Part shown: positions 1 to 64,000 of the stretch, in pieces
Layout of the letters: every line of letters begins with the position of its first letter
How positions within the stretch are numbered: position 1 is the stretch's first letter
Assembly (NCBI RefSeq): GCF_001293685.1
Contig: NZ_BCAG01000006.1
Location: 124,001-188,000 of the forward strand
Length of the DNA: 64,000 nt
DNA from: Desulfatitalea tepidiphila
Lineage (GTDB): Bacteria > Desulfobacterota > Desulfobacteria > Desulfobacterales > Desulfosarcinaceae
Reading direction: 5' to 3'
Made by a program: the position numbers and the translations under genes
The notes under the pieces: generated by a model
The model's database searches: none
The model's input: only the letters and a program-made list of their open reading frames with translations
What the model was told of the DNA's origin: nothing

Positions 1-1
1 G

Positions 2-772
2 CTACCAGGCGGTCCAGCCGCCGTCGATCAGGATGCTCTGGCCGGTGATGAAATCGGATGCCGGAGCGGCCAGGAAGATGACGATGCCCTCGATCTCCTC
101 GAGCTTGCCCCAACGGCCCATGGGGGTGCGCTCGTTGATGAAGTCGAAGCGCTCCCGGTCATGCCGGATCTGCTTGACCATCTCGGTTTCAAAATAGGTC
201 GGCGCAATGGCGTTAACCCGCACTCCGGCCCTGGCCCACTCCAGGGCCATCACCTTGGTCATCTGCTCGACGCCCCCCTTGGATGAGGCATAGGCGAGTT
301 GGTTCTGCAGGCCCACATGCCCCAGAATCGAACTCATGTTGATCACCTTGCCGTAACCGCGTTCGATCATCTGGGGCACCACCGCCTGGGCCACCAGGTA
401 GTAGGCTTTCAGATTGGTGGAGAGGATGCGATCCCACTCCGCTTCCGGATAGTCGAGGACCGGCACGCGATAGTTGGTGCCCGCATTGTTGAAGAGAATA
501 TCCACCCTTCCGAAACGCGCCAGTATCTCCGCCACACCCTGGTCCACGCTCTCTTTACGGGTGACATCGAATGCAAAACCCGCAGCCTGACGGCCCTGTT
601 TGCGGACCTCCGCTACCGCCGCATCGATATCGTCCGGATTGCGGCCGCACACGGCAATGTCCGCTCCGGCCTTGGCCAACGCCATGGCCGCCGCGCGGCC
701 CAGGCCTTTCGAGCTGCCGGTCACCATGGCGACTTTGCCACTGAGTGAAAACATATCGAGGTTCATACCCAT
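2..772 (-). CDS. SDR-family NAD(P)-dependent dehydrogenase
   Basis: Classical short-chain dehydrogenase of 256 residues, the usual family length. The cofactor motif TGSSKGLG lies at about residues 18-25, NNAG at 95-98, the catalytic serine pair near 147, and the YASSK catalytic Tyr/Lys at Y161/K165. The C-terminus ends GGWTAW, as in FabG-like and gluconate 5-dehydrogenase-like enzymes. The start is taken from an AAGGAG box just upstream; the second ATG (766) has better spacing (9 bases) and is equally possible. The gene is last in the liv operon, 68 bases after livF, so it may oxidise or reduce a product of the imported substrate. The substrate cannot be read from sequence. Confidence 0.9.
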   Translation of the reverse strand: MGMNLDMFSLSGKVAMVTGSSKGLGRAAAMALAKAGADIAVCGRNPDDIDAAVAEVRKQGRQAAGFAFDVTRKESVDQGVAEILARFGRVDILFNNAGTNYRVPVLDYPEAEWDRILSTNLKAYYLVAQAVVPQMIERGYGKVINMSSILGHVGLQNQLAYASSKGGVEQMTKVMALEWARAGVRVNAIAPTYFETEMVKQIRHDRERFDFINERTPMGRWGKLEEIEGIVIFLAAPASDFITGQSILIDGGWTAW

Positions 773-840
773 GATCTCCTTATGGAGGTATCGTCGCCCT
801 TCCCGTGCGCCGCCTGGCGGCGCATCTGTTCCGTGGTATG

Positions 841-1542
841 CTACAAGGCGAGGTATTGCTTGATGATCGACTCGTTGTCCCAGATCGCCGCGATGCTGTC
901 CGTGTGCACGATGCACCCCTTTTCGAGGATATAGCCTCGCGCACACACCCTGCGGCAGAATTTGAGATTCTGATCGGCCAGCAGGATGGTCATACCCGTG
1001 TCGCGGATCTCTTCGATCACCCTGGCCAGGTTGTCCACGATCAACGGGGCCAGACCTTCAGAGGGCTCGTCCAGCAGGACCATGTCCGGATTGGCCATCA
1101 AGGCCCGTCCCATGCCGAGCATTTTCTTCTCTCCTCCGGAAAGAAGAATTCCCATTTGTTTGCGGCGTTCGCCGAGGACCGGGAAGAGCGCCTCCACCCG
1201 TTCACGCGTCCAGTGCCCGTCCCGGCCCGAAAGCCGCCGCGCGATCTCCAGGTTCTCCTCGCAGGTCAGGTCTGGAAAGATGCGCAGGTCATCCGGCATA
1301 TAGGCCATGCCCGCCTTGGAGATGGCATAGGCGGGCTTGCCGCGCATGTCCACCCCTTTGAACCGAACCGCACCGCTGCGCGGCGTGGTGAGCCCCATCA
1401 CCGAACGCAAAGAGGTGGTCTTGCCGACCCCGTTACGGCCGAGCAAGGCCACCACCTCTCCCCTGTCCACCGAAAAGGAGACATCCTGAAGAATATGCGA
1501 CTTGCCGTAGAAGGTATTCATCGACTCGACCTGAAGCATCAT
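841..1542 (-). CDS. livF: LivF-type ABC transporter ATP-binding protein
   Basis: Second ATPase of a branched-chain amino-acid-type (HAAT) importer, 233 residues. Walker A GRNGVGKT is at about 35-42, an ABC signature variant LSGGEKKM near 134, and Walker B MVLLDEPSEGL follows. It overlaps livG by 4 bases, so the two ATPases are translationally coupled. It would pair with LivG on the cytoplasmic face of LivHM. HAAT systems also carry urea, amides or aromatic acids, so the family does not fix the substrate. Confidence 0.93.
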   Translation of the reverse strand: MMLQVESMNTFYGKSHILQDVSFSVDRGEVVALLGRNGVGKTTSLRSVMGLTTPRSGAVRFKGVDMRGKPAYAISKAGMAYMPDDLRIFPDLTCEENLEIARRLSGRDGHWTRERVEALFPVLGERRKQMGILLSGGEKKMLGMGRALMANPDMVLLDEPSEGLAPLIVDNLARVIEEIRDTGMTILLADQNLKFCRRVCARGYILEKGCIVHTDSIAAIWDNESIIKQYLAL

Positions 1543-2300
1543 GACGTCACCTCTTGCCCCAGGTAGACTTCCCTCACCCTCGGATCGTTCTTGACCGCTT
1601 CGGTCGTACCGTCACCGATGACTTCGCCGTGATGCAGCACGATGACCCGTTCCGAAAGTGAAAAGACGATATCCATGTCGTGCTCCACGATGACGAAGGT
1701 GGTCTCCTTGTTGACCGACAACCTGCGGATATTCTCAAGAATGCGCACCCGTTCCACCGGATTCATGCCTGCGGTGGGCTCGTCGAGAAACAACAGCTTG
1801 GGCCGGGCGGCCAGGGCCACACCGACCTCCAGGACCCGCTGATCGCCGTGCGATAGCGCACTGGCCACGGTGTGGGCCTCGTTCTCCAATCCGATGCGCT
1901 CCAGAATCTGGGCGACTTCCGCGTGGACCGCCGTCTCCTTGTGGATGGCGCGCAGCAACCGCCTCGTGAGATTCCGTATGGCCAGCGCGGGCAGCAGGAG
2001 ATTCTCCGCCACTGTCATCTCCGGGAAGATGTTCACCAATTGAAACGAGCGGCACAACCCCATTTTCACCCGCCGGTGTACGGGCAGACGGGTGATGTCA
2101 GCGCCCTGGAAATAGATCCGGCCGGTGTCGGGCGGAATTGATCCGGAGAGCATGTTGATCAGCGTCGATTTGCCGGCCCCGTTGGGTCCGATGATGGAAG
2201 TGAGCACGCCCTCGTGCAGGGTCAGATTGACATCGCTGGCGGCCCTGACCCGCCCAAAGGACTTATTCAAGTTGACGATCTTCAAGATTTCAGCAGTCAT
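1539..2300 (-). CDS. livG: LivG-type ABC transporter ATP-binding protein
   Basis: First ATPase of the HAAT importer. Starting at MTAEILK gives 253 residues; this start is chosen over an upstream ATG at 2342 because an AGGGA box sits about 7 bases before it. Walker A GPNGAGKST and Walker B LLFLDEPTAGMNP are intact, and the second segment is typical of LivG (the MNPVE motif after Walker B). The signature reads LSHGDQR rather than the common LSYGxQR. It is separated from livM by about 185 bases containing a dispersed half-palindrome. Confidence 0.93.
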   Translation of the reverse strand: MTAEILKIVNLNKSFGRVRAASDVNLTLHEGVLTSIIGPNGAGKSTLINMLSGSIPPDTGRIYFQGADITRLPVHRRVKMGLCRSFQLVNIFPEMTVAENLLLPALAIRNLTRRLLRAIHKETAVHAEVAQILERIGLENEAHTVASALSHGDQRVLEVGVALAARPKLLFLDEPTAGMNPVERVRILENIRRLSVNKETTFVIVEHDMDIVFSLSERVIVLHHGEVIGDGTTEAVKNDPRVREVYLGQEVTS

Positions 2301-2376
2301 CGCGATTCCCTGCCCGATTAACGGAAGATTGAAAACGATCATTCAACAGCGACGGACCTGTAAAAAGCCTCAGAGG

Positions 2377-2404
2377 CGTCATGCCGGCGAACGCCGGAAT
2401 CCAG
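2377..2404. repeat. Half copy of dispersed CGTCATGCCGGCGAACG repeat
   Basis: A 28-base segment in the livM-livG gap matches the left arm of the full imperfect palindromes at 16729-16799 and 44714-44784. Only one arm is present here. It is preceded by a CTGTAAAAAG-type sequence also found next to the other copies. It could influence processing of the liv mRNA between livM and livG, but no right arm is visible to form a hairpin. Confidence 0.7.
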
Positions 2405-2485
2405 AACCCGCTGAACAGGGCGGCCCCGGATTGGACCAGGATGTCGGTAAAGCCCCATCTTCAACTGGTTGACAATCCACCCGCC

Positions 2486-3424
2486 TCATTTGGACCGACT
2501 GGCGAACATGCCCACGATGCCGCCCCGGAAGCCCATGATGATCACCAATAGAATCAGCCCGAACCAGAGCATCCAGTTGTGCGTGAAACGCTCGATCATT
2601 TCCCGCAGCACGATGAAAACCGCGCTGCCGACGATGGGCCCGATGAAGGTCTGCAGCCCGCCGATGAGCGTCACCAGGATCGGCGCAGCCGAATGGCTCC
2701 AGTGGGCCGAAAAAGGTTCGGCATGACTCTCCAGCAGGGCGGCCAGCGCCCCGGCCAGTCCCGCAAAAGTCCCGGAAATGACAAACGCTCCCAAACGGTA
2801 GTTTTTCAGCGAGACGCCGGCGAAGACGACCCGTTTCTCGTTTTCCCGGATGCCGGCCAGCACGAGCCCGAATGGGGAGTGCAAAATCCGGTAAATCAAA
2901 AATGTCGTCAGCAGCAGCAGTGAAAGAATAAGAAAATAGTAGTACTGCGGCTTGATCATCGGAATGGAGACCACCCCCAGGGCGATGGGCGCACGCATGA
3001 TGCCCACCAGGCCGTCGTCTCCGCCAGTGACGCTGCGCATGTTCCAGATGAGGGAAAAGACCATCATGCCGAATGCCAGGGTCAACATGGCGAAGTAAAT
3101 TTCGGTGTGACGCACGCAAAAATAGCCGATCATCGCCGAGAGCAGCCCGGCGCAGATGACCCCGACCAGGATGCCGGCCAACGGATGCGGATGTACGTGG
3201 AGGGAGAAAAGCCCCAGGCCGTATGCGCCTGCGGCGTAGAAGGCCGCGTGTCCGAAGGAAAGCAGCCCGGTCCGTCCAAAAAGCACATTGTAACCCATGG
3301 CGAAAATCGAAAGAATCATTACCCGGGAAGTGATATAGATCACGAAGCGGCTGCCGAAGAGGCCGATAAGAACCAGGGCGGCAATGGCGAGCAGCGCAAG
3401 GATGGTGTTGAGATATCGGTTCAT
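2486..3424 (-). CDS. livM: LivM-type ABC transporter permease
   Basis: Inner-membrane permease of the HAAT importer, 312 residues, highly hydrophobic with about nine or ten predicted transmembrane segments. It contains the family motif GRTGLLSFGHAAFYAAGAY near residues 50-68, matching the conserved LSLGHAAFFGIGAY-like region of LivM. Its start overlaps the livH stop (ATGA), so the permeases are translated as a coupled pair. It carries an arginine-rich loop before the EAA-like region. Confidence 0.93.
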   Translation of the reverse strand: MNRYLNTILALLAIAALVLIGLFGSRFVIYITSRVMILSIFAMGYNVLFGRTGLLSFGHAAFYAAGAYGLGLFSLHVHPHPLAGILVGVICAGLLSAMIGYFCVRHTEIYFAMLTLAFGMMVFSLIWNMRSVTGGDDGLVGIMRAPIALGVVSIPMIKPQYYYFLILSLLLLTTFLIYRILHSPFGLVLAGIRENEKRVVFAGVSLKNYRLGAFVISGTFAGLAGALAALLESHAEPFSAHWSHSAAPILVTLIGGLQTFIGPIVGSAVFIVLREMIERFTHNWMLWFGLILLVIIMGFRGGIVGMFASRSK

Positions 3425-4308
3425 CAGGTCGCCTTCCCGAAAAATCCCTGGGGACGCAGCAGCAGCACTGCGGCCATCAGGATGAAAGTGAGAAACATGT
3501 CGAAAGCCGGAAGAAAACGTGTGCCGAAAGAAGAGAGCAGGCCGATGATCAGGGCCCCTAAAAATGCGCCTTTGAGACTGCCCAGGCCGCCGATCACCGC
3601 CACCACGAATGCATTGATGATAATACTTTCACCCATGCCGGGCGTCAGGAGTCCGACGTAGGGGACGGCCAGGGCGCCGCCCATCGCGCCGAGCCAGGTG
3701 CCGAACACGAATACGGATGTGAAGAGAGCCGGCACCGGGACCCCGATGGCGGCGGCCATTTCGCGTTCCGAGGAGGCCGCCCGAATGATGCGGCCATACC
3801 AGGTACGCTCGATGAGCGCCCACAGTCCCAATGCCACCAGCGGACCCACGATGATGATGAAGAGGTTGTAGGTGGGAAAATAGCGTCCGAGAATATCCAC
3901 CGAACCACTGAGCCCCGGTACGCTCGGCGACCCTAACGAGCCGCCGCCCCAGATGATCTTGACCAGATCGTCGAAGAGCAGCACAAAGGCGAATGTCAAC
4001 AGCAATTGATACGGCAGGGCCAGGTGGTAGACATAACGCAGGAAAAAGCGTTCGATGATGAAACCGGCCGCGCAAACCAGAATCGGGCCGATCAGCAGCC
4101 CGACCCAGAAATTGCCGCCCAGGGCGCTCAGGGCCGTGAAGCAGCAGTAGGCGCCCAACATGTAAAAACTGCCATGTGCAAAGTTGAGGACGCCCAGGAC
4201 GCCGAAGATGAGGGTCAAGCCGCTGGCCACCAGCCAGATGAACATCCCAGTGGAGAGACCGGCCAAACAGACGTGCACAATGGATTCCAGTGTCAAAACA
4301 GCCTCCAC
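3424..4308 (-). CDS. livH: LivH-type ABC transporter permease
   Basis: Partner permease of the HAAT importer, 294 residues, very hydrophobic. The motif LNFAHGSFYMLGAY (about residues 41-54) is the LivH hallmark equivalent to LNxAHGxxxMxGAY. It follows the binding-protein gene after 149 bases containing a strong hairpin, an arrangement that commonly lowers permease expression relative to the binding protein. Confidence 0.93.
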   Translation of the reverse strand: MEAVLTLESIVHVCLAGLSTGMFIWLVASGLTLIFGVLGVLNFAHGSFYMLGAYCCFTALSALGGNFWVGLLIGPILVCAAGFIIERFFLRYVYHLALPYQLLLTFAFVLLFDDLVKIIWGGGSLGSPSVPGLSGSVDILGRYFPTYNLFIIIVGPLVALGLWALIERTWYGRIIRAASSEREMAAAIGVPVPALFTSVFVFGTWLGAMGGALAVPYVGLLTPGMGESIIINAFVVAVIGGLGSLKGAFLGALIIGLLSSFGTRFLPAFDMFLTFILMAAVLLLRPQGFFGKAT

Positions 4309-4386
4309 TTCCCGGCATTATTCAATAGGGGAACACTATCGCCGGCGCTTCTCTGCACTCGTTGCCGTTGGCCACCGCCAGGGTAA

Positions 4387-4418
4387 CCGCGTTTCCACGC
4401 GATCTCGTGGAAACGCGG
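4387..4418 (-). terminator. Perfect 13-bp hairpin between livK and livH
   Basis: CCGCGTTTCCACG at 4387-4399 is perfectly complementary to 4406-4418, with loop CGATCT. There is no U-tract on either strand. It is best read as an attenuating or mRNA-stabilising stem after the binding-protein gene, consistent with the need for excess binding protein over permease. It could also be a REP-like repeat, although I see no second copy here. Confidence 0.6.
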
Positions 4419-4457
4419 CGGCGGGGCGAAGTCATTGAGAACCCGTTCGATCGTTCA

Positions 4458-5738
4458 TCAGAACGGCGGTTTGGAAGCGTCCCCTTCGAAAGGCGGCCGG
4501 TTGAAACACTCTTTCGCGGGCACCATGACCTGTTTGCCCATGATCTTGAAGGGGTATTTGGCATCCGCCACCGTCAACCCCCACGGCACGTCATACATGG
4601 CCTGGTGATCTTCTTTCCTGAAGACGCGCGGACCGGCCGGTGAATCCATCTGCATGCCTTCCAGGGCCTGGATCACCGCCTTGGTCTCCTTGGACCCGGA
4701 GGCCTCCACCGCTTTTTTGAAGGCGAACATCGTGGAGTAACCGGTTTCGGAGACATAGGCCGGGAAATGGTCCCAGCGTTTGCGGAAGCGCTGGACCCAT
4801 TCGTTGTTGCGGCTGTTGTTCGGGTAGAGGAAAAAGTAGCGGCCGGAGATCCAGATGTTATCGGGCATCTCCGCCCCGAGCCCTTCGAGCACATCCATGG
4901 CCGCGCCCACCGGGAACATGACGTGCTTGATTTTCTCGAACAAGCCGGCCTGGTTGGCCTGTTTGACGAAAGTGATCAACTCCCCCGCCCATTCGGTGGA
5001 ATAGAGTCCGTCGGGTTTGGCATCCATAATCGTGTTGATGTGGGGCCGGAAATCCGTGGTCCCGAAAGGCGCCCACGACTCCGCGGTAAAAGAGACATCT
5101 TTTTTGAGCTTTCCGAGCGTGTTTTTGAACATCTCCCAGCACGTGTAGCCATACTCATATTTGGGGCTGACCGTGGCCCAGGTCTTGGCCGGCAGATCCT
5201 TGGCCACGAAAGCGGCCGCATTGCCGTCCTGATAAGTCGCGTTGCAGATGCGGAAGATCTGGCGGACGCCGTTTTTGAACACCTGCTCCTCGGTGAGCTT
5301 CTCGGTGGCCGCATGGGTGACCATGAGCACCTTGTCCAGTTCGGCCATCACCGGCGCCAGAGCCAGGGCCTGACCCGAAGAGTCCACGCCGGCCAGGAAA
5401 TCGGCGCCCCAGCTATCGACGAAATAGCGTGCATTCTGGATCGCTTCCGGTGTTTTCAGGGTGGAATCCCGGAATTCGATCTCCAGTTTGTTGCCGGCGA
5501 TGCCGCCGGCCGCATTGATCTCCTCCATGCCCAGGGTGGCGCCCATCTTGTGAAAATCCCCGTAACCCGCCAACGTGCCTGACATCACCGCCTGGTACCC
5601 CACCTTGATGGGGCCTTTAATCTTGGGCGTCGCCGCCCAGAGCCCGGTGGGTTTGGCGAATCCGCCAAGGGCTGCCGCCCCGGTGGTTAAAAGTCCGGCT
5701 TGAATGAAACGTCTGCGTGTCCATCCCTTCTTTGCCAT
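4458..5738 (-). CDS. Tat-exported ABC substrate-binding protein (LivK-like)
   Basis: Periplasmic binding protein of the Peripla_BP_6 (leucine/amide-binding) family, 426 residues. The N-terminus has a twin-arginine signal (TRRRFIQAG at residues 7-15) followed by a hydrophobic stretch ending GLWAATP, so it is probably exported folded through Tat. The mature part begins with IKVGYQAVMSGTLAGYG and has the SLKTPE/ALALAPVMAE features of the family. A GGGGGAGG ribosome site precedes the ATG by 6 bases. First gene of the liv operon. Desulfobacterales carry many such proteins, often for aromatic or organic acids; the ligand is not determined. Confidence 0.9.
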   Translation of the reverse strand: MAKKGWTRRRFIQAGLLTTGAAALGGFAKPTGLWAATPKIKGPIKVGYQAVMSGTLAGYGDFHKMGATLGMEEINAAGGIAGNKLEIEFRDSTLKTPEAIQNARYFVDSWGADFLAGVDSSGQALALAPVMAELDKVLMVTHAATEKLTEEQVFKNGVRQIFRICNATYQDGNAAAFVAKDLPAKTWATVSPKYEYGYTCWEMFKNTLGKLKKDVSFTAESWAPFGTTDFRPHINTIMDAKPDGLYSTEWAGELITFVKQANQAGLFEKIKHVMFPVGAAMDVLEGLGAEMPDNIWISGRYFFLYPNNSRNNEWVQRFRKRWDHFPAYVSETGYSTMFAFKKAVEASGSKETKAVIQALEGMQMDSPAGPRVFRKEDHQAMYDVPWGLTVADAKYPFKIMGKQVMVPAKECFNRPPFEGDASKPPF

Positions 5739-5956
5739 GGCAAACCTCCCCCTGATTGTGCGTCCAAATCATTAATAAGGGATTAAGGCCCATCCCGGGT
5801 GAAAATCACCGCAACATGTCGCGCCGTCGAAAGCGCATGGAAAATTTACGTGATGTTCAAAAATCTGCGGCAAATGCAGCGGCAAAAACGTTGATTCATG
5901 GTGCGGCGACTGCTGAATGATTCACAGATACCGAACCATGTTCATAAATTGAGGGT

Positions 5957-5985
5957 ACTATAGCAATGATGCGCGTGCGTGACAA
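5957..5985 (-). promoter_or_regulatory. Sigma-70 promoter of the liv operon
   Basis: On the minus strand TTGTCA (5985-5980) and TATAGT (5962-5957) are separated by exactly 17 bases. Transcription would start near 5950 and give a leader of about 210 bases before livK. No convincing riboswitch fold was recognised in the leader. This 5739-6182 gap holds otherwise only the hairpin at 6150-6177. Confidence 0.65.
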
Positions 5986-6149
5986 TTCTAAACTGCAGAT
6001 TTTTCGATCCTACACCGAAAACGGCAGCGCCGGCCGGGTCATGGAGCTGGTGCGCAGAATGGCGCGACTGTAATGGCCAGGCGCTAAGACCGCCCTGCCA
6101 TCACAACCATGGAAGACCCATCGCAAGGTCACGGCGGTGTTCATGGTTT

Positions 6150-6177
6150 GGCACGAAGCGCGTCTGCGCTTCGTGCC
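6150..6177 (-). terminator. 12-bp perfect hairpin after the DM13 gene
   Basis: GGCACGAAGCGC (6150-6161) pairs perfectly with 6166-6177 around a 4-base loop, 5 bases after the DM13 stop codon. No U-run follows on the minus strand, so it may act as a transcript-end stabiliser or a weak terminator of the msrAB operon. Confidence 0.6.
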
Positions 6178-6182
6178 TCTCC

Positions 6183-6605
6183 CTACTTCATCATCGTATC
6201 GGACAGGCCGGCCCGACCGATTTCGACCTTATACTTCTTGCACCAGATGACAACAGTATCGTAGTCACCGGCTTCTACGCCCATGGGCAGATCGAAGGAG
6301 ACCGTACCCGTGAACTTCTTGAGCATGCCAAGCTCCACACCCTTGCGCCAGTCGCCGTCTTTGGCCAGGAAGACATAACCGTCCGGAATCTTGTCGATCT
6401 TTATGTCGCTGAGCGTTAAAGTCGTGTGGCCCTTCATGTCCTGGTTCAGTGTAACTTTACCGCTGGCGTGGTGGTCCATGGTACCTGTCAGCATGCCTAG
6501 CATGGGGTTATCTTTCATCATGTCCGTCGCACCGGCAAGGCCGGCAGCGCCTATGATCAGCATCATCGCCGATAGAATTTGAGTCATCCAAAATGATTGT
6601 GTCAT
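6183..6605 (-). CDS. Secreted DM13-domain protein
   Basis: 140 residues with an N-terminal signal-like hydrophobic segment (about 9-26, ending LAGATD). The rest matches the DM13 domain: HHASGKVTL near 45, PDGYVFLAKDGDW near 74, and the hallmark YDTVVIWCKKYKVEIGRAGL with the conserved Cys at 122. DM13 domains are proposed electron-transfer or heme/redox-associated modules in extracytoplasmic proteins; that role is a family prediction, not shown here. Good ribosome site AGGAAGG. It follows the probable selenoprotein gene by 73 bases and is the last gene of the msrAB group. Confidence 0.8.
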   Translation of the reverse strand: MTQSFWMTQILSAMMLIIGAAGLAGATDMMKDNPMLGMLTGTMDHHASGKVTLNQDMKGHTTLTLSDIKIDKIPDGYVFLAKDGDWRKGVELGMLKKFTGTVSFDLPMGVEAGDYDTVVIWCKKYKVEIGRAGLSDTMMK

Positions 6606-6678
6606 GGTGCACCTTCCTTTCTATTCGTTTCGAGTTCCCGATACCCCGTCACACTTGCCCGTCCGCTCGTCTGGTGCG

Positions 6679-6969
6679 TCAGGGTGTGACGGTTCCAACA
6701 TAGGTGCCGGCCATTTTCAGGGCCGCCACCATCTGCTCCGGACCGATGACATCCGGATCGTAGGTTACGGTGTTGATTTCACGGAACCCGCGAAATCCTC
6801 GGGTCACTTTTTTTACGCCCGCCAGCCCCTCCAGGGCCGCCTTGCCCACGTCGTATCATCGAACGTAAAAGGCGATTTCCGCCAGGGACTCTGCCTGAGC
6901 CGGAAACACAGCTGATGCCGCCGCGACCGTCACCGTCAGAATTAAGAACCAAAAGAGGTTGTATTTCAT
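6679..6969 (-). CDS. Secreted HMA-like protein with in-frame TGA (probable selenocysteine)
   Basis: Reading through one TGA at 6858-6856 gives a 96-residue protein: signal peptide MKYNLFWFL...AQA (1-26), then a small domain AEIAFYVR-U38-YDVGKAALEGLAGVKKV resembling the heavy-metal-associated fold, where U aligns with the second Cys of the usual CxxC followed by V..AL...GV..V. The frame stays open and coherent for 58 codons after TGA and ends at a normal TGA. Directly after the TGA the mRNA can form CGGCCC/GGGCUG with loop UGGAG, 22 bases downstream, matching bacterial SECIS spacing with G in the first loop bases. AAAGGAG precedes the ATG. It starts 31 bases after the msrAB stop. Alternatives: a nonsense-mutated pseudogene or a sequencing error. 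Confidence 0.75.
6818..6858 (-). promoter_or_regulatory. Candidate bacterial SECIS element
   Basis: Minus-strand RNA after the in-frame UGA: 16 bases, then a 6-bp stem (6839-6834 with 6828-6823, one G-U pair) closed by the 5-base loop UGGAG (6833-6829). The loop begins 22 bases after UGA and has a G in its first two positions, as known for SelB-dependent bacterial elements. The stem is short, so this needs comparison with homologues. Confidence 0.6.
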
Positions 6970-7000
6970 GAGTACTGCTCCTTTCCGAACACCGTCGCGC

Positions 7001-8107
7001 TCAACGAAACAGAGATCGATACTGTTCGTAGCCTTCTTTTTGCAGATCTTCCTTGGGAATGAACCGAAGGGCCGCCGAATTGATGCAGTAGCGCAACCCG
7101 GTGGGTTGTGGACCGTCCTTAAACACATGGCCGAGATGGGAATCGGCGTGCTTACTGCGCACCTCGGTGCGCACCACCAAGAACGCGTGGTCGGTCTTCT
7201 CCGTTATGTTGTCGGGTTCGAGGGGGCGCGTAAAACTTGGCCAGCCCGTTCCAGAGTCGTATTTATCCGTGGAGCTGAACAGTGGCTCGCTCGAGACGAT
7301 GTCCACATAGATGCCTTCACGGTGATTGTTCCAGTAGAGATTGTCGAAGGGCGGTTCGGTGCCCTCTTTTTGGGTCACCTTGTACTGCAGTGGGGAGAGC
7401 CGCCGGCGCAGCTCTTCCGGATCCGGTTTCTGGTAGCTTTGTTTGGTGGATGATGGGGGTTGAGCGTCGGCCCAGGCCTTTTCCAGGAATTGATCGCGTC
7501 CGGAACGGGAACGATAGTAATGATAGCGCAGGGGATTATTTTTATAGTAATTCTGGTGATACGGCTCGGCTGCGTAGAAGGGGCCCAGGGGTAGAATGTC
7601 GGTGACGATGGGCTTTTCGAAGCGGCCGGTGGAGGCGAGGTCCCGTTTCGATGACTCCGCCAGGCGATGTTCGATTTCGTCGGCATAGAATATGGCGCTG
7701 CGATACTGCGCGCCGCGATCCACAAACTGCCCCCCAGGGTCGGTAGGGTCCACATGGCGCCAGAAGTGCGCCAACAATGCGGCATAATCGATGCGACCGG
7801 GATCGTAGACAACTTTAACTGCTTCCACATGTCCCGTGCCGCCGGATGACACCTGCTTATAGGTTGGGTTGGCGACATGACCGCCGGTGTAACCGGATAT
7901 GACCTCGATGACGCCGGGTACTTTCTCAAAATCAGATTCCGTGCACCAGAAACAACCGCCTGCAAAGAAGGCACTCCTGGCTTTCATTTCAGCTCCTGTT
8001 TTACGATCGCGGGTATCGCTCTTACCGGTTGCACTGGAAAGCATCGCATAGCCCAGGAAGAAGATCGCCAAAGCAGCGATGGCAGTGATGATAGATGATA
8101 GTTTCAT
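7001..8107 (-). CDS. msrAB: Periplasmic bifunctional peptide-methionine sulfoxide reductase MsrA-MsrB
   Basis: 368 residues from the ATG after GGAGGTGTCT. An N-terminal hydrophobic anchor (about 5-24) directs it to the periplasmic side. The MsrA domain has AGGCFWCTE with catalytic Cys52; the MsrB domain has GTGWPSF, HLGHVF and RYCINS with catalytic Cys341. Domain order A-B as in PilB-type and other fused enzymes; the zinc CxxC pairs of many MsrB are absent. It would repair both S- and R-methionine sulfoxide in exported proteins. The two-component system ends 123 bases upstream and phased half-sites lie in the gap, so it is probably the target of that system. Confidence 0.93.
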
Positions 8108-8182
8108 AGACACCTCCAATGAGTCCGTCTGCGGCTGTTGAACACGCCGCATGATGTGTTCATTCGGATCATAAGCAGAGCG

Positions 8183-8221
8183 GTTAAAGAGAGAATAAAG
8201 GCAGTGTAAAGATTGTGTAAA
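8183..8221 (-). promoter_or_regulatory. Tandem 11-bp-phased response-regulator half-sites before msrAB
   Basis: On the minus strand TTTACA, TTTACA, TTTATT and TTTAAC begin at intervals of exactly 11 bases (plus-strand starts 8216, 8205, 8194, 8183), each separated by 5 bases. Tandem direct half-sites with this helical phasing are typical targets of OmpR-family regulators. They lie about 75-115 bases before the msrAB start and just after the histidine kinase gene. Binding by the adjacent regulator is inferred. Confidence 0.6.
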
Positions 8222-8230
8222 GATCGCCTG

Positions 8231-9316
8231 TCAGATGATGGGGTCGGTGGGCAGGGTCGGCAGTGCGATGCGGAAGCAAATGCGCCCGCCGGTGAGCTTC
8301 GCGTTCACCGTACCGTTGTGGGCTTCTACCAGTTCTTTGACCAGGGCCAGGCCGATGCCGGCTCCGCCGTGCTCGCGCGAGCGCGATTTTTCGCCGCGGT
8401 AGAAGCGTTCAAAGAGAAAGGGCAGGTCTTCGGGCAACAGCGCACCGGCCGGGTTGCTGAATCGGAAGACGGTATGGTTGTCGACCGCAGCGAGGTCGAT
8501 GGCGACCGACGCGCCCGGGGGCGTATACCGGACGGCGTTGTCGGTGAGGTTTCTCAAAATGCGGCCCACGGCGTTGCGATCGGCCCACATCATCAAGGTT
8601 TCGGGCGGAGCCGTGACTTTTACGGCTATCGCTTTACGATCGAATTCGGGGCGGAAACTCTCCACGGCTGTCTCGATCGCCTGACGTGCGTCGATGGGCT
8701 CGATTCGCAACCGACCTCTGGCCGCATCGGCTTTGGCCAGTTGCAGTACATCCTCCACCAATGAGGCCAGACGCAAGGCTTCGCTTTGCAGCAGCGCGAT
8801 CGTTTCGGGCGAGGAGGGAAGCACGCCGTCGTCGATCGCTTCCAGGTATCCGCGGATATTGGTCAGCGGGGTTCGCAATTCATGCGCCACATCGATCATC
8901 AATTTGCGTCGCAGGTTTTCGAGCTTGTCCAGGTCGGCGGCCATCCGGTTGAAGGCCCTGGCCAGTTGCCCGACTTCGTCCCGGCTGCCGGCCGGTACGC
9001 GGGCGCTGAAATCACCTGCCGCGATATCGCGAGTGATACCTGTCATGCGAGTCAGAGGTGTCAGGACCTTGCGCATCAATACATAGCTGAGGGTCACTGC
9101 CAACAGGACGGCCCCTGTGAAGGCCCACAACAGGTAACGGTGCACCGCGTCAATGAACATCGCGTGGGCCGGTTCGGGCGAGATATGGTACTTTTCCATC
9201 AGGGTGACGAAATAGCTGGCTGCCAGGGTATCGATGGCCAACCAAACCACCACCACCACAAAAATGATGACCACCATGGTGATGGCCAATAATTTGAGGA
9301 TCAGGTACCTGCGCAT
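8231..9316 (-). CDS. HAMP sensor histidine kinase
   Basis: 361 residues: transmembrane helix at about 8-27, a short periplasmic loop (28-62), second helix 63-80, HAMP linker about 82-133, HisKA with phosphorylatable H145 in VAHELRTP, then HATPase_c with N (NLTDNAVRYTPPG), G1 and G2 (GGAGIGLALVKELV) boxes. BaeS/CusS-like architecture. Its start overlaps the response-regulator gene by 16 bases, so the pair is coupled. The short sensor loop suggests detection of an envelope or redox signal; the linked msrAB supports oxidative stress, by inference. Confidence 0.92.
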   Translation of the reverse strand: MRRYLILKLLAITMVVIIFVVVVVWLAIDTLAASYFVTLMEKYHISPEPAHAMFIDAVHRYLLWAFTGAVLLAVTLSYVLMRKVLTPLTRMTGITRDIAAGDFSARVPAGSRDEVGQLARAFNRMAADLDKLENLRRKLMIDVAHELRTPLTNIRGYLEAIDDGVLPSSPETIALLQSEALRLASLVEDVLQLAKADAARGRLRIEPIDARQAIETAVESFRPEFDRKAIAVKVTAPPETLMMWADRNAVGRILRNLTDNAVRYTPPGASVAIDLAAVDNHTVFRFSNPAGALLPEDLPFLFERFYRGEKSRSREHGGAGIGLALVKELVEAHNGTVNAKLTGGRICFRIALPTLPTDPII

Positions 9317-10047
9317 CGATCGTCCGGGGAGTTAACGGATGCTCGGTCGGCAAAGCGATAACCGATACCGCGCACCGTGATGATGTAGGTTGGGCTTGAA
9401 AGCCGGGGCTCGATCTTCTGTCTGAGCTTGCCGATGTGGACATCCACCACCCGATCAACGACTACCGTGTCACCGGCCGGATAGAGGCGTGCCAGCAGCT
9501 CGTCGCGCGTGTAGGTGCGTCCGGGTCGGGAGGCGAGGGCTTTGAGCAGTGCGTATTCATGTGGTGTGAGCTCCACCGTTTTGCCGCAAATGGTCAGGCG
9601 CCGGTTTTCCAAATCCAGGATGAGGTCGCCATGGGCGATAACCTTAGGGGGCATTTCCAACGCTCGCGGGGTGCGGCGCAGTACGGCCTGTACCCTGGCC
9701 ACCAGTTCACGAGGGCTGAAGGGTTTGACCACATAATCATCGGCCCCGAGGGTCAGCCCGGCCACCTTATCGATCTCTTCACTCCGTGCGGTGAGCATGA
9801 TGACCGGCACATCCGAGCGTTGACGCAGACGGCGGCATACCTCCCAGCCGTCCACGCGGGGCAGCATCAGATCCAGAATCACCAGGTCGGGGCGATGGCG
9901 CTCGGCCAGTTCCAACCCTTTGCGGCCATCGGACGCGGTAAGGGCCCGGAATCCTTCCCGTTCCAGGTAGAGCGCCACCAGTGCCACCGTATTGGGATCG
10001 TCCTCGATCACCAGAATGGTTTTAAATTGCTCCGGCGTTTTTGTCAT
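9301..10047 (-). CDS. OmpR-family response regulator
   Basis: 248 residues. Receiver domain with phospho-acceptor D59 (VILDLML), acidic pocket IEDD near 14-17, and the switch lysine in DDYVVKPFSP. The C-terminal winged helix has ELTPHEYALLKAL and VDVHIGKLRQKIEP...IITVRGIGYRF, so it is a DNA-binding OmpR/PhoB type. Partner of the downstream kinase; the likely target sites are the phased repeats at 8183-8221. It starts 73 bases after the NodB gene end on the same strand. Confidence 0.93.
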   Translation of the reverse strand: MTKTPEQFKTILVIEDDPNTVALVALYLEREGFRALTASDGRKGLELAERHRPDLVILDLMLPRVDGWEVCRRLRQRSDVPVIMLTARSEEIDKVAGLTLGADDYVVKPFSPRELVARVQAVLRRTPRALEMPPKVIAHGDLILDLENRRLTICGKTVELTPHEYALLKALASRPGRTYTRDELLARLYPAGDTVVVDRVVDVHIGKLRQKIEPRLSSPTYIITVRGIGYRFADRASVNSPDDRCAGT

Positions 10048-10120
10048 GGTGCTGCAATGGCCCCCGTGGAATTCTTTGCCGCTTATACTGAGAAAAGCTA
10101 AGTTTCAATCTTTTTGATCT

Positions 10121-10933
10121 TTAAACTATTTTCATCACCGGCCGGTCGATGAGCTGCTCCAGCGGCACGACGACCAGGCCCCTCTGGCGAATGCCGGCCA
10201 TCACCGCTTCGACCTGGCGGCGCCACTCCTCGCAGAGGGCCTCGGTGGCCGGCGGGATGTCGTGCAGCATGATGATGTCGCCCGGGCGCAGGCGTTTGAG
10301 GATGCGCTCGGCCAGGCGGTGCACCCGCCGATTGCCCATGTCGGCCGCGCGCCGGCTGAAATTGACGACGACCATTCCGGTGGCCTCCATGGCGTTGCAC
10401 AGCCGCGGGCTGGTGACGCCCACCGGCGGTCGGAACAGCAGCGGGACGACGCCGTGACGGCGCAAAACCCGCTGGGTGGCTTCGATTTCGCGGATCAGGG
10501 TGCGCGGGCGCTTGAACATCACGAAGTTGTCATGGCTGTAAGAGTGGTTGCCGATGGTGTGTCCGCGCGCCACGATCTCTCGAATGAGATCGGGATGGCG
10601 GCGGGCCGTGCGGCCGTTGACGAAAAAGGTTGCAGCGGCCTGGTGGCGGTCGAGCAGGTCGAGCAGGAATGGCGTCGAGTTCGGGTTCGGTCCGTCATCG
10701 AAGGTGAGGGCCACCACGGGCCGGTCGGTGCGTCCCCGACTGATGACGGGCAGAAAAAAGCCGAAGCCGGGCAGAAAGGGGGCAACCATGCACAGGAGAA
10801 AAAACAGGACCAGGGGCACAACGGCGATGCGCGCATCGAACGGCAGCAGCAGCAAGGCTAAGAACACCGCGCCGATACCGGCCGTTTCGGCCGGCGACAG
10901 GCGGGGAGGTTTTTTTTTGACCGTTTGAATCAA
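10121..10933 (-). CDS. NodB-type polysaccharide deacetylase
   Basis: 270 residues starting at TTG with a GAGGTG box upstream. Two hydrophobic segments (about 18-36 and 38-62) anchor it in the membrane. The NodB domain has VALTFDDGPNP (metal Asp), HTIGNHSYSH (metal His pair) and LFRPPVG, then PGDIIMLHD near the end. It would remove N-acetyl groups (or O-acyl groups) from a periplasmic glycan or glycolipid. It lies 15 bases after the MMPL-methyltransferase gene and so belongs to that operon. Confidence 0.9.
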   Translation of the reverse strand: MIQTVKKKPPRLSPAETAGIGAVFLALLLLPFDARIAVVPLVLFFLLCMVAPFLPGFGFFLPVISRGRTDRPVVALTFDDGPNPNSTPFLLDLLDRHQAAATFFVNGRTARRHPDLIREIVARGHTIGNHSYSHDNFVMFKRPRTLIREIEATQRVLRRHGVVPLLFRPPVGVTSPRLCNAMEATGMVVVNFSRRAADMGNRRVHRLAERILKRLRPGDIIMLHDIPPATEALCEEWRRQVEAVMAGIRQRGLVVVPLEQLIDRPVMKIV

Positions 10934-10948
10934 TTGAATTCTTTCACC

Positions 10949-13900
10949 TCAAGCATCGCCGCGGGCGGCGACAATCCAGACCGACTCCGGATTGCCGCCG
11001 GAATGTGCCGCATGCCGGACGCTGAAACCGCTTTCGGCCAGCATGCCGGTGATGACATCCACCGGCCGGTGGAAAGCCGGAATGCCATTGAGCCTCATGC
11101 GCAGGGCATCGATTTTCCACAACAGGGAGGTGCGGCCGTCTGGCGGCGGCACCACGGCGCGGATGACGACCAGGGCCTCGGCGCCCAAGGCCCCGCGCAG
11201 GCGCTCGAAGGTCAGGCGCAATTCGCCGTCGTCCAGGAAATGGATCACATCCAGTAGCAGGGCCGCATCGGCGGCCGTCGGCGCCTCGGGGATGTTGGGC
11301 GCCAGGTCGCAGGCCGCACGCCCGCGATCACCGAACACCCTGGCGGCCACCCGGATGCGCTCGGGGTCCGGATCGATGCCGTAAACCCGCGCGTCGTCGA
11401 AGCGTTCGAGCACCCAGGCGCCCGGCACGCCGAAGCCGCAACCGATGTCCAGCACGGTTCCCAGGGGCCGTGCGCCGTCGAGATAGAGGGGAAGCTCGGC
11501 AAAGAGCACGTCCCATTTCAGCTTGAAGCGTGCAAAAAGCCTGGGGTAGGTCTCCAGAGGACGGTAGCGGGCCAGGATCCGCTGGTGACGGTCCGAACCT
11601 GTGGCGGGCCTGGCGCTCCGCCGGGCAAAATACCACCCCAGCATGGGCGGCAGCAGCAGGAAAGCCCCAAGCAAAGAATAGCTGATGCCCAGAAACGAGG
11701 TGATACCGGCACTGTAAAGCAACGCATGGTCTGCGGTGCACAGCACCCCGAAGCCGATCAGCGTGGACACCGCAGCCATGATCACCGTCATTTTGATGCG
11801 TTCGAAGGCCGGATCGTTCATACCGCCGTAACGCTGGTAGGCCCGCACCAGGAAAAGCGCATAGTCGATGCCCATACCCATCACGATAATGCCGAGCATC
11901 AGGGCCGGGATATCCAGCGGATGACCGGAAAGATGGAGGGTGCCCAGGGTGCCGACGAGCGCGAAGAGCACCGGCGACAGGGTGATGGCGGTCAATTTCA
12001 GGTCCAGGAAGAAGAAAAAAAGCAGGAGGGCGACGCTGAGACCGATCACCGCCAGCATCTTCATGAAAGTCGAAAAGAGCAAGCGCCCCAAGGTTTCGGA
12101 AAAATAGACCGGATCGAATACCCGGGCCAATTCCCCGTAGCGCCCATAAAAGTCGGCGGCTGTATAATCCGGCCCCGGCGTCAAGGTCGCGAACTGCATC
12201 CAGGTGCCGTCCGCCTGCCGCACGATGCCCATGAGGGGGAGGATCTCTTCGGGCAAACCGGGATCGGCCGGCGGTTTCGAGGCGCCAAGCATCTCGAAAA
12301 AGGGTGCGAAGGCCTCGTCGCTGAACCCCAGTTCAGCAGCCCCCGCCAGGGCATCATCGAGCGCAGCGATCCGTTCCGGCTGCCAGAAGGCCCGCCAGGC
12401 CGCAAAATTTTCGGCGCGCCGCTGCGGGCCCGGAAAAACCAGGGCCGGCAGGAATCCGGGGCCCAGACGGCCGGCCCGCACATCTTCGCTCACTCGGCTC
12501 AAGAGCCGATCCCCGGCCGCCTGCAGCGCCGCCGGCGAGTCCGCAGTGGCCATCACGAAGAGTTTGTCGAAGATGCCGCCGCCCCACACCCGATTCATCA
12601 GCGTCTGGGCCGCCTCGGTGTCCCGGCTCACCGTGTTCATGCGGCTCAGATCGGTATTGAAGACCGGCTTGGCGAAAAAGAGCATGACCCCCATGAAGAC
12701 AAAGGCAGCGGCCGCCGTCCACCGACCGGCCACAGGGAGCTTGGCCACCAGCCGCCGAAACGGCAAAGAACGCGGCCGGGCCGGCGGCATTTGCGGAAAA
12801 ATTCGCGGAAAAACCAGATGGACGAAGATAAACGAGGCGGCAATGCCGATGGCGGCGAATTGGCCGAGCTGTTCGAGCACCGGAAATCCGGTCAGATTCA
12901 GGGCGCTGAAGGCGCCGATGGTTGTCAAGGCCGCCATCAGTCCCACGGCCCACACCTCCCTGGCGGCCGCGCGGCCGGTGGTCGTTTCGGATCGATCCAG
13001 AAAAAGCAGATAGGCGATGCCGTGGTCCACGGTGATCGAAATGATCGCACCGCCGAACCCGAGGGCCAGGATGGAGACCGCTTCATGCCAGAGGGCCAGC
13101 AGGAAAAAGGCGGTCACCGTACCGGCCAGGGCCGGCAGAAAGGCGCACAAGCCGAGCAAAGGCCGTGGAAAGGCGAACAACAGCAGCAGGGCGATGCCCA
13201 CGGTGGAGAGCACGATGGCCTGCTGCACGTCCCTGCGGGCGATGCGCTCATTGTCCAGGGCGGCGCGGTAGGCACCCATGGGCGTCATGACCACGGGACC
13301 CAATTCCGGGGATTGGGACAACTCCTCCAGAAAACGGGTCAGCCGGCCGGCAAAGGCGGTGTCGGTGCCGGCCGCCGCCGGCGTGGCCAGGATCAACAGA
13401 TGGCGATGGTCGGCCGAAAGGAGCTGTCCCTTGTAAATGTCGATGTTTTCGGCCGGCGCCAGGTGGGCCAGCCGGGCCATGATGAGGTCCCGAAAGGCCA
13501 GGGGATCCCGGGCGATGAATCGGGTCTGTCCGATGGCCTCCAGACCGAGCAGCTGGGTGTGCAGTTCGACCAGCTGGCGCTGCACGGCGTCGGTGGCCAG
13601 AAGCGGCCGGATCCGGGTGTCGAGTTCATCGGCCGAAAAAAGCACCGGCAGGGAATCGACGACGTGGTCGAGCAGATCGGGAATCACGGCCTGCATGGCG
13701 TCGGTGCCCACCTGCCTGAACAGGCCGCTGGCCTTCATCCGTTCCGTGACCCAGTGGGCGCTTTGCACCAGCCGGTCGGGATCGGGAGCGGCCGTACCCA
13801 GGTCCACGACCAGTTCGCCCTGCATGGGATGGTGTTTGAAAATCTCGCCGGCATCGGCGAGGACCGGGTCGTTTTGGGGCAGGTAACGGATCACATCGGT

Positions 13901-14005
13901 GTCGATATGGGTCAGGTGGAAACCGGCCGCGAGCAGCACGCCGATCAGGCCGAAGGTGACGACCAACAGGGCGAAGTTGAACCTGGGGGGTTTCATCGAA
14001 TTCAT
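10949..14005 (-). CDS. MMPL/RND-type exporter fused to a SAM methyltransferase
   Basis: 1018 residues. Two RND-like repeats, each with one early helix, a large periplasmic loop and a cluster of helices (about 250-400 and 640-790), as in MMPL lipid exporters. After about residue 800 a soluble class I methyltransferase follows with motif I VLDIGCGFGVPG, YGIDPDPER, and LLLDVIHFLDDGE. Fusion of exporter and methyltransferase is unusual; separate MMPL and methyltransferase genes occur in aryl-polyene and related lipid clusters. Overlaps the GT25 gene by 4 bases. Likely exports and modifies a lipid-linked molecule; the substrate is unknown. Confidence 0.88.
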   Translation of the reverse strand: MNSMKPPRFNFALLVVTFGLIGVLLAAGFHLTHIDTDVIRYLPQNDPVLADAGEIFKHHPMQGELVVDLGTAAPDPDRLVQSAHWVTERMKASGLFRQVGTDAMQAVIPDLLDHVVDSLPVLFSADELDTRIRPLLATDAVQRQLVELHTQLLGLEAIGQTRFIARDPLAFRDLIMARLAHLAPAENIDIYKGQLLSADHRHLLILATPAAAGTDTAFAGRLTRFLEELSQSPELGPVVMTPMGAYRAALDNERIARRDVQQAIVLSTVGIALLLLFAFPRPLLGLCAFLPALAGTVTAFFLLALWHEAVSILALGFGGAIISITVDHGIAYLLFLDRSETTTGRAAAREVWAVGLMAALTTIGAFSALNLTGFPVLEQLGQFAAIGIAASFIFVHLVFPRIFPQMPPARPRSLPFRRLVAKLPVAGRWTAAAAFVFMGVMLFFAKPVFNTDLSRMNTVSRDTEAAQTLMNRVWGGGIFDKLFVMATADSPAALQAAGDRLLSRVSEDVRAGRLGPGFLPALVFPGPQRRAENFAAWRAFWQPERIAALDDALAGAAELGFSDEAFAPFFEMLGASKPPADPGLPEEILPLMGIVRQADGTWMQFATLTPGPDYTAADFYGRYGELARVFDPVYFSETLGRLLFSTFMKMLAVIGLSVALLLFFFFLDLKLTAITLSPVLFALVGTLGTLHLSGHPLDIPALMLGIIVMGMGIDYALFLVRAYQRYGGMNDPAFERIKMTVIMAAVSTLIGFGVLCTADHALLYSAGITSFLGISYSLLGAFLLLPPMLGWYFARRSARPATGSDRHQRILARYRPLETYPRLFARFKLKWDVLFAELPLYLDGARPLGTVLDIGCGFGVPGAWVLERFDDARVYGIDPDPERIRVAARVFGDRGRAACDLAPNIPEAPTAADAALLLDVIHFLDDGELRLTFERLRGALGAEALVVIRAVVPPPDGRTSLLWKIDALRMRLNGIPAFHRPVDVITGMLAESGFSVRHAAHSGGNPESVWIVAARGDA

Positions 14006-14718
14006 AAGGCCATCAGGAGCAGCAACAACGCCAGCGCGTGGGCGGCGATGATGAACTTGCGGTAACGGTGGTAGAATTCATTGTTCTTTTGCAGCCGGCG
14101 CAGGCCGCCCAGCATCCGGCGCCACCGGTCCAAAGGCAGGTAGCGCAAGTTGTCCGAGGGGGAGTTGCTCTGGAATGCAAAGGACGGATACGCGGCATAG
14201 GTGCACTTGTCGTCGAGCTTGTTCAAGAAATCGTCGTACGCCACGCCGCGCCATGGATGCTGGGTCATTTGGCGGGCGAACCGCTGGTTGACGGCATAAG
14301 CCTGGGTCAGGCTGCGGTAGCGGATCCTGACTACGGATGGGTTGACCGTGGGCCGGCTGCCCTTGACCATGCAGCCCAAAAAAAACATGTGCCAATCCGG
14401 GTTGCTGCGCATGAACGCGACGCAGTCGTGCAGAATCCGGGGCGAAAAGCGCTCGAATTCGATGTCGTCCTCGAAAATCAGGATATGCGCGGCCCCTGCC
14501 TCAATCCCCTGGGTCATGCACTGCATGTGGGATTCGTAGATTCCCTGCTCGCAGTCGGTGGGGTGGCGATGAACGGTGACGAACTGGACCCGTTCGGCCA
14601 GCCCGACACGGGCGAACTGGGTCAGTGCATCTTGCCGGCGGTCCGGCCGCTCGATCAGCGAAATGCAGTATATCTTATCGAAAAAATCCCAGCCCGAGGC
14701 CCCACCATGCGATTCCAT
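14002..14718 (-). CDS. Family 25 glycosyltransferase with C-terminal membrane anchor
   Basis: 238 residues. The start YCISLIERPDRRQDAL and LIFEDDIEF (acidic metal-binding motif near residue 81) are hallmarks of LPS-type GT25 glycosyltransferases. A single hydrophobic helix (about 222-238) ends the protein, unlike typical soluble members. First gene of the minus-strand operon with the MMPL fusion and deacetylase. It probably adds a sugar to a surface glycolipid on the cytoplasmic side of the membrane. Confidence 0.82.
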   Translation of the reverse strand: MESHGGASGWDFFDKIYCISLIERPDRRQDALTQFARVGLAERVQFVTVHRHPTDCEQGIYESHMQCMTQGIEAGAAHILIFEDDIEFERFSPRILHDCVAFMRSNPDWHMFFLGCMVKGSRPTVNPSVVRIRYRSLTQAYAVNQRFARQMTQHPWRGVAYDDFLNKLDDKCTYAAYPSFAFQSNSPSDNLRYLPLDRWRRMLGGLRRLQKNNEFYHRYRKFIIAAHALALLLLLMAL

Positions 14719-14837
14719 ATCGATCCGAACGACTGAAATAGCTCTTCCCTCCCGGCCCGCGGAATTGTATAAGTAACGTTTAACTTGTCCCCCTTACTAC
14801 ATGGGGGTCTGTAAAAACTCAACCCGATTTGAAGGTC

Positions 14838-15236
14838 ATGGCGAAAAGGATGATCAAACGCCTTGTCAGACGCATCGCCGATACCCGGTATGTCCGTTCG
14901 GCCCTCAGTGAACAGGCGGACCTTTCCCTGTTCAAGCAGAAGCCGACCCCCCGGGTGATCTGGGGCCTGATCATCGTCGGCATCAGCTACACCATCGGCT
15001 GGCCGCTGATCACCCTTCTGGGATTCGTTGCCGCCTACACCGGACGACCGTTGATTCTGGCCGTCGGCGGGCCGGTGGCCTACGGGCTGTCCCACCTCGT
15101 CTTTATCCTGGGGGCTTATGTGGCCGGTGCGCAGTATGCCCATACCTTTTTACGCTGGTCCACGCGAATGCTGATGGAAAAACTGCTCGTCCCACAAGCG
15201 CCCCATCCAGATAAAAAGCAGATACCCGGAAACTGA
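14838..15236 (+). CDS. Small membrane protein of unknown function
   Basis: 132 residues from ATG (a TTG three codons upstream is the alternative). A basic N-terminus is followed by three hydrophobic segments at about 40-60, 64-84 and 88-105. No family recognised. It ends one base before the radical SAM gene, so the two are almost certainly co-transcribed, and it may be a membrane partner of that enzyme or its lipid-like product. Confidence 0.7.
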   Translation: MAKRMIKRLVRRIADTRYVRSALSEQADLSLFKQKPTPRVIWGLIIVGISYTIGWPLITLLGFVAAYTGRPLILAVGGPVAYGLSHLVFILGAYVAGAQYAHTFLRWSTRMLMEKLLVPQAPHPDKKQIPGN

Positions 15237-15237
15237 T

Positions 15238-16665
15238 ATGCGTATTGTCCTGGTTCATCCGGCCGGTTCCAACTGGATCCCCGGCAGAAAAGACATGGCC
15301 GCAGTAGCCAACCGCATGGCCCCCTTAGGCCTGCTCTCCATCGCCGCCTATCTGGAACGTGCCGGTCACACGGTTTTCGTTCACGATTGCCTCGGACCGC
15401 ATGCCCCCAGCGGCATCTCCGCCAATGTGTCCCGCATCATGGAAAACGAGCCCGACCTGGTGGGCTTTTCGGCCACCACCTCCGGATTTTTGGACGGCTA
15501 TGACATGGCGGTGGCCATCAAGCGGATCAGACCGGAGGTGCGCACCGTCTTCGGGGGGGTGCACGTCTCCGCCCTTGGCAGCCGCCTGCTCGAACCATTC
15601 GAACACATCGACTTCCTGTGTCCGGGCGAAGGCGAGGCGACCCTCACCGAACTGGCCGACGGCCGCGCTCCGGGCGAGATCGACGGCCTGATCTGGCGCG
15701 ATGGAGAGCATATCGTCGTCAACCCGCCGCGGGCCCATCTGCCGGACCTCGATGCCTTGCCCTTTCCAGCCTACGAAAAGCTGGCCGGATTCCCCAAACG
15801 GTACAACCTGCCCCTGTTCAGCTACATCCTGGCGCCCGGCGCCACCATGGTCACCAGCCGGGGCTGCCCCTACCGCTGTTCGTACTGCGACCGCTCGGTC
15901 TTTCATCAGGGCTTTCGCTACAATTCGCCCGACTATGTCTATGCCCACATGCACTACCTGCGCACCCGTTTCGGCGTGCGGCACCTCAACGTCTACGATG
16001 ACTTGTTTACGCTGAACCGCAAGCGTATCGCCGGGCTGTGCGACCTGCTGGTCGATCGCCCCCTGGGCATGCAGTTCAACTGCGCGGTACGCGTGGGGCA
16101 CGTGGACGACGAGCTGTTGCGCATGCTCCAGGCGGCCGGCTGTCTGATGGTCTCCCTGGGCATTGAGAGCGGCGATCCCAATTTGCTGGCGGTCCACAAA
16201 CCGGGGGTCTACCTGGACGAGGTCAAAAGCACGGTGAGCCGGATCCAGGCCGCCGGATTGCGGGTCAAGGGACTGTTCATGATGGGGCTGCCCGGCGAAA
16301 CTGCGGCATCCATTCGAAAGACCAGCGACTTTGTGATGTCCTTAGGATTGGACGACATGAACATGGCCAAGTTCACGCCCTTTCACGGCGCGCCGGTATG
16401 GCGGACCATTTTCGAGGAAGGCACGGTGGAAGAGGATTGGCGGCTCATGAACTGCCTCAACTTCGTCTTTGTGCCCAAAGGCATCGACGCCAAGGAGACT
16501 CTGGACCGTCTCTATAACACGCACGTGAAGCGTTTCTATTCGGACCCGGCCTGGCGGCGGCGTTTCATGCGACGCACCTGGCAACATCGCCACAGCCTGT
16601 GGCACATGTTCAAGCATCTGCCCGACTTCCTGTATGCCATGCGCACTTTCGAGCCCAAGAAGTAA
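15238..16665 (+). CDS. B12-binding radical SAM protein
   Basis: 475 residues. An N-terminal cobalamin-binding-type Rossmann region (about 1-140; VGFSATTSGFLDGYD, FGGVHVSAL, PGEGEATL) precedes a radical SAM core with SRGCPYRCSYC, the CxxxCxxC iron-sulfur motif, at about 204-214. The BchE/HpnP-like COG1032 class includes methyltransferases and cyclases acting on unactivated carbons. No His for base-on cobalamin binding is obvious in the first domain. Sits directly after the small membrane protein gene. The substrate is unknown; lipid or natural-product modification is plausible. Confidence 0.85.
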   Translation: MRIVLVHPAGSNWIPGRKDMAAVANRMAPLGLLSIAAYLERAGHTVFVHDCLGPHAPSGISANVSRIMENEPDLVGFSATTSGFLDGYDMAVAIKRIRPEVRTVFGGVHVSALGSRLLEPFEHIDFLCPGEGEATLTELADGRAPGEIDGLIWRDGEHIVVNPPRAHLPDLDALPFPAYEKLAGFPKRYNLPLFSYILAPGATMVTSRGCPYRCSYCDRSVFHQGFRYNSPDYVYAHMHYLRTRFGVRHLNVYDDLFTLNRKRIAGLCDLLVDRPLGMQFNCAVRVGHVDDELLRMLQAAGCLMVSLGIESGDPNLLAVHKPGVYLDEVKSTVSRIQAAGLRVKGLFMMGLPGETAASIRKTSDFVMSLGLDDMNMAKFTPFHGAPVWRTIFEEGTVEEDWRLMNCLNFVFVPKGIDAKETLDRLYNTHVKRFYSDPAWRRRFMRRTWQHRHSLWHMFKHLPDFLYAMRTFEPKK

Positions 16666-16728
16666 CTAACGGCAATGACTTTTTTCCAATCCATCAAGAA
16701 TTGATGAACCCGTAAAAAGTCGCAGATG

Positions 16729-16799
16729 CGTCATGCCGGCGAACGCCGGCATCCAGAACATATTGAAAATACTGGATCACGGCGTTCTCCGGGATGACG
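16729..16799. repeat. Dispersed 28-bp imperfect palindrome, full copy
   Basis: Arms 16729-16756 and 16772-16799 (CGTCATGCCGGCGAACGCC... and its complement, ending GGGATGACG) flank a 15-base loop. The same structure occurs at 44714-44784 and a half copy at 2377-2404. It resembles REP/MITE-type elements common in deltaproteobacterial intergenic DNA. Confidence 0.8.
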
Positions 16800-16861
16800 G
16801 GAAACGCGAATTTCGGACTGTTTGCCAATCCATAAGGAATTGATGCGTTGCACCCAAAAAA

Positions 16862-16918
16862 TTGATCATATATGACCATAAAGTAGTGGTCATATATGAT
16901 CAATGGTCGTATATGACC
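16862..16918. promoter_or_regulatory. Three consecutive ATATAT-centred operator-like dyads
   Basis: TTGATCATATATGACC (16862-16877) is perfectly inverted at 16888-16903 after 10 bases, and a third copy GGTCGTATATGACC follows at 16905-16918. Each copy is itself a near-perfect dyad of the form GRTCRTATATGAYC. This is the pattern expected of a cooperative operator for a dimeric repressor, placed about 210 bases before khpA. The regulator is not identified in the window. Confidence 0.55.
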
Positions 16919-17128
16919 GGCGGCATTCGCCGTTTCCGGCCCGTCTCTCCCACGTCTGGCCAATCGCATATCCCAATTAAATCCAATCAGTACCGTCAAA
17001 AAAGCCGATGGTCCGATTCCCGGCACGAATCTTGAGTTGTCAAAACACAACACCGACTTATTTCTCGGGTTCCATCTTCCTCTCTGCCACCGAACCGATG
17101 GCATCAACCCCACTCAAAGGATCAAAAC

Positions 17129-17407
17129 ATGACGGACACATCGAACCTGACCGGAATTGGTGATGGCGGCATTTCAATCAAAACAGTGGTCGAAATCATG
17201 GCCCGCGCGCTGGTGGATCGACCGGAGGCAGTATCTGTCTCCGAAATCAGCAGTGCCCATTCGTTGATCGTGGAACTGAAGGTCGCCAAGGAAGACCTGG
17301 GCAAGATCATCGGCAAGCATGGACGGAACGCAGGTGCGATGAGGACGATTGTCAACGCGGTTTCGGCCAAAACAAAAAAGCACATCGTGCTTGAAATCAT
17401 GGAGTAA
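17129..17407 (+). CDS. khpA: KH-domain RNA-binding protein KhpA
   Basis: 92 residues with a single type II KH domain; the RNA-binding GxxG loop is in KIIGKHGRN (about 53-61), followed by an amphipathic helix AGAMRTIVNAVSA. This matches the YlqC/KhpA family, which binds RNA, often with KhpB, in other bacteria. Here it is followed by a monooxygenase-fold gene and a radical SAM gene rather than by rpsP, where khpA is more often found. Possibly a second copy. Confidence 0.85.
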   Translation: MTDTSNLTGIGDGGISIKTVVEIMARALVDRPEAVSVSEISSAHSLIVELKVAKEDLGKIIGKHGRNAGAMRTIVNAVSAKTKKHIVLEIME

Positions 17408-17441
17408 ACCCGAAGATCGGCTTTGCCGGGAAGTAGATGCC

Positions 17442-17792
17442 ATGATCATCGTTCGAATCATCATGCACGTGTTGCCTGAAAAGCAGAAAGAGGTGGTGCA
17501 GACGCTCCAGTCGCTGATGGTCCCCATGGAAAGAGAGGCCGGCTGTCTCAGCTATGCGCTCCTGTGCGACATGAAAAACCAGAATCTGCTGTGTGTGCTC
17601 GAGGAGTGGGAGAATCGAAATAAGCTGGACCATCATTTACAATCGGACATCTTCGGTGTCTTGCTGGGGACCAAAAGTCTTTTGCATCGACCGCATGATA
17701 TCCATATCTACACTGTTCAGCAATCGGAGGGGATGAATGCCGTGCTCGCCGCGCGCGGCAAACATCGAGACGTTGCTTTAAAAGGGAGTTAA
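17442..17792 (+). CDS. Antibiotic-biosynthesis-monooxygenase-fold (ABM) protein
   Basis: 116 residues starting MIIVRIIMHVLPEKQKEV. The alpha/beta ferredoxin-like ABM fold is indicated by the initial strand, ETLQSLM.PMEREAGCLSYALLCD and LLCVLEEWENRNKLDHHLQS (here positions about 17-70). Members are quinol or heme monooxygenases or structural homologues. The upstream in-frame extension from 17349 overlaps khpA and lacks a ribosome site, so it was not used. Lies 3 bases before the next radical SAM gene. Confidence 0.75.
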   Translation: MIIVRIIMHVLPEKQKEVVQTLQSLMVPMEREAGCLSYALLCDMKNQNLLCVLEEWENRNKLDHHLQSDIFGVLLGTKSLLHRPHDIHIYTVQQSEGMNAVLAARGKHRDVALKGS

Positions 17793-17795
17793 ATC

Positions 17796-19283
17796 ATGAA
17801 CATTTTACTCATCTACCCGAAATTTCCAGAGACATTCTGGTCCTTCACCTACGCTCTGCGATTTATAAAAAAGAGATCGGCCTTTCCGCCGCTGGGCCTG
17901 CTCACCGTGGCCGCCATGCTGCCCGGCGAATGGCCCAAGCGCCTGGTGGATGAAAACACCGAGGCACTCACCGAAGAAGATCTGGCTTGGGCGGACCTGG
18001 CCCTCATCGGTGCCATGGCCCTGCAACGCAAAGGGGTGGATCGCATCATCGCGCGCTGCAAAAGCAAGGGATTGAAAGTGGTGGCCGGCGGGCCGCTTTT
18101 TACAGCGGAACCGGAGGCGTTCCCGCAGGTGGATCACTTGGTTCTGGGTGAGGCCGAACTCAGCTTGCCTGAATTCATCGCGGATCTCAACGACGGCTGC
18201 CCGAAAAGATTCTACCAGGCCGACGGCTACCCCGACATCGGCGAAACCCCTGTTCCTCTTTGGGATTTGATTTCCATGCGTCGCTATGCATCCATGAACA
18301 TCCAGTACTCCAGAGGGTGCCCTTTCGACTGCGATTTCTGCAATATCACGGCGCTGTTCGGCCGCACGCCGCGCATCAAAGCGCCGCAACAGATCATCGC
18401 GGAACTGGACGCCATGTATGCCGCCGGTTGGCGCGGCAATGTATTTTTTGTGGACGACAATTTCATCGGCAACAAGCGCTCCCTTAAGACGCATTTGCTT
18501 CCTGCCCTGATCGAGTGGCGCAAGGATAAAAAAGGATGCGTTTTTTTTACGGAGGCCTCGATCAATCTGGCCGATGATCCAGAACTTATGGAAATGATGG
18601 CCAAAGCGGGGTTCGATGCGGTATTTATCGGTATCGAAACGCCGGACGAAGACAGCCTCGCCGAATGCTGCAAAATCCAGAATAAGAACCGGGATTTGAT
18701 CCAGGATGTGAAAAAGATACACCGCTCCGGGTTGCAGGTCATGGGGGGGTTCATCGTCGGCTTCGACAGTGACACGCCCTCTATCTTTCAACGCCAGATC
18801 GACTTCATTCAGAACAGCAGTATCGTAACGGCCATGGTGGGCCTGCTGCAGGCGCCTCCAGGCACCCGGCTGTTTGATCGCCTGGCGGGCGAACGCCGTA
18901 TCTGCGCTGAATTTTCCGGCGACAACGTGGATGGCCGCACCAATATCATCCCGACCATGGGCCTGGCTCGCCTCACCGAGGGGTATCTCGCCATTATGAA
19001 GCACATCTATTCTCCCCGGGGCTATTACCGGCGAATCAAAGGGATTTTAAGAGAGCTCAAGTCGCCGTCGGCGACCGTTCCGCCCGATTGGCAGCGACTC
19101 CTCGCATTCTGGCGGGCCTGCCTGCGGCTCGGGGTCCTGGGCAAGGAAAGATATCAATACTGGCGACTCATGATGTGGACGCTGGTGAGAAGGCCGCGAA
19201 TGCTTCCCCTGGCAGTGACCCTGGCCATCTATGGATACCATTACCGGAGAATTTGCGAGCTTCATATCCTCGGCGCACAATAG
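17796..19283 (+). CDS. B12-binding radical SAM protein, DUF4070/HpnP-like
   Basis: 495 residues with AAGGGAG ribosome site. N-terminal B12-binding-type region (WADLALIGAMALQR, VAGGPLFTAEPEAF, LGEAELSLPEF), then the radical SAM motif SRGCPFDCDFCNITALFGR at about 169-187, and a C-terminal region of the DUF4070 type (AMVGLLQAPPGTRLFDRL..., FSGDNVDGRTNIIP). Hopanoid C2-methylase HpnP belongs to this architecture, but many members do not methylate hopanoids, and no hopanoid genes are in the window. It is the second such protein within 3 kb. Confidence 0.85.
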   Translation: MNILLIYPKFPETFWSFTYALRFIKKRSAFPPLGLLTVAAMLPGEWPKRLVDENTEALTEEDLAWADLALIGAMALQRKGVDRIIARCKSKGLKVVAGGPLFTAEPEAFPQVDHLVLGEAELSLPEFIADLNDGCPKRFYQADGYPDIGETPVPLWDLISMRRYASMNIQYSRGCPFDCDFCNITALFGRTPRIKAPQQIIAELDAMYAAGWRGNVFFVDDNFIGNKRSLKTHLLPALIEWRKDKKGCVFFTEASINLADDPELMEMMAKAGFDAVFIGIETPDEDSLAECCKIQNKNRDLIQDVKKIHRSGLQVMGGFIVGFDSDTPSIFQRQIDFIQNSSIVTAMVGLLQAPPGTRLFDRLAGERRICAEFSGDNVDGRTNIIPTMGLARLTEGYLAIMKHIYSPRGYYRRIKGILRELKSPSATVPPDWQRLLAFWRACLRLGVLGKERYQYWRLMMWTLVRRPRMLPLAVTLAIYGYHYRRICELHILGAQ

Positions 19284-19308
19284 CAAAAGATTCTTAAGGA
19301 GATAAGCG

Positions 19309-20352
19309 ATGACCGAATGGAATCAACCCCCAGGGGGATCAGCACTCACATTGGAAGAAATGATAGAGAATGTCCGCCAGCAGTTTAAAAGATTCAAAGG
19401 CGGTCCGCTCCTTATCCTCGCCATCGTCCTATTGGCGGCTGTCTTCTGGACCGCCTGGTTCACCGTCCAGCCCGAAGAGACGGGGATCGTGCAGCGCTTC
19501 GGGAAAGTCATGCGCGAGGCCGGCCCGGGACTGCATTTCAAACTGCCGTTCGGCATCGAAAAGGTGCGCCGGTTGCCCACGGCCCGCGTGCTCAAAGAGG
19601 AGTTCGGGTTTCGCACAGTGGCCGCCGTCCCCGGCGAGAAGACCCGCTATGATACGCGCGGCTCGTACAAAGACGAATCCCTGATGCTCACTGGAGACCT
19701 GAACGTCATCGATGTACAGTGGATCATTCAGTACCGCATCGAAGACCCGATCCGCTACCTGTTCCAGGTCCGCGACGCCCCCAAAACGATCCGGGATACC
19801 ACCGAGGCGGTCATGCGCCGGGCGGTCGGCAATCGCCTGGGCAGCGACGTGCTGACCACCGGGCGGGTGGCAGTGGCCAGTGAAGCGAAAAACGAGATCC
19901 AGAAGATCCTTACGGCATACGAAGCCGGAGTACGCCTGGTGACCGTGGAACTTCAGGATGTAACGCCGCCGGACACCGTGAAACCGGCCTTCAATGAAGT
20001 CAACGAATCGCGTCAGGACAAGGAGCGCACGATCAACAAGGCCCAGGAGCAGGCCAACCGAGAAATTCCCAAGGCCAGGGGCGTGGCGGCGCAAAGTATC
20101 AGCGAGGCCGAAGGTTACGCCCTCGAGCGTGTGAATCGGGCCGAAGGCGAGGCCACCCGTTTCGAGGCCATTCTTTCACAGTATCAGCAGGCACCGCAGG
20201 TCACGCGTCGGAGACTCTATCTGGAGGCCATGACCGGCTTGCTGGCCGACATGAAGGCGCTCTACATCGTCGATAATGACCAGAAGGCCATGGTACCCTG
20301 GCTCCCCCTGGAGTCCGGCCCGCAACCACCAGTGCAAGGGAGGCAGCCATGA
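19309..20352 (+). CDS. hflK: HflK, SPFH-domain membrane protein
   Basis: 347 residues with AAGGAGATAAGCG before the ATG. A cytoplasmic N-terminus, one membrane helix (about 41-59), then the SPFH/band 7 domain with VQPEETGIVQRFGKV, LPFGIEKV and LNVIDVQWIIQYRI. A long charged coiled coil (about 225-300) follows. With HflC it forms large periplasmic-facing assemblies that modulate FtsH proteolysis in other bacteria. The stop overlaps the hflC start (ATGA). Confidence 0.95.
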   Translation: MTEWNQPPGGSALTLEEMIENVRQQFKRFKGGPLLILAIVLLAAVFWTAWFTVQPEETGIVQRFGKVMREAGPGLHFKLPFGIEKVRRLPTARVLKEEFGFRTVAAVPGEKTRYDTRGSYKDESLMLTGDLNVIDVQWIIQYRIEDPIRYLFQVRDAPKTIRDTTEAVMRRAVGNRLGSDVLTTGRVAVASEAKNEIQKILTAYEAGVRLVTVELQDVTPPDTVKPAFNEVNESRQDKERTINKAQEQANREIPKARGVAAQSISEAEGYALERVNRAEGEATRFEAILSQYQQAPQVTRRRLYLEAMTGLLADMKALYIVDNDQKAMVPWLPLESGPQPPVQGRQP

Positions 20353-21341
20353 AGTTTACTTTGAAAGCAGCGCTCATCGCCATAGCGGTGGTATTTGCTA
20401 TCGCCCTCTACAGCGGTCTTTACACTCTGGAAGAGGGCCAGCAAGCCATTGTCGTGCAGTTCGGCCGTCCCGTTGGCGAAACAGTGACCGAGGCGGGACT
20501 GCATGTAAAACTGCCCTTCGTGCAAGAGGTCCGGCGCTTCGAAAAGCGTCTGCTCGTCTGGGACGGTGACCCGAACCAGGTGCCGACCAAAGGGCGCGAG
20601 TTCATCTGGGTGGATACCACGGCCCGCTGGCGAATCGCCGACGCTAAAAAATTTCTGGAAAACGTGGCCAGTGAAGAGGGCGCCCAGTCGCGCCTGAACG
20701 ACATCCTCGATTCCGTGGTGCGCGATCAGGTGTCGAGCAGCGAACTCGTCGAGCTCGTGCGCAGCGCATCGTGGGAGGTGCCCGAGGACGACGCATTGAA
20801 AGAGATCCCAAAGGAGCGCGAAGAAGAGCTGAAAAGGGAAATTGCGCGCGGCCGTGAGGAGATCACCCGAACGATCCTGGCGGAAGCACGCAAGATCATA
20901 CCGCAGTATGGCATCGAACTGGTGGATGTGCGTATCAAGCGCCTCGACTATGTGGAAAGTGTCCGCGAAAAGGTGTACGAACGCATGATCTCCGAACGCA
21001 AGCGAATTGCCGCGCAGTTCCGTTCCGAAGGCGAAGGGCGCAGCGCTGAAATTCTCGGGACCATGGAGAAAGAGCTGCGCCAGATCCGCTCCACGGCCTA
21101 CCGCCGGGTGCAGGAGGTTCAGGGCCAGGCCGACGCGGATGCCACGCGCATATACGGAAATGCCTACAATAAAAATCCCGAATTTTACGCCTTTTTGCGC
21201 ACCCTTGAAAGTTACAAGGAGAAAACCAATACGAACGCCGTGCTGATCCTCACCACGGACAGCGACTTTTATCAATATATCAAAGAGGTGAATCCGGGCC
21301 ACGCCCAGGTTCCTTTGGCTCGAGCATCAGGGAGGCGTTAG
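20349..21341 (+). CDS. hflC: HflC, SPFH-domain membrane protein
   Basis: 330 residues. One N-terminal membrane helix (4-22), SPFH domain with LEEGQQAIVVQFGRPVGE and LPFVQEVRRFEKRLLVWDG, then a long helical region with the ERMISERKRIAAQFRSEGEG motif shared by HflC proteins. Translationally coupled to hflK. The final 90 residues match the usual end (NPEFYAFLRTLESYK...SDFYQYI). Confidence 0.95.
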   Translation: MKFTLKAALIAIAVVFAIALYSGLYTLEEGQQAIVVQFGRPVGETVTEAGLHVKLPFVQEVRRFEKRLLVWDGDPNQVPTKGREFIWVDTTARWRIADAKKFLENVASEEGAQSRLNDILDSVVRDQVSSSELVELVRSASWEVPEDDALKEIPKEREEELKREIARGREEITRTILAEARKIIPQYGIELVDVRIKRLDYVESVREKVYERMISERKRIAAQFRSEGEGRSAEILGTMEKELRQIRSTAYRRVQEVQGQADADATRIYGNAYNKNPEFYAFLRTLESYKEKTNTNAVLILTTDSDFYQYIKEVNPGHAQVPLARASGRR

Positions 21342-21841
21342 CACCGGATTTAAATCAGGGTATCGATAAGATTGCCGCACGAAAATAGCCGTGGGTCTCG
21401 CAAAAGAAGACTCCTGGCGCAGGGACATATTAAAATGGACGAGAAAGAACCTGTCGGAAAGGAAACGCCATGCCGACAAAATTTGGACCCAAAAACGTCA
21501 CACAAACAATGGCGGAGACCGATGAATTCCTCCAACCAAACAATTCCGATGCCCTCGAAGCGTCGAGAGAAGAACAGCGGCCATGGCCTCCTGAGCATCG
21601 ACTCTGGAGAAAAGTCAATTTTTGATCCCTTCGCTCTAAACTTTATCCCCTATGTCTGCGGACTGGCGTAAAGCCCACCCCCTGCGAAATTTGGGCTGTT
21701 ACACAGTCAGTCGCAATAAAAAGGGGGCGTAGGGGTGGGGTTTAACCCCGCATGTGTGGACACCTGAAAGCCTCAAGTTAACGACACTGACCTTATCCCT
21801 CAACCAAAAAATCCCGCGAAGCAGGGCATAGGAGGACAGCT
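21342..21841. other. Intergenic region holding a dispersed G/C-rich inverted repeat
   Basis: 500 bases between hflC and the LapA-domain gene. An open frame at 21372-21671 has no ribosome site, biased composition and no recognisable motif, so it was not annotated. The right half carries the repeat at 21665-21791. Confidence 0.6.
21665..21791. repeat. Dispersed intergenic repeat, copy A
   Basis: GGCGTAAAGCCCACCCC on the left and its imperfect complement GGGGTGGGGTTTAACCCC on the right bracket about 50 bases, and the block ends TTAAGTTAACGACACTGAC. The same left arm, right arm and tail recur at 39371-39501, and the left arm alone at 42560-42585. Confidence 0.75.
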
Positions 21842-22087
21842 ATGAAGCCTAAACTCATCATCGGAGCAATCCTGGCCGGACTGGCGGTCGTATTTATCAT
21901 CCAGAATGTCACGGTCATGGAACTGAGGTTCCTGTTCTGGACCCTGTCCATGTCAGGCGCGTTGTTGATGTTTTTCATATTGGCGGCGGGCATCATTCTA
22001 GGCTGGTTGCTTCACGGCATCTTCAATAGAAGAAAGGCCCATCCCAATGCCAAGAAGGATGATGATAGCGTCCAGACAACGGCCTGA
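21842..22087 (+). CDS. LapA-domain (DUF1049) small membrane protein
   Basis: 81 residues with two hydrophobic helices (about 4-22 and 37-58) linked by FIIQNVTVMELRFLFWTLSMSGALL, the signature of lipopolysaccharide-assembly protein A-domain proteins. The C-terminus is short, charged and cytoplasmic. TAGGAGGACAGCT precedes the ATG. Stand-alone members are of unclear function; LapA of E. coli acts in LPS regulation with LapB, which is not seen nearby. Confidence 0.85.
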   Translation: MKPKLIIGAILAGLAVVFIIQNVTVMELRFLFWTLSMSGALLMFFILAAGIILGWLLHGIFNRRKAHPNAKKDDDSVQTTA

Positions 22088-22188
22088 TGCTCCAGAAATC
22101 AAATATTCATATTCAGTGTTGATCCAGAAAAGAGGGGATTCCATGACCTTTTCCATTTGACAAAAACAGAAAGGGATTCAATACATCA

Positions 22189-23199
22189 ATGAGCAGGACG
22201 TATCTCGGGCGACTGCCGGAAAGCGATCCGCTTCACGGCTATCTTGATAATGATATCCGGCCCCTAATCGACGACGCGTCAGTTAACGCCGGCTACCGTG
22301 TTTTTCGTCTCAACGGTTCCAACGATGTGTACCTGTACGAAGACAGATGCACGGGCGCCAAGGTCGTCGGGAAGTTTTTTCTTTCGTCCCGGAAACGAAA
22401 CACGGAGAAGGCCGCCGCGCATCTGACGCGTGAATTCGACAGCCTTCGCAGAATGCGTGACATCGGCCTGGTCGGTTTTCCTCACCACATTGTTCGCCCA
22501 CTTGGCCGCAACTTTTCGCTGAACGCACTTCTGGTCACCGAGTACTGCGAAGGTGAACTGTTCAGCAAATCGATTCGGTTCGCGATCAAAAACGGTGAGA
22601 CAGGCCGCCTTTATGACAAGCTGACGGCGTTCGCCTATTTTTTGTCCGAATTTCACAACCGGACCGCAATTGGTGCTGGCGTCGATTTCAATCTGGACTG
22701 TGCCTATATGGATCGGCTGATAAAAAGGCTCCTCGAAATCAACGCCATGGGCTGGGACGAAGTGCATGAACTCTGCTGGCTGCGCGACCAGTGGCATCAT
22801 CAGCCGAGGATGTGGGAGGATCGACAGGTGACGGTGCATGGCGATGCGACGCCGGATAACTTCATATTTGGAGACAGTCTGGGCGTGATCGCGCTGGACC
22901 TGGAACGGAGCAAGTGTGCGGACCGCGTTTTCGACACCGGCCGCATGGCCGGCGAGTTGAAACATTTTTTCATGCAGGCGACCGGGGACAAAAACGCTGC
23001 CGAACCTTTCATCGGCCACTTCCTATGGGAGTACGCATGTCACTTCCCGGACCGCGAAGACGCCTTTCGTTCGACCACCGGCCGCACGCCCTTTTACATG
23101 GGCATCACTTTGCTGCGCATTGCACGCAACAGTTGGATCGAACCCGAATACCGCCGACGCCTGATCGATGAAGCAAAAATATGCCTGAGGAGCTTTTGA
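22189..23199 (+). CDS. Aminoglycoside-phosphotransferase-fold kinase
   Basis: 336 residues of the protein-kinase-like APH/choline-kinase fold. Visible elements are a candidate ATP-binding lysine in GAKVVGKFF (about 59-67), the catalytic loop VHGDATPDNFIF near residue 218, and the metal motif VIALDLERSK. Probably phosphorylates a small molecule or sugar rather than an antibiotic. The stop overlaps the start of the HAD gene, so the two form an operon: a kinase followed by a phosphatase-like protein. Confidence 0.8.
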   Translation: MSRTYLGRLPESDPLHGYLDNDIRPLIDDASVNAGYRVFRLNGSNDVYLYEDRCTGAKVVGKFFLSSRKRNTEKAAAHLTREFDSLRRMRDIGLVGFPHHIVRPLGRNFSLNALLVTEYCEGELFSKSIRFAIKNGETGRLYDKLTAFAYFLSEFHNRTAIGAGVDFNLDCAYMDRLIKRLLEINAMGWDEVHELCWLRDQWHHQPRMWEDRQVTVHGDATPDNFIFGDSLGVIALDLERSKCADRVFDTGRMAGELKHFFMQATGDKNAAEPFIGHFLWEYACHFPDREDAFRSTTGRTPFYMGITLLRIARNSWIEPEYRRRLIDEAKICLRSF

Positions 23200-23942
23200 T
23201 GCTGATACGCGGGCTCATTTTCGATATCAATGGAACGCTGACGGACATTCACACGAACGAATGGCACGAGGATATCTATCGTATTCTCGCCAACCTGCTT
23301 TCCTATCAGGGAATTGCGCTCGGCCCGCATGAAGTCAAGGATGCGTACTTTCAGATCATGAAGGAACAGCGCGCGGCTAGCAATGAACGCTACCCGGAGT
23401 TCGATGCGGTCGGCATCTTTCGCGAGATCATGACGCGGCATGCCACGGAGTTCACGCGCCGACTGCCGCCTGAAAAGCTGGAGCAGCTCCCGCTCTTCCT
23501 TGCCGAAACCTACCGTGCCGCGTCACGCTTCCAGCTGCAGCTATACAACGGTGTGGCGGAAACCGTCAGACAACTGCGTTTGAATTATCATCTGGCCATC
23601 ATCTCGGACGGTCAGTCCGCCTATGCGGTCCCGGAGTTAAACGCCGTCGGACTGTTTGACACTTTCGACCCGGTCATCATTTCAGGCGATTTAGGTTATC
23701 GCAAACCCGACCCGCGGCTGTTCGAAAATGCCCTGACGCGCATGCAAATGGCGCCGTCAGAAGTTTTGTACGTGTGCAACGACATGTATCGAGACGTTTA
23801 TGGGGCCCAGAAAGCGGGAATAAAAACAATCTTCTTCCGATCGAATCAGGGGCAACAGGAGAAAGAGGACGTGCAGCCGGACTATATCATTTATCATTTT
23901 CCGGAACTGCTCCATGCCGTTCGCTTCTTTGAGAAGCAATGA
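23199..23942 (+). CDS. HAD-family hydrolase
   Basis: 247 residues from the ATG that overlaps the kinase stop, with GAGGAG six bases upstream. Motif I is FDINGTLTD, in which the nucleophile Asp is present but the second Asp of DxDGT is replaced by Asn (DIN); motif II is ISDGQ, motif III GYRKPDPRLF, motif IV LYVCNDMYRDVYGA. The changed motif I (DxN) suggests an altered general acid or a non-phosphatase activity. Alpha-helical cap between motifs I and II, as in subclass I. Confidence 0.85.
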   Translation: MLIRGLIFDINGTLTDIHTNEWHEDIYRILANLLSYQGIALGPHEVKDAYFQIMKEQRAASNERYPEFDAVGIFREIMTRHATEFTRRLPPEKLEQLPLFLAETYRAASRFQLQLYNGVAETVRQLRLNYHLAIISDGQSAYAVPELNAVGLFDTFDPVIISGDLGYRKPDPRLFENALTRMQMAPSEVLYVCNDMYRDVYGAQKAGIKTIFFRSNQGQQEKEDVQPDYIIYHFPELLHAVRFFEKQ

Positions 23943-24002
23943 CTGCTGATCCGGACCCAAATCGATCATCGCATCCTAAAACCGAAAACAAAGGATTGTA
24001 TT

Positions 24003-25007
24003 ATGACCCATCTAATGAGTCGCGAGGTGCGCCTGGCATCCCGCCCCACAGGGCTTCCAGGCGCGGCCAATTTTACAATGGCGAGTACTGAAATAGCGCC
24101 GCTAAAAGATCAACAGGTGCTGGTTCGCAACCGTTTTATGTCGGTGGACCCCTATATGCGCGGTCGCATGAATGCTGGAAAATCCTATGTCCCGCCGTTC
24201 GAGGTGGGGGAGGTGCTCCAAGGTGGAGCCGTCGGCGAGGTCGTCGAATCGCGCGCCGAAGCGTTCCAAGCGGGTGATATCGTGGTTTCCAACTTCGGAT
24301 GGCGGGAACTCTTCGTCGCCTCACCGGAAGAGCTGCACGCGGTCGACGGCGATGTCGAGCCGCTCTCGGTTTATCTTGGCGCCCTCGGCATGACGGGGAT
24401 GACCGCCTGGGTGGGGCTGAATCTGGTGGATGTCAAACCCGGCGACGTCGTTTATATTTCCGGGGCGGCCGGTGCGGTTGGCAGCGTGGCCGGACAACTC
24501 GCGAAACTGCGTGGGTGCCGGGTCATTGGTTCGGCCGGTTCAACCGGGAAAATCTCTTTTCTGAGAGATGAATGCGGATTCGATAGTGCCTTCAATTACA
24601 AAACCGGTCCCGTACTCGAACAACTCAACGCCGCGGCACCGGACGGGATCGATGTCTACTTCGACAATGTCGGCGGCGAGGCCCTCGAGGCAGCGCTCTC
24701 GGCGTTGCGGGTGCATGGCCGGATCGTCGCCTGCGGCAGCATCTCCGGCTACAACGCCGAAAAATCGCGGCCCGGCCCTTCCAACCTGTTTAACGTGATT
24801 ACCAAACGGCTGACGATGAAAGGCATGATCGTCAGCGACTGGCTCGATCGTCAGACCCAATTTGAAAAAGAAGTGGGGGGATACTATCGCGCCGGCAGAC
24901 TGAAGCATAGGGAAACGGTAATGGCAGGCATCGATAAGGCGGTGGAGGCATTCCTCGGGCTCTTTGAGGGTAAAAATGTGGGAAAGATGGTGGTGAAACT
25001 GTCTTAG
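24003..25007 (+). CDS. Zinc-independent MDR NADP-dependent oxidoreductase
   Basis: 334 residues, CurA/prostaglandin-reductase (PTGR) family. The nucleotide-binding motif is YISGAAGAVGSVAGQLAK (about 151-168); MSVDPYMRGRM near 46 and SISGYNAEK near 245 are typical. No zinc ligands. It would reduce an activated double bond (enone or 2-alkenal). AAAGGATTGTATT precedes the ATG. Lies between the HAD gene and the sigma-54 activator on the same strand. Confidence 0.9.
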   Translation: MTHLMSREVRLASRPTGLPGAANFTMASTEIAPLKDQQVLVRNRFMSVDPYMRGRMNAGKSYVPPFEVGEVLQGGAVGEVVESRAEAFQAGDIVVSNFGWRELFVASPEELHAVDGDVEPLSVYLGALGMTGMTAWVGLNLVDVKPGDVVYISGAAGAVGSVAGQLAKLRGCRVIGSAGSTGKISFLRDECGFDSAFNYKTGPVLEQLNAAAPDGIDVYFDNVGGEALEAALSALRVHGRIVACGSISGYNAEKSRPGPSNLFNVITKRLTMKGMIVSDWLDRQTQFEKEVGGYYRAGRLKHRETVMAGIDKAVEAFLGLFEGKNVGKMVVKLS

Positions 25008-25084
25008 TCCAAAATTGATTCCGTCCCGGTTTTATGCTAATTTTTCAAGGCGATCTCACTCAACGCCAGGCGCGGAATCGTCGA

Positions 25085-26566
25085 ATGCCAAAAGCTTTTC
25101 TGGATATCTTCAACAGCATCCTGGGGTCGATTCGTGAACCCTTGCTGGTGCTGGACCCGGATCTGAAAGTGGTCACCGCCAATGCGTCGTTCTACCAGAC
25201 CTTCGATGTCCAGCCGAGTGAGACCGAGGGCGTCCTGATTTACGATCTCGGCGATCGTCAGTGGGACATCCCCAAGCTCAGGGAATTGCTCGAACAAGTC
25301 CTTCCTCGGAATACCAATTTCCATGATTTCGAGGTGGAACATGTATTCAGGAATATCGGCCGCAAAATCATGCACCTGAATGCCAGACGGATCCACAGCA
25401 AGGCCAACCAGACCCAGCTGATTTTATTGGCCATCGAGGATGTCACCGATCGCGAACACTACAAAAGACAACTCGAGCAGATCGTTGCCAGACGAACGGC
25501 CGACCTCAACGCGGCCAAACAAGCGGCGGAGCAGAGCCGGCAGGCCGCCGAAGACGCGCTTGTCGAAATCAACAAGCTCAAGGACCAGCTCGAAGCCGAG
25601 AGATCCTATCTTCAAGAGGAGATCAAGCTCGAATACAATTATGAGAATATCGTCGGCCAAAGCGATGCGATCAATTACGTGTTTTACAAGATCGAGCAAA
25701 TCGCCGGTACCGACACCAACGTCTTGATTCTCGGGGAAACCGGGACGGGCAAGGAGTTGGTGGCGCGCGCCATCCACGGTCTGAGTCCGCGCAAGGATCG
25801 CGCCCTGGTCAAGATGAATTGCGCTGCCTTGCCCGCCAATCTGATCGAAAGCGAACTGTTCGGCCACGAAAAAGGCGCCTTCACCGGGGCGAACGCCAGA
25901 CGATTGGGGCGCTTTGAAATCGCCGACGGTGCCACCTTGTTCCTGGACGAGATCGGCGAACTCCCCCTGGAACTGCAGCCCAAACTGCTCCAGGTCATCG
26001 ATAACGGGGAGTTTGAACGCCTGGGCAGCTCCGACACGATCCAAGTCGATGTCCGCATCATCGCCGCCACCAACCGCAACCTGGAAGAGGAGGTCCGCAG
26101 GGGCGCTTTTCGGAAGGATCTGTGGTACCGGCTCAACGTGTTCCCCATCACCTTGCCGCCCCTGCGCGATCGCCTGGAGGATATCCCGCTGCTGGTCAAT
26201 TATTATGTGGACCGAATCGCGAAAAGACTGGGAAAATCCATAATAACCGTCCCGGCGGGCGTAATGGACGCGCTGCGGCAGTACCACTGGCCCGGCAATG
26301 TCCGCGAGCTGGAAAATGTTCTGGAACGGGCGGTGATCAACTCCTCGGGACCCAAGTTGCGGCTGGTGGATGAGCTGAAAAAGCCGCCCAGGAACACCGC
26401 GAAGCCTGAACAGACCCTGGAAAGTGTCGAACGGGACTACATTCAACAGGTACTGGAACAGGTCGAGTGGAAAGTGAGCGGCAAAAACAGTGCCGCCGAA
26501 ATCCTGGGCCTGGACCGCAGCACCTTGCGCGCCCGCATGCGAAAACTCAACATCCGCAAGCCCTGA
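25085..26566 (+). CDS. PAS-containing sigma-54-dependent activator
   Basis: About 493 residues. N-terminal PAS-like region ([25 protein letters not shown]), a coiled coil (about 150-190), then an AAA+ domain with Walker A GETGTGKE, intact GAFTGA sigma-54-contact loop in [14 protein letters not shown], Walker [13 protein letters not shown], and [15 protein letters not shown]. The C-terminal Fis-type HTH ends the protein ([22 protein letters not shown]). Starts MPKAFLDIF; an earlier ATG at 25034 would add 17 unlikely residues. It activates sigma-54 promoters in response to a small cytoplasmic signal; the targets are unknown. Confidence 0.9.
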
Positions 26567-27041
26567 CATGTGATTCACCCTGAAGGGCATGCATTACAGA
26601 AGGCGTTTGATCAAAAATTCGCATGGCATCGGTCAAATCCGGTCCGGGTGGGACAGGTGGCCGATGCCACACGCCAAGCGGTCAAGAGCCAGTAAAATGC
26701 ACGGCGGGCGGCCCAGAAACTCGCTGCGCTCAAACAGTCTGGGCCGCTTGTCCGTCGTTTGCATTTAACTGGCTCTACGACCGCAGGCTCACGTGGCCCT
26801 GGCCACCTGCCCCACCCGGGCCGGATTTAATGAATGGCATTCCGTTACAATCGCTTCCGCCGACGCGATCCGTTTGTCATTTTCAGGGTGCTGTGATATC
26901 AGGAAAGTCAGTTGTCCACTGCCTGCCTTCCCCTGCCCGCAGAACATCATCGGGGATCGGATGATCGACGAAGAGGGCATCGCCGCTATCGTCATAACCA
27001 CCATATATCTATGAGGCTTCAAGAGAGGAGAGGTGCTATCC
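26567..27041. other. Intergenic region with an inverted-repeat element
   Basis: 475 bases between the activator and the porin-like gene. The main content is a 194-base inverted-repeat element (26635-26828). Nothing else beyond the ribosome site of the next gene was recognised. Confidence 0.6.
26635..26828. repeat. MITE-like element with about 66-bp inverted arms
   Basis: The left arm (26635-26700, AAATCCGGTCCGGGTGGG... to ...GAGCCAGTAAAATGC) recurs as an inverted copy at 26761-26828 (GCATTTAACTGGCTC... to ...GGGCCGGATTT). The centre is itself palindromic (GCGGCCCAGA ... TCTGGGCCGC). A 47-base stretch of the left arm (26654-26700) is identical to 44608-44654, so the family is mobile or was recently copied. 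No transposase is encoded. Confidence 0.75.
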
Positions 27042-27848
27042 ATGAAAAAGTTGGTTCTTATCGGAATAGTGTCAATCGTCTTAGGCATGGCCGCCATCGG
27101 TGCGGCCGACGTGACCCAGAACGACCGTCTGTTGCAGCGACCCGAATGGGATGGTGCGGTCGTCCAGCAAAACTGGGTGGATGGCACGATGCGATTTCAG
27201 CAATGGGACACCCCCTTCGGTGACGCCGATGCATGGATTCTGGGGCCGACCTTCATCACCTCGCTGCCGGCCAACCGCTTACTCGAACTCGGCGGCCGCT
27301 TCAATGTCATCCGGTTCGATCCGGATGATTTCAGCAGCGAAAACGGCCTCGGTGACATCGAGCTCTGGGGCAAATACCAGTTCATCCAAACCAGCGAGTA
27401 CATGCTCTCGGCCGGCCTGCTGGTCACCCTGCCCACCGGCTCCGAAGATGTGGTACTGCCAAGCGCCTCCGGTGAATTCAACGTCGAGGCGTTCGCCGCC
27501 GGCCGCTTCCAGGCCAGCCGGGCACTGGCGCTGATCGCCCATGCGGGCGTTCGTCAGAACAGCGACATGGATGTGGATATCGGTCCGTTCGATGGCGAGC
27601 TGGACGGCGAGCTGCAGTTCCTGGCCGGCGGCGGGGTGATTTTCGAAGTCGCCCCCCAGCTCAAACTGCAGGGCGAAATCAATTTTGCCACCGAGGCCTA
27701 CGATGAATATGACAACGATATCCAGTTCCGGGTCGGTTTTGACTATCAAATCCAACCGGATCTCCTGATCGGCGGCGGTACGGGCATCGGCCTCGACGAC
27801 GGGGCGCCCGAGGTGGAGGTCGCCGTGCGCTGTGCGTTTCTCTTTTAG
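27042..27848 (+). CDS. Outer-membrane beta-barrel protein
   Basis: 268 residues. Signal peptide MKKLVLIGIVSIVLGMAAIGAA; the mature protein alternates strands with aromatic/acidic loops (ENGLGDIELWGKYQFI, GLLVTLPTGSEDV, FVRVGFDYQI-like) and ends ...VRCAFLF, with terminal Phe as in barrel proteins inserted by Bam. It resembles the MetA-pathway/transporter-like barrel families. The ATG after GAGGAGAGG is used rather than the in-frame GTG at 27033. A stand-alone gene; a channel role is inferred. Confidence 0.75.
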   Translation: MKKLVLIGIVSIVLGMAAIGAADVTQNDRLLQRPEWDGAVVQQNWVDGTMRFQQWDTPFGDADAWILGPTFITSLPANRLLELGGRFNVIRFDPDDFSSENGLGDIELWGKYQFIQTSEYMLSAGLLVTLPTGSEDVVLPSASGEFNVEAFAAGRFQASRALALIAHAGVRQNSDMDVDIGPFDGELDGELQFLAGGGVIFEVAPQLKLQGEINFATEAYDEYDNDIQFRVGFDYQIQPDLLIGGGTGIGLDDGAPEVEVAVRCAFLF

Positions 27849-27863
27849 GGGGACACACGGGCG

Positions 27864-29177
27864 TTGATCTCCACGGGAACATCCGACGCGACCGGGACGA
27901 ACCTGCAGCAGCCGTCGGGGGACCCGACCGGTCGCCTCACCCTGCTGCATACCTCGGACTGGCATATCGGACGAACCCTTTACGGCCGCAAACGCTACGC
28001 CGAGTTCGAAGCCTTCCTGGACTGGCTCGCGCAGACCATCGAACAGGAAGGGATCGATGTACTGCTGGTGGCGGGTGACATCTTCGACACCACCACCCCG
28101 AGCAACCGCGCCCAGACACTCTACTACCGGTTTCTATGCCGCGTGGCGGCAGCCAACTGCCGCCACGTGGTGGTCATCGGCGGGAACCACGACTCCCCCT
28201 CCTTTCTGAACGCCCCCCGGGATCTGCTCAAGGCCCTCGATGTCCATGTGACCGGCTCGGCCACCGAAAATCGGGCGGACGAAGTCCTGGCCCTGTGCGG
28301 CAAGGACGGGACCGCGGAACTGATCGTCTGCGCCGTTCCCTACCTGCGGGACCGCGATATCCGGACGGCCGAGGCCGGTGAAAGCATCGAAGACAAAGAG
28401 CGCAAGTTGATCGACGGCATCCGCGCGCATTATGCCGAGGTGACCGCCCTGGCCGAACAGAAGCGCAAGGCATTGGGCAGGGACATCCCCATCGTGGCCA
28501 TGGGCCATCTCTTCACGGCCGGCGGGCAAACCATCGAAGGGGATGGGGTGCGGGAGCTCTATGTCGGATCGCTGGCGCATGTGACGGCGTCGATTTTTCC
28601 CGACTGGCTCGACTACCTGGCGCTCGGCCATCTCCATGTGCCCCAGCGGGTGAACCGTTCCGAGACGATGCGCTACAGTGGATCTCCTCTGCCCATGGGG
28701 TTCGGCGAGGCGCGGCAAAACAAGAGCGTCTGCCGGGTGACACTGGATGCCGGCCAAGGCGATGGCCGCACCACGGTTCGGCTGATCCCGGTGCCTGTTT
28801 TCCAGAGACTCGAACGCATCGATGGAGACTGGGAAGCCATTTCAACCGCACTTTCCCGACTCGTCTCAACCCAATCCCAGGCCTGGATCGAAGTCGTCTA
28901 CGACGGCGTGGAGGTGATCGGAGATTTGCGCGCCCGTCTGGACGCCGCCGTTGCCGGGTCCAGTTTGGAAATTTTGCGTGTGAAGAACAACCGGCTCAGC
29001 GCGCAGGTGCTGGGCCAGCTTCAGGAGGAGGAAACCCTCGACGATCTGAACGTTCAGGATGTATTCGAACGCTGCCTGGATGCGCACGAGGTCCCCCCCA
29101 GCCAACGTGCGGAACTGCTTGGCGCCTACCTGGAAACGGTCGCGTCGCTCGACCAAGAGGATCCCGGCGAAACATAG
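27864..29177 (+). CDS. sbcD: SbcD exonuclease subunit (Mre11-type)
   Basis: 437 residues, starting at TTG. Phosphoesterase motifs: LHTSDWHIG (about 29-37), LLVAGDIFD, VIGGNHDSP, GHLFTAGG and DYLALGHLHVPQ. With SbcC it forms the double-strand-break and hairpin nuclease. The N-terminal ~24 residues are unusual and may be untranslated, since no strong start is visible closer to the domain. The sbcC ATG follows 11 bases after the stop. Confidence 0.93.
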   Translation: MISTGTSDATGTNLQQPSGDPTGRLTLLHTSDWHIGRTLYGRKRYAEFEAFLDWLAQTIEQEGIDVLLVAGDIFDTTTPSNRAQTLYYRFLCRVAAANCRHVVVIGGNHDSPSFLNAPRDLLKALDVHVTGSATENRADEVLALCGKDGTAELIVCAVPYLRDRDIRTAEAGESIEDKERKLIDGIRAHYAEVTALAEQKRKALGRDIPIVAMGHLFTAGGQTIEGDGVRELYVGSLAHVTASIFPDWLDYLALGHLHVPQRVNRSETMRYSGSPLPMGFGEARQNKSVCRVTLDAGQGDGRTTVRLIPVPVFQRLERIDGDWEAISTALSRLVSTQSQAWIEVVYDGVEVIGDLRARLDAAVAGSSLEILRVKNNRLSAQVLGQLQEEETLDDLNVQDVFERCLDAHEVPPSQRAELLGAYLETVASLDQEDPGET

Positions 29178-29188
29178 AGAGGCGATCG

Positions 29189-32100
29189 ATGCGTATCCTG
29201 CAGGTCCATTTCAAGAACCTGAACTCCCTGGTCGGCGAATGGCGGATCGACATGACCCACCCGGCCTTCGCTGCCGACGGCATCTTCGCCATCATCGGAC
29301 CGACCGGCGCGGGCAAGACCACTATCCTCGATGCCATCTGCCTGGCTCTCTACGGCCGCACGCCCCGCCTGAATCGGATCAACAAAAGCGGCAATGAAAT
29401 CATGTCGCGTCAGACCGGCGAGTGTTTTGCCGAGGCCGTGTTCGAAACCCAGGCCGGCCGTTACCGCTGCCACTGGAGCCAGCACCGGGCCCATAAACGA
29501 CCGGAGGGAGAGTTGCAGGCCCCCCGGCACGAGATCGCCGACGCCGACTCGGGACGCGTCTTCGAAGCCAAGCTGCGCGGGGTGGCCGAGCAGATCGAGA
29601 CGGCCACAGGCATGGATTTCGACCGTTTCACCCGCTCGATGCTGCTGGCCCAGGGCGGTTTTTCCGCCTTTTTACAGGCGGCGCCGGACGAGCGCGCACC
29701 GATCCTCGAGCAGATCACCGGGACCCGCATCTACAGCCGGATCTCCATGCGGGTTCACGAACGCCGCGCCGAAGTGCACAACGCACGCGATGCCCTTGTG
29801 GCCGAGCTGGCGGGGATGACGCCGCTGACCGAAGCGGATGAACACAGGCTCACCACCACCCTGGTGGAGAAACGCCGACAGGAGGAGGCGCTCGGCCGCA
29901 AGATCGCCGAACGGCAACGAGCCCTGGCCTGGCGAGACGGCATCGCGCGCCTCGAAACGGAATTGGCGCAGGTCGAGGCCCGGCGTCAGGACCTGCTGGT
30001 CCGACGGGAAGCATTCGCTCCCGAGCAGGATAGGCTCTCCCGGGCGCTGCAGGCCCTTGAACTGGCGGCCGATCATGCCTCGCTGGTCGCTCTCCGAAAC
30101 GCGCAACAGACCGACCGCCAGAACTACGACAAGCACACGGACCTGCTCGCCGCCCAGGATAAGCGTGCCGCGGAGGCCCAAACAGCCCTGACAACGGCCC
30201 TCGACCACCTGGAGGCACAAAAGATCGTCCGGCAAAAGCAGCTGCCGATTATCCGCGCGGTGCGCGAGCTGGACCTCAAGATCCGGGAAAAAGGGGCCCC
30301 GATCCAGGCGTCCGCCGACACGCTGGCCGACCACGAAAAGTCCCTCTCCGAGCTGCGCGCCAGGCAAGAGGCCGACACGGCCCGACTGAATGAGAAACAA
30401 ACCCTCCTCGCATCCCTTGAGCGGCAGTTGAACGAGACCCGGGCCGACGAGGCGCTGGTGGAAAATCTTGCCGGCCTGCGCGGGCACTGCGAGGTGCTCG
30501 CGCGCTTGGATCAACAACTGGCCGACAAACGCCGGGAGACTGGCCCATCATCCGATGAGGCCCGGACCGCCGTCCGTCTCTGGCAAAAACGAGTCACGGC
30601 GTTAGAGGCGGTCCGACAATCGCTGGCGAGCCGCCAGGATCGCCTGGTGCAACAGCAGCAGCATGTCCATGCCTTGCTTGAAGGCGGGACGCTTCCTGAG
30701 TGGCGCCAGCGCCTGGCCTGTCTGATCTCGCGCCAAGCCCTTCTGGCCAACGCCTTGGAAGCCGCCGAAGCCGCCGCCACCTCCCGGCGGCGCATGGAAG
30801 CGCAGGATCGGCGCAAAGCCGCATGTCTATCGGATGAAGCGGCCCTCACCGACCAACTGCGGCATCAAATCGAAAAAGAGGCCCTCATCGAGCGGGAACG
30901 GGTGGTGCTGGAGGCCAACCTCGCCCTGGTGAAAACCATCGAAAGTTTCGAAGACGCCCGCAGTCGACTCAGCGACGGCGAGCCCTGTCCGCTCTGCGGT
31001 GCCACGGAACACCCCTTTGCCCGAGGCAACGTACCGGCCGCTGATGACACCCGCCAGCGGCTCGGCGCGGTCAGGGTCGAACTCAAAGCGGTCACCGAAG
31101 CCCTATCCGACCTGAAGGTCAAACAGGCCCAGACCCGCAAGGACCTCGATCAGCTCGCAGCCGACCGGAAAGAGCTGACGGAAAAATTCGAGAGCGCCAC
31201 CCGATCGATCGCTGCGGCCTGCGCGGAATTGGGCCTGGATGCCGACGATCCGGATCTGGCCGGAGAGCTGACCCGACTCGGAGTCGACAACGACACCGCC
31301 TTGAAGCGCGCCACCCGAATCGTCGAGACCGCCGAGGCTGCGCAAACGGAATTGGACGTCCTTCGCGCCGACCTGGAAAAGGTCAGGGACAAGCTGGCCA
31401 CGGCCGAGCGCGAAGCCCAGGCCGCCGCACACCGCAAGGAGTCCGCCGAGGCGATCCTGGCACGGCTCGAAAAAGAGGCCGCGGCGCTGCAGACGCAATT
31501 GGCCAGCAGCCTTGAACGGCTGCAGGCGGAGATCGCGCCGTTCGGGGTGACGATCGGGTCGACCGACAATTTGAAAGGCATTCAGAAGCAATTGACCGAT
31601 CGCAAGGAGAGATGGGTATCGCGTCAAAAGGAAAAAGCGATCCTGGATCAGCAGATTGCCGAACTGGAGATTCAGACCCGCCACCAGGCCAAACGACTTG
31701 GTGAATTCGAGAATGAACTGAGAAAAATGCGCAACGCGCACACCGCGCTGCTGGAAGATCGAGCCGCCCTGTTGCGGGATAGAAGCGCGCTGTTCGGCGA
31801 AAACGATCCGGACGACGAAGAGCGCCGCCTGACCCAGGCCGCAGAGGCCGCTGAAAAGAAATTGGAGATCGCCCGTGGCCAATACGATGCCGCCCTCCAG
31901 GAGCTCGGCCGGTTGAACGCTTCGAGGGAGGCGTTGACACATTCGATCACGGCGCGCGACATTCAATTGGATAGCGCCGGGGCGGCTTTTCTGTCGCAGC
32001 TGGCGGCGTCGGGATTCGCAAACGAAGAGCAGTATCAAACGGCTTGCCTGCCCGAGGAGGAGCGTAAACGCCTGAGCCGCCTATCCCAGGCGCTGGCCGA

Positions 32101-32896
32101 TGAAACGACGAAACTGGACGCCATGGCGCGGGAGAAGGCAGGGGCGCTGGAAGAAGAGTGCCGGAAACAGGTCACCGATAGATCGCGAGACGAGCTGGCG
32201 CAGGCCCTCGCCGACCTGGTCGCCGAACAGCGGGTCCTTCAGCAGGAGATCGGCGGCATCCACCAGCGACTGAAGGACAACGACACCCTGAAGGAAAGGC
32301 AGCGCGAACGCACGCAGGCATTGGAGGCGCACCGCCGGGAATGCGCGCGCTGGGACCTGCTCCATCAGCTCATCGGTTCGGCCGACGGGAAGAAATACCG
32401 CAATTTTGCCCAGGGTCTGACCTTCGAGATGATGATCGGCCACGCCAACCGGCAGTTGCGCAAAATGACCGACCGTTACCTGCTTTTCCGGAACCGGAAC
32501 CAACCCCTGGAGCTCGATGTCATCGACAACTACCAGGCCGGTGAGGTGCGTTCGACCAAGAATCTTTCCGGCGGCGAAAGCTTTATCGTCAGCCTCTCCC
32601 TGGCCCTGGGACTCTCCCAAATGGCCAGCCGCAACGTCCGGGTCGATTCCCTGTTTCTGGATGAAGGCTTCGGGACCCTGGACGATGAGGCATTGGACAC
32701 GGCCCTGGAAACGCTCGCCGGCCTGCGGCAGGAAGGAAAACTGATCGGCGTCATTTCCCATGTCCCCGCCCTCAAGGAGCGTATCGCCACCCAGGTTCAG
32801 GTGGTTCCTGACACCGGCGGCCGAAGCCTGATATCCGGTCCGGGATGCGAGAGGATTCCGGCCGGATCGGGAGAGTGGAAGAATCCGCTCGATTAG
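29189..32896 (+). CDS. sbcC: SbcC exonuclease subunit (Rad50-type)
   Basis: 1235 residues. N-terminal Walker A GPTGAGKTTILDAI (about 36-49), two long coiled coils, the zinc hook CPLCGATEHP near residue 601, and the C-terminal ABC signature NLSGGESFIVSLSLALGLS with Walker B VDSLFLDEGFGTLDDE. It tethers DNA ends and powers the SbcD nuclease. GAGAGG ribosome site. Its last 4 bases overlap the convergent gene on the minus strand. Confidence 0.95.
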   Translation: MRILQVHFKNLNSLVGEWRIDMTHPAFAADGIFAIIGPTGAGKTTILDAICLALYGRTPRLNRINKSGNEIMSRQTGECFAEAVFETQAGRYRCHWSQHRAHKRPEGELQAPRHEIADADSGRVFEAKLRGVAEQIETATGMDFDRFTRSMLLAQGGFSAFLQAAPDERAPILEQITGTRIYSRISMRVHERRAEVHNARDALVAELAGMTPLTEADEHRLTTTLVEKRRQEEALGRKIAERQRALAWRDGIARLETELAQVEARRQDLLVRREAFAPEQDRLSRALQALELAADHASLVALRNAQQTDRQNYDKHTDLLAAQDKRAAEAQTALTTALDHLEAQKIVRQKQLPIIRAVRELDLKIREKGAPIQASADTLADHEKSLSELRARQEADTARLNEKQTLLASLERQLNETRADEALVENLAGLRGHCEVLARLDQQLADKRRETGPSSDEARTAVRLWQKRVTALEAVRQSLASRQDRLVQQQQHVHALLEGGTLPEWRQRLACLISRQALLANALEAAEAAATSRRRMEAQDRRKAACLSDEAALTDQLRHQIEKEALIERERVVLEANLALVKTIESFEDARSRLSDGEPCPLCGATEHPFARGNVPAADDTRQRLGAVRVELKAVTEALSDLKVKQAQTRKDLDQLAADRKELTEKFESATRSIAAACAELGLDADDPDLAGELTRLGVDNDTALKRATRIVETAEAAQTELDVLRADLEKVRDKLATAEREAQAAAHRKESAEAILARLEKEAAALQTQLASSLERLQAEIAPFGVTIGSTDNLKGIQKQLTDRKERWVSRQKEKAILDQQIAELEIQTRHQAKRLGEFENELRKMRNAHTALLEDRAALLRDRSALFGENDPDDEERRLTQAAEAAEKKLEIARGQYDAALQELGRLNASREALTHSITARDIQLDSAGAAFLSQLAASGFANEEQYQTACLPEEERKRLSRLSQALADETTKLDAMAREKAGALEEECRKQVTDRSRDELAQALADLVAEQRVLQQEIGGIHQRLKDNDTLKERQRERTQALEAHRRECARWDLLHQLIGSADGKKYRNFAQGLTFEMMIGHANRQLRKMTDRYLLFRNRNQPLELDVIDNYQAGEVRSTKNLSGGESFIVSLSLALGLSQMASRNVRVDSLFLDEGFGTLDDEALDTALETLAGLRQEGKLIGVISHVPALKERIATQVQVVPDTGGRSLISGPGCERIPAGSGEWKNPLD

Positions 32897-33408
32897 ATAG
32901 TGATGATCCACTCGCAGGCCGCCGCATCGGGCGTGCCGGAAGGCTTCGGGTCCGGCGGCGTAAAGACCCGCTCGACCTTGGCCGTGGGAATGACCCGGCC
33001 GAAAAACCCCTGGCGCAGCCGCAACCCGCCCGGACCGCAATCGTAATGGGACAACCCCCATTTCTGGGCGGCCTTCTGGGCCGTGCACCTCAAGGTCCGC
33101 ATGCGCAGGCGCGTGTCCGAAAGGGGCGTCAGCTCGATCTCTTCGAAGGCGCACCAGTGGGAGTGCTTCACAAAAGCGATCAGACGCTCCATGCCGGTCA
33201 GCTTATCGTCCAGAATTTTTTCCAGGCGCTGGGCCTGGTAGCGCCCGAACTCATCGGACAGCTGCTGAAACGATTCTTCCCCGGCCTGCTCCGGGCAGTG
33301 CTGCCGGGCCCACGATTCCATGAGAAACCACATGTAGTTCATGCTGAAGAGTACTTCGCGCATGACGGTGTGGACCCGCTCCTTGCTCCAATTCTCGATG
33401 TCAAACAT
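32893..33408 (-). CDS. Conserved cytosolic protein of unknown function
   Basis: 171 residues from MFDIENWSKERVHTVMREVLFSMNYMWFLMESWARQHCPEQAGEE. The protein is soluble and rich in Trp/Cys; a helical first half is followed by RMRTLRCTAQKAAQKWGLSHYDCGPGGLRL, in which two cysteines bracket a conserved-looking segment. I do not recognise a named function. It overlaps the hybrid kinase stop by 8 bases, so it is co-transcribed with that signalling gene; a role as output or sensor accessory is possible. Confidence 0.75.
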   Translation of the reverse strand: MFDIENWSKERVHTVMREVLFSMNYMWFLMESWARQHCPEQAGEESFQQLSDEFGRYQAQRLEKILDDKLTGMERLIAFVKHSHWCAFEEIELTPLSDTRLRMRTLRCTAQKAAQKWGLSHYDCGPGGLRLRQGFFGRVIPTAKVERVFTPPDPKPSGTPDAAACEWIITI

Positions 33409-35467
33409 GCATCTTTCCTTCCAAAACCTCCCGCACCTTGGCGGCCAGTGCCCGAACGGTGAAGGGCTTCTGAATGAACCGGACGCCCTCGTCCAGCACG
33501 CCGCGGCTGGCAATGACGTCGTCGGTATATCCTGACATGTACAGCACTTTGAGACCGGGCTGCACGGCCACCGCTTTCTCGAACAGCGCCTTTCCGTTCA
33601 TATCGGGCATGACCACATCGGTCAACAGGAGGTCCACCTTTCCCGTGTGAGCTTTCAACAAATTCAATGCCTCGGCGCCACGATCGGCCACCAGGACCGT
33701 GTATCCCTGTCGTTTCAAAACCGCCTCGGCCAGAATGCGAACCTGATCGTTGTCCTCCGCCAAAAGAATCGTTTCCGAACCCTGAATGAATGATTCGGCC
33801 TCTTTTTGTGCCGCGCTCTCGGCGGGGGTTTGCTCTGAAACGGGCAGATACACCTTGAAAGTGGATCCCTTGCCCACCTCGCTGTAGACCCACACATGGC
33901 CGCCGTGCTGCTTGACGATGCCGTAAACGGTGGCCAGACCCAGTCCGGTGCCTTGGTCACCCTTGGTCGAGAAAAACGGTTCGAAGATATGCTCCAGGGT
34001 CTCCTGGTCCATGCCCCGTCCGGTGTCGCTGACCGCCAGCATCACATAGCGGCCAGGCTGGATGTTGTGATGCGCTGCCGCATAGGCCGCATCGAGGGTT
34101 ACCAGCGCCGTTTCGATGGCCAACCGCCCCCCTTGGGGCATGGCTTGCTGGGCATTGACAAACAGGTTCATCAAGACCTGCTCGATCTGGCCGATATCCC
34201 CCATGATGGTGCGGATGTCAGGTGGGACGACGATCCTGAGATCGATGTCTTCCCGGATCGTACGCCGAAGCAGCTTTTCAAATCCCTGTACGATTTTATT
34301 CAGGTCCAGCGGCTGATATTTCAGGGTTTGCTTGCGGCTGAAGGCCAGAAGCTGATGCACCAGATCGCGCGCGCCATAGGCCGCCCGCAAGATCTGTTGG
34401 ATGGAATCCCGACGCAGATCGCCCAGGGCGAGATCGCCGGACAGCAACTCGCTGTAGCCGATGATGGGCGTCAACAGATTGTTCAGATCGTGGGCCACAC
34501 CGCCGGCCAGCCGGCCGATGGCCTCCACCTTCTGGAATTGCCGGTATTGGGACTCGATGCGCGCCTTCTCTTCTTCGGCCTGTTTGCGACCGGTGATGTC
34601 GTGGAGAAAGTTCAGGGTGGCCGGCTGGCCCTGCCACTCGATCAGCACCGCGTTCAACTCGACCCAGCGCGCCACACCCGATCGATCGACAATCCTGAAA
34701 CTGTAGCGGGGCGGCATCTTGATCCCCTTGAGCCGCTTGAAGTGGTGGTCCACCACCAGCGCGCGATCGTCGGGGTGGACCAATTCCTGAAACGGTTTGG
34801 CAACCAGCTCCTCGGAGGTATAACCGCTCAGCTGCTCGGTCCGCCGGTTGACGAATCGCAGCATTCCACCCTGGGCGATAAAAATGGCCTCCCCGGCATG
34901 CTCCACGAGCAGGCGGTATTTCTCTTCGCTTTCCCGCAACGCATCCTCTGCGGCCTTGCGATCGGTAATGTCCCGGGTGATGGACAGGATGACGTCTTCA
35001 CCGTCGAAACGCAGGATACGGGCCGACATCAGCCCCACGCCGACCTCGCCGCTTTTGCGCACGAAGCGGGCCTCCAGCTCCTTCACATGGCCTTGCGCCT
35101 TCAATTCGGACAGCAGCCGCCGCCGGTCCTCCGGGTTGTGCCAGATCCCCAACTCGACGGAGGTCTTGCCCAGGACATCCTCGCGGGTATAGCCCATGAG
35201 GGCGGTGAATCCCTCGTTGATGTCGATGTATCTTCCATCTTCGACCCGATTGAGGTTAATGGCGTCCGGGCTGGTCAAAAAGACCTGGCGGAATCGATCC
35301 TCGCTCTGTCGATACTTCTGTTCGGCGCTCACCCGTTCGGTGATATCCGTTGACATCGGGACAGTCGGCGGCAGCTTGAAGCCTCTTTCCGCGCGGCAGG
35401 CTTTCAATTCCAATTCCAACTCGGCGATCCGCCGTTCCAGCGCCTGAATGGTTGAATTTGCTGGCAT
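33401..35467 (-). CDS. Multi-PAS hybrid histidine kinase with receiver domain
   Basis: 688 residues from MPANSTIQ, which follows a strong GGGGGTG box. A short coiled coil, three PAS/PAC domains (about 45-165, 170-285, 290-330), HisKA with phospho-His in GGVAHDLNNLLTPI, HATPase_c (GTGLGLATVYGIVKQHGG), and a C-terminal receiver with LLTDVVMPDMNG as phospho-acceptor Asp. No membrane segment, so it senses a cytoplasmic cue. The HDLNN variant of the H-box is typical of NtrB-like metabolic kinases. Confidence 0.92.
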   Translation of the reverse strand: MPANSTIQALERRIAELELELKACRAERGFKLPPTVPMSTDITERVSAEQKYRQSEDRFRQVFLTSPDAINLNRVEDGRYIDINEGFTALMGYTREDVLGKTSVELGIWHNPEDRRRLLSELKAQGHVKELEARFVRKSGEVGVGLMSARILRFDGEDVILSITRDITDRKAAEDALRESEEKYRLLVEHAGEAIFIAQGGMLRFVNRRTEQLSGYTSEELVAKPFQELVHPDDRALVVDHHFKRLKGIKMPPRYSFRIVDRSGVARWVELNAVLIEWQGQPATLNFLHDITGRKQAEEEKARIESQYRQFQKVEAIGRLAGGVAHDLNNLLTPIIGYSELLSGDLALGDLRRDSIQQILRAAYGARDLVHQLLAFSRKQTLKYQPLDLNKIVQGFEKLLRRTIREDIDLRIVVPPDIRTIMGDIGQIEQVLMNLFVNAQQAMPQGGRLAIETALVTLDAAYAAAHHNIQPGRYVMLAVSDTGRGMDQETLEHIFEPFFSTKGDQGTGLGLATVYGIVKQHGGHVWVYSEVGKGSTFKVYLPVSEQTPAESAAQKEAESFIQGSETILLAEDNDQVRILAEAVLKRQGYTVLVADRGAEALNLLKAHTGKVDLLLTDVVMPDMNGKALFEKAVAVQPGLKVLYMSGYTDDVIASRGVLDEGVRFIQKPFTVRALAAKVREVLEGKMHV

Positions 35468-35880
35468 GGGCACCCCCTGTGTCGGTTGGGTTGAAAAGGG
35501 GGAACAGGGACAGCCGGCGTCCTTGACGTTCCTGCTGTCAGAAACCGTGTCACGGGGCATCGACACCGCCGCAATGTCAGCTTAAGGCAACGAATGCCGT
35601 ATGCATCCTGATGGCATGAAGCGCTACTGGGGAATCTAAAACCAGCTCAGGTAGTTTTGTGGGACGTAATTTCAATATACTCAAAACGCGATCCAAAACA
35701 AGTCGTTATATTGGATGGTCGCACCGATGGTTCAGGAGATTGCAACTATTTGTTTATAATTCGGACGAAGTGCCGATAGTAATCAATGTTAACCGCACCC
35801 CTGGCCGGGGATCGACCACGACCAGGGGTGGTTCTTTATTCGCATGTGAACCGCCGGTGCTACCGGTTAGGAGATAGGCT
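35468..35880. other. Divergent intergenic region with hairpin
   Basis: 413 bases between the divergent kinase and PAS-protein genes. A TATAAT box at 35755-35760 is a possible -10 for the plus-strand gene, with no good -35. Downstream, CACCCCTGG (35796-35804) pairs with 35822-35830 in the would-be leader. Confidence 0.45.
35796..35830 (+). promoter_or_regulatory. Leader hairpin before the PAS/CxxC protein
   Basis: A perfect 9-bp stem, CACCCCTGG (35796-35804) with CCAGGGGTG (35822-35830), encloses 17 bases and is followed by GGTTCTTTATT. It lies 50 bases before the TTG start. It could be a leader terminator or an RNA structural switch; no known riboswitch consensus was recognised. Confidence 0.4.
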
Positions 35881-36531
35881 TTGAATAAGTCGATCAAGGA
35901 ACGAATCGAGCAGATCGGCCAGTTGGATCGCCTGCTGGCCGAGAATTTGGCCGATGCCATCTGGGTATTGGATGCCAATACCCTGATCTACGAATACATC
36001 ACGCCATCGATCCAAAAAATCAGCGGATACGAGTCCGATGACCTCATCGGCACTTCGGCGCTGGACCGGCTCACCACCGAATCTTTGAAAGCCGCCACGG
36101 ACATGTGGCGCCGGGTCCAATCGGAGTATCAGAGAGGCATCCGAACCATGCGCGCCATGGAGTTGGAGCTGGTCCATAAAAACGGGGACACCTACTGGGT
36201 GGAGATACGGGCCAAGTTCTTCGAAGAGCCGGACGAACCGATGAAGCTGATCGGCCTGACCCGGGATATCACCGCCCGCAAACGGGCCGAGCAGGCGCAG
36301 GCGGATTTGAACATACGACTGGCCACCGCCCTGGCTGAAAAAGAGCATCTGCTGAAGGAGATGAAGATCCTCAAGGCCCTGCTGCCCATCTGCAGCGGCT
36401 GCCGCCGCATCCGCGACGATCACGGCAAATGGTGGCCCCTGGAAATCTATGTCAAGGAACACACCAACTCGTCTTTCTCGCACACCATCTGCCCGGACTG
36501 CAAGGATGTGCTCTACCCGGAAATAGAATAG
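35881..36531 (+). CDS. PAS protein with C-terminal CxxC/CxxC signalling motif
   Basis: 216 residues starting at TTG with AGGAGA just upstream. A PAS/PAC domain (about 20-140) ends with LIGLTRDITARKRAE, a short coiled coil follows, then LLPICSGCRRIRDDHGKWWPLE...HTICPDCKDVLYPE. This last module, with two CxxC pairs, is found at the end of many PAS and receiver proteins and looks like a small metal-binding or redox output domain. No kinase or cyclase domain. Lies upstream of nothing on its strand, so it is probably a single-gene unit. Confidence 0.82.
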   Translation: MNKSIKERIEQIGQLDRLLAENLADAIWVLDANTLIYEYITPSIQKISGYESDDLIGTSALDRLTTESLKAATDMWRRVQSEYQRGIRTMRAMELELVHKNGDTYWVEIRAKFFEEPDEPMKLIGLTRDITARKRAEQAQADLNIRLATALAEKEHLLKEMKILKALLPICSGCRRIRDDHGKWWPLEIYVKEHTNSSFSHTICPDCKDVLYPEIE

Positions 36532-36545
36532 GATACCGTCATCCT

Positions 36546-37454
36546 TCAGGCGACCGGATCGTACCAGTCCAGCTGGACGATCCGGTACCCGCTTTTCCTT
36601 GGCGTCTTTTGAATGATGTTCTCATCGCCGCCGGAGATGTAGCCGTCGCCCAGTCGGGTGGCCGGATCGTTCATGATGAATTCGCCCTGGGGGGTCATGC
36701 CGACGCAGACCACGAAATGGTTGTAGCGGATATCGGGATCCACCAGATAATCGACGCGCACCAGGGTGGGCCTGTTCTGCTGGACGCGTTTGGCCAGGTG
36801 GGCATGGAGTGTGTTTTCTTTTCCCTGTTTATTCGAATACTTGAGCTTATTCCGCGCCGTCTGCCCGCATTGGCCCGCGATGTGCCACACCACGCTGTCG
36901 CCGCTGTAACCGTTTTCCCGGTCCAGAAACTCATCCAGGCTCTCCGGCGTGACGTGCCGGCCGTAGGACCGGAGCACCATGGCGATACACGTGATCGCAC
37001 AGCCCTGGCGGGCGATGCTCGATTGTTTGCCCAGGATTCTTTGGGCCCACCTCGGGTCTCCCTGGCTGTAATGGGGAACGCGGGGGCTGATGAACAGGGT
37101 GCCGGCGGTTTCGGCGGGCGCCTCCGGTTTTTCATCGTTTGGCGGATTCTTTTTCGTGTGGCCGTGTTCCTTCCATAGCCGGATCTCATCTTTTGTCGTT
37201 CGGTCGACCACCCCCGAGGCGGTGAAGCCGGCCAGTTTTTGAAATCTCATGACCGCGTCGCGCGTCATTTCGCCGAAGGCCCCGTCGGCCTCGCCGGCCT
37301 CATCGAATCCCAAGGCCAACAGGTCGCTCTGAAGGTCGAACACATAGCCGTCGGGAACATTCTGGGTCAGCCGCAGGTAGCGGCTGTCGCCCTGGTCGTC
37401 CACGCACCCCTTGGTGAGGTCCAGATCGCTATCGAGGTAATTGGAACGCGTCAT
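36546..37454 (-). CDS. C39-like cysteine peptidase with peptidoglycan-binding domain
   Basis: 302 residues. An N-terminal PG_binding_1 domain (about 38-95; LQSDLLALGF...DGAFGEMTRDAVMRFQKLAG) precedes a Peptidase_C39_2-type papain-like fold with catalytic Cys in RQGCAITCIAMVLRSYG and His in IRYNHFVVCVG, plus FIMNDPATRLGDGY. No signal peptide is visible, so export would need another route. Third gene of a minus-strand cluster after the lipoprotein and a helical protein. GGAGGACA box. It may act on a peptide at the cell wall; the substrate is unknown. Confidence 0.82.
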   Translation of the reverse strand: MTRSNYLDSDLDLTKGCVDDQGDSRYLRLTQNVPDGYVFDLQSDLLALGFDEAGEADGAFGEMTRDAVMRFQKLAGFTASGVVDRTTKDEIRLWKEHGHTKKNPPNDEKPEAPAETAGTLFISPRVPHYSQGDPRWAQRILGKQSSIARQGCAITCIAMVLRSYGRHVTPESLDEFLDRENGYSGDSVVWHIAGQCGQTARNKLKYSNKQGKENTLHAHLAKRVQQNRPTLVRVDYLVDPDIRYNHFVVCVGMTPQGEFIMNDPATRLGDGYISGGDENIIQKTPRKSGYRIVQLDWYDPVA

Positions 37455-37492
37455 CTATTGTCCTCCAACATGACCATTGTAAACGTCTCCCC

Positions 37493-38005
37493 TCAGTCGC
37501 TGCCGCCGGCCGCCATGATCGATGGCACGAGATCCTGCAACGCCTTGACGGCCTTCTCGATCTTAGTGGCCAGCACTTGCTCGTGGGTTGTATTCCGGAC
37601 GGCATCCCTCAGGGCCACAAGATTGCGGACCGCCGCGGTGGCCGAATCGATCACCCGATTGGCGGCTTCGAGCCGAATGGACCTGGCGGCGGCCTGGGCC
37701 TCGGCGGTCACCGCGTTCACGGTCTTGACGTGCAGGCTCAATTCGGCGCTGCGGCTGGCGATGTTCGCAAGGGCCTCCTCCACGACGCCGATGAAAATAT
37801 CGTGGACCGCCTTGCCGGCGATGTCGTCCAGCTGCCGGGCGATATGGTTCGGGGAGTGCATGATGAACTGATTGAGCTCATCCTGCACCGCCACTTTGCG
37901 ATGGATGTCGCCCGATTGAATGGCTTGGGTGGCTTGGGCGAGCAGCTCGTGCAGGGTCCCCGACCAATCCGCAAAGGTGTCCAGCGCGTCCCAATTTCGG
38001 CTCAT
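37493..38005 (-). CDS. Helical protein of unknown function
   Basis: 170 residues from MSRNWDALDTFADWSGTLHELLAQ after AGAGGAGAACC. Almost entirely alpha-helical with Ala-rich heptads (ELSLHVKTVNAVTAEAQAAARSIRLEA), no cysteines and no membrane segment. Overlaps the lipoprotein gene by 4 bases, so they are translated together. No family recognised; a partner for the coiled-coil lipoprotein is plausible. Confidence 0.75.
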   Translation of the reverse strand: MSRNWDALDTFADWSGTLHELLAQATQAIQSGDIHRKVAVQDELNQFIMHSPNHIARQLDDIAGKAVHDIFIGVVEEALANIASRSAELSLHVKTVNAVTAEAQAAARSIRLEAANRVIDSATAAVRNLVALRDAVRNTTHEQVLATKIEKAVKALQDLVPSIMAAGGSD

Positions 38006-38919
38006 CGCGGGTTCTCCTCTTTCATGAGTTGTCTGATCTCCAACACGGTGGCCGTCAGCAAACGGTAGTTCGGCGGCAAACCGCGCTCCAGATGATCGGC
38101 AAGCGACTGGTGGATCTGGGCCCATTGAACCAGACCGTCGCGCAGATTTCGAACGACATGGACGTGAAGATCGGTTCGCGTTTGAATGGCGTTCAATTTT
38201 TCTTTAAAGGGTTCGTACCGGTCCCGGGTCATCTCGATCAGGCGATCCGTTTCCTTGAGTTGTTCGATCCTGTTTTTGTCGAGCGGCGTTGTCATCAATT
38301 CCGATTCCAGACGCCGTCTTTGCTTCTCCAGGGCATTTCGATAACTCGAAATATCATTGTTCTCCTGTATCAGCTGGCTCTGGATGGCTTTTCCCGAAGC
38401 CAGCAGAATATTCTCCAGGGCCTGTATGTCTTCTGTCATGGTCGTGGCGATGCTCTGGATGGCCGGGTCCGCGACCCGGGTCGCCTGGGCCAGAGATTGA
38501 GCGGCCCGGACATTGGCCACAATCCCATACAGGCTCTTGGCGATGGCCACATAGTTGGCAGGCATGGCCGGCTGGGATATGGCTCCCAGGAACCCATCCA
38601 GGGAATTGGCAAGATGTTCGGCACTGCCACTGCCGCTGTGACCGGCGGCCGCAATGTTGGCCAGGGCCTCCGTATAATTGACCACCGCCGCCATGGCCGC
38701 GACCCGGACATCCAGCTCCTTCCTGAGCTCCACGGCCAGATCACGGGCACCGGCTTCGGACAGCGAGAGTTGCACATTCGCATCCGTGGCCATCATCGAC
38801 TCATGCAGCCGGGCGGTGGCATCGGCCAGCGGTCTCAAATCCGGCAATGCGCAGCCCAGCAAGGCAGCAATGGAACCCAAAAGCGCGATCCATTGAATCC
38901 GTGAACGATGTGATGCCAT
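38002..38919 (-). CDS. Coiled-coil lipoprotein of unknown function
   Basis: 305 residues. Lipoprotein signal with the lipobox LLGC at about 20-23 (ALLGSIAALLGCALPD), so the mature protein is lipid-anchored in the envelope. The remainder is helical with many heptad-like stretches (EKQRRRLESELMTTPLDKNRIEQLKETDRLIE). AGGAGGGG precedes the ATG. First gene of the cluster with the helical protein and the C39 peptidase. I do not recognise the family. Confidence 0.8.
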   Translation of the reverse strand: MASHRSRIQWIALLGSIAALLGCALPDLRPLADATARLHESMMATDANVQLSLSEAGARDLAVELRKELDVRVAAMAAVVNYTEALANIAAAGHSGSGSAEHLANSLDGFLGAISQPAMPANYVAIAKSLYGIVANVRAAQSLAQATRVADPAIQSIATTMTEDIQALENILLASGKAIQSQLIQENNDISSYRNALEKQRRRLESELMTTPLDKNRIEQLKETDRLIEMTRDRYEPFKEKLNAIQTRTDLHVHVVRNLRDGLVQWAQIHQSLADHLERGLPPNYRLLTATVLEIRQLMKEENPR

Positions 38920-39291
38920 AGACCCCTCCTGTGGTGTGGTCCCACCGCAAGAAAAACCAGGCCGACGGCCGGCAGAAGGCGTGGCGATGCATCGAAAAGG
39001 TGGCGCGCGTGAGAATCGGCCAGAAAAAACGGGATGAAGGTGAAGATATGACTAGTTTTAAAGCGGTCCGGGGATGGGTGTCAAGACAATTTACCCATCG
39101 AAAGATCGTCTATTTAAAGGAATCCATTGATTTATCTTCCTTGAGCGGCCATACTTCCCGAACAGGCCGACCCCCGTGGAAAACCGGAAGCCCCTTTGGC
39201 ATCAGGCGCCAACACCCTGTCATTGCGCACCAGAAACTTTTACGGATCGGCGAGGTTGCAATATCTGAAAACGGCGTTAACTTTGCCGCTC

Positions 39292-39321
39292 ACCCTGTCT
39301 GAAGCGGCAGGGTATTTTTTT
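39292..39321 (+). terminator. Rho-independent terminator
   Basis: ACCCTG (39292-39297) pairs with CAGGGT (39308-39313) around a 10-base loop, followed by A and seven T residues (39315-39321). The wider TGCCGCT/AGCGGCA pairing offers an alternative stem. The transcript it ends is unknown; a small RNA or short gene between 39000 and 39290 is possible. Confidence 0.65.
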
Positions 39322-39370
39322 AGCCAATACGGGACTTAAAACCCAATGTGGTTGACTTACGCGGATGGTG

Positions 39371-39501
39371 CGGGCGGGCGTAAAGCCCGCCCCTACGATA
39401 TATGGTTTGTAACACAGGCAGTTGCCAAAACCGGCGGCGTAGGGGCGGGGTTTATCCCCGCCCGTATGAAAACCTGATCGCCTTAAGTTAACGACATTGA
39501 C
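39371..39501. repeat. Dispersed intergenic repeat, copy B
   Basis: GGGCGGGCGTAAAGCCCGCC (from 39372) is inverted as GGGGCGGGGTTTATCCCCGCC (to 39463), followed by the tail TTAAGTTAACGACATTGAC shared with copy A at 21665-21791. It ends about 24 bases before the next start codon, as in copy A (about 50 bases). Confidence 0.75.
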
Positions 39502-39524
39502 TCAAAACGAACAAGGAGAAAAAA

Positions 39525-40085
39525 ATGGCGGACAAATCCAACATCACACTGTACAGCGGGGGCCACAAAGGCGCCGAGGCCGAATTCGGCAGACTGGCCG
39601 AAGAGTGGGGAGTTGAAGAGGTGAACATATCCTTTGACGGCCACGATTCGGAACGTACCCGCGGCGTCCGGGTGCTGAGCACGGAAGAGCTCCAAAAGGG
39701 CGACGTCAGCATGGAAATCGTATCCAAGCGCATGCACCGGACCTATGCGCGCACCGACAAAATCCGAAAGGTGATCCAATCCCTCTTTCACATGGTCAAC
39801 AACGGCCACCATGTGGTGGCCGTGGGCTGGATCCAGGAAGACGGTACGGTCAAGGGCGGCACCGGCTGGGGCGTCGAACTGGCCAAACTGTTCAACCGGC
39901 CCCTGAGCGTCTATGACCAGGATCACAAGGCCTGGTTTTCCTGGGAGAACAACCAGTGGGTCAAGACCCAACCGGTGATCCAGGCCGATACCTTTGCCGG
40001 CACCGGGACCCGCAACCTGTCCGATGACGGCCGGCAAGCGCTCCGCGATCTTTTCACCCGCTCGTTCGGACCCAAACAAGCGTGA
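39525..40085 (+). CDS. SLOG-like Rossmann-fold protein
   Basis: 186 residues after a strong AAGGAG box. The opening TLYSGGHKGAEAEFGRLAEEWG (about 8-29) resembles nucleotide-binding SLOG/LOG-type proteins with an SGG..GA.......G pattern; NNGHHVVAVGWIQ and GGTGWGVELAKLFNRPLSVYDQ complete the fold. No enzymatic motif fixes an activity. Followed by the Nudix gene after 20 bases, so the pair may act on nucleotide metabolites. Confidence 0.65.
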   Translation: MADKSNITLYSGGHKGAEAEFGRLAEEWGVEEVNISFDGHDSERTRGVRVLSTEELQKGDVSMEIVSKRMHRTYARTDKIRKVIQSLFHMVNNGHHVVAVGWIQEDGTVKGGTGWGVELAKLFNRPLSVYDQDHKAWFSWENNQWVKTQPVIQADTFAGTGTRNLSDDGRQALRDLFTRSFGPKQA

Positions 40086-40104
40086 CCACGGATATCAAAG
40101 CAAC

Positions 40105-40782
40105 ATGAATGGGCACCACCAGATTCAGTGCGACGAGGGGCTCAGACGTCATATTTTAGGCAATCTCGAGTCGTTTGGTCACCGGGAACATGGGGGAGAG
40201 GCGCTCAGACGGGCGGCCGTGGCGCTCACGGTCGTCAGGGTCGATGAGAGCTCGCACCCGGAGGACATCTCCTCCGGACCGGTCGGCCGGGAGGAGGCCG
40301 CACTCGTCCTCACCCGGCGGTCCGTGCTTCTGAAACACCATGCCGGCCAATGGGCGCTCCCCGGCGGGCGGCTCGAGCGGGACGAAACACCGGAGGATAC
40401 GGCCCTGCGCGAACTTTACGAAGAGGTGGGGCTGCACCTTTCCAAAGAACGCATCCTGGGTCGGTTGGACGATTTCGCCACCCGGTCGGGATTCATCATG
40501 ACGCCCATCGTGGTGTGGGGCGGCGCTGACATCGATCTCCAACCCAATCCCGAAGAGGTGCGCTCGGTCCACCGGATTCCCATCCGGGAGTTCCTGCGGC
40601 CCGACGCACCCATCCTCGAAAAGATGCCCCAAAGCGAGCATCCGATTCTCTACATGCCCATCGGCTGCAACTGGATCGCCTCGCCCACGGCCGCCCTGCT
40701 CTACCAGTTCAGGGAGGTGGCCATCTTAGGCCGGACCACGCGGGTGGCACATTTCGAACAACCGAAATTTGCCTGGCGGTAA
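40105..40782 (+). CDS. Nudix hydrolase
   Basis: 225 residues from MNGHHQIQ. A perfect Nudix box GRLERDETPEDTALRELYEEVGL (G-x5-E-x7-RE-L-x-EE-x-G-L) lies at about 91-113. The preceding VLLKHHAGQWALPGGR and length resemble CoA pyrophosphatases (NudL-like), but the CoA-specific UPF0035 motif is not clear, so the substrate is open. Convergent with the alkylsulfatase-like gene, with only 6 bases between the stop codons. Confidence 0.88.
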   Translation: MNGHHQIQCDEGLRRHILGNLESFGHREHGGEALRRAAVALTVVRVDESSHPEDISSGPVGREEAALVLTRRSVLLKHHAGQWALPGGRLERDETPEDTALRELYEEVGLHLSKERILGRLDDFATRSGFIMTPIVVWGGADIDLQPNPEEVRSVHRIPIREFLRPDAPILEKMPQSEHPILYMPIGCNWIASPTAALLYQFREVAILGRTTRVAHFEQPKFAWR

Positions 40783-40788
40783 TCTGCT

Positions 40789-42513
40789 CTAATCCTCCTT
40801 AAACAGATTCAGGAAGCGCACCACGTTCAAAGTGCCGCCCTCTTTGTCCATGTCCTTGACCAGGGCCACGGCCGGGTTGCGGACACCGGCGGCGACCTCC
40901 CGCCAGATGTCGGCGTCCACGGTCACGACGATATCCGGATTCTCTGGGAAGACCGGCTGGACTTCGGCTACGCCCCGGCGCACGTGGATCGAATAGGATT
41001 CGCCGGTATCGGGAAAACGGAATCCGGCCAGGGCGTCCACATCGGCGGACTTGGCAGGATCGAGCCGCACGGCCATGCCCTCGAAAATGGCGGACAGAGG
41101 GATGCTGTGGATCATGTCGATGTCGGTGGCCTTGAGATTTCCGATGGACAACGCTCCCTGGGTTTCCAGGGCCTGGGTGAGATAGTAGTTGCGGGCCGTG
41201 GCGGCGATCTGCGTTTCGCCGAGCGCGGTGAGGGCATTGGCCCGGATTTCGCGCGCCGCAGGGCGGTCCGCATCGAGGAGCAGCAGCTGATCGGCCAGTT
41301 CCAGAGCCCATTGATGATCGCCGGCGGCCATGGCCGCCTTTGCCTGTTCCAGGAGCTTGTCCGCTCCTCCGGCTAGGGCCGCAAACCGGACGGCCCGCTC
41401 TCGTCGCGGCAAGGGGAAGAGGTCGGTGGCATTGCCGCCGAACCAGCCCAGGTAGCCGTCGAAGATCGCCCGCACCGACCACTCGACCGTGCCGTAGTAG
41501 GGCTGCAGATAGGGCTGGCGCGCCAGGTGGTCGGGGAGCTTGACCCGTTCGGCGATCTGCTGGGCGGTCAAGCCCTGGTTCATGAGACGGATGGTCTGAT
41601 CGTGCACGAACTGAATGGCGTCGCGGTAGTTGGTGAGGGTTTCATGGATCTCAGCTGCGCCGACGACCGGACGGCTGTGATGGGGGACCATGTACTCGGC
41701 TCCCAGGGCGCGCATGACATCGAGACTATGCACCCATTTGCGCACGTCCCGGTAGGCGGTGCCGCGGATGGCATATAGATTGGGAAACGACTTGTAGTAA
41801 TTGTCGGCCGACAGCAGCACCTTCTTGTCGGGGATCCAGATCACGGTCTGGTCGGGCGTTTCTCCCGGCGCATGGATCAGGACCAGTTTCAACCCGGCGA
41901 TGTCGAGCTCGAACCGTTCGCCGGAATAGGTCTGGTCGGGCGGCAGGATGGCCAGCGTCTTGGTCTCGTCGAAGGCCAGGTGCGGTCCGATGCCGGCGTT
42001 GATCAGCCCGCCCGGGGGCAGCAGGGTCCCGAACTGGCGCATGGCGCGGCGATAGGTGGTCTCCCGGGTGATGTTGGCGATCCGGCTCATGTGCACCGGC
42101 GTATCGACATGGCTGTAGACTGCCGGCTGGTCGCCGCCGGCCATGATGCGGCCGCCGCCGGTGTGGTCCGAGTGGAAGTGGGTGTAGATGATGGCCCGCA
42201 CCGGTTTGTCGGAGATCCGGTCGAAGGCCGCCTTGACCGGGATGGCGGCCTCGGCGCTCTCCATGGCGTCCACGATCACCACGCCGTCCTCTCCTTCGAG
42301 CAGGGTGGCGTTGGCCAGCCCATAGCCCACGGCCACGTGCACGCCGTCACAGACCGTGATCACCTCCTGTTTGAATTCGTCGCTGTGGGCCTTGAGGTCC
42401 GCGTGCACCTTGGGCGGCGCGGCCGGCGGCGGCGTATCGGGTTGGCAGGCGCAAATCGAGGTCGAAACGGCGACCGCGACGAGCAAGAGCAGAAGTCTCG
42501 ATTGAATCCGCAA
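40789..42513 (-). CDS. Alkylsulfatase-like MBL-fold lipoprotein
   Basis: About 574 residues. The chosen TTG start follows AAAGGAG by 6 bases and gives a clean lipoprotein signal (LLLLLVAVAVSTSICAC); the upstream ATGs lack this. The MBL domain has the zinc motif YTHFHSDHTGG, then a dimerisation region (VMRALGAEYMVPHHSRPVVG) and a C-terminal SCP2-like domain (MAVRLDPAKSADVDALAGFRFPDTG), the three-part plan of SdsA1/Pisa1/BDS1 alkylsulfatases. It would cleave sulfate from alkyl sulfates in the periplasm. The next gene upstream is an acyl-CoA ligase, which could activate the derived fatty acid. Confidence 0.88.
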   Translation of the reverse strand: MRIQSRLLLLLVAVAVSTSICACQPDTPPPAAPPKVHADLKAHSDEFKQEVITVCDGVHVAVGYGLANATLLEGEDGVVIVDAMESAEAAIPVKAAFDRISDKPVRAIIYTHFHSDHTGGGRIMAGGDQPAVYSHVDTPVHMSRIANITRETTYRRAMRQFGTLLPPGGLINAGIGPHLAFDETKTLAILPPDQTYSGERFELDIAGLKLVLIHAPGETPDQTVIWIPDKKVLLSADNYYKSFPNLYAIRGTAYRDVRKWVHSLDVMRALGAEYMVPHHSRPVVGAAEIHETLTNYRDAIQFVHDQTIRLMNQGLTAQQIAERVKLPDHLARQPYLQPYYGTVEWSVRAIFDGYLGWFGGNATDLFPLPRRERAVRFAALAGGADKLLEQAKAAMAAGDHQWALELADQLLLLDADRPAAREIRANALTALGETQIAATARNYYLTQALETQGALSIGNLKATDIDMIHSIPLSAIFEGMAVRLDPAKSADVDALAGFRFPDTGESYSIHVRRGVAEVQPVFPENPDIVVTVDADIWREVAAGVRNPAVALVKDMDKEGGTLNVVRFLNLFKED

Positions 42514-42559
42514 GATGATCTCCTTTCGCATGGGCATCATACAATCGTCCATATGTTGC

Positions 42560-42585
42560 GGGCGGGCATAAAGCCCGCCCCTACT
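42560..42585. repeat. Dispersed intergenic repeat, left-arm copy
   Basis: GCGGGCGGGCATAAAGCCCG CCC is almost identical to the left arm of copy B at 39371. Only the left arm is present, between the alkylsulfatase and ligase genes. Confidence 0.6.
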
Positions 42586-42616
42586 TTAAACTTTACACTT
42601 AACACTTCAAACTTCT

Positions 42617-44284
42617 CTATTCTTTCTGCTTCTTTTTCTCCTCTTCATCCCGCAAGATCTTGCGCAGGATCTTGCCCACGGCCGACTTGGGCAGCTCGCT
42701 CCTGAACTCCACGATCTTGGGCACCTTGTAGGGCGCCAATCTTCCCTTGCAGAACGAGACGATCTCCTCTTCGGTCACCTTTTCGCCGGCCTTCGGGACG
42801 ATGTAGGCCTTGACCGTTTCGCCGCGGTAAGCGTCCTTGACGCCCAGGGAGACGGCTTCGGCGACCTTGGGGTGCTGGAAGAGCACTTCGTCGATCTCCC
42901 GGGGGTAGATGTTGAAGCCGCCGGCGATGATCATGTCCTTCTTGCGATCCACGATATAGAGGTAGCCTTCGTCGTCGCAGGTGGCGATGTCGCCGGTGTA
43001 GAGCCAGCCGTCCTTGAGCTGTCCGGCCGTCTCCTCGGGATTGTTCCAATAGCCCTGCATGATGAGCGGCCCCTTCATGATGATCTCGCCGGGCTGGCCC
43101 ACGGGTACGTCGGTGACGCCGTCGTCGATATCCACGAGCCGCAGGTCGTTGTCGCAGATGGGGATGCCGATGCTGCCCACCTTCTTGAGTCCCAGCACGG
43201 GGTTGGCGACGCCCAGGGAGGTGGATTCGGACATGCCGTAGCCTTCGCTGAAGGGAATGCCCATTGCCTTGATCTTGTCGATCAGCTCGGTGGCCATGGG
43301 CGCCGCGCCGGAGTTGAGCAGCCCCAGTTTGCGCTCCAGGTCGAGGGACCCGGCCTTGGGGTGGTTGACCAGGGCCGTGATCAGGGTGGGAACCGTGGGG
43401 AAAAAGCTGATCTCGTCGACCTTGGACAACAAATCGACCAGCTCGTCGATGTTGAAACGGGGCACCTGGATCTGGGTGGCGAAGGTCACCATGGACCAGT
43501 TCATCACCACGATGTTGCCGTAGGCGTGAAAGTAAGGCAGCAGGGCGAGCACCTTTCGCCGCTCGGCCGGTATCGGTCCAATGGTCGGATTGCCCCACTG
43601 GGCGCAGGCCATGATGCCGGCCACGATGTTGGCGTGAGTAATGACGGCCCCCTTGGGAATGCCGGTGGTGCCGCCGGTGAACAGGATCATGGCCGGGTCC
43701 TGGGGGGCCAGAGCGACCTTGGGGATCCCGGTGGCCGTGGTCTTGTCGAGCAGTTCGGAAAAGTGCAGCCAGCCCGCCTCGAGATCGAGGCTCTTGGCCG
43801 TGCTCACCTGGAAGCCGGCGATAAAATCGGTCACGGCCGTGACGATCACCCGGGGAATCTCCACCTGCTGGCACAGTGCACGGATGGCCGGCAGGGCCAT
43901 GTCGAAGGTGACCAGGGCGGCCAGTCCGGTGGTCCTGGCCATCATCTGCAATTCGACGGGCGTGTAGAGGGGGTTGAGATTCACGACGATGGCCCCGAGG
44001 TGCAAGGCGGCGTAGTAGGCGATGGGGTATTGAGGGCAGTTGGGCAGATGCAGGCCGATGCGGTCTCCTTTGGCGATGCCCAGGGCCTGGAGCGCATTGG
44101 CGAACTGCAGGATGCGGCAGCGCAGCTCCCAGAAGGTGATCTCCGACCCGAAGAAGGAGAGGGCCGCTTTGTCGGGAAACGTCTTGGCGGCCACGTGGAC
44201 GAAATCCTGAACGGGAATGCGCGGATAACGGATGGTGGTGGGGACATTGTAGTCATAATGCCGGTGCCAGGGTCTTGCTTCCAT
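42617..44284 (-). CDS. Long-chain fatty-acid-CoA ligase (AMP-binding)
   Basis: 555 residues. Motifs of the ANL superfamily: P-loop ILFTGGTTGIPKGA (about 211-224), YGMSESTSLG, GWLYTGDIATCDDEGYLYIVDRKKDMI (linker hinge) and the catalytic Lys near the end (ELPKSAVGKILRKIL). AGAAAGGAG precedes the ATG. FadD-like by length and motifs; activates fatty or related carboxylic acids with ATP and CoA. The neighbouring alkylsulfatase suggests use of alkyl-sulfate-derived acids. Confidence 0.92.
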   Translation of the reverse strand: MEARPWHRHYDYNVPTTIRYPRIPVQDFVHVAAKTFPDKAALSFFGSEITFWELRCRILQFANALQALGIAKGDRIGLHLPNCPQYPIAYYAALHLGAIVVNLNPLYTPVELQMMARTTGLAALVTFDMALPAIRALCQQVEIPRVIVTAVTDFIAGFQVSTAKSLDLEAGWLHFSELLDKTTATGIPKVALAPQDPAMILFTGGTTGIPKGAVITHANIVAGIMACAQWGNPTIGPIPAERRKVLALLPYFHAYGNIVVMNWSMVTFATQIQVPRFNIDELVDLLSKVDEISFFPTVPTLITALVNHPKAGSLDLERKLGLLNSGAAPMATELIDKIKAMGIPFSEGYGMSESTSLGVANPVLGLKKVGSIGIPICDNDLRLVDIDDGVTDVPVGQPGEIIMKGPLIMQGYWNNPEETAGQLKDGWLYTGDIATCDDEGYLYIVDRKKDMIIAGGFNIYPREIDEVLFQHPKVAEAVSLGVKDAYRGETVKAYIVPKAGEKVTEEEIVSFCKGRLAPYKVPKIVEFRSELPKSAVGKILRKILRDEEEKKKQKE

Positions 44285-44584
44285 CGACGGTACTCCTTTC
44301 TTGTAAAGAACACGTTCAAAGGGCCTTTATCGCTCTGCCCCCCACCGCCTCGGAAAGGGGGCTGTCGTCGCTTCACCCCGATGACACGGGTGGACGCCTT
44401 TGGTGGAGCTGGTTCTGGAACGTTTTGATCGCAATGAAGGGTGGGGAACTGTTCATGTATCGAGGCCTGGGGTTCAGGATCGTCGAAGCGAACCGGAAAT
44501 GCCCAAGCGCGTTCATCATAGCCAAGATGGCCGTCGCGGTAAAGAAATTGATTTGCAACGCAGCGAATCTGACTGACTGCTGTT

Positions 44585-44654
44585 CATTAGACCCGGCCCG
44601 CGTGGGGCAGGTGGCCGATGCCACACGCCAAGCGGTCAAGAGCCAGTAAAATGC
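44585..44654. repeat. Single arm of the 26635-type repeat
   Basis: TTCATTAGACCCGGCC... then 44608-44654 identical over 47 bases to 26654-26700. No inverted partner follows here. Confidence 0.8.
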
Positions 44655-44713
44655 GAATTTTCGTATCAAACAAATTCTGAAGGCACCGTAAACAGTCCGG
44701 AGTTCTTTTTTTC

Positions 44714-44784
44714 CGTCATCCCGGCGAACATCGGGATCCAGAATTTTCAAAATTTTCTGGATGCCTGCGTTCGCCGGGATGACG
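44714..44784. repeat. Dispersed 28-bp palindrome, full copy
   Basis: Arms 44714-44741 (CGTCATCCCGGCGAACATCG...) and 44757-44784 (complement, ending GGGATGACG) with a 15-base AT-rich loop. Same geometry and 15-base loop as the copy at 16729-16799. Confidence 0.8.
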
Positions 44785-45058
44785 CACCTGCGACTGTTTA
44801 CAGTTTTATGAAATTCTGGAAAGCCTGCCCTTCAGTGGGAATCCCATTCAATTAGACATGCAGGTGGTAAAGCGAGGATGAGACGTCAGGGTTCGTATTC
44901 CCGGGAAAGAAGAACTTATAGATCCGATTCCAACGGCTTCCTTTTTTTCAACCGACTGTATTTCAATGTAATGATTGAGGGCCCGGTTTATGCAGGAAAG
45001 AGAAGAAAACACATGGTGTCCATGGATTTACCAGCCCTTGCGGGATGGAGGCGAATAG

Positions 45059-45424
45059 ATGTCCCAACTGGAATCGGCCACCTCTTTGGAAAACAATCGA
45101 TGTTTGACATGCGGCGCCTGTTGCGCCTTTTACAGGGTCGCTTTTCTCTCCGCCGAGGTCGACGATCACGAGGGGGGCACAGTGCCCCTCGCATTTGTCC
45201 TCTGCATCGACGCGACGCACAGCGCCATGAAAGGGACCCACGGTTTCTTCAAGCGCTGCGCGGCCTTGCAGGGAAGCGTGGGCCGATGTGTCACCTGTGC
45301 CATCTATTCAAGCCGGCCTTCGACCTGCCGAAATTTTCTTCCCGGCTGGGATGTTCTCTGCCATAACGATGCCTGTAACCAGGCCAGATCGGCCTATGGG
45401 CTGCCGCCATTCGAGGATTACTGA
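45059..45424 (+). CDS. YkgJ-type cysteine cluster protein
   Basis: 121 residues with GGAGGCG before the ATG. Eight cysteines in the family pattern: CLTCGACCAFYRV (15-25), CVTCAIYSSRPSTCRNF (near 78) and LCHNDACNQAR (near 100). These CxxCGxCC proteins bind zinc or an iron-sulfur cluster; the function is not established. Convergent with mrpG (17 bases apart). Confidence 0.85.
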   Translation: MSQLESATSLENNRCLTCGACCAFYRVAFLSAEVDDHEGGTVPLAFVLCIDATHSAMKGTHGFFKRCAALQGSVGRCVTCAIYSSRPSTCRNFLPGWDVLCHNDACNQARSAYGLPPFEDY

Positions 45425-45441
45425 TTCCCTGATATGGATGG

Positions 45442-45795
45442 TCAACCGCCTCGATCCGAGGCCGACCGCTCGTCGTTATCCCGCTTCAACTCATCGACCC
45501 AGAGCCGGTCGGAGGGTGTCACGCCGCTGCGATACGATGCCCGGCCGATGAGATGGGCGGCCACCGGGGCGGTGAGCAGCAGCAGCGCGAACATGGTGAT
45601 CGCGCGCATGGAGATACCCAGGTCGCTGTAAAATAGGGCTTCCGCGCCGATGAGCAGACCGGCACCCAGGGTTCCGGCCTTGGTGGCCGCATGCATGCGG
45701 GTGAGGGTGTCGGGCAGGCGGACGATTCCCAACGCCGCCACCAGGCAGAAGCCGCTGCCGATCAGCATGAGCAGGCCGGTCCACAGATCAGTCAT
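45442..45795 (-). CDS. mrpG: Mrp antiporter subunit G
   Basis: 117 residues with three membrane helices (about 4-24, 36-57, 64-86) and the family sequence GIVRLPDTLTRMHAATKAGTLGAGLLI. The start is the ATG overlapping the mrpF end by 8 bases. Last gene of the Mrp operon. MrpG is part of the small-subunit set (E-G) of the Na+/H+ antiporter. Confidence 0.93.
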   Translation of the reverse strand: MTDLWTGLLMLIGSGFCLVAALGIVRLPDTLTRMHAATKAGTLGAGLLIGAEALFYSDLGISMRAITMFALLLLTAPVAAHLIGRASYRSGVTPSDRLWVDELKRDNDERSASDRGG

Positions 45796-46108
45796 GGTCG
45801 TTTTCCCCCTGAGCGACATCCGCCCGGCGCTGGGCGGCGCGCACGATGAAACGGGCCAGGGCCACGGTGCCCAGGAAGGCGATGCAGGCGTAGGCGATGG
45901 CAACGTCCAGGTAGCTGCTCTCGCCGGTGATGGTGGAGACCGCCACGAGGAAAGCCACCACCAACACGGAGAGCAGATCCAGGGCCACGACACGATCGGC
46001 GGCGGCCGGCCCCCGGGCAAGGCGCCAGAGGGCCAGGGCCATGGCCGCCACGAGCAAAGCCAGGGCCGCCCGGCCGGCATATTCGAAAAAGAGAGATCCC
46101 GTCATCAT
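45788..46108 (-). CDS. mrpF: Mrp antiporter subunit F
   Basis: 106 residues with three helices. The motif ARGPAAADRVVALDLLSVLVVAFLV matches MrpF (GPTxxDRVVALD). Overlaps mrpE by 4 bases; the true start MMTGSLFF lies inside a longer frame that overlaps mrpE and was rejected. Confidence 0.93.
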   Translation of the reverse strand: MMTGSLFFEYAGRAALALLVAAMALALWRLARGPAAADRVVALDLLSVLVVAFLVAVSTITGESSYLDVAIAYACIAFLGTVALARFIVRAAQRRADVAQGENDHD

Positions 46109-46581
46109 GACCGCGTCACCTCCAGCACGCGCCGTTCCAGGCCGTCTTTGATCTCCGCCCGGGTCCGCGCGACATCTTCGAGAAACATGACATGCACGTA
46201 AAGCGTTCGCCGGTCTTCGGACAGATCCACGCTCAGGGTGCCGGGCGTAAGGGAAATCAGATTGGCCACGATGAAAATCTCCAGGTCGGTGCGGGCCTCC
46301 AGGGGTACGCCGATGATCCCCGGCCGGTTGATCTGCCGGGGGGTGATCACCTCCCACAGCACGCGCAGACTGGAGACCACCAGCTCTTTGAGAAAAAATA
46401 CAACCAGCAGGATCGTCTTGGGCGTCTTCTGGAAATAGCCGCTGTCCGGGTACAGGGGCTTGGAGAGCCAGAGGGCGACATAGCCCAGGGCGAATCCGGA
46501 CAGGAAAACGCCGATATGGCCGCTCCCCAACAGCGTGGTGAACACGGCGGCAAACACGATGTTGAGGGCCAGCAGCGTCAT
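46105..46581 (-). CDS. mrpE: Mrp antiporter subunit E
   Basis: 158 residues from MTLLALNIVFAAVFTTLL. Two or three N-terminal helices, then the conserved ISLTPGTLSVDLSEDRRTLYVHVM domain of MrpE. The start overlaps the mrpD stop by 4 bases; the longer upstream frame lies inside mrpD. Confidence 0.93.
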   Translation of the reverse strand: MTLLALNIVFAAVFTTLLGSGHIGVFLSGFALGYVALWLSKPLYPDSGYFQKTPKTILLVVFFLKELVVSSLRVLWEVITPRQINRPGIIGVPLEARTDLEIFIVANLISLTPGTLSVDLSEDRRTLYVHVMFLEDVARTRAEIKDGLERRVLEVTRS

Positions 46582-48071
46582 GGCAAACCTCCCAGAACGG
46601 CGCGGATATAGGCCTGGGGATCGAGCAGCCGCTCTGCGGCCGCCATGGAAAAATCGATGACCGGTCCCATGAAAATCCCCAGCGCCACGGTCACCAGGGC
46701 CAGCGCCAGCACCGGTCCCAGCATCCAGGCCGAAAGATCGGGATGGACACACGACGGGTCGACCGCGTCCGGAGCCGTTTTCCAGAACGCCTCGGACCAT
46801 ATCTTGACCATGGAAAAGATCGTCAGCAGCCCCACCAGCGCGGCCACGACGGCCAGCAGATACTGCCCGCTCTCGATGCTGGCCCGGATGATCAACAACT
46901 TGGCCCAGAAGCCGGACAGGGGCGGAAAACCGGCCAGGCTGAAGGCGGGTATGAAGAAGCCGATGGCCAGCAGGCCGTGGGAAGAGTAGAGCCCCCCGAC
47001 CCGTTTGAGGCTGAAGCTGCCGCCGGCCTGGCGGACCAGGCCGCTGACCAGGTAGAGATTGGCTTTAACGATGATGTGGTGCACCAGGTAGACGATCGCC
47101 CCGGCCAGGGCCAGCGGGGTCAGCAGGGCCAGCCCCAGCACCATGTAGCCGACCTGGCTGATGATGTGAAACCCGAGAATTCGCCGCATCTCCATTTGCG
47201 AGGCGGCGCCCACCACCCCGAACAGCATGGTCAGCGCGGCGATCACCAGCAGCACATCGAGGGCCAGATCCACGCCGGAGAAGACCAGGGTGAACATGCG
47301 GATCAGGGCGTAGACCCCCACCTTGGTCAGCATGCCGGCAAAGAAGGCGGAGACCGGCACCGAAAGGGTGTGGTAGGCGGCCGGCAGCCAGAAGAAAACC
47401 GGGAACAGGGCCGCTTTGATACCGAAGGCGGTCATCAGGAGCATGGCCGCCGCGGTGAGCAGGGCCCGATTTTCCACAGCGGCCGCCTTGGCGTGCAGAT
47501 CGGCCATGTTCAGGGTGCCGGTCATGCCGTAGATCAAACCGATGGCGGTGATGAAAAAGAGTGTGGCCAGCAGATTGAGGGCCACGTATTTCACCGCGCC
47601 GGCCAGCCGTCCGGGTTTGGGTCCCATCACCAGCAGTCCGAAGCTGGCCATGAGCATCACCTCGAACCAGACATAGAGATTGAACAGGTCGCCGGTGAGA
47701 AACGCCCCGCACACCCCTGCGGCCAGCACCTGCAGGATCGGATAAAAACCGGCGCGCACCTGGGGCGCATCGATGTCCCGGCGGGCATAGACGGTCACGG
47801 CCGTATGGATGACGGCGGTGATCAGCACCATGACCGCGCTCAGCATATCCGCGGCCAGGCAGATTCCGAACGGTGCCGGCCAGTTGCCCACCCACAGCAC
47901 CAGGACCTCGTGGCGCACCACTTCGACCATGAGCGCCACGGCCACGGCCAAGTGGCCGACGGCGCCCGCCATGGCGACGGCCTGCGCGCGTCGCGGGTCG
48001 CCCCTGAAAAAAACGAGGAGAATGGCCACGGCCAGGGGCAGCAGGATGGGCAGTGCCGGCAGAAGGATCAT
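46578..48071 (-). CDS. mrpD: Mrp antiporter subunit D
   Basis: 497 residues of the proton-conducting NuoN/NuoM family with about 14 helices. Characteristic elements: FEVMLMASFGLLV with the key Glu, KAALFPVFFWLPAAYHTLSVPVSAFFAGMLTKVGVYAL, and HHIIVKANLYLVSGL. Overlaps mrpC and mrpE by 4 bases each. Confidence 0.94.
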   Translation of the reverse strand: MILLPALPILLPLAVAILLVFFRGDPRRAQAVAMAGAVGHLAVAVALMVEVVRHEVLVLWVGNWPAPFGICLAADMLSAVMVLITAVIHTAVTVYARRDIDAPQVRAGFYPILQVLAAGVCGAFLTGDLFNLYVWFEVMLMASFGLLVMGPKPGRLAGAVKYVALNLLATLFFITAIGLIYGMTGTLNMADLHAKAAAVENRALLTAAAMLLMTAFGIKAALFPVFFWLPAAYHTLSVPVSAFFAGMLTKVGVYALIRMFTLVFSGVDLALDVLLVIAALTMLFGVVGAASQMEMRRILGFHIISQVGYMVLGLALLTPLALAGAIVYLVHHIIVKANLYLVSGLVRQAGGSFSLKRVGGLYSSHGLLAIGFFIPAFSLAGFPPLSGFWAKLLIIRASIESGQYLLAVVAALVGLLTIFSMVKIWSEAFWKTAPDAVDPSCVHPDLSAWMLGPVLALALVTVALGIFMGPVIDFSMAAAERLLDPQAYIRAVLGGLP

Positions 48072-48469
48072 GGGCCCACCTCCGCATCGGAATCGACAGC
48101 GCAGGCCTCAGCTACCCGGCCGGTCTCTTCTAGGAACGCGTCGTCATCGGCGTCGAGGGTGCCGGTCTGGCTGTAGGTGCGGTAGAGCAGCACCAGCAAA
48201 AAGGTGATCATGGCGAAGCCGATGACGATGGCGGTCAAAATCAGGGCCTGGGGCAGCGCGTTGGCCGCCGGCGAGGTCAGTGCGGCCTGGCCATCGGGAA
48301 TCAGGGGCGGCCGGGTGTGGGCCATCCGGCCGGCGGCGAAGATGAGCAGGTTGATCGCGTTGCCGATGAGCACGAATCCGAATACGAAGCGGACCAGCAC
48401 GCCCGAGAGCATCAGATAAATCGCGGCGGCAAACAGCAGACCGACCAGGCCGGCGAGCAGGGTCTCCAT
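48068..48469 (-). CDS. mrpC: Mrp antiporter subunit C
   Basis: 133 residues, NuoK-like, three helices with GNAINLLIFAAG and DPLPQALILTAIVIGFA-type sequence (ANALPQALILTAIVIGFAMITFLLVLLYR). A GGAGG box two bases into the preceding stop region precedes ATG. Overlaps mrpD by 4 bases. Confidence 0.94.
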   Translation of the reverse strand: METLLAGLVGLLFAAAIYLMLSGVLVRFVFGFVLIGNAINLLIFAAGRMAHTRPPLIPDGQAALTSPAANALPQALILTAIVIGFAMITFLLVLLYRTYSQTGTLDADDDAFLEETGRVAEACAVDSDAEVGP

Positions 48470-48470
48470 A

Positions 48471-51161
48471 TCAATCCTCCTCCAGGGCCAGGAGTACGGA
48501 GAGGATGGCGCCCAGGACGGCCAGAAAGACGCCGACGTCGAAGATCAACGGCGTGCCCACGGCCGCGCCTTTTCCCATGTTCCACCAGATGCCGGTGAGA
48601 AAGGGGGCCTGCATGAAGAGGGCCACCATCCCGGATACCGCGGCGACGGCCAAACCGGCTGCGGCAATGACCGAAGGCCGCCAGCGAATGGCGTGGCGCA
48701 CCCGTCCGGGCCCCTCGGCCATGGCAAACAGCGCGAAGGCGGTGCCGGCCACCAGGGCCCCGGCGAACCCGCCGCCGGGCCGATGGTGACCGACCAGCAG
48801 CAGGTAGACCGCGAAGATCAGGATCACGCCCACCATCAGGCGGGTGGCGCTCTTCAGAATCACGGACCGCATCGATCGCTCCGCGGCCGCGGTGGTCGTG
48901 CGTTTGCGAATCAGGGCGACCGCGGCCCAGGCGGCCAGCACCACGACGGTGATCTCGCCCAGGGTATCCAGGCTCCTGAAGTCGACCAGGATCACGTTGA
49001 CGATGTTGCGGCCATGGGCCTCGACATAGCTCCGGGCTTCGAAGAATGCGGTCAGCCCGCGGTCCAGGGGCAGATCGACGATCCCCATCAACAGGGAGGC
49101 GACCAGCAGGCCCGCGCAGAGGGCCGCGCCGCCATCCAGGCAGCGCCGCCAGAACGGCCGCCGGCGGGCCTTTTCGAGCGGCGGCAGCTTGAGCAGAACC
49201 AGCGACACGATAATCACGGTGAGGGTCTCGACCAGCAGTTGGGTCAGCGCGATGTCGGGGGCCCCGAAGAGGAGAAAGATCAGGGCCACACCGGCGCCCA
49301 CGCCACCCAGGCCGGCAATGGCGGCCAGACGGTGCCTGGCGGCCACCACCGCCGCCGTGGCGAGGGCGATGAAACAGACCAGCCCGATGGCCCCCGCCCG
49401 GTCGTGGCCGATTGCGGCCGGCAGCCGCAGCGAGGCCCCCATCCGTCCGATCCAGGGCCACCCCACGGCCGCGATCATGCTCAGGGCGACCACCAGCAGG
49501 TATCGATGCAGGGAGCCGTTCTGCAAAGTGGCGGTGGTCCGGTCGGCCGCCTTGAGAAACAGCTCCAGCCCCCCCTGGTATAGGCCCTGGGCCGTCAGCG
49601 GCATACGATCCATTCCTCCCCCCACCAGTGCCCGCAACGGGCCGCGCCACAGGTAGATCAACCCGCCCAGGGTCAGGGTGATGACGCTGAGCAGCAAGGG
49701 CACGTTGAATCCGTGAAACATGGCCAGCTCGATCGGATCGTCGACCGGGTGGATGGCGTGCACGGCCGGTGCGATCAAGTGGTGTCCGACCCAGCCCGGA
49801 AAGATGCCGAAGACGATGCCCAACACGCCCATCACGGCCGGCCCCAGGCGCATGTTCCAGGGCGCTTCGCACACGGTTCCCATGCCCGCCGGCGGCTGGC
49901 CGGCAAAGGGCCCCATGAAGATGATCCCGGCCACCGCGGTCATCAGGGCGTTGGCCAGCAAGGTGGACGCCGTCGCGAAGGGCCGGAAGATCTCCTCGCT
50001 CAACGCGCCCTGGTACATGATCTCTTTGCCGATGAAGCCGAAGAACAGCGGAAACCCGGCCATGGACATGGCGGCCGCGCCCACGGCCAGGGCGGTCAGC
50101 GGCATCGCCCGCCACAACCCGCCGAGCCGGTCGAGCCGGCGGGTGCCGGTTTCGTGATCGATGCTGCCCACGGCCAGAAACAGGGCGGCTTTGTACAGGG
50201 CATGGACCAGAAGGAATGTGGCCGCCGCGGTCAGGGTGGGCGTGGTGCGGCCGCCCATGAACAGGGACAACACCCCCAGGGCCATGATGGTCGTATAGGC
50301 CAGGACGCGTTTGAGGTCCGACGGGCCCAGGGCCTGCACGGCTCCCCAAACGGCCGTGATGCCGCCGACGAGAACGAGGGTGCCCATCCAGAGCGGCGTG
50401 CCGCCCAGCAGCGGATGAAACCGCATCAATAGATAGATGCCGGCCTTGACCATGGTGGCGGCGTGCAGAAATGCGCTGATGGGCGTCGGGGCGCTCATGG
50501 CATTGGGCAGCCAGAAATGGAAGGGAAACTGGGCCGATTTGGTCAGCGCGCCGAGCAGCACCGCGCCGCAGATCGCCGGATAGAGGGCATGCCCGCGGAT
50601 GGTGTCTCCGGCGTCCATCCACTCGCTGATCGTGTAGGAGCCGCCGGCCGCCTTGAGGAGGACGATGCCGACGAGCAGCGCCAGGCCCCCGGCCCCGGTC
50701 ACGAGCAGGGCCTGGCGGGCATTGTCCCGGGCCGCGGCGGAGGTGTGGTCGAATCCGATCAGCAGGTAGGAAAAAATGGTGGTCAGCTCCCAGAAGACAA
50801 ACAGGAGCAGCAGATTGTCCGCCATGACGATGCCCAGCATGGCGATCATGAAGGCGTGCAGGAAAAAGTAGAAGCGGCCGATGTGCGGATGGCCGGCCAT
50901 GTAAGCGGCGGCATAGAGGGAGACGAAAAAACCAGCGGCCGTGACGATCAACCCGAACAGCAGGCCCAGCCCGTCCAGCCGAAACCGCAGGTCAAGGTCG
51001 AGGGCGGGCATCCACGGCCATCTCACTTCATACACATGGCCCTCGACCACGGCCGGCCACGCCGCGCACAGGCCGGCAAACAGGAACAGCGGCAAGAGCG
51101 ACGACACCAGTCCGATGGTGCTGCATCCCGCCCCGTGCGACGGGCTATCCGTAAGCGCCAT
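48471..51161 (-). CDS. mrpA: Mrp antiporter subunit A fused to MrpB
   Basis: About 896 residues from MALTDSPSHG. N-terminal NuoL-like proton channel (FWELTTIFSYLLIGFDH, KSAQFPFHFWLPNAMSAPTPISAFLHAATMVKAGIYLL), a DUF4040/MbhE-like middle (GAPDIALTQLLVETLTVIIVSLVLL) and a C-terminal MrpB (VGHHRPGGGFAGALVAGTAFALF...GTPLIFDVGVFLAVLGAILSVLLALEED). The fusion explains the absence of a separate mrpB, giving a six-gene operon. It exchanges Na+ (or K+) for protons in the inner membrane, useful in marine or alkaline settings. Confidence 0.93.
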   Translation of the reverse strand: MALTDSPSHGAGCSTIGLVSSLLPLFLFAGLCAAWPAVVEGHVYEVRWPWMPALDLDLRFRLDGLGLLFGLIVTAAGFFVSLYAAAYMAGHPHIGRFYFFLHAFMIAMLGIVMADNLLLLFVFWELTTIFSYLLIGFDHTSAAARDNARQALLVTGAGGLALLVGIVLLKAAGGSYTISEWMDAGDTIRGHALYPAICGAVLLGALTKSAQFPFHFWLPNAMSAPTPISAFLHAATMVKAGIYLLMRFHPLLGGTPLWMGTLVLVGGITAVWGAVQALGPSDLKRVLAYTTIMALGVLSLFMGGRTTPTLTAAATFLLVHALYKAALFLAVGSIDHETGTRRLDRLGGLWRAMPLTALAVGAAAMSMAGFPLFFGFIGKEIMYQGALSEEIFRPFATASTLLANALMTAVAGIIFMGPFAGQPPAGMGTVCEAPWNMRLGPAVMGVLGIVFGIFPGWVGHHLIAPAVHAIHPVDDPIELAMFHGFNVPLLLSVITLTLGGLIYLWRGPLRALVGGGMDRMPLTAQGLYQGGLELFLKAADRTTATLQNGSLHRYLLVVALSMIAAVGWPWIGRMGASLRLPAAIGHDRAGAIGLVCFIALATAAVVAARHRLAAIAGLGGVGAGVALIFLLFGAPDIALTQLLVETLTVIIVSLVLLKLPPLEKARRRPFWRRCLDGGAALCAGLLVASLLMGIVDLPLDRGLTAFFEARSYVEAHGRNIVNVILVDFRSLDTLGEITVVVLAAWAAVALIRKRTTTAAAERSMRSVILKSATRLMVGVILIFAVYLLLVGHHRPGGGFAGALVAGTAFALFAMAEGPGRVRHAIRWRPSVIAAAGLAVAAVSGMVALFMQAPFLTGIWWNMGKGAAVGTPLIFDVGVFLAVLGAILSVLLALEED

Positions 51162-51168
51162 GGCCACC

Positions 51169-51999
51169 CTACTGGGAGAGGAAAAGGGGCCGGTCGGCCG
51201 ACTTGATGGTTTCCAGCACCGTATCGCCGAGCAACTGCCGCAACAGGACATTGCGCGCGCTGTTGCCCATGACGATCAAGTCGGCACCCGTTTCACGGGC
51301 GAACGCCAGCAATTCCGTGCGGGCATGGCCATCGACTGCGTCGGTCTGGGCTTCGAACCCATGGGCCTGGCAGAAATCGGCCGCATCCTGAAGCAGGAAG
51401 GCCTCCCTGGGCGACCCTTTGTAGAAATGGACGATGTGAAGACGGATGCCGGGCCAGGGGTTCAGATGGAGAAAGTGGCGAATGGCCTTGGCCGATTCCA
51501 TGCTGCCGCTGTAAGCGATCAGCGCTTTCTTGATCGGCCGGTAGGTGTCGGCCACCGCCAGGATCGGGCGCACCCCCTGGCTGAGCAGTTTGATGATGGC
51601 CTTGTCAGGATCCTCGGTGAAGCCATAGTCGAAGATGCTGCGCAATCCGAAGATGATCATGTCGTGGTAGCGGGATTCGGAAATCATGGCCGTAAAAGGA
51701 TCGCTCTCTTCGTGCATGATTCGGCGGCAGACCACGTTCTGGCCGGCACAATGCGTTTTGAACGCCGCGATGGCCGACTCGATGCCCTCCTGGGTGACGT
51801 CCTGCTTCTTTTCCCGCATGCGCTGGGCATAGGCGTCGCCCCCCAGTGGCACGGGGCCGAGCTTGGCCAGCTTGCGGCTGTTGACCACGGTGACCCCGGT
51901 GGTTTGCGCATGGTGCGCCTTTGCCAGTTCCGTTGCGATCTGGGTGGCCACGCTGGTGAACGGTGTGCCGCCCAGTCCGACCAAAATTCGTTTTAACAT
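51169..51999 (-). CDS. Tandem universal stress protein (UspA family)
   Basis: 276 residues from MLKRILVGLGGTPFTSVATQIATELA after GGGAGGCACGACCC. Two Usp domains in tandem; the second ends with DLIVMGNSARNVLLRQLLGDTVLETIKSADRPLFLSQ, the usual ATP-binding G-2X-G-9X-G(S/T) region in altered form. Ends 7 bases before mrpA, so it is the first gene of the Mrp operon and may monitor or tune the antiporter. Confidence 0.85.
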   Translation of the reverse strand: MLKRILVGLGGTPFTSVATQIATELAKAHHAQTTGVTVVNSRKLAKLGPVPLGGDAYAQRMREKKQDVTQEGIESAIAAFKTHCAGQNVVCRRIMHEESDPFTAMISESRYHDMIIFGLRSIFDYGFTEDPDKAIIKLLSQGVRPILAVADTYRPIKKALIAYSGSMESAKAIRHFLHLNPWPGIRLHIVHFYKGSPREAFLLQDAADFCQAHGFEAQTDAVDGHARTELLAFARETGADLIVMGNSARNVLLRQLLGDTVLETIKSADRPLFLSQ

Positions 52000-52498
52000 G
52001 GGTCGTGCCTCCCATGGCGGCATCGTCATTGGTACGGCCGCCCCTCCTGCCGGCGCCCCCATACCGTCGGAGACGGCATCGTCAATGGGCAGCGGCGCAT
52101 TTGCGGTGATATCGACGGTCGTGCGTATTATCAGTGCGTATTATAAGAAACCACGATTTCGGGCCTCCGGGGAACACGACGCCGGCCCAGGAAAAAGCAT
52201 CTGAACACGCGTTGGATAGAGGTGACCGGCAGGCTGCCCGATTGCACAATTCTGAGGTCATTTTGCCTCCATGTCAAGCCGGCCGGTGCTGTTTCAGCTA
52301 TAATGGCTAAACGCTGCTCATTAAACCCGGCTCTGGTGGCGCAGGCGGCCAGGGCCGCCTGCGCCACCCACAGCTGTCATGTCCGTTGCGGTGAAAACTT
52401 CTTGTAACCATTTGCGGTGCTGTTTTCGTTTATGGCGTTCCTATGCTGCCGATTGAGACAGCCGTATAGCAAAGCGGCGCGGCTTTTGCCGGTTCAAA
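52000..52498. other. Boundary between chromosome and cassette array
   Basis: 499 bases without a supported gene. It holds a relative of the 26635-type repeat (about 52316-52370) with an inner palindrome GGCGCAGGCGGCC/GGCCGCCTGCGCC, and close to the first cassette gene a hairpin (GCAAAGC 52469-52475 with GCTTTTGC 52482-52489) that may be the outermost, degenerate attC. Confidence 0.5.
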
Positions 52499-53062
52499 TT
52501 AATGCTGTTGTTGGGTAGTGTTTGGTTCCTCAACGGTTTGAATATCGCTTTTCCAAGTAGAGAACTTATCCCCACTCTCTCGCGTCATAGCTTGTAAAGT
52601 TGAATTATTTTCAGCCTCTATCAGAGCTTCGATCCTTTCTACGAACAGTATGAATGCATCTTTAGGATCTTTGACATTTTTATATGACCCGTCTCCAGTG
52701 GAGAAAACGAAATATTCTTTCCTCAAAGCCTCGCTTGTTGACCTAGCGTTAACCCATTGTTCTCTGAAATGCCAGACCCCTTCAAGGGATACAATCAGAA
52801 CGACAATTACACTCAGTATTGTAGTAATAATTTGTGAATAAGGAAATGTAATGTTCACCAGTACTGGGACTAATGCGCCTGCCACAACTGAAATAGTCCT
52901 GCTTTGTAGATAACGCTTTTTGGACCTATTTGCTACCTTATCATAATATTTAAGCTGATCGTTTAACCTCTCAACCATATAGTCTTTTTGAGACATTTCT
53001 TTAAAATCGCGAGCCTTAAGGCTAGGATCATATGCTTCACTCTTTTGTACGTCCTCATTCAT
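52499..53062 (-). CDS. SLATT/DUF4231-like two-helix membrane protein (cassette 12)
   Basis: 187 residues; GAAGGAATGGAACT precedes the ATG. Two membrane helices (about 58-76 and 78-95) with short loop, a charged amphipathic region before them and a helical C-terminus (EQWVNARSTSEALRKEYFVF) match SLATT-domain/DUF4231 proteins. SLATT proteins are predicted pore-forming effectors linked to nucleotide-signalling conflict systems; a role in defence is inferred. Outermost gene of the array. Confidence 0.7.
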   Translation of the reverse strand: MNEDVQKSEAYDPSLKARDFKEMSQKDYMVERLNDQLKYYDKVANRSKKRYLQSRTISVVAGALVPVLVNITFPYSQIITTILSVIVVLIVSLEGVWHFREQWVNARSTSEALRKEYFVFSTGDGSYKNVKDPKDAFILFVERIEALIEAENNSTLQAMTRESGDKFSTWKSDIQTVEEPNTTQQQH

Positions 53063-53075
53063 AGTTCCATTCCTT

Positions 53076-53119
53076 CTCCAACGCCGGGTCTTAGCGGCGA
53101 GTGAACCGAGCCGTTAAAC
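53076..53119 (-). repeat. attC11, end of toxin-antitoxin cassette
   Basis: Minus strand: box GTTTAAC (53119-53113), then GGCTCGG...CCCGGC, then GTTGGAG (53082-53076). Short (44 bp) and with a non-canonical last base. Its left box does not match the 5' end TTCCCT of its cassette. Confidence 0.55.
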
Positions 53120-53132
53120 ACCCATGTTTGCT

Positions 53133-53390
53133 TCAGCGATATACTTCTTTTCTGTGACCTACTTTTATAATCCAAATAGTGAGCTCATTATCCTGTTTTG
53201 AGTACAAGATTCTGTAGGTTCCTTGGCGCACTCGAAATAATTCATGCCCTGCAAGTTTTTCACCACCAATAGGACGGGGATCATTTCCAATCGCTTCGAA
53301 AGGTGCAAGGATCTTTTTTAGGTCCTTTTTGGGAATTCCTTTGAGATCTTTCCAAACTGATTCTTTAAAAAAGATTTCATATCCGGCCAT
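53133..53390 (-). CDS. RelE/ParE-family toxin (cassette 11)
   Basis: 85 residues: YEIFFKESVWKDLKGIPKKDLKKILAPFEAIGNDPRPIGGEKLAGHELFRVRQGTYRILY-type sequence, ending KVGHRKEVYR. It overlaps the antitoxin gene by 14 bases, as usual. RelE members cut ribosome-bound mRNA. Carried as a cassette, it may stabilise the array. Confidence 0.9.
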   Translation of the reverse strand: MAGYEIFFKESVWKDLKGIPKKDLKKILAPFEAIGNDPRPIGGEKLAGHELFRVRQGTYRILYSKQDNELTIWIIKVGHRKEVYR

Positions 53391-53610
53391 CTTTCTTAAG
53401 CCTTTTTACCATATCTGAAAAACCAATTAGCGGTTCATCGGCTCTGTCTTCGAATGCAATGATATCTTCCGCATCCTCTGCCAAGGCGCTTTTAACGGCT
53501 TCGTTGACAAGCTCGGAGATTGATTTTGATGTTTCTATAGATTTCAATTTCAGTGCCTTATGAATATTCGGATCGAAATAAACAGTGGCACGTTTGGCTG
53601 ACATAGTCAT
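53377..53610 (-). CDS. RHH antitoxin (cassette 11)
   Basis: 77 residues beginning MTMSAKRATVYFDPNIHKALKLKSIETSKSISELVNEAV, a ribbon-helix-helix DNA-binding N-terminus, and an acidic toxin-binding tail (ALAEDAEDIIAFEDR). AAGGAGG stands 7 bases before the ATG. It represses its own promoter together with the toxin in the family model, and an operator-like dyad overlaps that promoter. Confidence 0.88.
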   Translation of the reverse strand: MTMSAKRATVYFDPNIHKALKLKSIETSKSISELVNEAVKSALAEDAEDIIAFEDRADEPLIGFSDMVKRLKKDGRI

Positions 53611-53636
53611 AATGTCACCTCCTTCATAAGGATAAC

Positions 53637-53665
53637 ACTATAACGCTTAGACGTTATGACGTCAA
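53637..53665 (-). promoter_or_regulatory. Autoregulated promoter of the toxin-antitoxin cassette
   Basis: Minus strand: TTGACG (53665-53660), 17 bases, TATAGT (53642-53637). Inside the spacer the dyad ATAACG (53640-53645) / CGTTAT (53652-53657) covers the -10 edge, a natural operator for the RHH antitoxin. The promoter makes this cassette independent of the integron promoter. Confidence 0.7.
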
Positions 53666-53679
53666 AGTGGTCAGTTTAA

Positions 53680-53738
53680 AGGGAACGGTTGAACTGTGCG
53701 GCGCGCCCCTTAGCGTCTGCACCAGTGAATTGTTATGT
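53680..53738 (-). repeat. attC10, end of cassette 10
   Basis: Minus strand: ACATAAC (53738-53732), then AATTCACTGG...GCGCGCCGC, and GTTCCCT (53686-53680). ACATAAC is the exact complement of the 5' end of its own cassette (GTTATGT at 54127-54121). Confidence 0.75.
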
Positions 53739-53750
53739 TTTGGTGCTTGC

Positions 53751-54110
53751 TCATACAATCTCAAGTATTCCGTTGCTATGGGTAATATTAATACTTTCGT
53801 ATTGGGAAACTTCGGTATGGACGTAGAGCGCGACACCTCCTGTTAAAACTATTTTTAAAACCATTGCAGATTGGTTTATGACACCAACAACCTCTTTTTT
53901 AGGTAAATGAAGAAGCTGTTCGGTGTTCAGCCATTCTCTATCGAACCAAAGCGATTTCTTTCCATTGATTTCTCCCTCCAACTTGTAGAGGGACTGAATC
54001 ACGACACCCCCATCGAACGCGATTTGAGCATCATAAGGGCCAATGGATACAAGATTGATTTCCTGGCCGACTAAATCTTCTAAAAATTGGTCTTTCGGTA
54101 ATTTATACAT
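53751..54110 (-). CDS. Unknown small protein (cassette 10)
   Basis: 119 residues, predicted beta-rich (DAQIAFDGGVVIQSLYKLEGEING, NINITHSNGILEIV-like end). No membrane segment, no cysteine. No family recognised; beta-sandwich immunity-like proteins have similar composition, but this is weak. The ATG stands only about 11 bases inside the cassette with no clear ribosome site, so it may depend on the upstream reading frame that runs through attC9. Confidence 0.65.
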   Translation of the reverse strand: MYKLPKDQFLEDLVGQEINLVSIGPYDAQIAFDGGVVIQSLYKLEGEINGKKSLWFDREWLNTEQLLHLPKKEVVGVINQSAMVLKIVLTGGVALYVHTEVSQYESINITHSNGILEIV

Positions 54111-54113
54111 ATT

Positions 54114-54890
54114 TCAAGAAACATAACGGCCGGTGTCAGCGGGCGCATGGTCCTCGCGATCCGCTGAACACCGTGGTAATGCATTTATGAATCCTTTTTC
54201 TCTTAATATTGGCATACCATCATAAATCCACTCTTCGAAACGAGAGCAAACAGTTTCAATCCTGCATCTGGGTAAAGCAACTCTAAGGTTCTGTTCGACT
54301 TTTTCTAGCGCCTTAGGATTCGAATTTACAATAATCCATTGGGAAAAACCAATTGGCAAGTCGTCCTCAACTCTGTTCAATGCGGCTAAGAAACCTTTGT
54401 CTATTTGGCACTCAAATGACATCCCAACGACGATGAATTTGAAAGACCAAATTAGCTTTCCATAAGCAGCATTCGCTTCAACGGAAGGTATTCTTGTTGA
54501 AGCTTCATCTGATTCAAGTAGGAAGGGGCTCCGTCTCGAATTATCGGGAAGATCCTCAACGCTCCCATTTAAATGAAATACCCAGCTTTCATCTAACCAT
54601 TTTGGTAAAACCTTCAAATTTAATTCATCTATAGCTTTTTGTAGCAAATAATCCCAATTCGTCGTTATAAACCTATGCCTAATACCGTCTTTAGTATTCC
54701 GAGATAAAAATATTAATAATTTGTGGTATACCTCTGTTGAGGATTCATCCATTTCAATCTTAATTTTATTTTTAATTTTTTCTACCAGAGTCCCTCTAGT
54801 ATAATTGTTCCATTCATCAGGAACTGTCCATCCTAAACCACATGCAACTGACGCCCCTCTCCCAAATAACCAATTTAGGCATTCATTCAT
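54114..54890 (-). CDS. SIR2-like NADase-family protein (cassette 9)
   Basis: 258 residues. FGRGASVACGLGWTVPDEW (about 9-27) is the SIR2-like G.GAS...G.P dinucleotide motif; FITTNWDYLLQKA and WVFHLNGS (HxNG) near 74-110 complete the SIR2_2-type fold. Such proteins deplete NAD+ in several anti-phage systems (for example Thoeris and DSR families); the role here is inferred. The frame runs through attC9, so the last about 20 residues (after INALPRC) are encoded by the recombination site and the stop lies past the cassette junction, suggesting loss of the native stop. Confidence 0.75.
   Translation of the reverse strand: MNECLNWLFGRGASVACGLGWTVPDEWNNYTRGTLVEKIKNKIKIEMDESSTEVYHKLLIFLSRNTKDGIRHRFITTNWDYLLQKAIDELNLKVLPKWLDESWVFHLNGSVEDLPDNSRRSPFLLESDEASTRIPSVEANAAYGKLIWSFKFIVVGMSFECQIDKGFLAALNRVEDDLPIGFSQWIIVNSNPKALEKVEQNLRVALPRCRIETVCSRFEEWIYDGMPILREKGFINALPRCSADREDHAPADTGRYVS
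54121..54182 (-). repeat. attC9, end of SIR2 cassette
   Basis: Minus strand: GCATTAC (54182-54176; one base off the GCATAAC expected), then GTGTTCAGCGG...CGAGGACCATG...CCGCTGACAC as a nearly perfect palindrome, and GTTATGT (54127-54121). Confidence 0.8.
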
Positions 54891-54900
54891 TTTTCGACCT

Positions 54901-54968
54901 GCATAACGAAGAGCTGTCGGGCGGCATGGTCCTCGCCGCCCCGACCAGCGCCAGGTTCGCCGTTCAGC
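54901..54968 (-). repeat. attC8, end of nucleotidyltransferase cassette
   Basis: Minus strand: GCTGAAC (54968-54962), then GGCGAACCTGG...GGCGGCGAGGACCATGCCGCC, and GTTATGC (54907-54901). The inner GCGAGGACCATG is shared with attC9 and attC5. Its left box does not match the 5' end TTGGCC at 56555. Confidence 0.75.
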
Positions 54969-54973
54969 TTTGA

Positions 54974-55411
54974 TTATTCTAAATTTTCTGCATCGGCCAA
55001 GTCTTGTGGTCGGCCAGTGGCCCGTTTATTATGTTTTAGATTTTCGAGGTCAATAAAACTAATTTTGAGACCTTGGATATCAACCTCAACTCTTTCTTTA
55101 TAGCAGTCCTCAAATTTTATCTCTTTTAATGTCGTCAAAATATCGATTCTGTTCGGAGGATAACCAAGTTGGATAATCTGTTCGCTTTCAAGAAAATCCT
55201 CGGACTTGAGCCCCAATGATCCAAAACCAAATTCTTCAAGTGCCTTTAAAACATTATCGGCGTTTTCCGGCGAGAGCTCGATCCATACATCAAGATCTCT
55301 GGTATAGCGCGGATATCCGTGAAATGCTACGGCATACCCACCAACCACCAGATATCTGACGTTATGCCCGTTTAATAATTCGATAAACTTTTTGAAATCT
55401 TTGCTCAGCAT
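54974..55411 (-). CDS. Nucleotidyltransferase-fold protein (cassette 8)
   Basis: 145 residues: RYLVVGGYAVAFHGYPRYTRDLDVWIEL (about 19-46) shows the GG...A..G..R.T.D.D core of minimal/AbiEii-like nucleotidyltransferases, with the second Asp of the metal pair in DLDVW. Overlaps the 62-residue gene by 50 bases, an arrangement often seen for two-gene toxin-antitoxin-like pairs. It may AMPylate or otherwise modify a partner. Confidence 0.8.
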   Translation of the reverse strand: MLSKDFKKFIELLNGHNVRYLVVGGYAVAFHGYPRYTRDLDVWIELSPENADNVLKALEEFGFGSLGLKSEDFLESEQIIQLGYPPNRIDILTTLKEIKFEDCYKERVEVDIQGLKISFIDLENLKHNKRATGRPQDLADAENLE

Positions 55412-55550
55412 TATATCTCCATAGATTATATTCTTTTCGAATTTGCTCTAAAGCATCCAAGCGCTCTTCAATCGTTTTTGATTGCCAAAATATAAAATCA
55501 TTCGGCTGCTCGTTTATTTTATATTTTTTAATGACCTTGCTTATACTCAT
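55362..55550 (-). CDS. Small partner of the nucleotidyltransferase (cassette 8)
   Basis: 62 residues: MSISKVIKKYKINEQPNDFIFWQSKTIEERLDALEQIRKEYNLWRYN... with an AGAGGATATC box. Charged and helical. It resembles small proteins that often precede this type of nucleotidyltransferase; a partner or antitoxin role is inferred. The IS5 element lies directly upstream, in the cassette's leader. Confidence 0.75.
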   Translation of the reverse strand: MSISKVIKKYKINEQPNDFIFWQSKTIEERLDALEQIRKEYNLWRYNAEQRFQKVYRIIKRA

Positions 55551-55581
55551 GATATCCTCTTACATGTTTTCCAATTTGGTA

Positions 55582-56522
55582 GAAGCCATTTCAAAACCTA
55601 TTTAACACAATCATAAGGCAGGCAAGGTGAAAGAGCGCCTGATACATTTTTATATGCCGCTCATATCGCACTACCAAGCGTCTAAAATTACCGAGCCATG
55701 CAAAAGTGCGTTCCACCTTCCAGCGCTTTCTATATCTTCTGAGCTTTCTGCCATCTTGCGCTTTATCGTTTGTCCGGTTACGTCGGTATGGAACGATCAA
55801 ATCTATTTTCAGATGCTTAAGGCGTTTTCGAAGTGGATCACTGTCATATCCTTTATCGCCAATAAGCCTCTTGGGTCGTTTTTCCGGTCGACCTCGGCCA
55901 GAAGGAGGAACGTTAACCGCGTCAAGAGTTTGTTCGGCAAGCTTTACTTCCGCCGGGGACGCCGAGGCAAGGACGCTTCCCAAAGGAACACCTTGGCCGT
56001 CGACCACCACCATCCACTTTGTTCCCTTGCCCTTTTTGGTTTTTCCGACGCAGGCGCCCCCCTTTTTGCCGGTGCGAAGCTGCCGTCGATGAAGGCTTCT
56101 TCCCAGTCCAGCAGCCCATCTGCATCCAGCATGGACAAGAACTTTCGCCACACGTCAAGCCAAACACCTTGGTCTTCCCATAAGCGCAGTCGTCTCCAAC
56201 ATGTGGCTGGGCTCGGGTATCGATCCGGTAAATCTTGCCATCTGGCGCCGGTGCGCAGCACCCATAATATACCTTCGAGCACTTGCCGGTTATCGATTGC
56301 CGGTCGTCCTCCTTTTGGACTTGCTATTGGTCTCGGCAGCAGTGGTGCCAATAGTTTCCATTGCTCATCATTTATGAATCGTGTGTATTCGGCCATTGGT
56401 TCACCTCCAACAGCTTAATACACAAAACACTATGAAAGTCTAGTTTTCTAACATACTGTATATACTACATTTTGTGGCAAGCGATAAATTGACCACAATT
56501 TAGCAGGTTTTGAAATGGCTTC
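55582..56522 (-). mobile_element. IS5-family insertion sequence (IS427-like)
   Basis: 941 bases with perfect 18-bp terminal inverted repeats GAAGCCATTTCAAAACCT at 55582-55599 and complement at 56505-56522, bounded by a TA duplication (55580-55581 and 56523-56524). It encodes one DDE transposase in two overlapping frames. Inserted in the leader of cassette 8, between its 5' end at 56555 and the 62-residue gene. Confidence 0.88.
55591..56396 (-). CDS. IS5-family transposase made by -1 frameshift
   Basis: Frame 1 (56396-55944) begins MAEYTRFINDEQWKLLAPLLPR, with the DUF4096-type head and the first catalytic Asp in FIDGSFAPAKRG. Frame 2 (to 55591) continues with WMVVVDGQGVPLGSVLASASPAEVKL, LIGDKGYDSDPLR (second Asp) and RWKVERTFAWLGNFRRLVVRYE (Glu). 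A_AAA_AGG at 56037-56031 is a consensus -1 slippery heptamer in the right register, so the fused product is likely functional. The stop lies inside the terminal repeat. Confidence 0.88.
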
Positions 56523-56549
56523 TAATGTGATGCATCATTTAGTGGCACA

Positions 56550-56616
56550 GGCCAACGATTTGCTCACCAGCAAGGGCCGCTCTGTGGCCCGAATCTGGTG
56601 AAGCAAAATGTTAGAT
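56550..56616 (-). repeat. attC7, end of cassette 7
   Basis: Minus strand: ATCTAAC (56616-56610), TTTTGCTTCACCAG...CTGGTGAGCAAA as long palindrome, GTTGGCC (56556-56550). ATCTAAC is the exact complement of the cassette's own 5' GTTAGAT at 57054-57048. Confidence 0.85.
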
Positions 56617-56620
56617 GAAA

Positions 56621-57034
56621 TTATTTCTTTTTAGCCACAGGTGCAATTAGCTTTCCGTTCATTAGAAGCCCTACGTTCAAAGATTGCATTTCATTTTTGG
56701 GGCTTAGCTCAATAATGTATAAACAGTGCTGGCTTTCAATTGAAATAAATTTAAGGTTGACCGAATCCACTTGCCATTGTTTAGATGAATCGAATTCTTT
56801 CTTTGCCCAATCTAAAGCTCTGCTAATCGCATCACTTTCTTTTATTGGAAATTCTTTATCTGAGGTTTTGCAAATCGGAGAATCTATAATTTCATCGTGA
56901 CCAATTTCGACAACCATTTCCTTTCCATAAAAGGGAGTGCTGGTTGAATAAATGACAAACCGTTCTGGAGCATCCTGGGCGAACGCTAATGATGAGCTCA
57001 ATACAATTATGATTGCAATCATTGAAGATTTCAT
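56621..57034 (-). CDS. Secreted protein of unknown function (cassette 7)
   Basis: 137 residues from MKSSMIAIIIVLSSSLAFAQD, a good Sec signal peptide. The longer frame would begin at 57049 inside the attC box; the chosen start avoids that but lacks a clear ribosome site. The mature part has two Cys (SPICKTSD and QHCLYII), which could form a disulfide. No family recognised. Confidence 0.65.
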   Translation of the reverse strand: MKSSMIAIIIVLSSSLAFAQDAPERFVIYSTSTPFYGKEMVVEIGHDEIIDSPICKTSDKEFPIKESDAISRALDWAKKEFDSSKQWQVDSVNLKFISIESQHCLYIIELSPKNEMQSLNVGLLMNGKLIAPVAKKK

Positions 57035-57047
57035 TTTAAATTCCATC

Positions 57048-57111
57048 ATCTAACATTCCATTTCAACGGCGCGTTGCTTTTTACGCGTCCGTGTGCAAGT
57101 GGTTGTTCTGC
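57048..57111 (-). repeat. attC6, end of RraA cassette
   Basis: Minus strand: GCAGAAC (57111-57105), CACTTGCACACGGACGCG...GCAACGCGCCG, GTTAGAT (57054-57048). GCAGAAC is the exact complement of its cassette's 5' GTTCTGC at 57878-57872. Confidence 0.85.
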
Positions 57112-57133
57112 ATCACGTGGATTAACCGTCATT

Positions 57134-57832
57134 TCAGTCACGCTCCACTGCTTTATTCTGGTATGAGAACGCAGCCTTAAACACTTCGTCAATGTTAACC
57201 AATTCGCCTATTGTCGCTCCCGCCTTGATCTTCTCCTGAAGGAGATGCTCTGTCTCCAGAAGCCGCTGTGCCTTTTGCAGAATCTCAGCAGCCACGGCTA
57301 TTGGCACAACAACCACGCCGTTACCGTCGACAACCACAATATCCCCAGGCGACACCGCAACACCGGCACATTGGATTGAAACATTTACATCACCATAGCC
57401 AGCAACGGCGCCAACATTGGGAACAACCCCTTTGCAGATAACGGGAAACCTGATTTTTCTGATTTCCTCGACATCTCGGCAGGCGCCATCGATCACAGCC
57501 CCAATCACTCCCCGATTGAGCGCTGACATTGTCATGTTCTCCCCCCAGAATGCGGTATTAATCGATCCGTGAGAATCGATGACCACAATGTCACCAGGCT
57601 GGCAGACATCGATCGCCTTGAAGGCCGCCGCCAGATCAGCGGCAAGGGTCTTGACGGTTACCGCCGTGCCGACTATGCGAATACCTTCAAAGAGGGGTCT
57701 CATGTCTGACGTCATCGCATTGAATCGCCCCATGCAATCCGAGATAGCGCATGTAATCGAATCATACGAGAGCAGGGCCCTGAAACCCTGCACGATCTCA
57801 GAAGGAGGCCTTTCGATAGTTTTATTAATCAT
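57134..57832 (-). CDS. RraA-like aldolase-family protein (cassette 6)
   Basis: 232 residues. The RraA/HMG-aldolase fold is shown by DIVVIDSHGSINTAFWGENMTMSA, GAVIDGACRDVEEIRKIRFPV (the G.V.DG..RD metal/oxaloacetate motif) and GDIVVVDGNGVVVVPIAVAAEIL. Members are oxaloacetate decarboxylases, 4-hydroxy-4-methyl-2-oxoglutarate aldolases or RNase E inhibitors. GAGGTGTCGT precedes the ATG. A metabolic gene within a cassette, with composition closer to the host. Confidence 0.88.
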   Translation of the reverse strand: MINKTIERPPSEIVQGFRALLSYDSITCAISDCMGRFNAMTSDMRPLFEGIRIVGTAVTVKTLAADLAAAFKAIDVCQPGDIVVIDSHGSINTAFWGENMTMSALNRGVIGAVIDGACRDVEEIRKIRFPVICKGVVPNVGAVAGYGDVNVSIQCAGVAVSPGDIVVVDGNGVVVVPIAVAAEILQKAQRLLETEHLLQEKIKAGATIGELVNIDEVFKAAFSYQNKAVERD

Positions 57833-57871
57833 ACGACACCTCGTTCCCCCAATTAATTGGTTGCTACACCT

Positions 57872-57933
57872 GCAGAACGACCTGTGTCAGTGGGCGCACG
57901 GTCCTCGCGCTCCACTGAACACAGAGGTTGGGC
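57872..57933 (-). repeat. attC5, end of TIR cassette
   Basis: Minus strand: GCCCAAC (57933-57927), GTGTTCAGTGGAGCGCGAGG...CCCACTGACAC, GTTCTGC (57878-57872). GCCCAAC is the exact complement of its cassette's 5' GTTGGGC at 58735-58729. Palindrome closely related to attC9. Confidence 0.88.
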
Positions 57934-57942
57934 GTCATTGCC

Positions 57943-58683
57943 CTATAGTTTCACAATCTCATTTTGAAAGATATATTCGCGCCCTTTATCAGTAAGCTGC
58001 ACAACAGCATGGTCTCGAGAAACAAGCCCTAGTCTGATTGCTTCTGCAAAATACCTTTCGAAAGACAGCCTGTGAAGACTCGAATTTCTGACTGCTGAGT
58101 TAAAGTATATCACACCATCGCGAGAACCATTGGATGTAGCGGCGACAGCCTCCATAACTGATCGAATACCATCACTCGTTCGATCTGGTCGAGAACTCTG
58201 CATAGGCGCAAATGGCGCCTTACCTATCGGTGGTTTCTCATAGAGCGGCGCTTTTAGCAGGGTGCGAAGAAGGTCATCAAAACTGTATTCTACCTCGTCG
58301 TCGTTTGAGAAATTTATATATAGTTTCGATTGCATAAAGGTTGGGAGCTTACTTGATCCTTTCTGTCGAATGATGGGGATGACCTTATTGCTGTTGATTC
58401 TTGATAATAGAGAGGAGGTCATTATCATTTTTTCATATCCTACACCGCCTGCCCCGGCGTTTGCCTTTTCAACATAGTTATCCGTACAGATCATTAGCAC
58501 ATAATCGCATGAAGATAGATGCGTCTCCATGAAGTGCGGTAGGTCATCACCGGGGCGCAAATCCCACTGATCCAATACTGCGTCGACACCTCGATTTCGA
58601 AGAGTTGTCGCGAAATCAAGAACCCATGCCTTATGTTCAGCGGAATCGTGCGAGTATGAAATAAAAACGACGGGTGGATTCAT
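57943..58683 (-). CDS. TIR/SEFIR-domain protein (cassette 5)
   Basis: 246 residues. The first about 140 match a SEFIR/TIR domain: VVFISYSHDSAEHKAWVLDFATTLRNRGVDAVLDQWDLRPGDDL and CDYVLMICTDNYVEKANAGAGGVGYEKMIMT, with the acidic Glu in the last segment as in NADase-type TIRs. The C-terminal part (HRLSFERYFAEAIRLGLVSRDHAVVQLTDKGREYI) looks like a winged-helix. TIR effectors degrade NAD+ in several phage-defence systems; the trigger here is unknown. GGAG box upstream. Confidence 0.82.
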   Translation of the reverse strand: MNPPVVFISYSHDSAEHKAWVLDFATTLRNRGVDAVLDQWDLRPGDDLPHFMETHLSSCDYVLMICTDNYVEKANAGAGGVGYEKMIMTSSLLSRINSNKVIPIIRQKGSSKLPTFMQSKLYINFSNDDEVEYSFDDLLRTLLKAPLYEKPPIGKAPFAPMQSSRPDRTSDGIRSVMEAVAATSNGSRDGVIYFNSAVRNSSLHRLSFERYFAEAIRLGLVSRDHAVVQLTDKGREYIFQNEIVKL

Positions 58684-58728
58684 ATTGAAGCTCCAAACCT
58701 ACTTTTTGAGAATGGCGCTTACTATGGC

Positions 58729-58801
58729 GCCCAACGCATGCTTGAGGGGCTTTTGCGGAACGATAGCGTAGCAAACTTCCCACTCAAAGCAGTGGTTCGG
58801 T
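58729..58801 (-). repeat. attC4, end of nuclease cassette
   Basis: Minus strand: ACCGAAC (58801-58795), GCTTTGAGTGGG...GCCCCTCAAGC, GTTGGGC (58735-58729, canonical GTTRRRY). ACCGAAC is the exact complement of its cassette's 5' GTTCGGT at 59734-59728. Confidence 0.88.
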
Positions 58802-58828
58802 AACTCTATAAATTGGCGGCATTGCGAA

Positions 58829-59719
58829 TTATTTATTTCTATTTGATGACTTTGATTTATCTGTTTCTGGAATAAAGGCTATCTCTCCGCCTTTTTCAAG
58901 CTTATGATTTATTACCATTCTTCCTTTAACAGGACCAAAATCCAAATTTGCAATAGCCAACTCAGCGATTGCCTCTTTACCTGCAGTATCTTTGTATTCT
59001 TGTAAGACAAAAGGAGTTTTGGTTATTGCCGTTTCAATTTTGGCAACGGTATCTATATATTTAACGTTTTTAGAGACCCCCGTGTCTTTATCAACTATCG
59101 TGAGATTTGAAATAATGATTTTAAATCTTTGGGTCCTTTCTCCAGCTTTTTGATTTTCAAGTGTCGGGCCCTGATCTTTTATAGCATTGAAAATACAGTT
59201 TTTCAGGTTTTCAATTGTTACGGGATTACCATGCTCATCTAATATTTCAAACGCCCTGGGCTTACTCTTAAAATCCTCCTCAGGGATGATCTTAAGATCA
59301 AAATGTTTATATAAGGAATGGATTTGATTCATTTCCAGATTCGGAATTGCCCATGGAAGTGTTTCGACTTGATCTAGAGAAAAACATCTTATTCCAAGTG
59401 CTTTGGATTTGCTAAGCGCCGTTGAGGTGAATCCCCGCTGCGAAACGATTACACCTTTATCGACTAATGTTTCTGAGCATTTTTTAGCGAAAGCTTCAAC
59501 ATGCGGAACGCCTACCGGTCGACTTCTGTCCCTGCATTCAATTGCCACAATCATTCTATGATGGCCAGATTTCACATTCAAAACCACGTCATGCTCGCGT
59601 TTTTTACCTGTTGTTTTATCTGAAAGGCGCTTTGGAGATTCTACCGTAACAGTATCAGAGGACGCAAAGTGCCTTTCAAGATATGCAACAAGCTTTTCAA
59701 GTGATCTTCCTGGTTTCAT
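58829..59719 (-). CDS. Mrr-like restriction endonuclease-fold protein (cassette 4)
   Basis: 296 residues, AGGAA before ATG. The N-terminal third resembles a PD-(D/E)xK Mrr_cat domain: KKREHDVVLNVKSGHHRMIVAIECRDRSRPVGVPHVEAFAKKC, where the catalytic Lys position reads Arg (ECR instead of ECK), so activity is uncertain. FVSQRGFTSTALSKSKALGIRC-type sequence follows the fold. The C-terminal half is a beta-rich region not recognised. A stand-alone restriction-like gene with no methylase nearby. Confidence 0.7.
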   Translation of the reverse strand: MKPGRSLEKLVAYLERHFASSDTVTVESPKRLSDKTTGKKREHDVVLNVKSGHHRMIVAIECRDRSRPVGVPHVEAFAKKCSETLVDKGVIVSQRGFTSTALSKSKALGIRCFSLDQVETLPWAIPNLEMNQIHSLYKHFDLKIIPEEDFKSKPRAFEILDEHGNPVTIENLKNCIFNAIKDQGPTLENQKAGERTQRFKIIISNLTIVDKDTGVSKNVKYIDTVAKIETAITKTPFVLQEYKDTAGKEAIAELAIANLDFGPVKGRMVINHKLEKGGEIAFIPETDKSKSSNRNK

Positions 59720-59727
59720 TGTTTCCT

Positions 59728-59799
59728 ACCGAACGGTTAGCTCACAGGCGGAGAAGGAGCGTCAGCGGAATCTCCGTCCTGTGCAGCTTCATGTTGGCT
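59728..59799 (-). repeat. attC3, end of HEPN cassette
   Basis: Minus strand: AGCCAAC (59799-59793; one base off GGCCAAC), AGCTGCACAGGACGGAGA with complement ...CTCCGCCTGTGAGCT, GTTCGGT (59734-59728). The gene's stop lies inside this site. Confidence 0.8.
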
Positions 59800-61405
59800 G
59801 CCTCTCAAGCCATGCCTTGTTCCATGCGATACGATATGGCCATACGATCTCGATTGTTGATCCAGCAATATCCGGAGCTTTGATCCTTGATATATGTCGT
59901 ATTTGGACAGTGCAGATCAAGTCAGAGCTGAGACCGTATAACTTGCGATGCCGCCTGTCACTTTGGAAGACAGCGATGCGAGCATACCCGAGAGGCAGGT
60001 ATTTGGCGAGATTAGTCCATTTCGCATTTCTGCGGGCAAGAGCTCTTGCCGATTTGATTATCCGTCTGCGTGCTTTGCGCACTGCTCCCTGGGGATCTTT
60101 CTGGTGTTCAATATCGACCACCACTGAGCCATTCACGACAGCGCCCCATGCATTGCGGTGGATTTCTGCCCGCCGGGCTTTGAGCGAAATCAAGCCAAGG
60201 TTCTTCCGCCTCTCATTAATCGCCAAGGGGACATGCAGGCGGAAACTCATGGCATACGTCTCTATCTTGCACAGAAGTTTAGGCAAAGAGATGTTGGGCT
60301 TGTAGAAGACGAGATCATTCTCGAGGACGCCCTTATATTCCTCCATTGACTTCGGGCCGCCACGCATGCGTATTTCACTGAGTTTCAGGCCATCGAGCGC
60401 AGCCCAACCAGGCCAAGCGATTGGGGATCGCAGAGACACCATATAGCGATCAAAGCCTGGAGCGAAATACTCGGCCAGAATGGCAGAATAGATACACATG
60501 TACTGGACCTTGAAGTAGTCTCGCGACATAGGGCGAGAGTATATGATTAACTGCGGTTTCCCTGCCAATTCGGATACAAGACACCCTTCGATGTGCCACC
60601 ACGGAGTTTCAGTGTCAGCCTGCAATTCCTCCAACATGACTTGCCTCGGGATATCGATCTTCCCCCCGAGATGCTGGCGATAGAAAAGCTTTAACGCAAG
60701 AGCACACCCGTTACATGTGTCCACGAGTCCATCCACCATATCGACTACGGCCGTGTCATTGAGTTCTCGATGCTTGCCGTTCTTGTCGAAGTAAACTACT
60801 TGTTTTTGCATGTAAGTAATACGGCCGTGGGCGATGCTGTTTCGGACAATAGTGTCACAATGAGCCAAAAGGGAGGAATAGTTACCCCGGCTTAGCTCGT
60901 CTATACATGCTGACAGCTTCCATAGGTCATTTGTTGACTTCCCTCTGTCGAGTCGGGAACAGGTGGCTATGGGTGCGATAAGTCTATGAAGAACCCCCTC
61001 TGCAAGCTTCAGATATGCAGGATGAAAGCTCTTATCACACAGACGCATGAAGGCATATTCCTCGCGCTCCATGGGCGTGTCATGCCAGCGCTCATCTCCA
61101 ATCTCATTGAGCGCGAGAAACGCCCGGTCAATGTCCTCCGAGGCCTCGTTGAGAAGGTCGATTAGCCGAGACTCATCATGAACATACTCTTGCTCCAGGA
61201 AGTTGGTATAGGTTCGGAATGAATCACGACAGTAGAAGCGCTCAGGTGTCCCTTCGACATATCTGGCCAGTGCCAGATAGGCATCATGGCTACAAGAGGA
61301 AAGTGTTGGGAACGCTTTCAGTGCTTGTTCACGAGCTCGAGCGTTAACTTCGCCGGTCAACGGAGCGTGCCAGACCTTTCTTAGGTTTTTGATTGCTGAT
61401 TCCAT
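59789..61405 (-). CDS. Large HEPN-motif protein of unknown function (cassette 3)
   Basis: 538 residues. Around residue 185-200 the sequence HCDTIVRNSIAHGRITY carries an RN(x)4H-type motif typical of HEPN ribonucleases, within a helical region. Later parts (WWHIEGCLVSELAGKPQLIIYSRPMSRDYFKVQ, NAWGAVVNGSVVVDIEHQKDPQGAVRKARRRIIKSARALARRN) are unrecognised; the C-terminal basic helix could bind nucleic acid. The first 12 codons and the final two codons sit against attC sites. HEPN proteins are common in phage defence; that role is inferred. No strong ribosome site is visible. Confidence 0.65.
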   Translation of the reverse strand: MESAIKNLRKVWHAPLTGEVNARAREQALKAFPTLSSCSHDAYLALARYVEGTPERFYCRDSFRTYTNFLEQEYVHDESRLIDLLNEASEDIDRAFLALNEIGDERWHDTPMEREEYAFMRLCDKSFHPAYLKLAEGVLHRLIAPIATCSRLDRGKSTNDLWKLSACIDELSRGNYSSLLAHCDTIVRNSIAHGRITYMQKQVVYFDKNGKHRELNDTAVVDMVDGLVDTCNGCALALKLFYRQHLGGKIDIPRQVMLEELQADTETPWWHIEGCLVSELAGKPQLIIYSRPMSRDYFKVQYMCIYSAILAEYFAPGFDRYMVSLRSPIAWPGWAALDGLKLSEIRMRGGPKSMEEYKGVLENDLVFYKPNISLPKLLCKIETYAMSFRLHVPLAINERRKNLGLISLKARRAEIHRNAWGAVVNGSVVVDIEHQKDPQGAVRKARRRIIKSARALARRNAKWTNLAKYLPLGYARIAVFQSDRRHRKLYGLSSDLICTVQIRHISRIKAPDIAGSTIEIVWPYRIAWNKAWLERQPT

Positions 61406-61421
61406 AGGCTTATAGGTTTCA

Positions 61422-61494
61422 GGCCAACGCCAAGCTTACCGGCAGGTCCTTAGCGACAGCGGAGGAACTGTCCGGGTAAAGCGCGAGGTTATGG
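61422..61494 (-). repeat. attC2, end of cassette 2
   Basis: Minus strand: CCATAAC (61494-61488), GCTTTACCCGGACAG...CTGCCGGTAAGC, GTTGGCC (61428-61422). CCATAAC is the exact complement of its cassette's 5' TTATGG. Confidence 0.85.
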
Positions 61495-61959
61495 AAAAGG
61501 TTTACCTAATAGCCACCAAGCTAGCACTACTCCGCTGAGGCCAAATGTTAAAAATACCAAATGAAAACAAGTTGAGTATGTAAAGAAGGGTGTACTTCGT
61601 TTTAAGCCCTTCGTTACGTGATCTTCACAATTGAATATTTTTAAGAGGTGAGGTTTGTCAGCCTCATCATCTACCTCAAATAGATTTTCGATATGTTTTA
61701 GAGCTTGTTCACCGTGACCTATTAGCTGTTTGTTCCGAAGGTCCAGTTTCCAAAAAATAAATGAAAGAAACGGAAGCAACAAGGCGAGTGGTATTCCAAC
61801 TCTAATATCAGAGGCATCTTTCAATATTGCCGTTAATGCACCTGATATCAGGGCGCAAAGAATCAAATAAAAATTAAATGTTTTTATTCGTTGGTCGGCA
61901 TGCAACTGAAAATATTTCCATGCATGATCACGAATCTGATCTCGTTCTTTATCATCCAT
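61489..61959 (-). CDS. Four-helix membrane protein of unknown function (cassette 2)
   Basis: 156 residues from the ATG after GGAAAG (a TTG one codon upstream is possible). Two N-terminal helices (about 26-44 and 52-70), a charged soluble middle (LRNKQLIGHGEQALKHIENLFEVDDEADK) and a last helix (about 133-152). It resembles the RipA/SLATT-like octameric small membrane proteins in outline, but no motif proves it. A possible membrane effector beside other conflict-type genes. Confidence 0.65.
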   Translation of the reverse strand: MDDKERDQIRDHAWKYFQLHADQRIKTFNFYLILCALISGALTAILKDASDIRVGIPLALLLPFLSFIFWKLDLRNKQLIGHGEQALKHIENLFEVDDEADKPHLLKIFNCEDHVTKGLKRSTPFFTYSTCFHLVFLTFGLSGVVLAWWLLGKPFP

Positions 61960-61968
61960 CAAGACTTT

Positions 61969-62035
61969 CCATAATGACGCGCCTTACCGGCGCGCGGCGA
62001 TCTTCCGCGCGACCGTGTAAAGGCGCAGGTTATGC
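61969..62035 (-). repeat. attC1, end of first cassette
   Basis: Minus strand: GCATAAC (62035-62029), CTGCGCCTTTACACGG...CCGGTAAGGCGC, ATTATGG (61975-61969; first base A instead of G). GCATAAC is the exact complement of the junction box GTTATGC at 62330-62324. Confidence 0.8.
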
Positions 62036-62271
62036 AGCCGCTGATTACTGCAATACAACCCACCTTTTACGGTAGTTAAATAAGCGATATTCTTTTTTCG
62101 GAAAATTTTCTTCAGGCTGGACAGTTGATTTGACCTTGCAGTGAAGATGCCTCGAAGTCCGCTAAAAACGCAAAACGTTTTAGCGGCTGCGAAGCACGCT
62201 TCACTGCTACCATCGATCAAATCAACTGTCCAGCCTTCTATCATTTTTGTCCTTCTAATGAATTTCGCCAT
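61984..62271 (-). CDS. Doubtful ORF of the first cassette
   Basis: 95 residues, MAKFIRRTKMIEGWTVDLIDGSSEACFAAAKTF..., the only sizable frame in cassette 1. Its middle coincides with the nested palindrome 62114-62236 and its last 17 codons lie in attC1, so it may be coincidental. No ribosome site better than AAAGAAA. No family recognised. Confidence 0.3.
   Translation of the reverse strand: MAKFIRRTKMIEGWTVDLIDGSSEACFAAAKTFCVFSGLRGIFTARSNQLSSLKKIFRKKNIAYLTTVKGGLYCSNQRLHNLRLYTVARKIAARR
62114..62236. repeat. Nested 123-bp palindrome in cassette 1
   Basis: Perfect 20-bp ends AGGCTGGACAGTTGATTTGA (62114-62133) and complement (62217-62236); inside, GCAGTGAAG (62138-62146) with CTTCACTGC (62199-62207); innermost, CCGCTAAAA (62159-62167) with TTTTAGCGG (62178-62186). 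No flanking duplication and no attC boxes, so it is neither a clear MITE nor an attC. Confidence 0.8.
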
Positions 62272-62323
62272 GCAATTTCTTTGTACCTGTGTCTTTAATA
62301 TTTCTAATAATATCAGCGGTCTG

Positions 62324-62330
62324 GCATAAC
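62324..62330 (-). promoter_or_regulatory. Integron recombination junction next to attI
   Basis: Minus strand GTTATGC, cleaved between G and TT in the integron model; it joins the integrase-side sequence to cassette 1. The hairpin CCGCTTT (62350-62356) / AAAGCGG (62365-62371) lies 20 bases away in the presumed attI. Confidence 0.7.
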
Positions 62331-62683
62331 ATTAAAATTATGAGCACGTCCGCTTTTGACGACTAAAGCGGCACACTAAACCAAATATGAACATTTCAAA
62401 ATGATGCTAACCGACCAAAATCTTTATTAATAATTCAGTTCATACAGTTTTTTCGCCTTTAGCCTGGACAAAAACCGCACGGCTTTGTTAAAAGGTCGGA
62501 ATATGGCAGGATCAAATTGGGCCATCTCACCACGATTATTTTGATAAATCAAGCAGTTTCTGGGTTATTATACGTCACTCCCGTAAAAGCTGGTCGCGCT
62601 TTTTAGTGAAAGCTTTTTCCGCTTTTGACCATAATTATCAGTATTGAACGGACATCCGTTTAATTCCTGAGGAAAATTATCCG
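62331..62683. other. attI/promoter region between integrase and cassettes
   Basis: 353 AT-rich bases. TCCGCTTTTGAC occurs twice (62349-62360, 62618-62629), a possible recombinase-binding repeat. A minus-strand TATAAT at 62572-62567 without a good -35 is a candidate cassette promoter Pc. Ribosome site GAGGA precedes the integrase ATG. No LexA-type box recognised. Confidence 0.45.
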
Positions 62684-63934
62684 ATGCCCTTAAGCGAATT
62701 CCGGCGCTATTTGAGATCCAACAAAAGCATCCCGAACAAATACGCATCCTTTTATATCAAATGGGTGCAGGATTTCGTTCGGTTCTGCCAATCTCAACCG
62801 AATACGCAAAAGTCATCCATGCAGGTCGATCGGTTTTTGACTCGTTTGGCTAAGAAATATGAGTAGTGGCAGGTAGACCAGGCCAGGCATGCCATCCAAC
62901 ACTATTGTTATTTTCTGGAACGGCCGCATCGACCAGACGGGTCGCTTGAACATCCGGAATCCATCAAGGACTGGAAGACCGCCGGCGAAACCATGGTGCG
63001 CGTGCTTAGATTAAAGCAGAGATCATATCGTACTGAAAGGACCTACATACATTGGCTGAGAAGCTTTTATTCCCATGTCAAACCCGCAATTCCCAGTGAA
63101 TTGACCGATCGCCACATCATCGACTTCTTGTCCTATCTCGCAGTCGAAAGGCATGTAGTTAAATCCACCCAAAACCAGGCCTTCAATGCCTTGCTGTTCT
63201 TTTATCGGCATGTGCTTGAAAAGGAGGTGGGCGAAATACGCAATGCGGTTCGGGCCAAGCCCAAATTCCGCCTCCCAACCGTGCTGTCGCCCGTCGAAGT
63301 GATGCATTTGATCGACCATCTCTCCGGTGTTTCGCGCCTGATGGCAAAAATCATATACGGCGGTGGTCTTCGTCGGGATGAGTGCATGCGCCTGAGAGTG
63401 AAGGACTTGGATTTCGAAAGAAACACGGTCACCGTTCGCGCCGGAAAAGGCGACAAAGACCGCCAGACGTTGCTGCCGGAATCCATCGTCGATGAGGTGC
63501 GGCAACACCTGTGCAACGTTCGTCACTTGTATGAAGCCGACCGCAAAGCCGACATTGCGGGTGTTCAACTGCCCGGCGCCTTGGAAAAAAAATATCCGCT
63601 GGCCTCCAAAGAATGGATCTGGTACTGGGTTTTTCCTTCCGCCAGGCTTTCCCAGGATCCCCGCTCGGGCGTTGTTCGCCGGCACCACATGTCCGGCGAC
63701 GTATTGCGCAAGGGAATCCGTAACGCAGCCAAGACAGTCGGTTTGGCCAAAAGGGTAACGGCGCATACGCTCAGGCACTCTTTTGCCACCCATCTACTGG
63801 AAAATGGGACCGATATCCGCACCATCCAACAGTTGCTGGGTCATGCGGATTTAAACACCACGATGATCTATACCCATGTGGCCCGAAAGAATGCCTTTGG
63901 CGTTCGAAGCCCCTTGGACCATCAGCCCGCTTGA
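62684..63934 (+). pseudogene. intI: Integron integrase IntI interrupted by one in-frame TAG
   Basis: One continuous frame of 416 codons except TAG at 62864-62866 (codon 61). Codons before it encode an extra SAM-like helical head (FRRYLRSNKSIPNKYASFYIKWVQDF); after it follow a second core-binding domain (LKQRSYRTERTYIHWLRSF) and the catalytic domain with R in GGGLRRDECMRL, HTLRHSFATHLLENG and the nucleophile in TTMIYTHVARK. The insert LEKKYPLASKEWIWYWVFPS is the signature of integron integrases. A restart at ATG 62993 would give a 313-residue protein with both usual domains, which may be active. Other readings: nonsense mutation, amber suppression, or pyrrolysine. Confidence 0.85.
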
Positions 63935-64000
63935 ACCATCGAAACCGCGGCCTCGATTGTGGCGCCGGCCGAAATGACCGCTCCTGTTTCTTCGACTCCA

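What the first reader, a model, noticed from the sequence alone, without database searches (positions are those of the whole stretch)
6679..6969. Probable new selenoprotein: secreted HMA-like protein encoded through an in-frame TGA
A signal-peptide protein continues coherently across TGA (codon 38) for 58 residues with an intact domain: FYVR-U-YDVGKAALEGLAGV. U sits where the second metal-binding Cys of HMA domains lies. A bSECIS-type hairpin (UGGAG loop, 22 bases after UGA) is present directly downstream. It is next to msrAB, which repairs oxidised methionine, fitting a redox role for Sec. HMA-like selenoproteins have been reported in some deltaproteobacteria, as I recall, but this operon context is not familiar to me.
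Basis: partly seen in the sequence, partly recalled or inferred. Interest (0 to 1): 0.85.

Follow-up and report, generated by a model that had tools for sequence, protein, structure and literature searches.

The report
Secreted selenoprotein linked to Msr genes
A small secreted bacterial protein reads a stop codon as the rare amino acid selenocysteine in nearly every relative found, and its gene often sits beside genes that repair oxidised methionine, so it is probably a selenium-based part of that repair system.

Summary
On the minus strand (6969-6679) a 96-residue protein with a signal-peptide-like start runs through an in-frame TGA at codon 38. The TGA is in 33 of 35 matches among related genomes (the other two start after it) and in 46 of 47 loci from a scan of 84,980 species genomes made with the part after the TGA; no Cys version was seen. 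A SECIS hairpin fits the published bacterial model in 50 of 64 genes, against a mean of 5.1 when codons are resampled synonymously. The genome has tRNA-Sec, SelA, SelB and SelD. No Pfam or NCBIfam family reaches its cut-off. The predicted fold is ferredoxin-like, nearest MerP/HMA, with MsrA's core also matching; CxxC is absent and Sec is the only Cys/Sec in 63 of 63 domains. msrA/msrB lies within 2 kb on the same strand in 28 of 47 loci, in several orders, once as an MsrB fusion. Best reading: a Sec redox component of periplasmic methionine-sulfoxide repair. Sec is near-certain; the reaction is inferred. A 2008 table's "MerP" selenoprotein may be an earlier sighting.

The parts
6679..6969 (-). 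Selenoprotein gene, 96 aa: signal-peptide-like start plus ferredoxin-like domain FYVRUYDVGKAALEGL...REINTVTYDP
   Evidence: signal peptide by eye
6856..6858 (-). In-frame TGA read as selenocysteine (codon 38)
   Evidence: 33 of 35 matches carry a TGA, the other two start downstream of it; 46 of 47 named-genome loci
6823..6839 (-). bSECIS hairpin, loop UGGAG starting 22 nt after the UGA
   Evidence: (93.1% of cells paired, 4 of 6 pairs with two-sided changes)
6970..6994 (-). Ribosome-binding-like site AAGGAG upstream of the ATG
   Evidence: read from sequence
7001..8152 (-). msrAB, MsrA-MsrB fusion (hydrophobic start, probably exported), 31 bp upstream of the selenoprotein gene
   Evidence: PMSR 204.7 bits and SelR 162.7 bits
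6183..6605 (-). DM13-domain protein, 73 bp downstream; no hit at the 47 named loci
   Evidence: DM13 49.3 bits
8231..9316 (-). Histidine kinase (HAMP, HisKA, HATPase_c) upstream of msrAB
   Evidence: kinases recur at related loci
9301..10047 (-). Response regulator (Response_reg, Trans_reg_C)
   Evidence: regulators recur at related loci

Best explanation
The gene makes an exported selenoprotein. SelB and tRNA-Sec recode UGA-38, guided by the hairpin 22 nt downstream. The mature ~70-residue domain is a single ferredoxin-like unit with one reactive residue, Sec, just after strand 1, where HMA proteins have the second Cys of CxxC and MsrA has its catalytic Cys. It most likely works as a Sec redox component of periplasmic methionine-sulfoxide repair: the selenol either reduces a sulfoxide itself, or reduces or resolves the oxidised MsrA/MsrB domains encoded beside it. 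The oxidised Se form would need an outside reductant, because the protein has no Cys. Shown here by computation: conserved UGA, SECIS, Sec machinery, predicted fold, gene linkage. Inferred: export, redox role, substrate and partner.
For: TGA in 33 of 35 matches, the other two not reaching the codon; 30 of 30 fetched loci have U before YDV, YSV or YNV; 46 of 47 named loci. SECIS covariation; the loop Leu codon is CTG in 62 of 63, elsewhere after the UGA CTG is 75 of 173 Leu codons; bSECIS model met by 50 of 64 against 5.1 expected. tRNA-Sec 73.4 bits, SelB 374 bits, SelD 380 bits, SelA 620 bits. msrA/msrB within 2 kb and on the same strand in 28 of 47 loci, with one msr hit in 397,813 bp further away. 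In L056 the domain is fused to the C-terminus of an MsrB with a twin-arginine-like start. U, E39 and G26 are invariant in 63 of 63; hhalign pairs U with MsrA's catalytic Cys and E39 with the Glu before its YDP motif.
Against: No protein or activity data. 14 of 47 loci show no msr and no SUOX-type gene, though some of these contigs end close by. MsrA's GCFW and its C-terminal substrate region are missing, so it is not an ordinary MsrA. Profile and structure comparison rank HMA above MsrA. tRNA-Sec is found in 23 of the 28 gene-bearing genomes, but also in 154 of all 195 searched, so that co-occurrence says little.
Confidence: 0.7

Rival explanations
1. A periplasmic metal (Hg, Cu) carrier of the MerP/CopZ type that uses Sec as a ligand, perhaps as a dimer; the msr genes reflect general stress clustering.
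Against: 0 of 63 have Cys at the first HMA ligand position or anywhere else in the domain. Of the six neighbour clusters found at three or more loci, none is a metal transporter by the representatives scanned or read, while msr genes recur at 28 of 47. Pfam PMSR is matched by 31 of 63 members against 8 of 63 for HMA at E up to 1, all weak.
Confidence: 0.2
2. A narrower form of the best explanation: a shrunken MsrA, a minimal methionine-S-sulfoxide (or small sulfoxide) reductase that keeps the catalytic chalcogen and the Glu, with Sec making up for the lost substrate pocket.
For: Ungapped register from U through GV to G[FWY]xG against MsrA's GCFW...GV...GYxGG, with the Glu matched; E. coli MsrA core aligns at TM 0.72 by query length; all 63 members match NF041383, whose matching part also matches MsrA; MsrB fusion in L056. 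Sister genomes carry a true Sec-MsrA with GUFW.
Against: W of GCFW is absent in 63 of 63 and the region after the second helix is missing; HMA scores higher in profile and structure comparison. Glu at that place also occurs in 2 of the 6 HMA rows that one search printed (of 9 in A7).
Confidence: 0.25
3. The TGA is a real stop, or a sequencing error or decayed gene.
For: TGA also ends this same gene, so TGA serves as a stop in this genome. L046 is a broken or chimeric copy and L041 is frameshifted.
Against: The TGA is kept at loci titled Desulfobacterota or Deltaproteobacteria, Nitrospirota, SAR324 and Myxococcales, with conserved protein after it and a SECIS.
Confidence: 0.02

Closest known systems
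MerP / CopZ (HMA, PF00403)
   Same: Size and betaalphabetabetaalphabeta fold; export (MerP, recalled); U at the second Cys position
   Different: First Cys in 0 of 63; G[FWY] motif after strand 2 and a two-residue longer loop before YDP; no recurring metal-resistance neighbours seen
MsrA (PF01625), including Sec-MsrA (GUFW)
   Same: U in the place of the catalytic Cys, Glu before YDP, GV...G[FWY]xG register, msr gene context
   Different: GCFW is replaced by xUYD in 59 of 63 and W is never there; no C-terminal substrate region; about half the size
NF041115 UxxU_metal_bind
   Same: Small selenoprotein with HMA-like sequence
   Different: 29-30 bits against a cut-off of 95; one Sec, no UxxU
NF041383 VPGUxxT thioredoxin-like selenoprotein type 2
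   Same: Its part from about position 140 on is MsrA-like and matches all 63 members weakly
   Different: 28-29 bits against a cut-off of 275; no VPGU domain
'Mercuric transport protein MerP' selenoprotein row in PMC2398784 Table 2
   Same: Name, no UxxC/CxxU motif given, 0 Cys homologues in that data set
   Different: Sequence not shown in the text seen; identity cannot be judged

Membership tests
Bacterial selenoprotein with bSECIS | In-frame UGA conserved among homologues | tested here: met
   46 of 47 loci; 33 of 35 matches, two not reaching the codon; exceptions L046 (broken) and L100 (Ser)
Bacterial selenoprotein with bSECIS | Hairpin with 3-9 nt loop, G in the first two loop bases, 16-37 nt spacing, energy at most -7.5 (model as printed in PMC13188914) | tested here: met
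   window gene -9.7 kcal/mol; 50 of 64 genes, 5.1 expected from synonymous resampling. My own script, not bSECISearch
Bacterial selenoprotein with bSECIS | selA, selB, selC, selD in the genome | tested here: met
   each over its cut-off
Bacterial selenoprotein with bSECIS | Selenium shown in the protein | not testable with these tools
   needs 75Se or mass spectrometry
HMA (PF00403) | CxxC metal-binding motif | tested here: not met
   0 of 63 with Cys at -3 or elsewhere in the domain
HMA (PF00403) | Ferredoxin-like betaalphabetabetaalphabeta fold | tested here: met
HMA (PF00403) | Score over Pfam cut-off | tested here: not met
   window protein: PF00403 not listed at E up to 10; 8 of 63 members at E up to 1, best 0.0075
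MsrA (PF01625) | GCFW/GUFW catalytic motif | tested here: not met
   UYD in 59 of 63, W in 0 of 63
MsrA (PF01625) | Catalytic chalcogen and Glu in the MsrA register | tested here: met
   the catalytic role of the Glu is recalled
MsrA (PF01625) | Methionine-sulfoxide reductase activity | not testable with these tools
   enzyme assay needed
NF041115 UxxU_metal_bind | Score over cut-off and UxxU | tested here: not met

The most novel reading that the evidence does not exclude
An obligate-selenocysteine protein family with no cysteine counterpart, forming a new Sec-dependent branch of periplasmic methionine-sulfoxide repair (a minimal MsrA-like reductase or the electron relay for MsrAB), missed so far because discovery methods rest on Cys/Sec pairs.
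Probability: 0.35. Interest if true: 0.8.

Novelty: new variant of a known kind. Interest (0 to 1): 0.62.

Why it matters
[quoted passage not shown] a family kept as Sec across several phyla with no Cys form found would be a systematic blind spot. It would also tie selenium to periplasmic methionine repair in anaerobes and give a small, testable case of why Sec cannot be swapped for Cys.

Tried and rejected
Reading the plus strand at the given coordinates: no coherent protein. HMA (PF00403) in the own genome: five hits, none of them this gene. NF041383 as the family: rejected, since it matches MsrA too and none of 195 genomes passes its cut-off. Plasmids: no match. DM13 as a conserved partner: no hit at the 47 named loci. 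E39 as proof of MsrA descent: rejected as sole proof, because some HMA rows have Glu there. tRNA-Sec co-occurrence as support: weak, since 154 of 195 genomes have it. The 50 rows that VIA-align shows include no MsrA; this excludes nothing, and Foldseek lists MsrA. PHROGs and PADLOC were not searched.

Literature seen: PMC13188914 (outline; sections 5, 7 and 9; passages), PMC12013277 (outline; section 7), PMC9312934 and PMC5029168 (passages), PMC2398784 (section 6 parts 1-2; passages). Text searches: (of these I saw listings and the starts of abstracts). In what I saw I recognised no FYVxUYDVG or msr-linked family, but many table rows give no motif. Zhang and Gladyshev 2007 and two papers by Haft and co-authors were not held and remain unchecked; the 2007 paper, on an Olavius symbiont, is a likely place for an earlier sighting (L084 is titled as such a symbiont).

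Rows dropped and limits: L041 (frameshifted) was left out of A3 and A5; one search used 63 of 64 genes for its column counts (L041 excluded). L046 and L100 were left out of the gene sets, whose 64 genes were chosen because they carry the TGA. L014-L043, L044-L090 and L091-L100 overlap in genomes; identical sequences were removed. Among the 47 named loci, 46 C-terminal parts differ, L047 and L050 share a chromosome, and related loci are not independent. A7 (HMA) rows were taken from HMA hits, which favours rows similar to this family. The Glu check printed only 6 of 9 HMA and 2 of 10 MsrA rows (identifiers collided).

Full report
What is there. On the minus strand of the window, ATG at 6969 opens a 96-residue frame with an in-frame TGA at 6858-6856 and a final TGA at 6681-6679. 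The protein is MKYNLFWFLILTVTVAAASAVFPAQA-ESLAEIAFYVR-U-YDVGKAALEGLAGVKKVTRGFRGFREINTVTYDPDVIGPEQMVAALKMAGTYVGTVTP; the first part looks like a signal peptide (by eye). It lies 31 bp after msrAB and 73 bp before a DM13-domain gene, with a response regulator and a histidine kinase upstream on the same strand.

Is the TGA read through? A search of 195 related genomes found 28 with the gene; 33 of 35 matches carry one TGA and the other two begin after that codon. All 30 fetched loci have U at the same place. A scan of one genome for each of 84,980 species, using only the part after the TGA, gave 47 loci. In 45 of them U directly precedes the match, in L083 U precedes a match that starts three residues late, and L046 lacks it and looks chimeric or broken. 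By their titles the loci come from Desulfobacterota or Deltaproteobacteria, Nitrospirota, SAR324, Myxococcales and two Olavius symbionts; nearly all are metagenome assemblies. No Cys form was found. A profile search of 395 genomes of the phylum gave ten strong hits (window included), nine with U and one (L100) with Ser; after these, scores drop to 33 bits and below, and those read are HMA proteins. Divergent Cys forms could be missed, because the scan needs conserved stretches.

SECIS. Thirty sequences align without gaps over 48 nt. In the 29 distinct rows the six-pair helix around the UGGAR-type loop is kept in 93.1% of cells, four of six pairs show two-sided changes, and shifted versions pair at 23-57%. 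Because the helix lies in coding sequence, synonymous choice was tested: the loop Leu codon is CTG in 62 of 63 (75 of 173 elsewhere after the UGA), and in 200 synonymous resamplings 5.1 of 64 genes on average (maximum 11) meet the bSECIS model printed in PMC13188914, against 50 of 64 real ones. UGGA at +22 is found in 63 of 64, against 31.7 on average (maximum 41). Fourteen of 64 miss the energy limit.

Machinery. tRNA-Sec, SelA, SelB and SelD are each present above their cut-offs, and selD itself has an in-frame TGA. Of the 28 genomes with the gene, tRNA-Sec was found in 23 (read). Of the other five, four have full-length SelB and G189 (81% complete) has only a partial hit below the cut-off. 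As a control, tRNA-Sec is in 154 of all 195 genomes, so this co-occurrence is expected anyway.

Context. msrA and/or msrB lies within 2 kb, always on the same strand, in 28 of 47 loci, in orders A-B-SEL (15), SEL-A-B (5), B-A-SEL (3), SEL-B-A (2), MoCo-B-SEL (1), SEL-B (1) and B-SEL (1, a fusion); beyond 2 kb one msr hit occurs in 397,813 bp. A SUOX-type molybdoenzyme lies upstream in six loci: within 1 kb in five that have no msr gene nearby, and about 2 kb away in L058. One member scanned is PF00174, with scores far below the cut-offs of MsrP and sulfite dehydrogenases. Genes of the kinase and regulator clusters lie within 3.5 kb on the same strand in 19 of 47 (identity scanned for two loci and the window). 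In L056 an MsrB with a twin-arginine-like start is continuous with the Sec domain: 4113-4925, 270 residues. Fourteen loci show neither msr nor SUOX; some of these contigs end within a few hundred bases (L052, L071).

Mechanism. With one selenol and no Cys, the protein is a poor HMA-type metal site and a plausible one-Sec redox centre. The repeated and rearranged linkage to MsrA/MsrB, and the fusion, point to methionine-sulfoxide repair in the periplasm. Whether it acts on the sulfoxide or on the Msr enzymes is open; I put the redox role with Msr at about 0.7, and the two sub-forms at similar odds (the shrunken-MsrA rival is one of them, so the confidences overlap).

Novelty. In Table 1 of PMC13188914 (119 families by its own count) I recognise no entry for this family, though many rows give no motif, and the text searches listed under Tried and rejected showed none. 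One caution: PMC2398784 Table 2 lists a 'Mercuric transport protein MerP' selenoprotein with no CxxU/UxxC motif and 0 Cys homologues in its data, which may be this family under another name; the 2007 paper that is its likely source was not held.

Noticed in passing
L056:4113-4925: MsrB with a twin-arginine-like start fused to the Sec domain in one frame of 270 residues (TGA read as Sec).
   Followed up: partly
L058, L063, L064, L067, L068, L082, upstream of the gene: SUOX-fold molybdoenzyme (PF00174 in the one scanned) with a twin-arginine-like start and no close named family; a candidate sulfoxide or sulfite enzyme.
   Followed up: partly
L158-L160: Full-length MsrA with GUFW (Sec-MsrA) in sister genomes that also carry Cys MsrA.
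   Followed up: no
NF041383 from about position 140: The family named thioredoxin-like has an MsrA-like later part: it matches the window's MsrA and 140 of 195 genomes searched have a match, most of those listed at this part.
   Followed up: partly
L100:1477-1776: Divergent homologue with Ser where Sec would be; no msr gene recognised by eye in the 3 kb held.
   Followed up: partly
L046 around 8001: The conserved part joins a response-regulator-like start; chimera or broken copy.
   Followed up: no
G094, G116, G143, G152, G162: Two matches to the selenoprotein gene in one genome.
   Followed up: no
L061, L068, L089: Pyridine nucleotide-disulphide oxidoreductase cluster within 5 kb (L068 member scanned); L068 and L064 also have a glucokinase-cluster gene just upstream of the molybdoenzyme.
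   Followed up: partly
window 10949-14005: Long membrane transporter (RND/MMPL-like by eye) continuing into a methyltransferase-like C-terminus.
   Followed up: no
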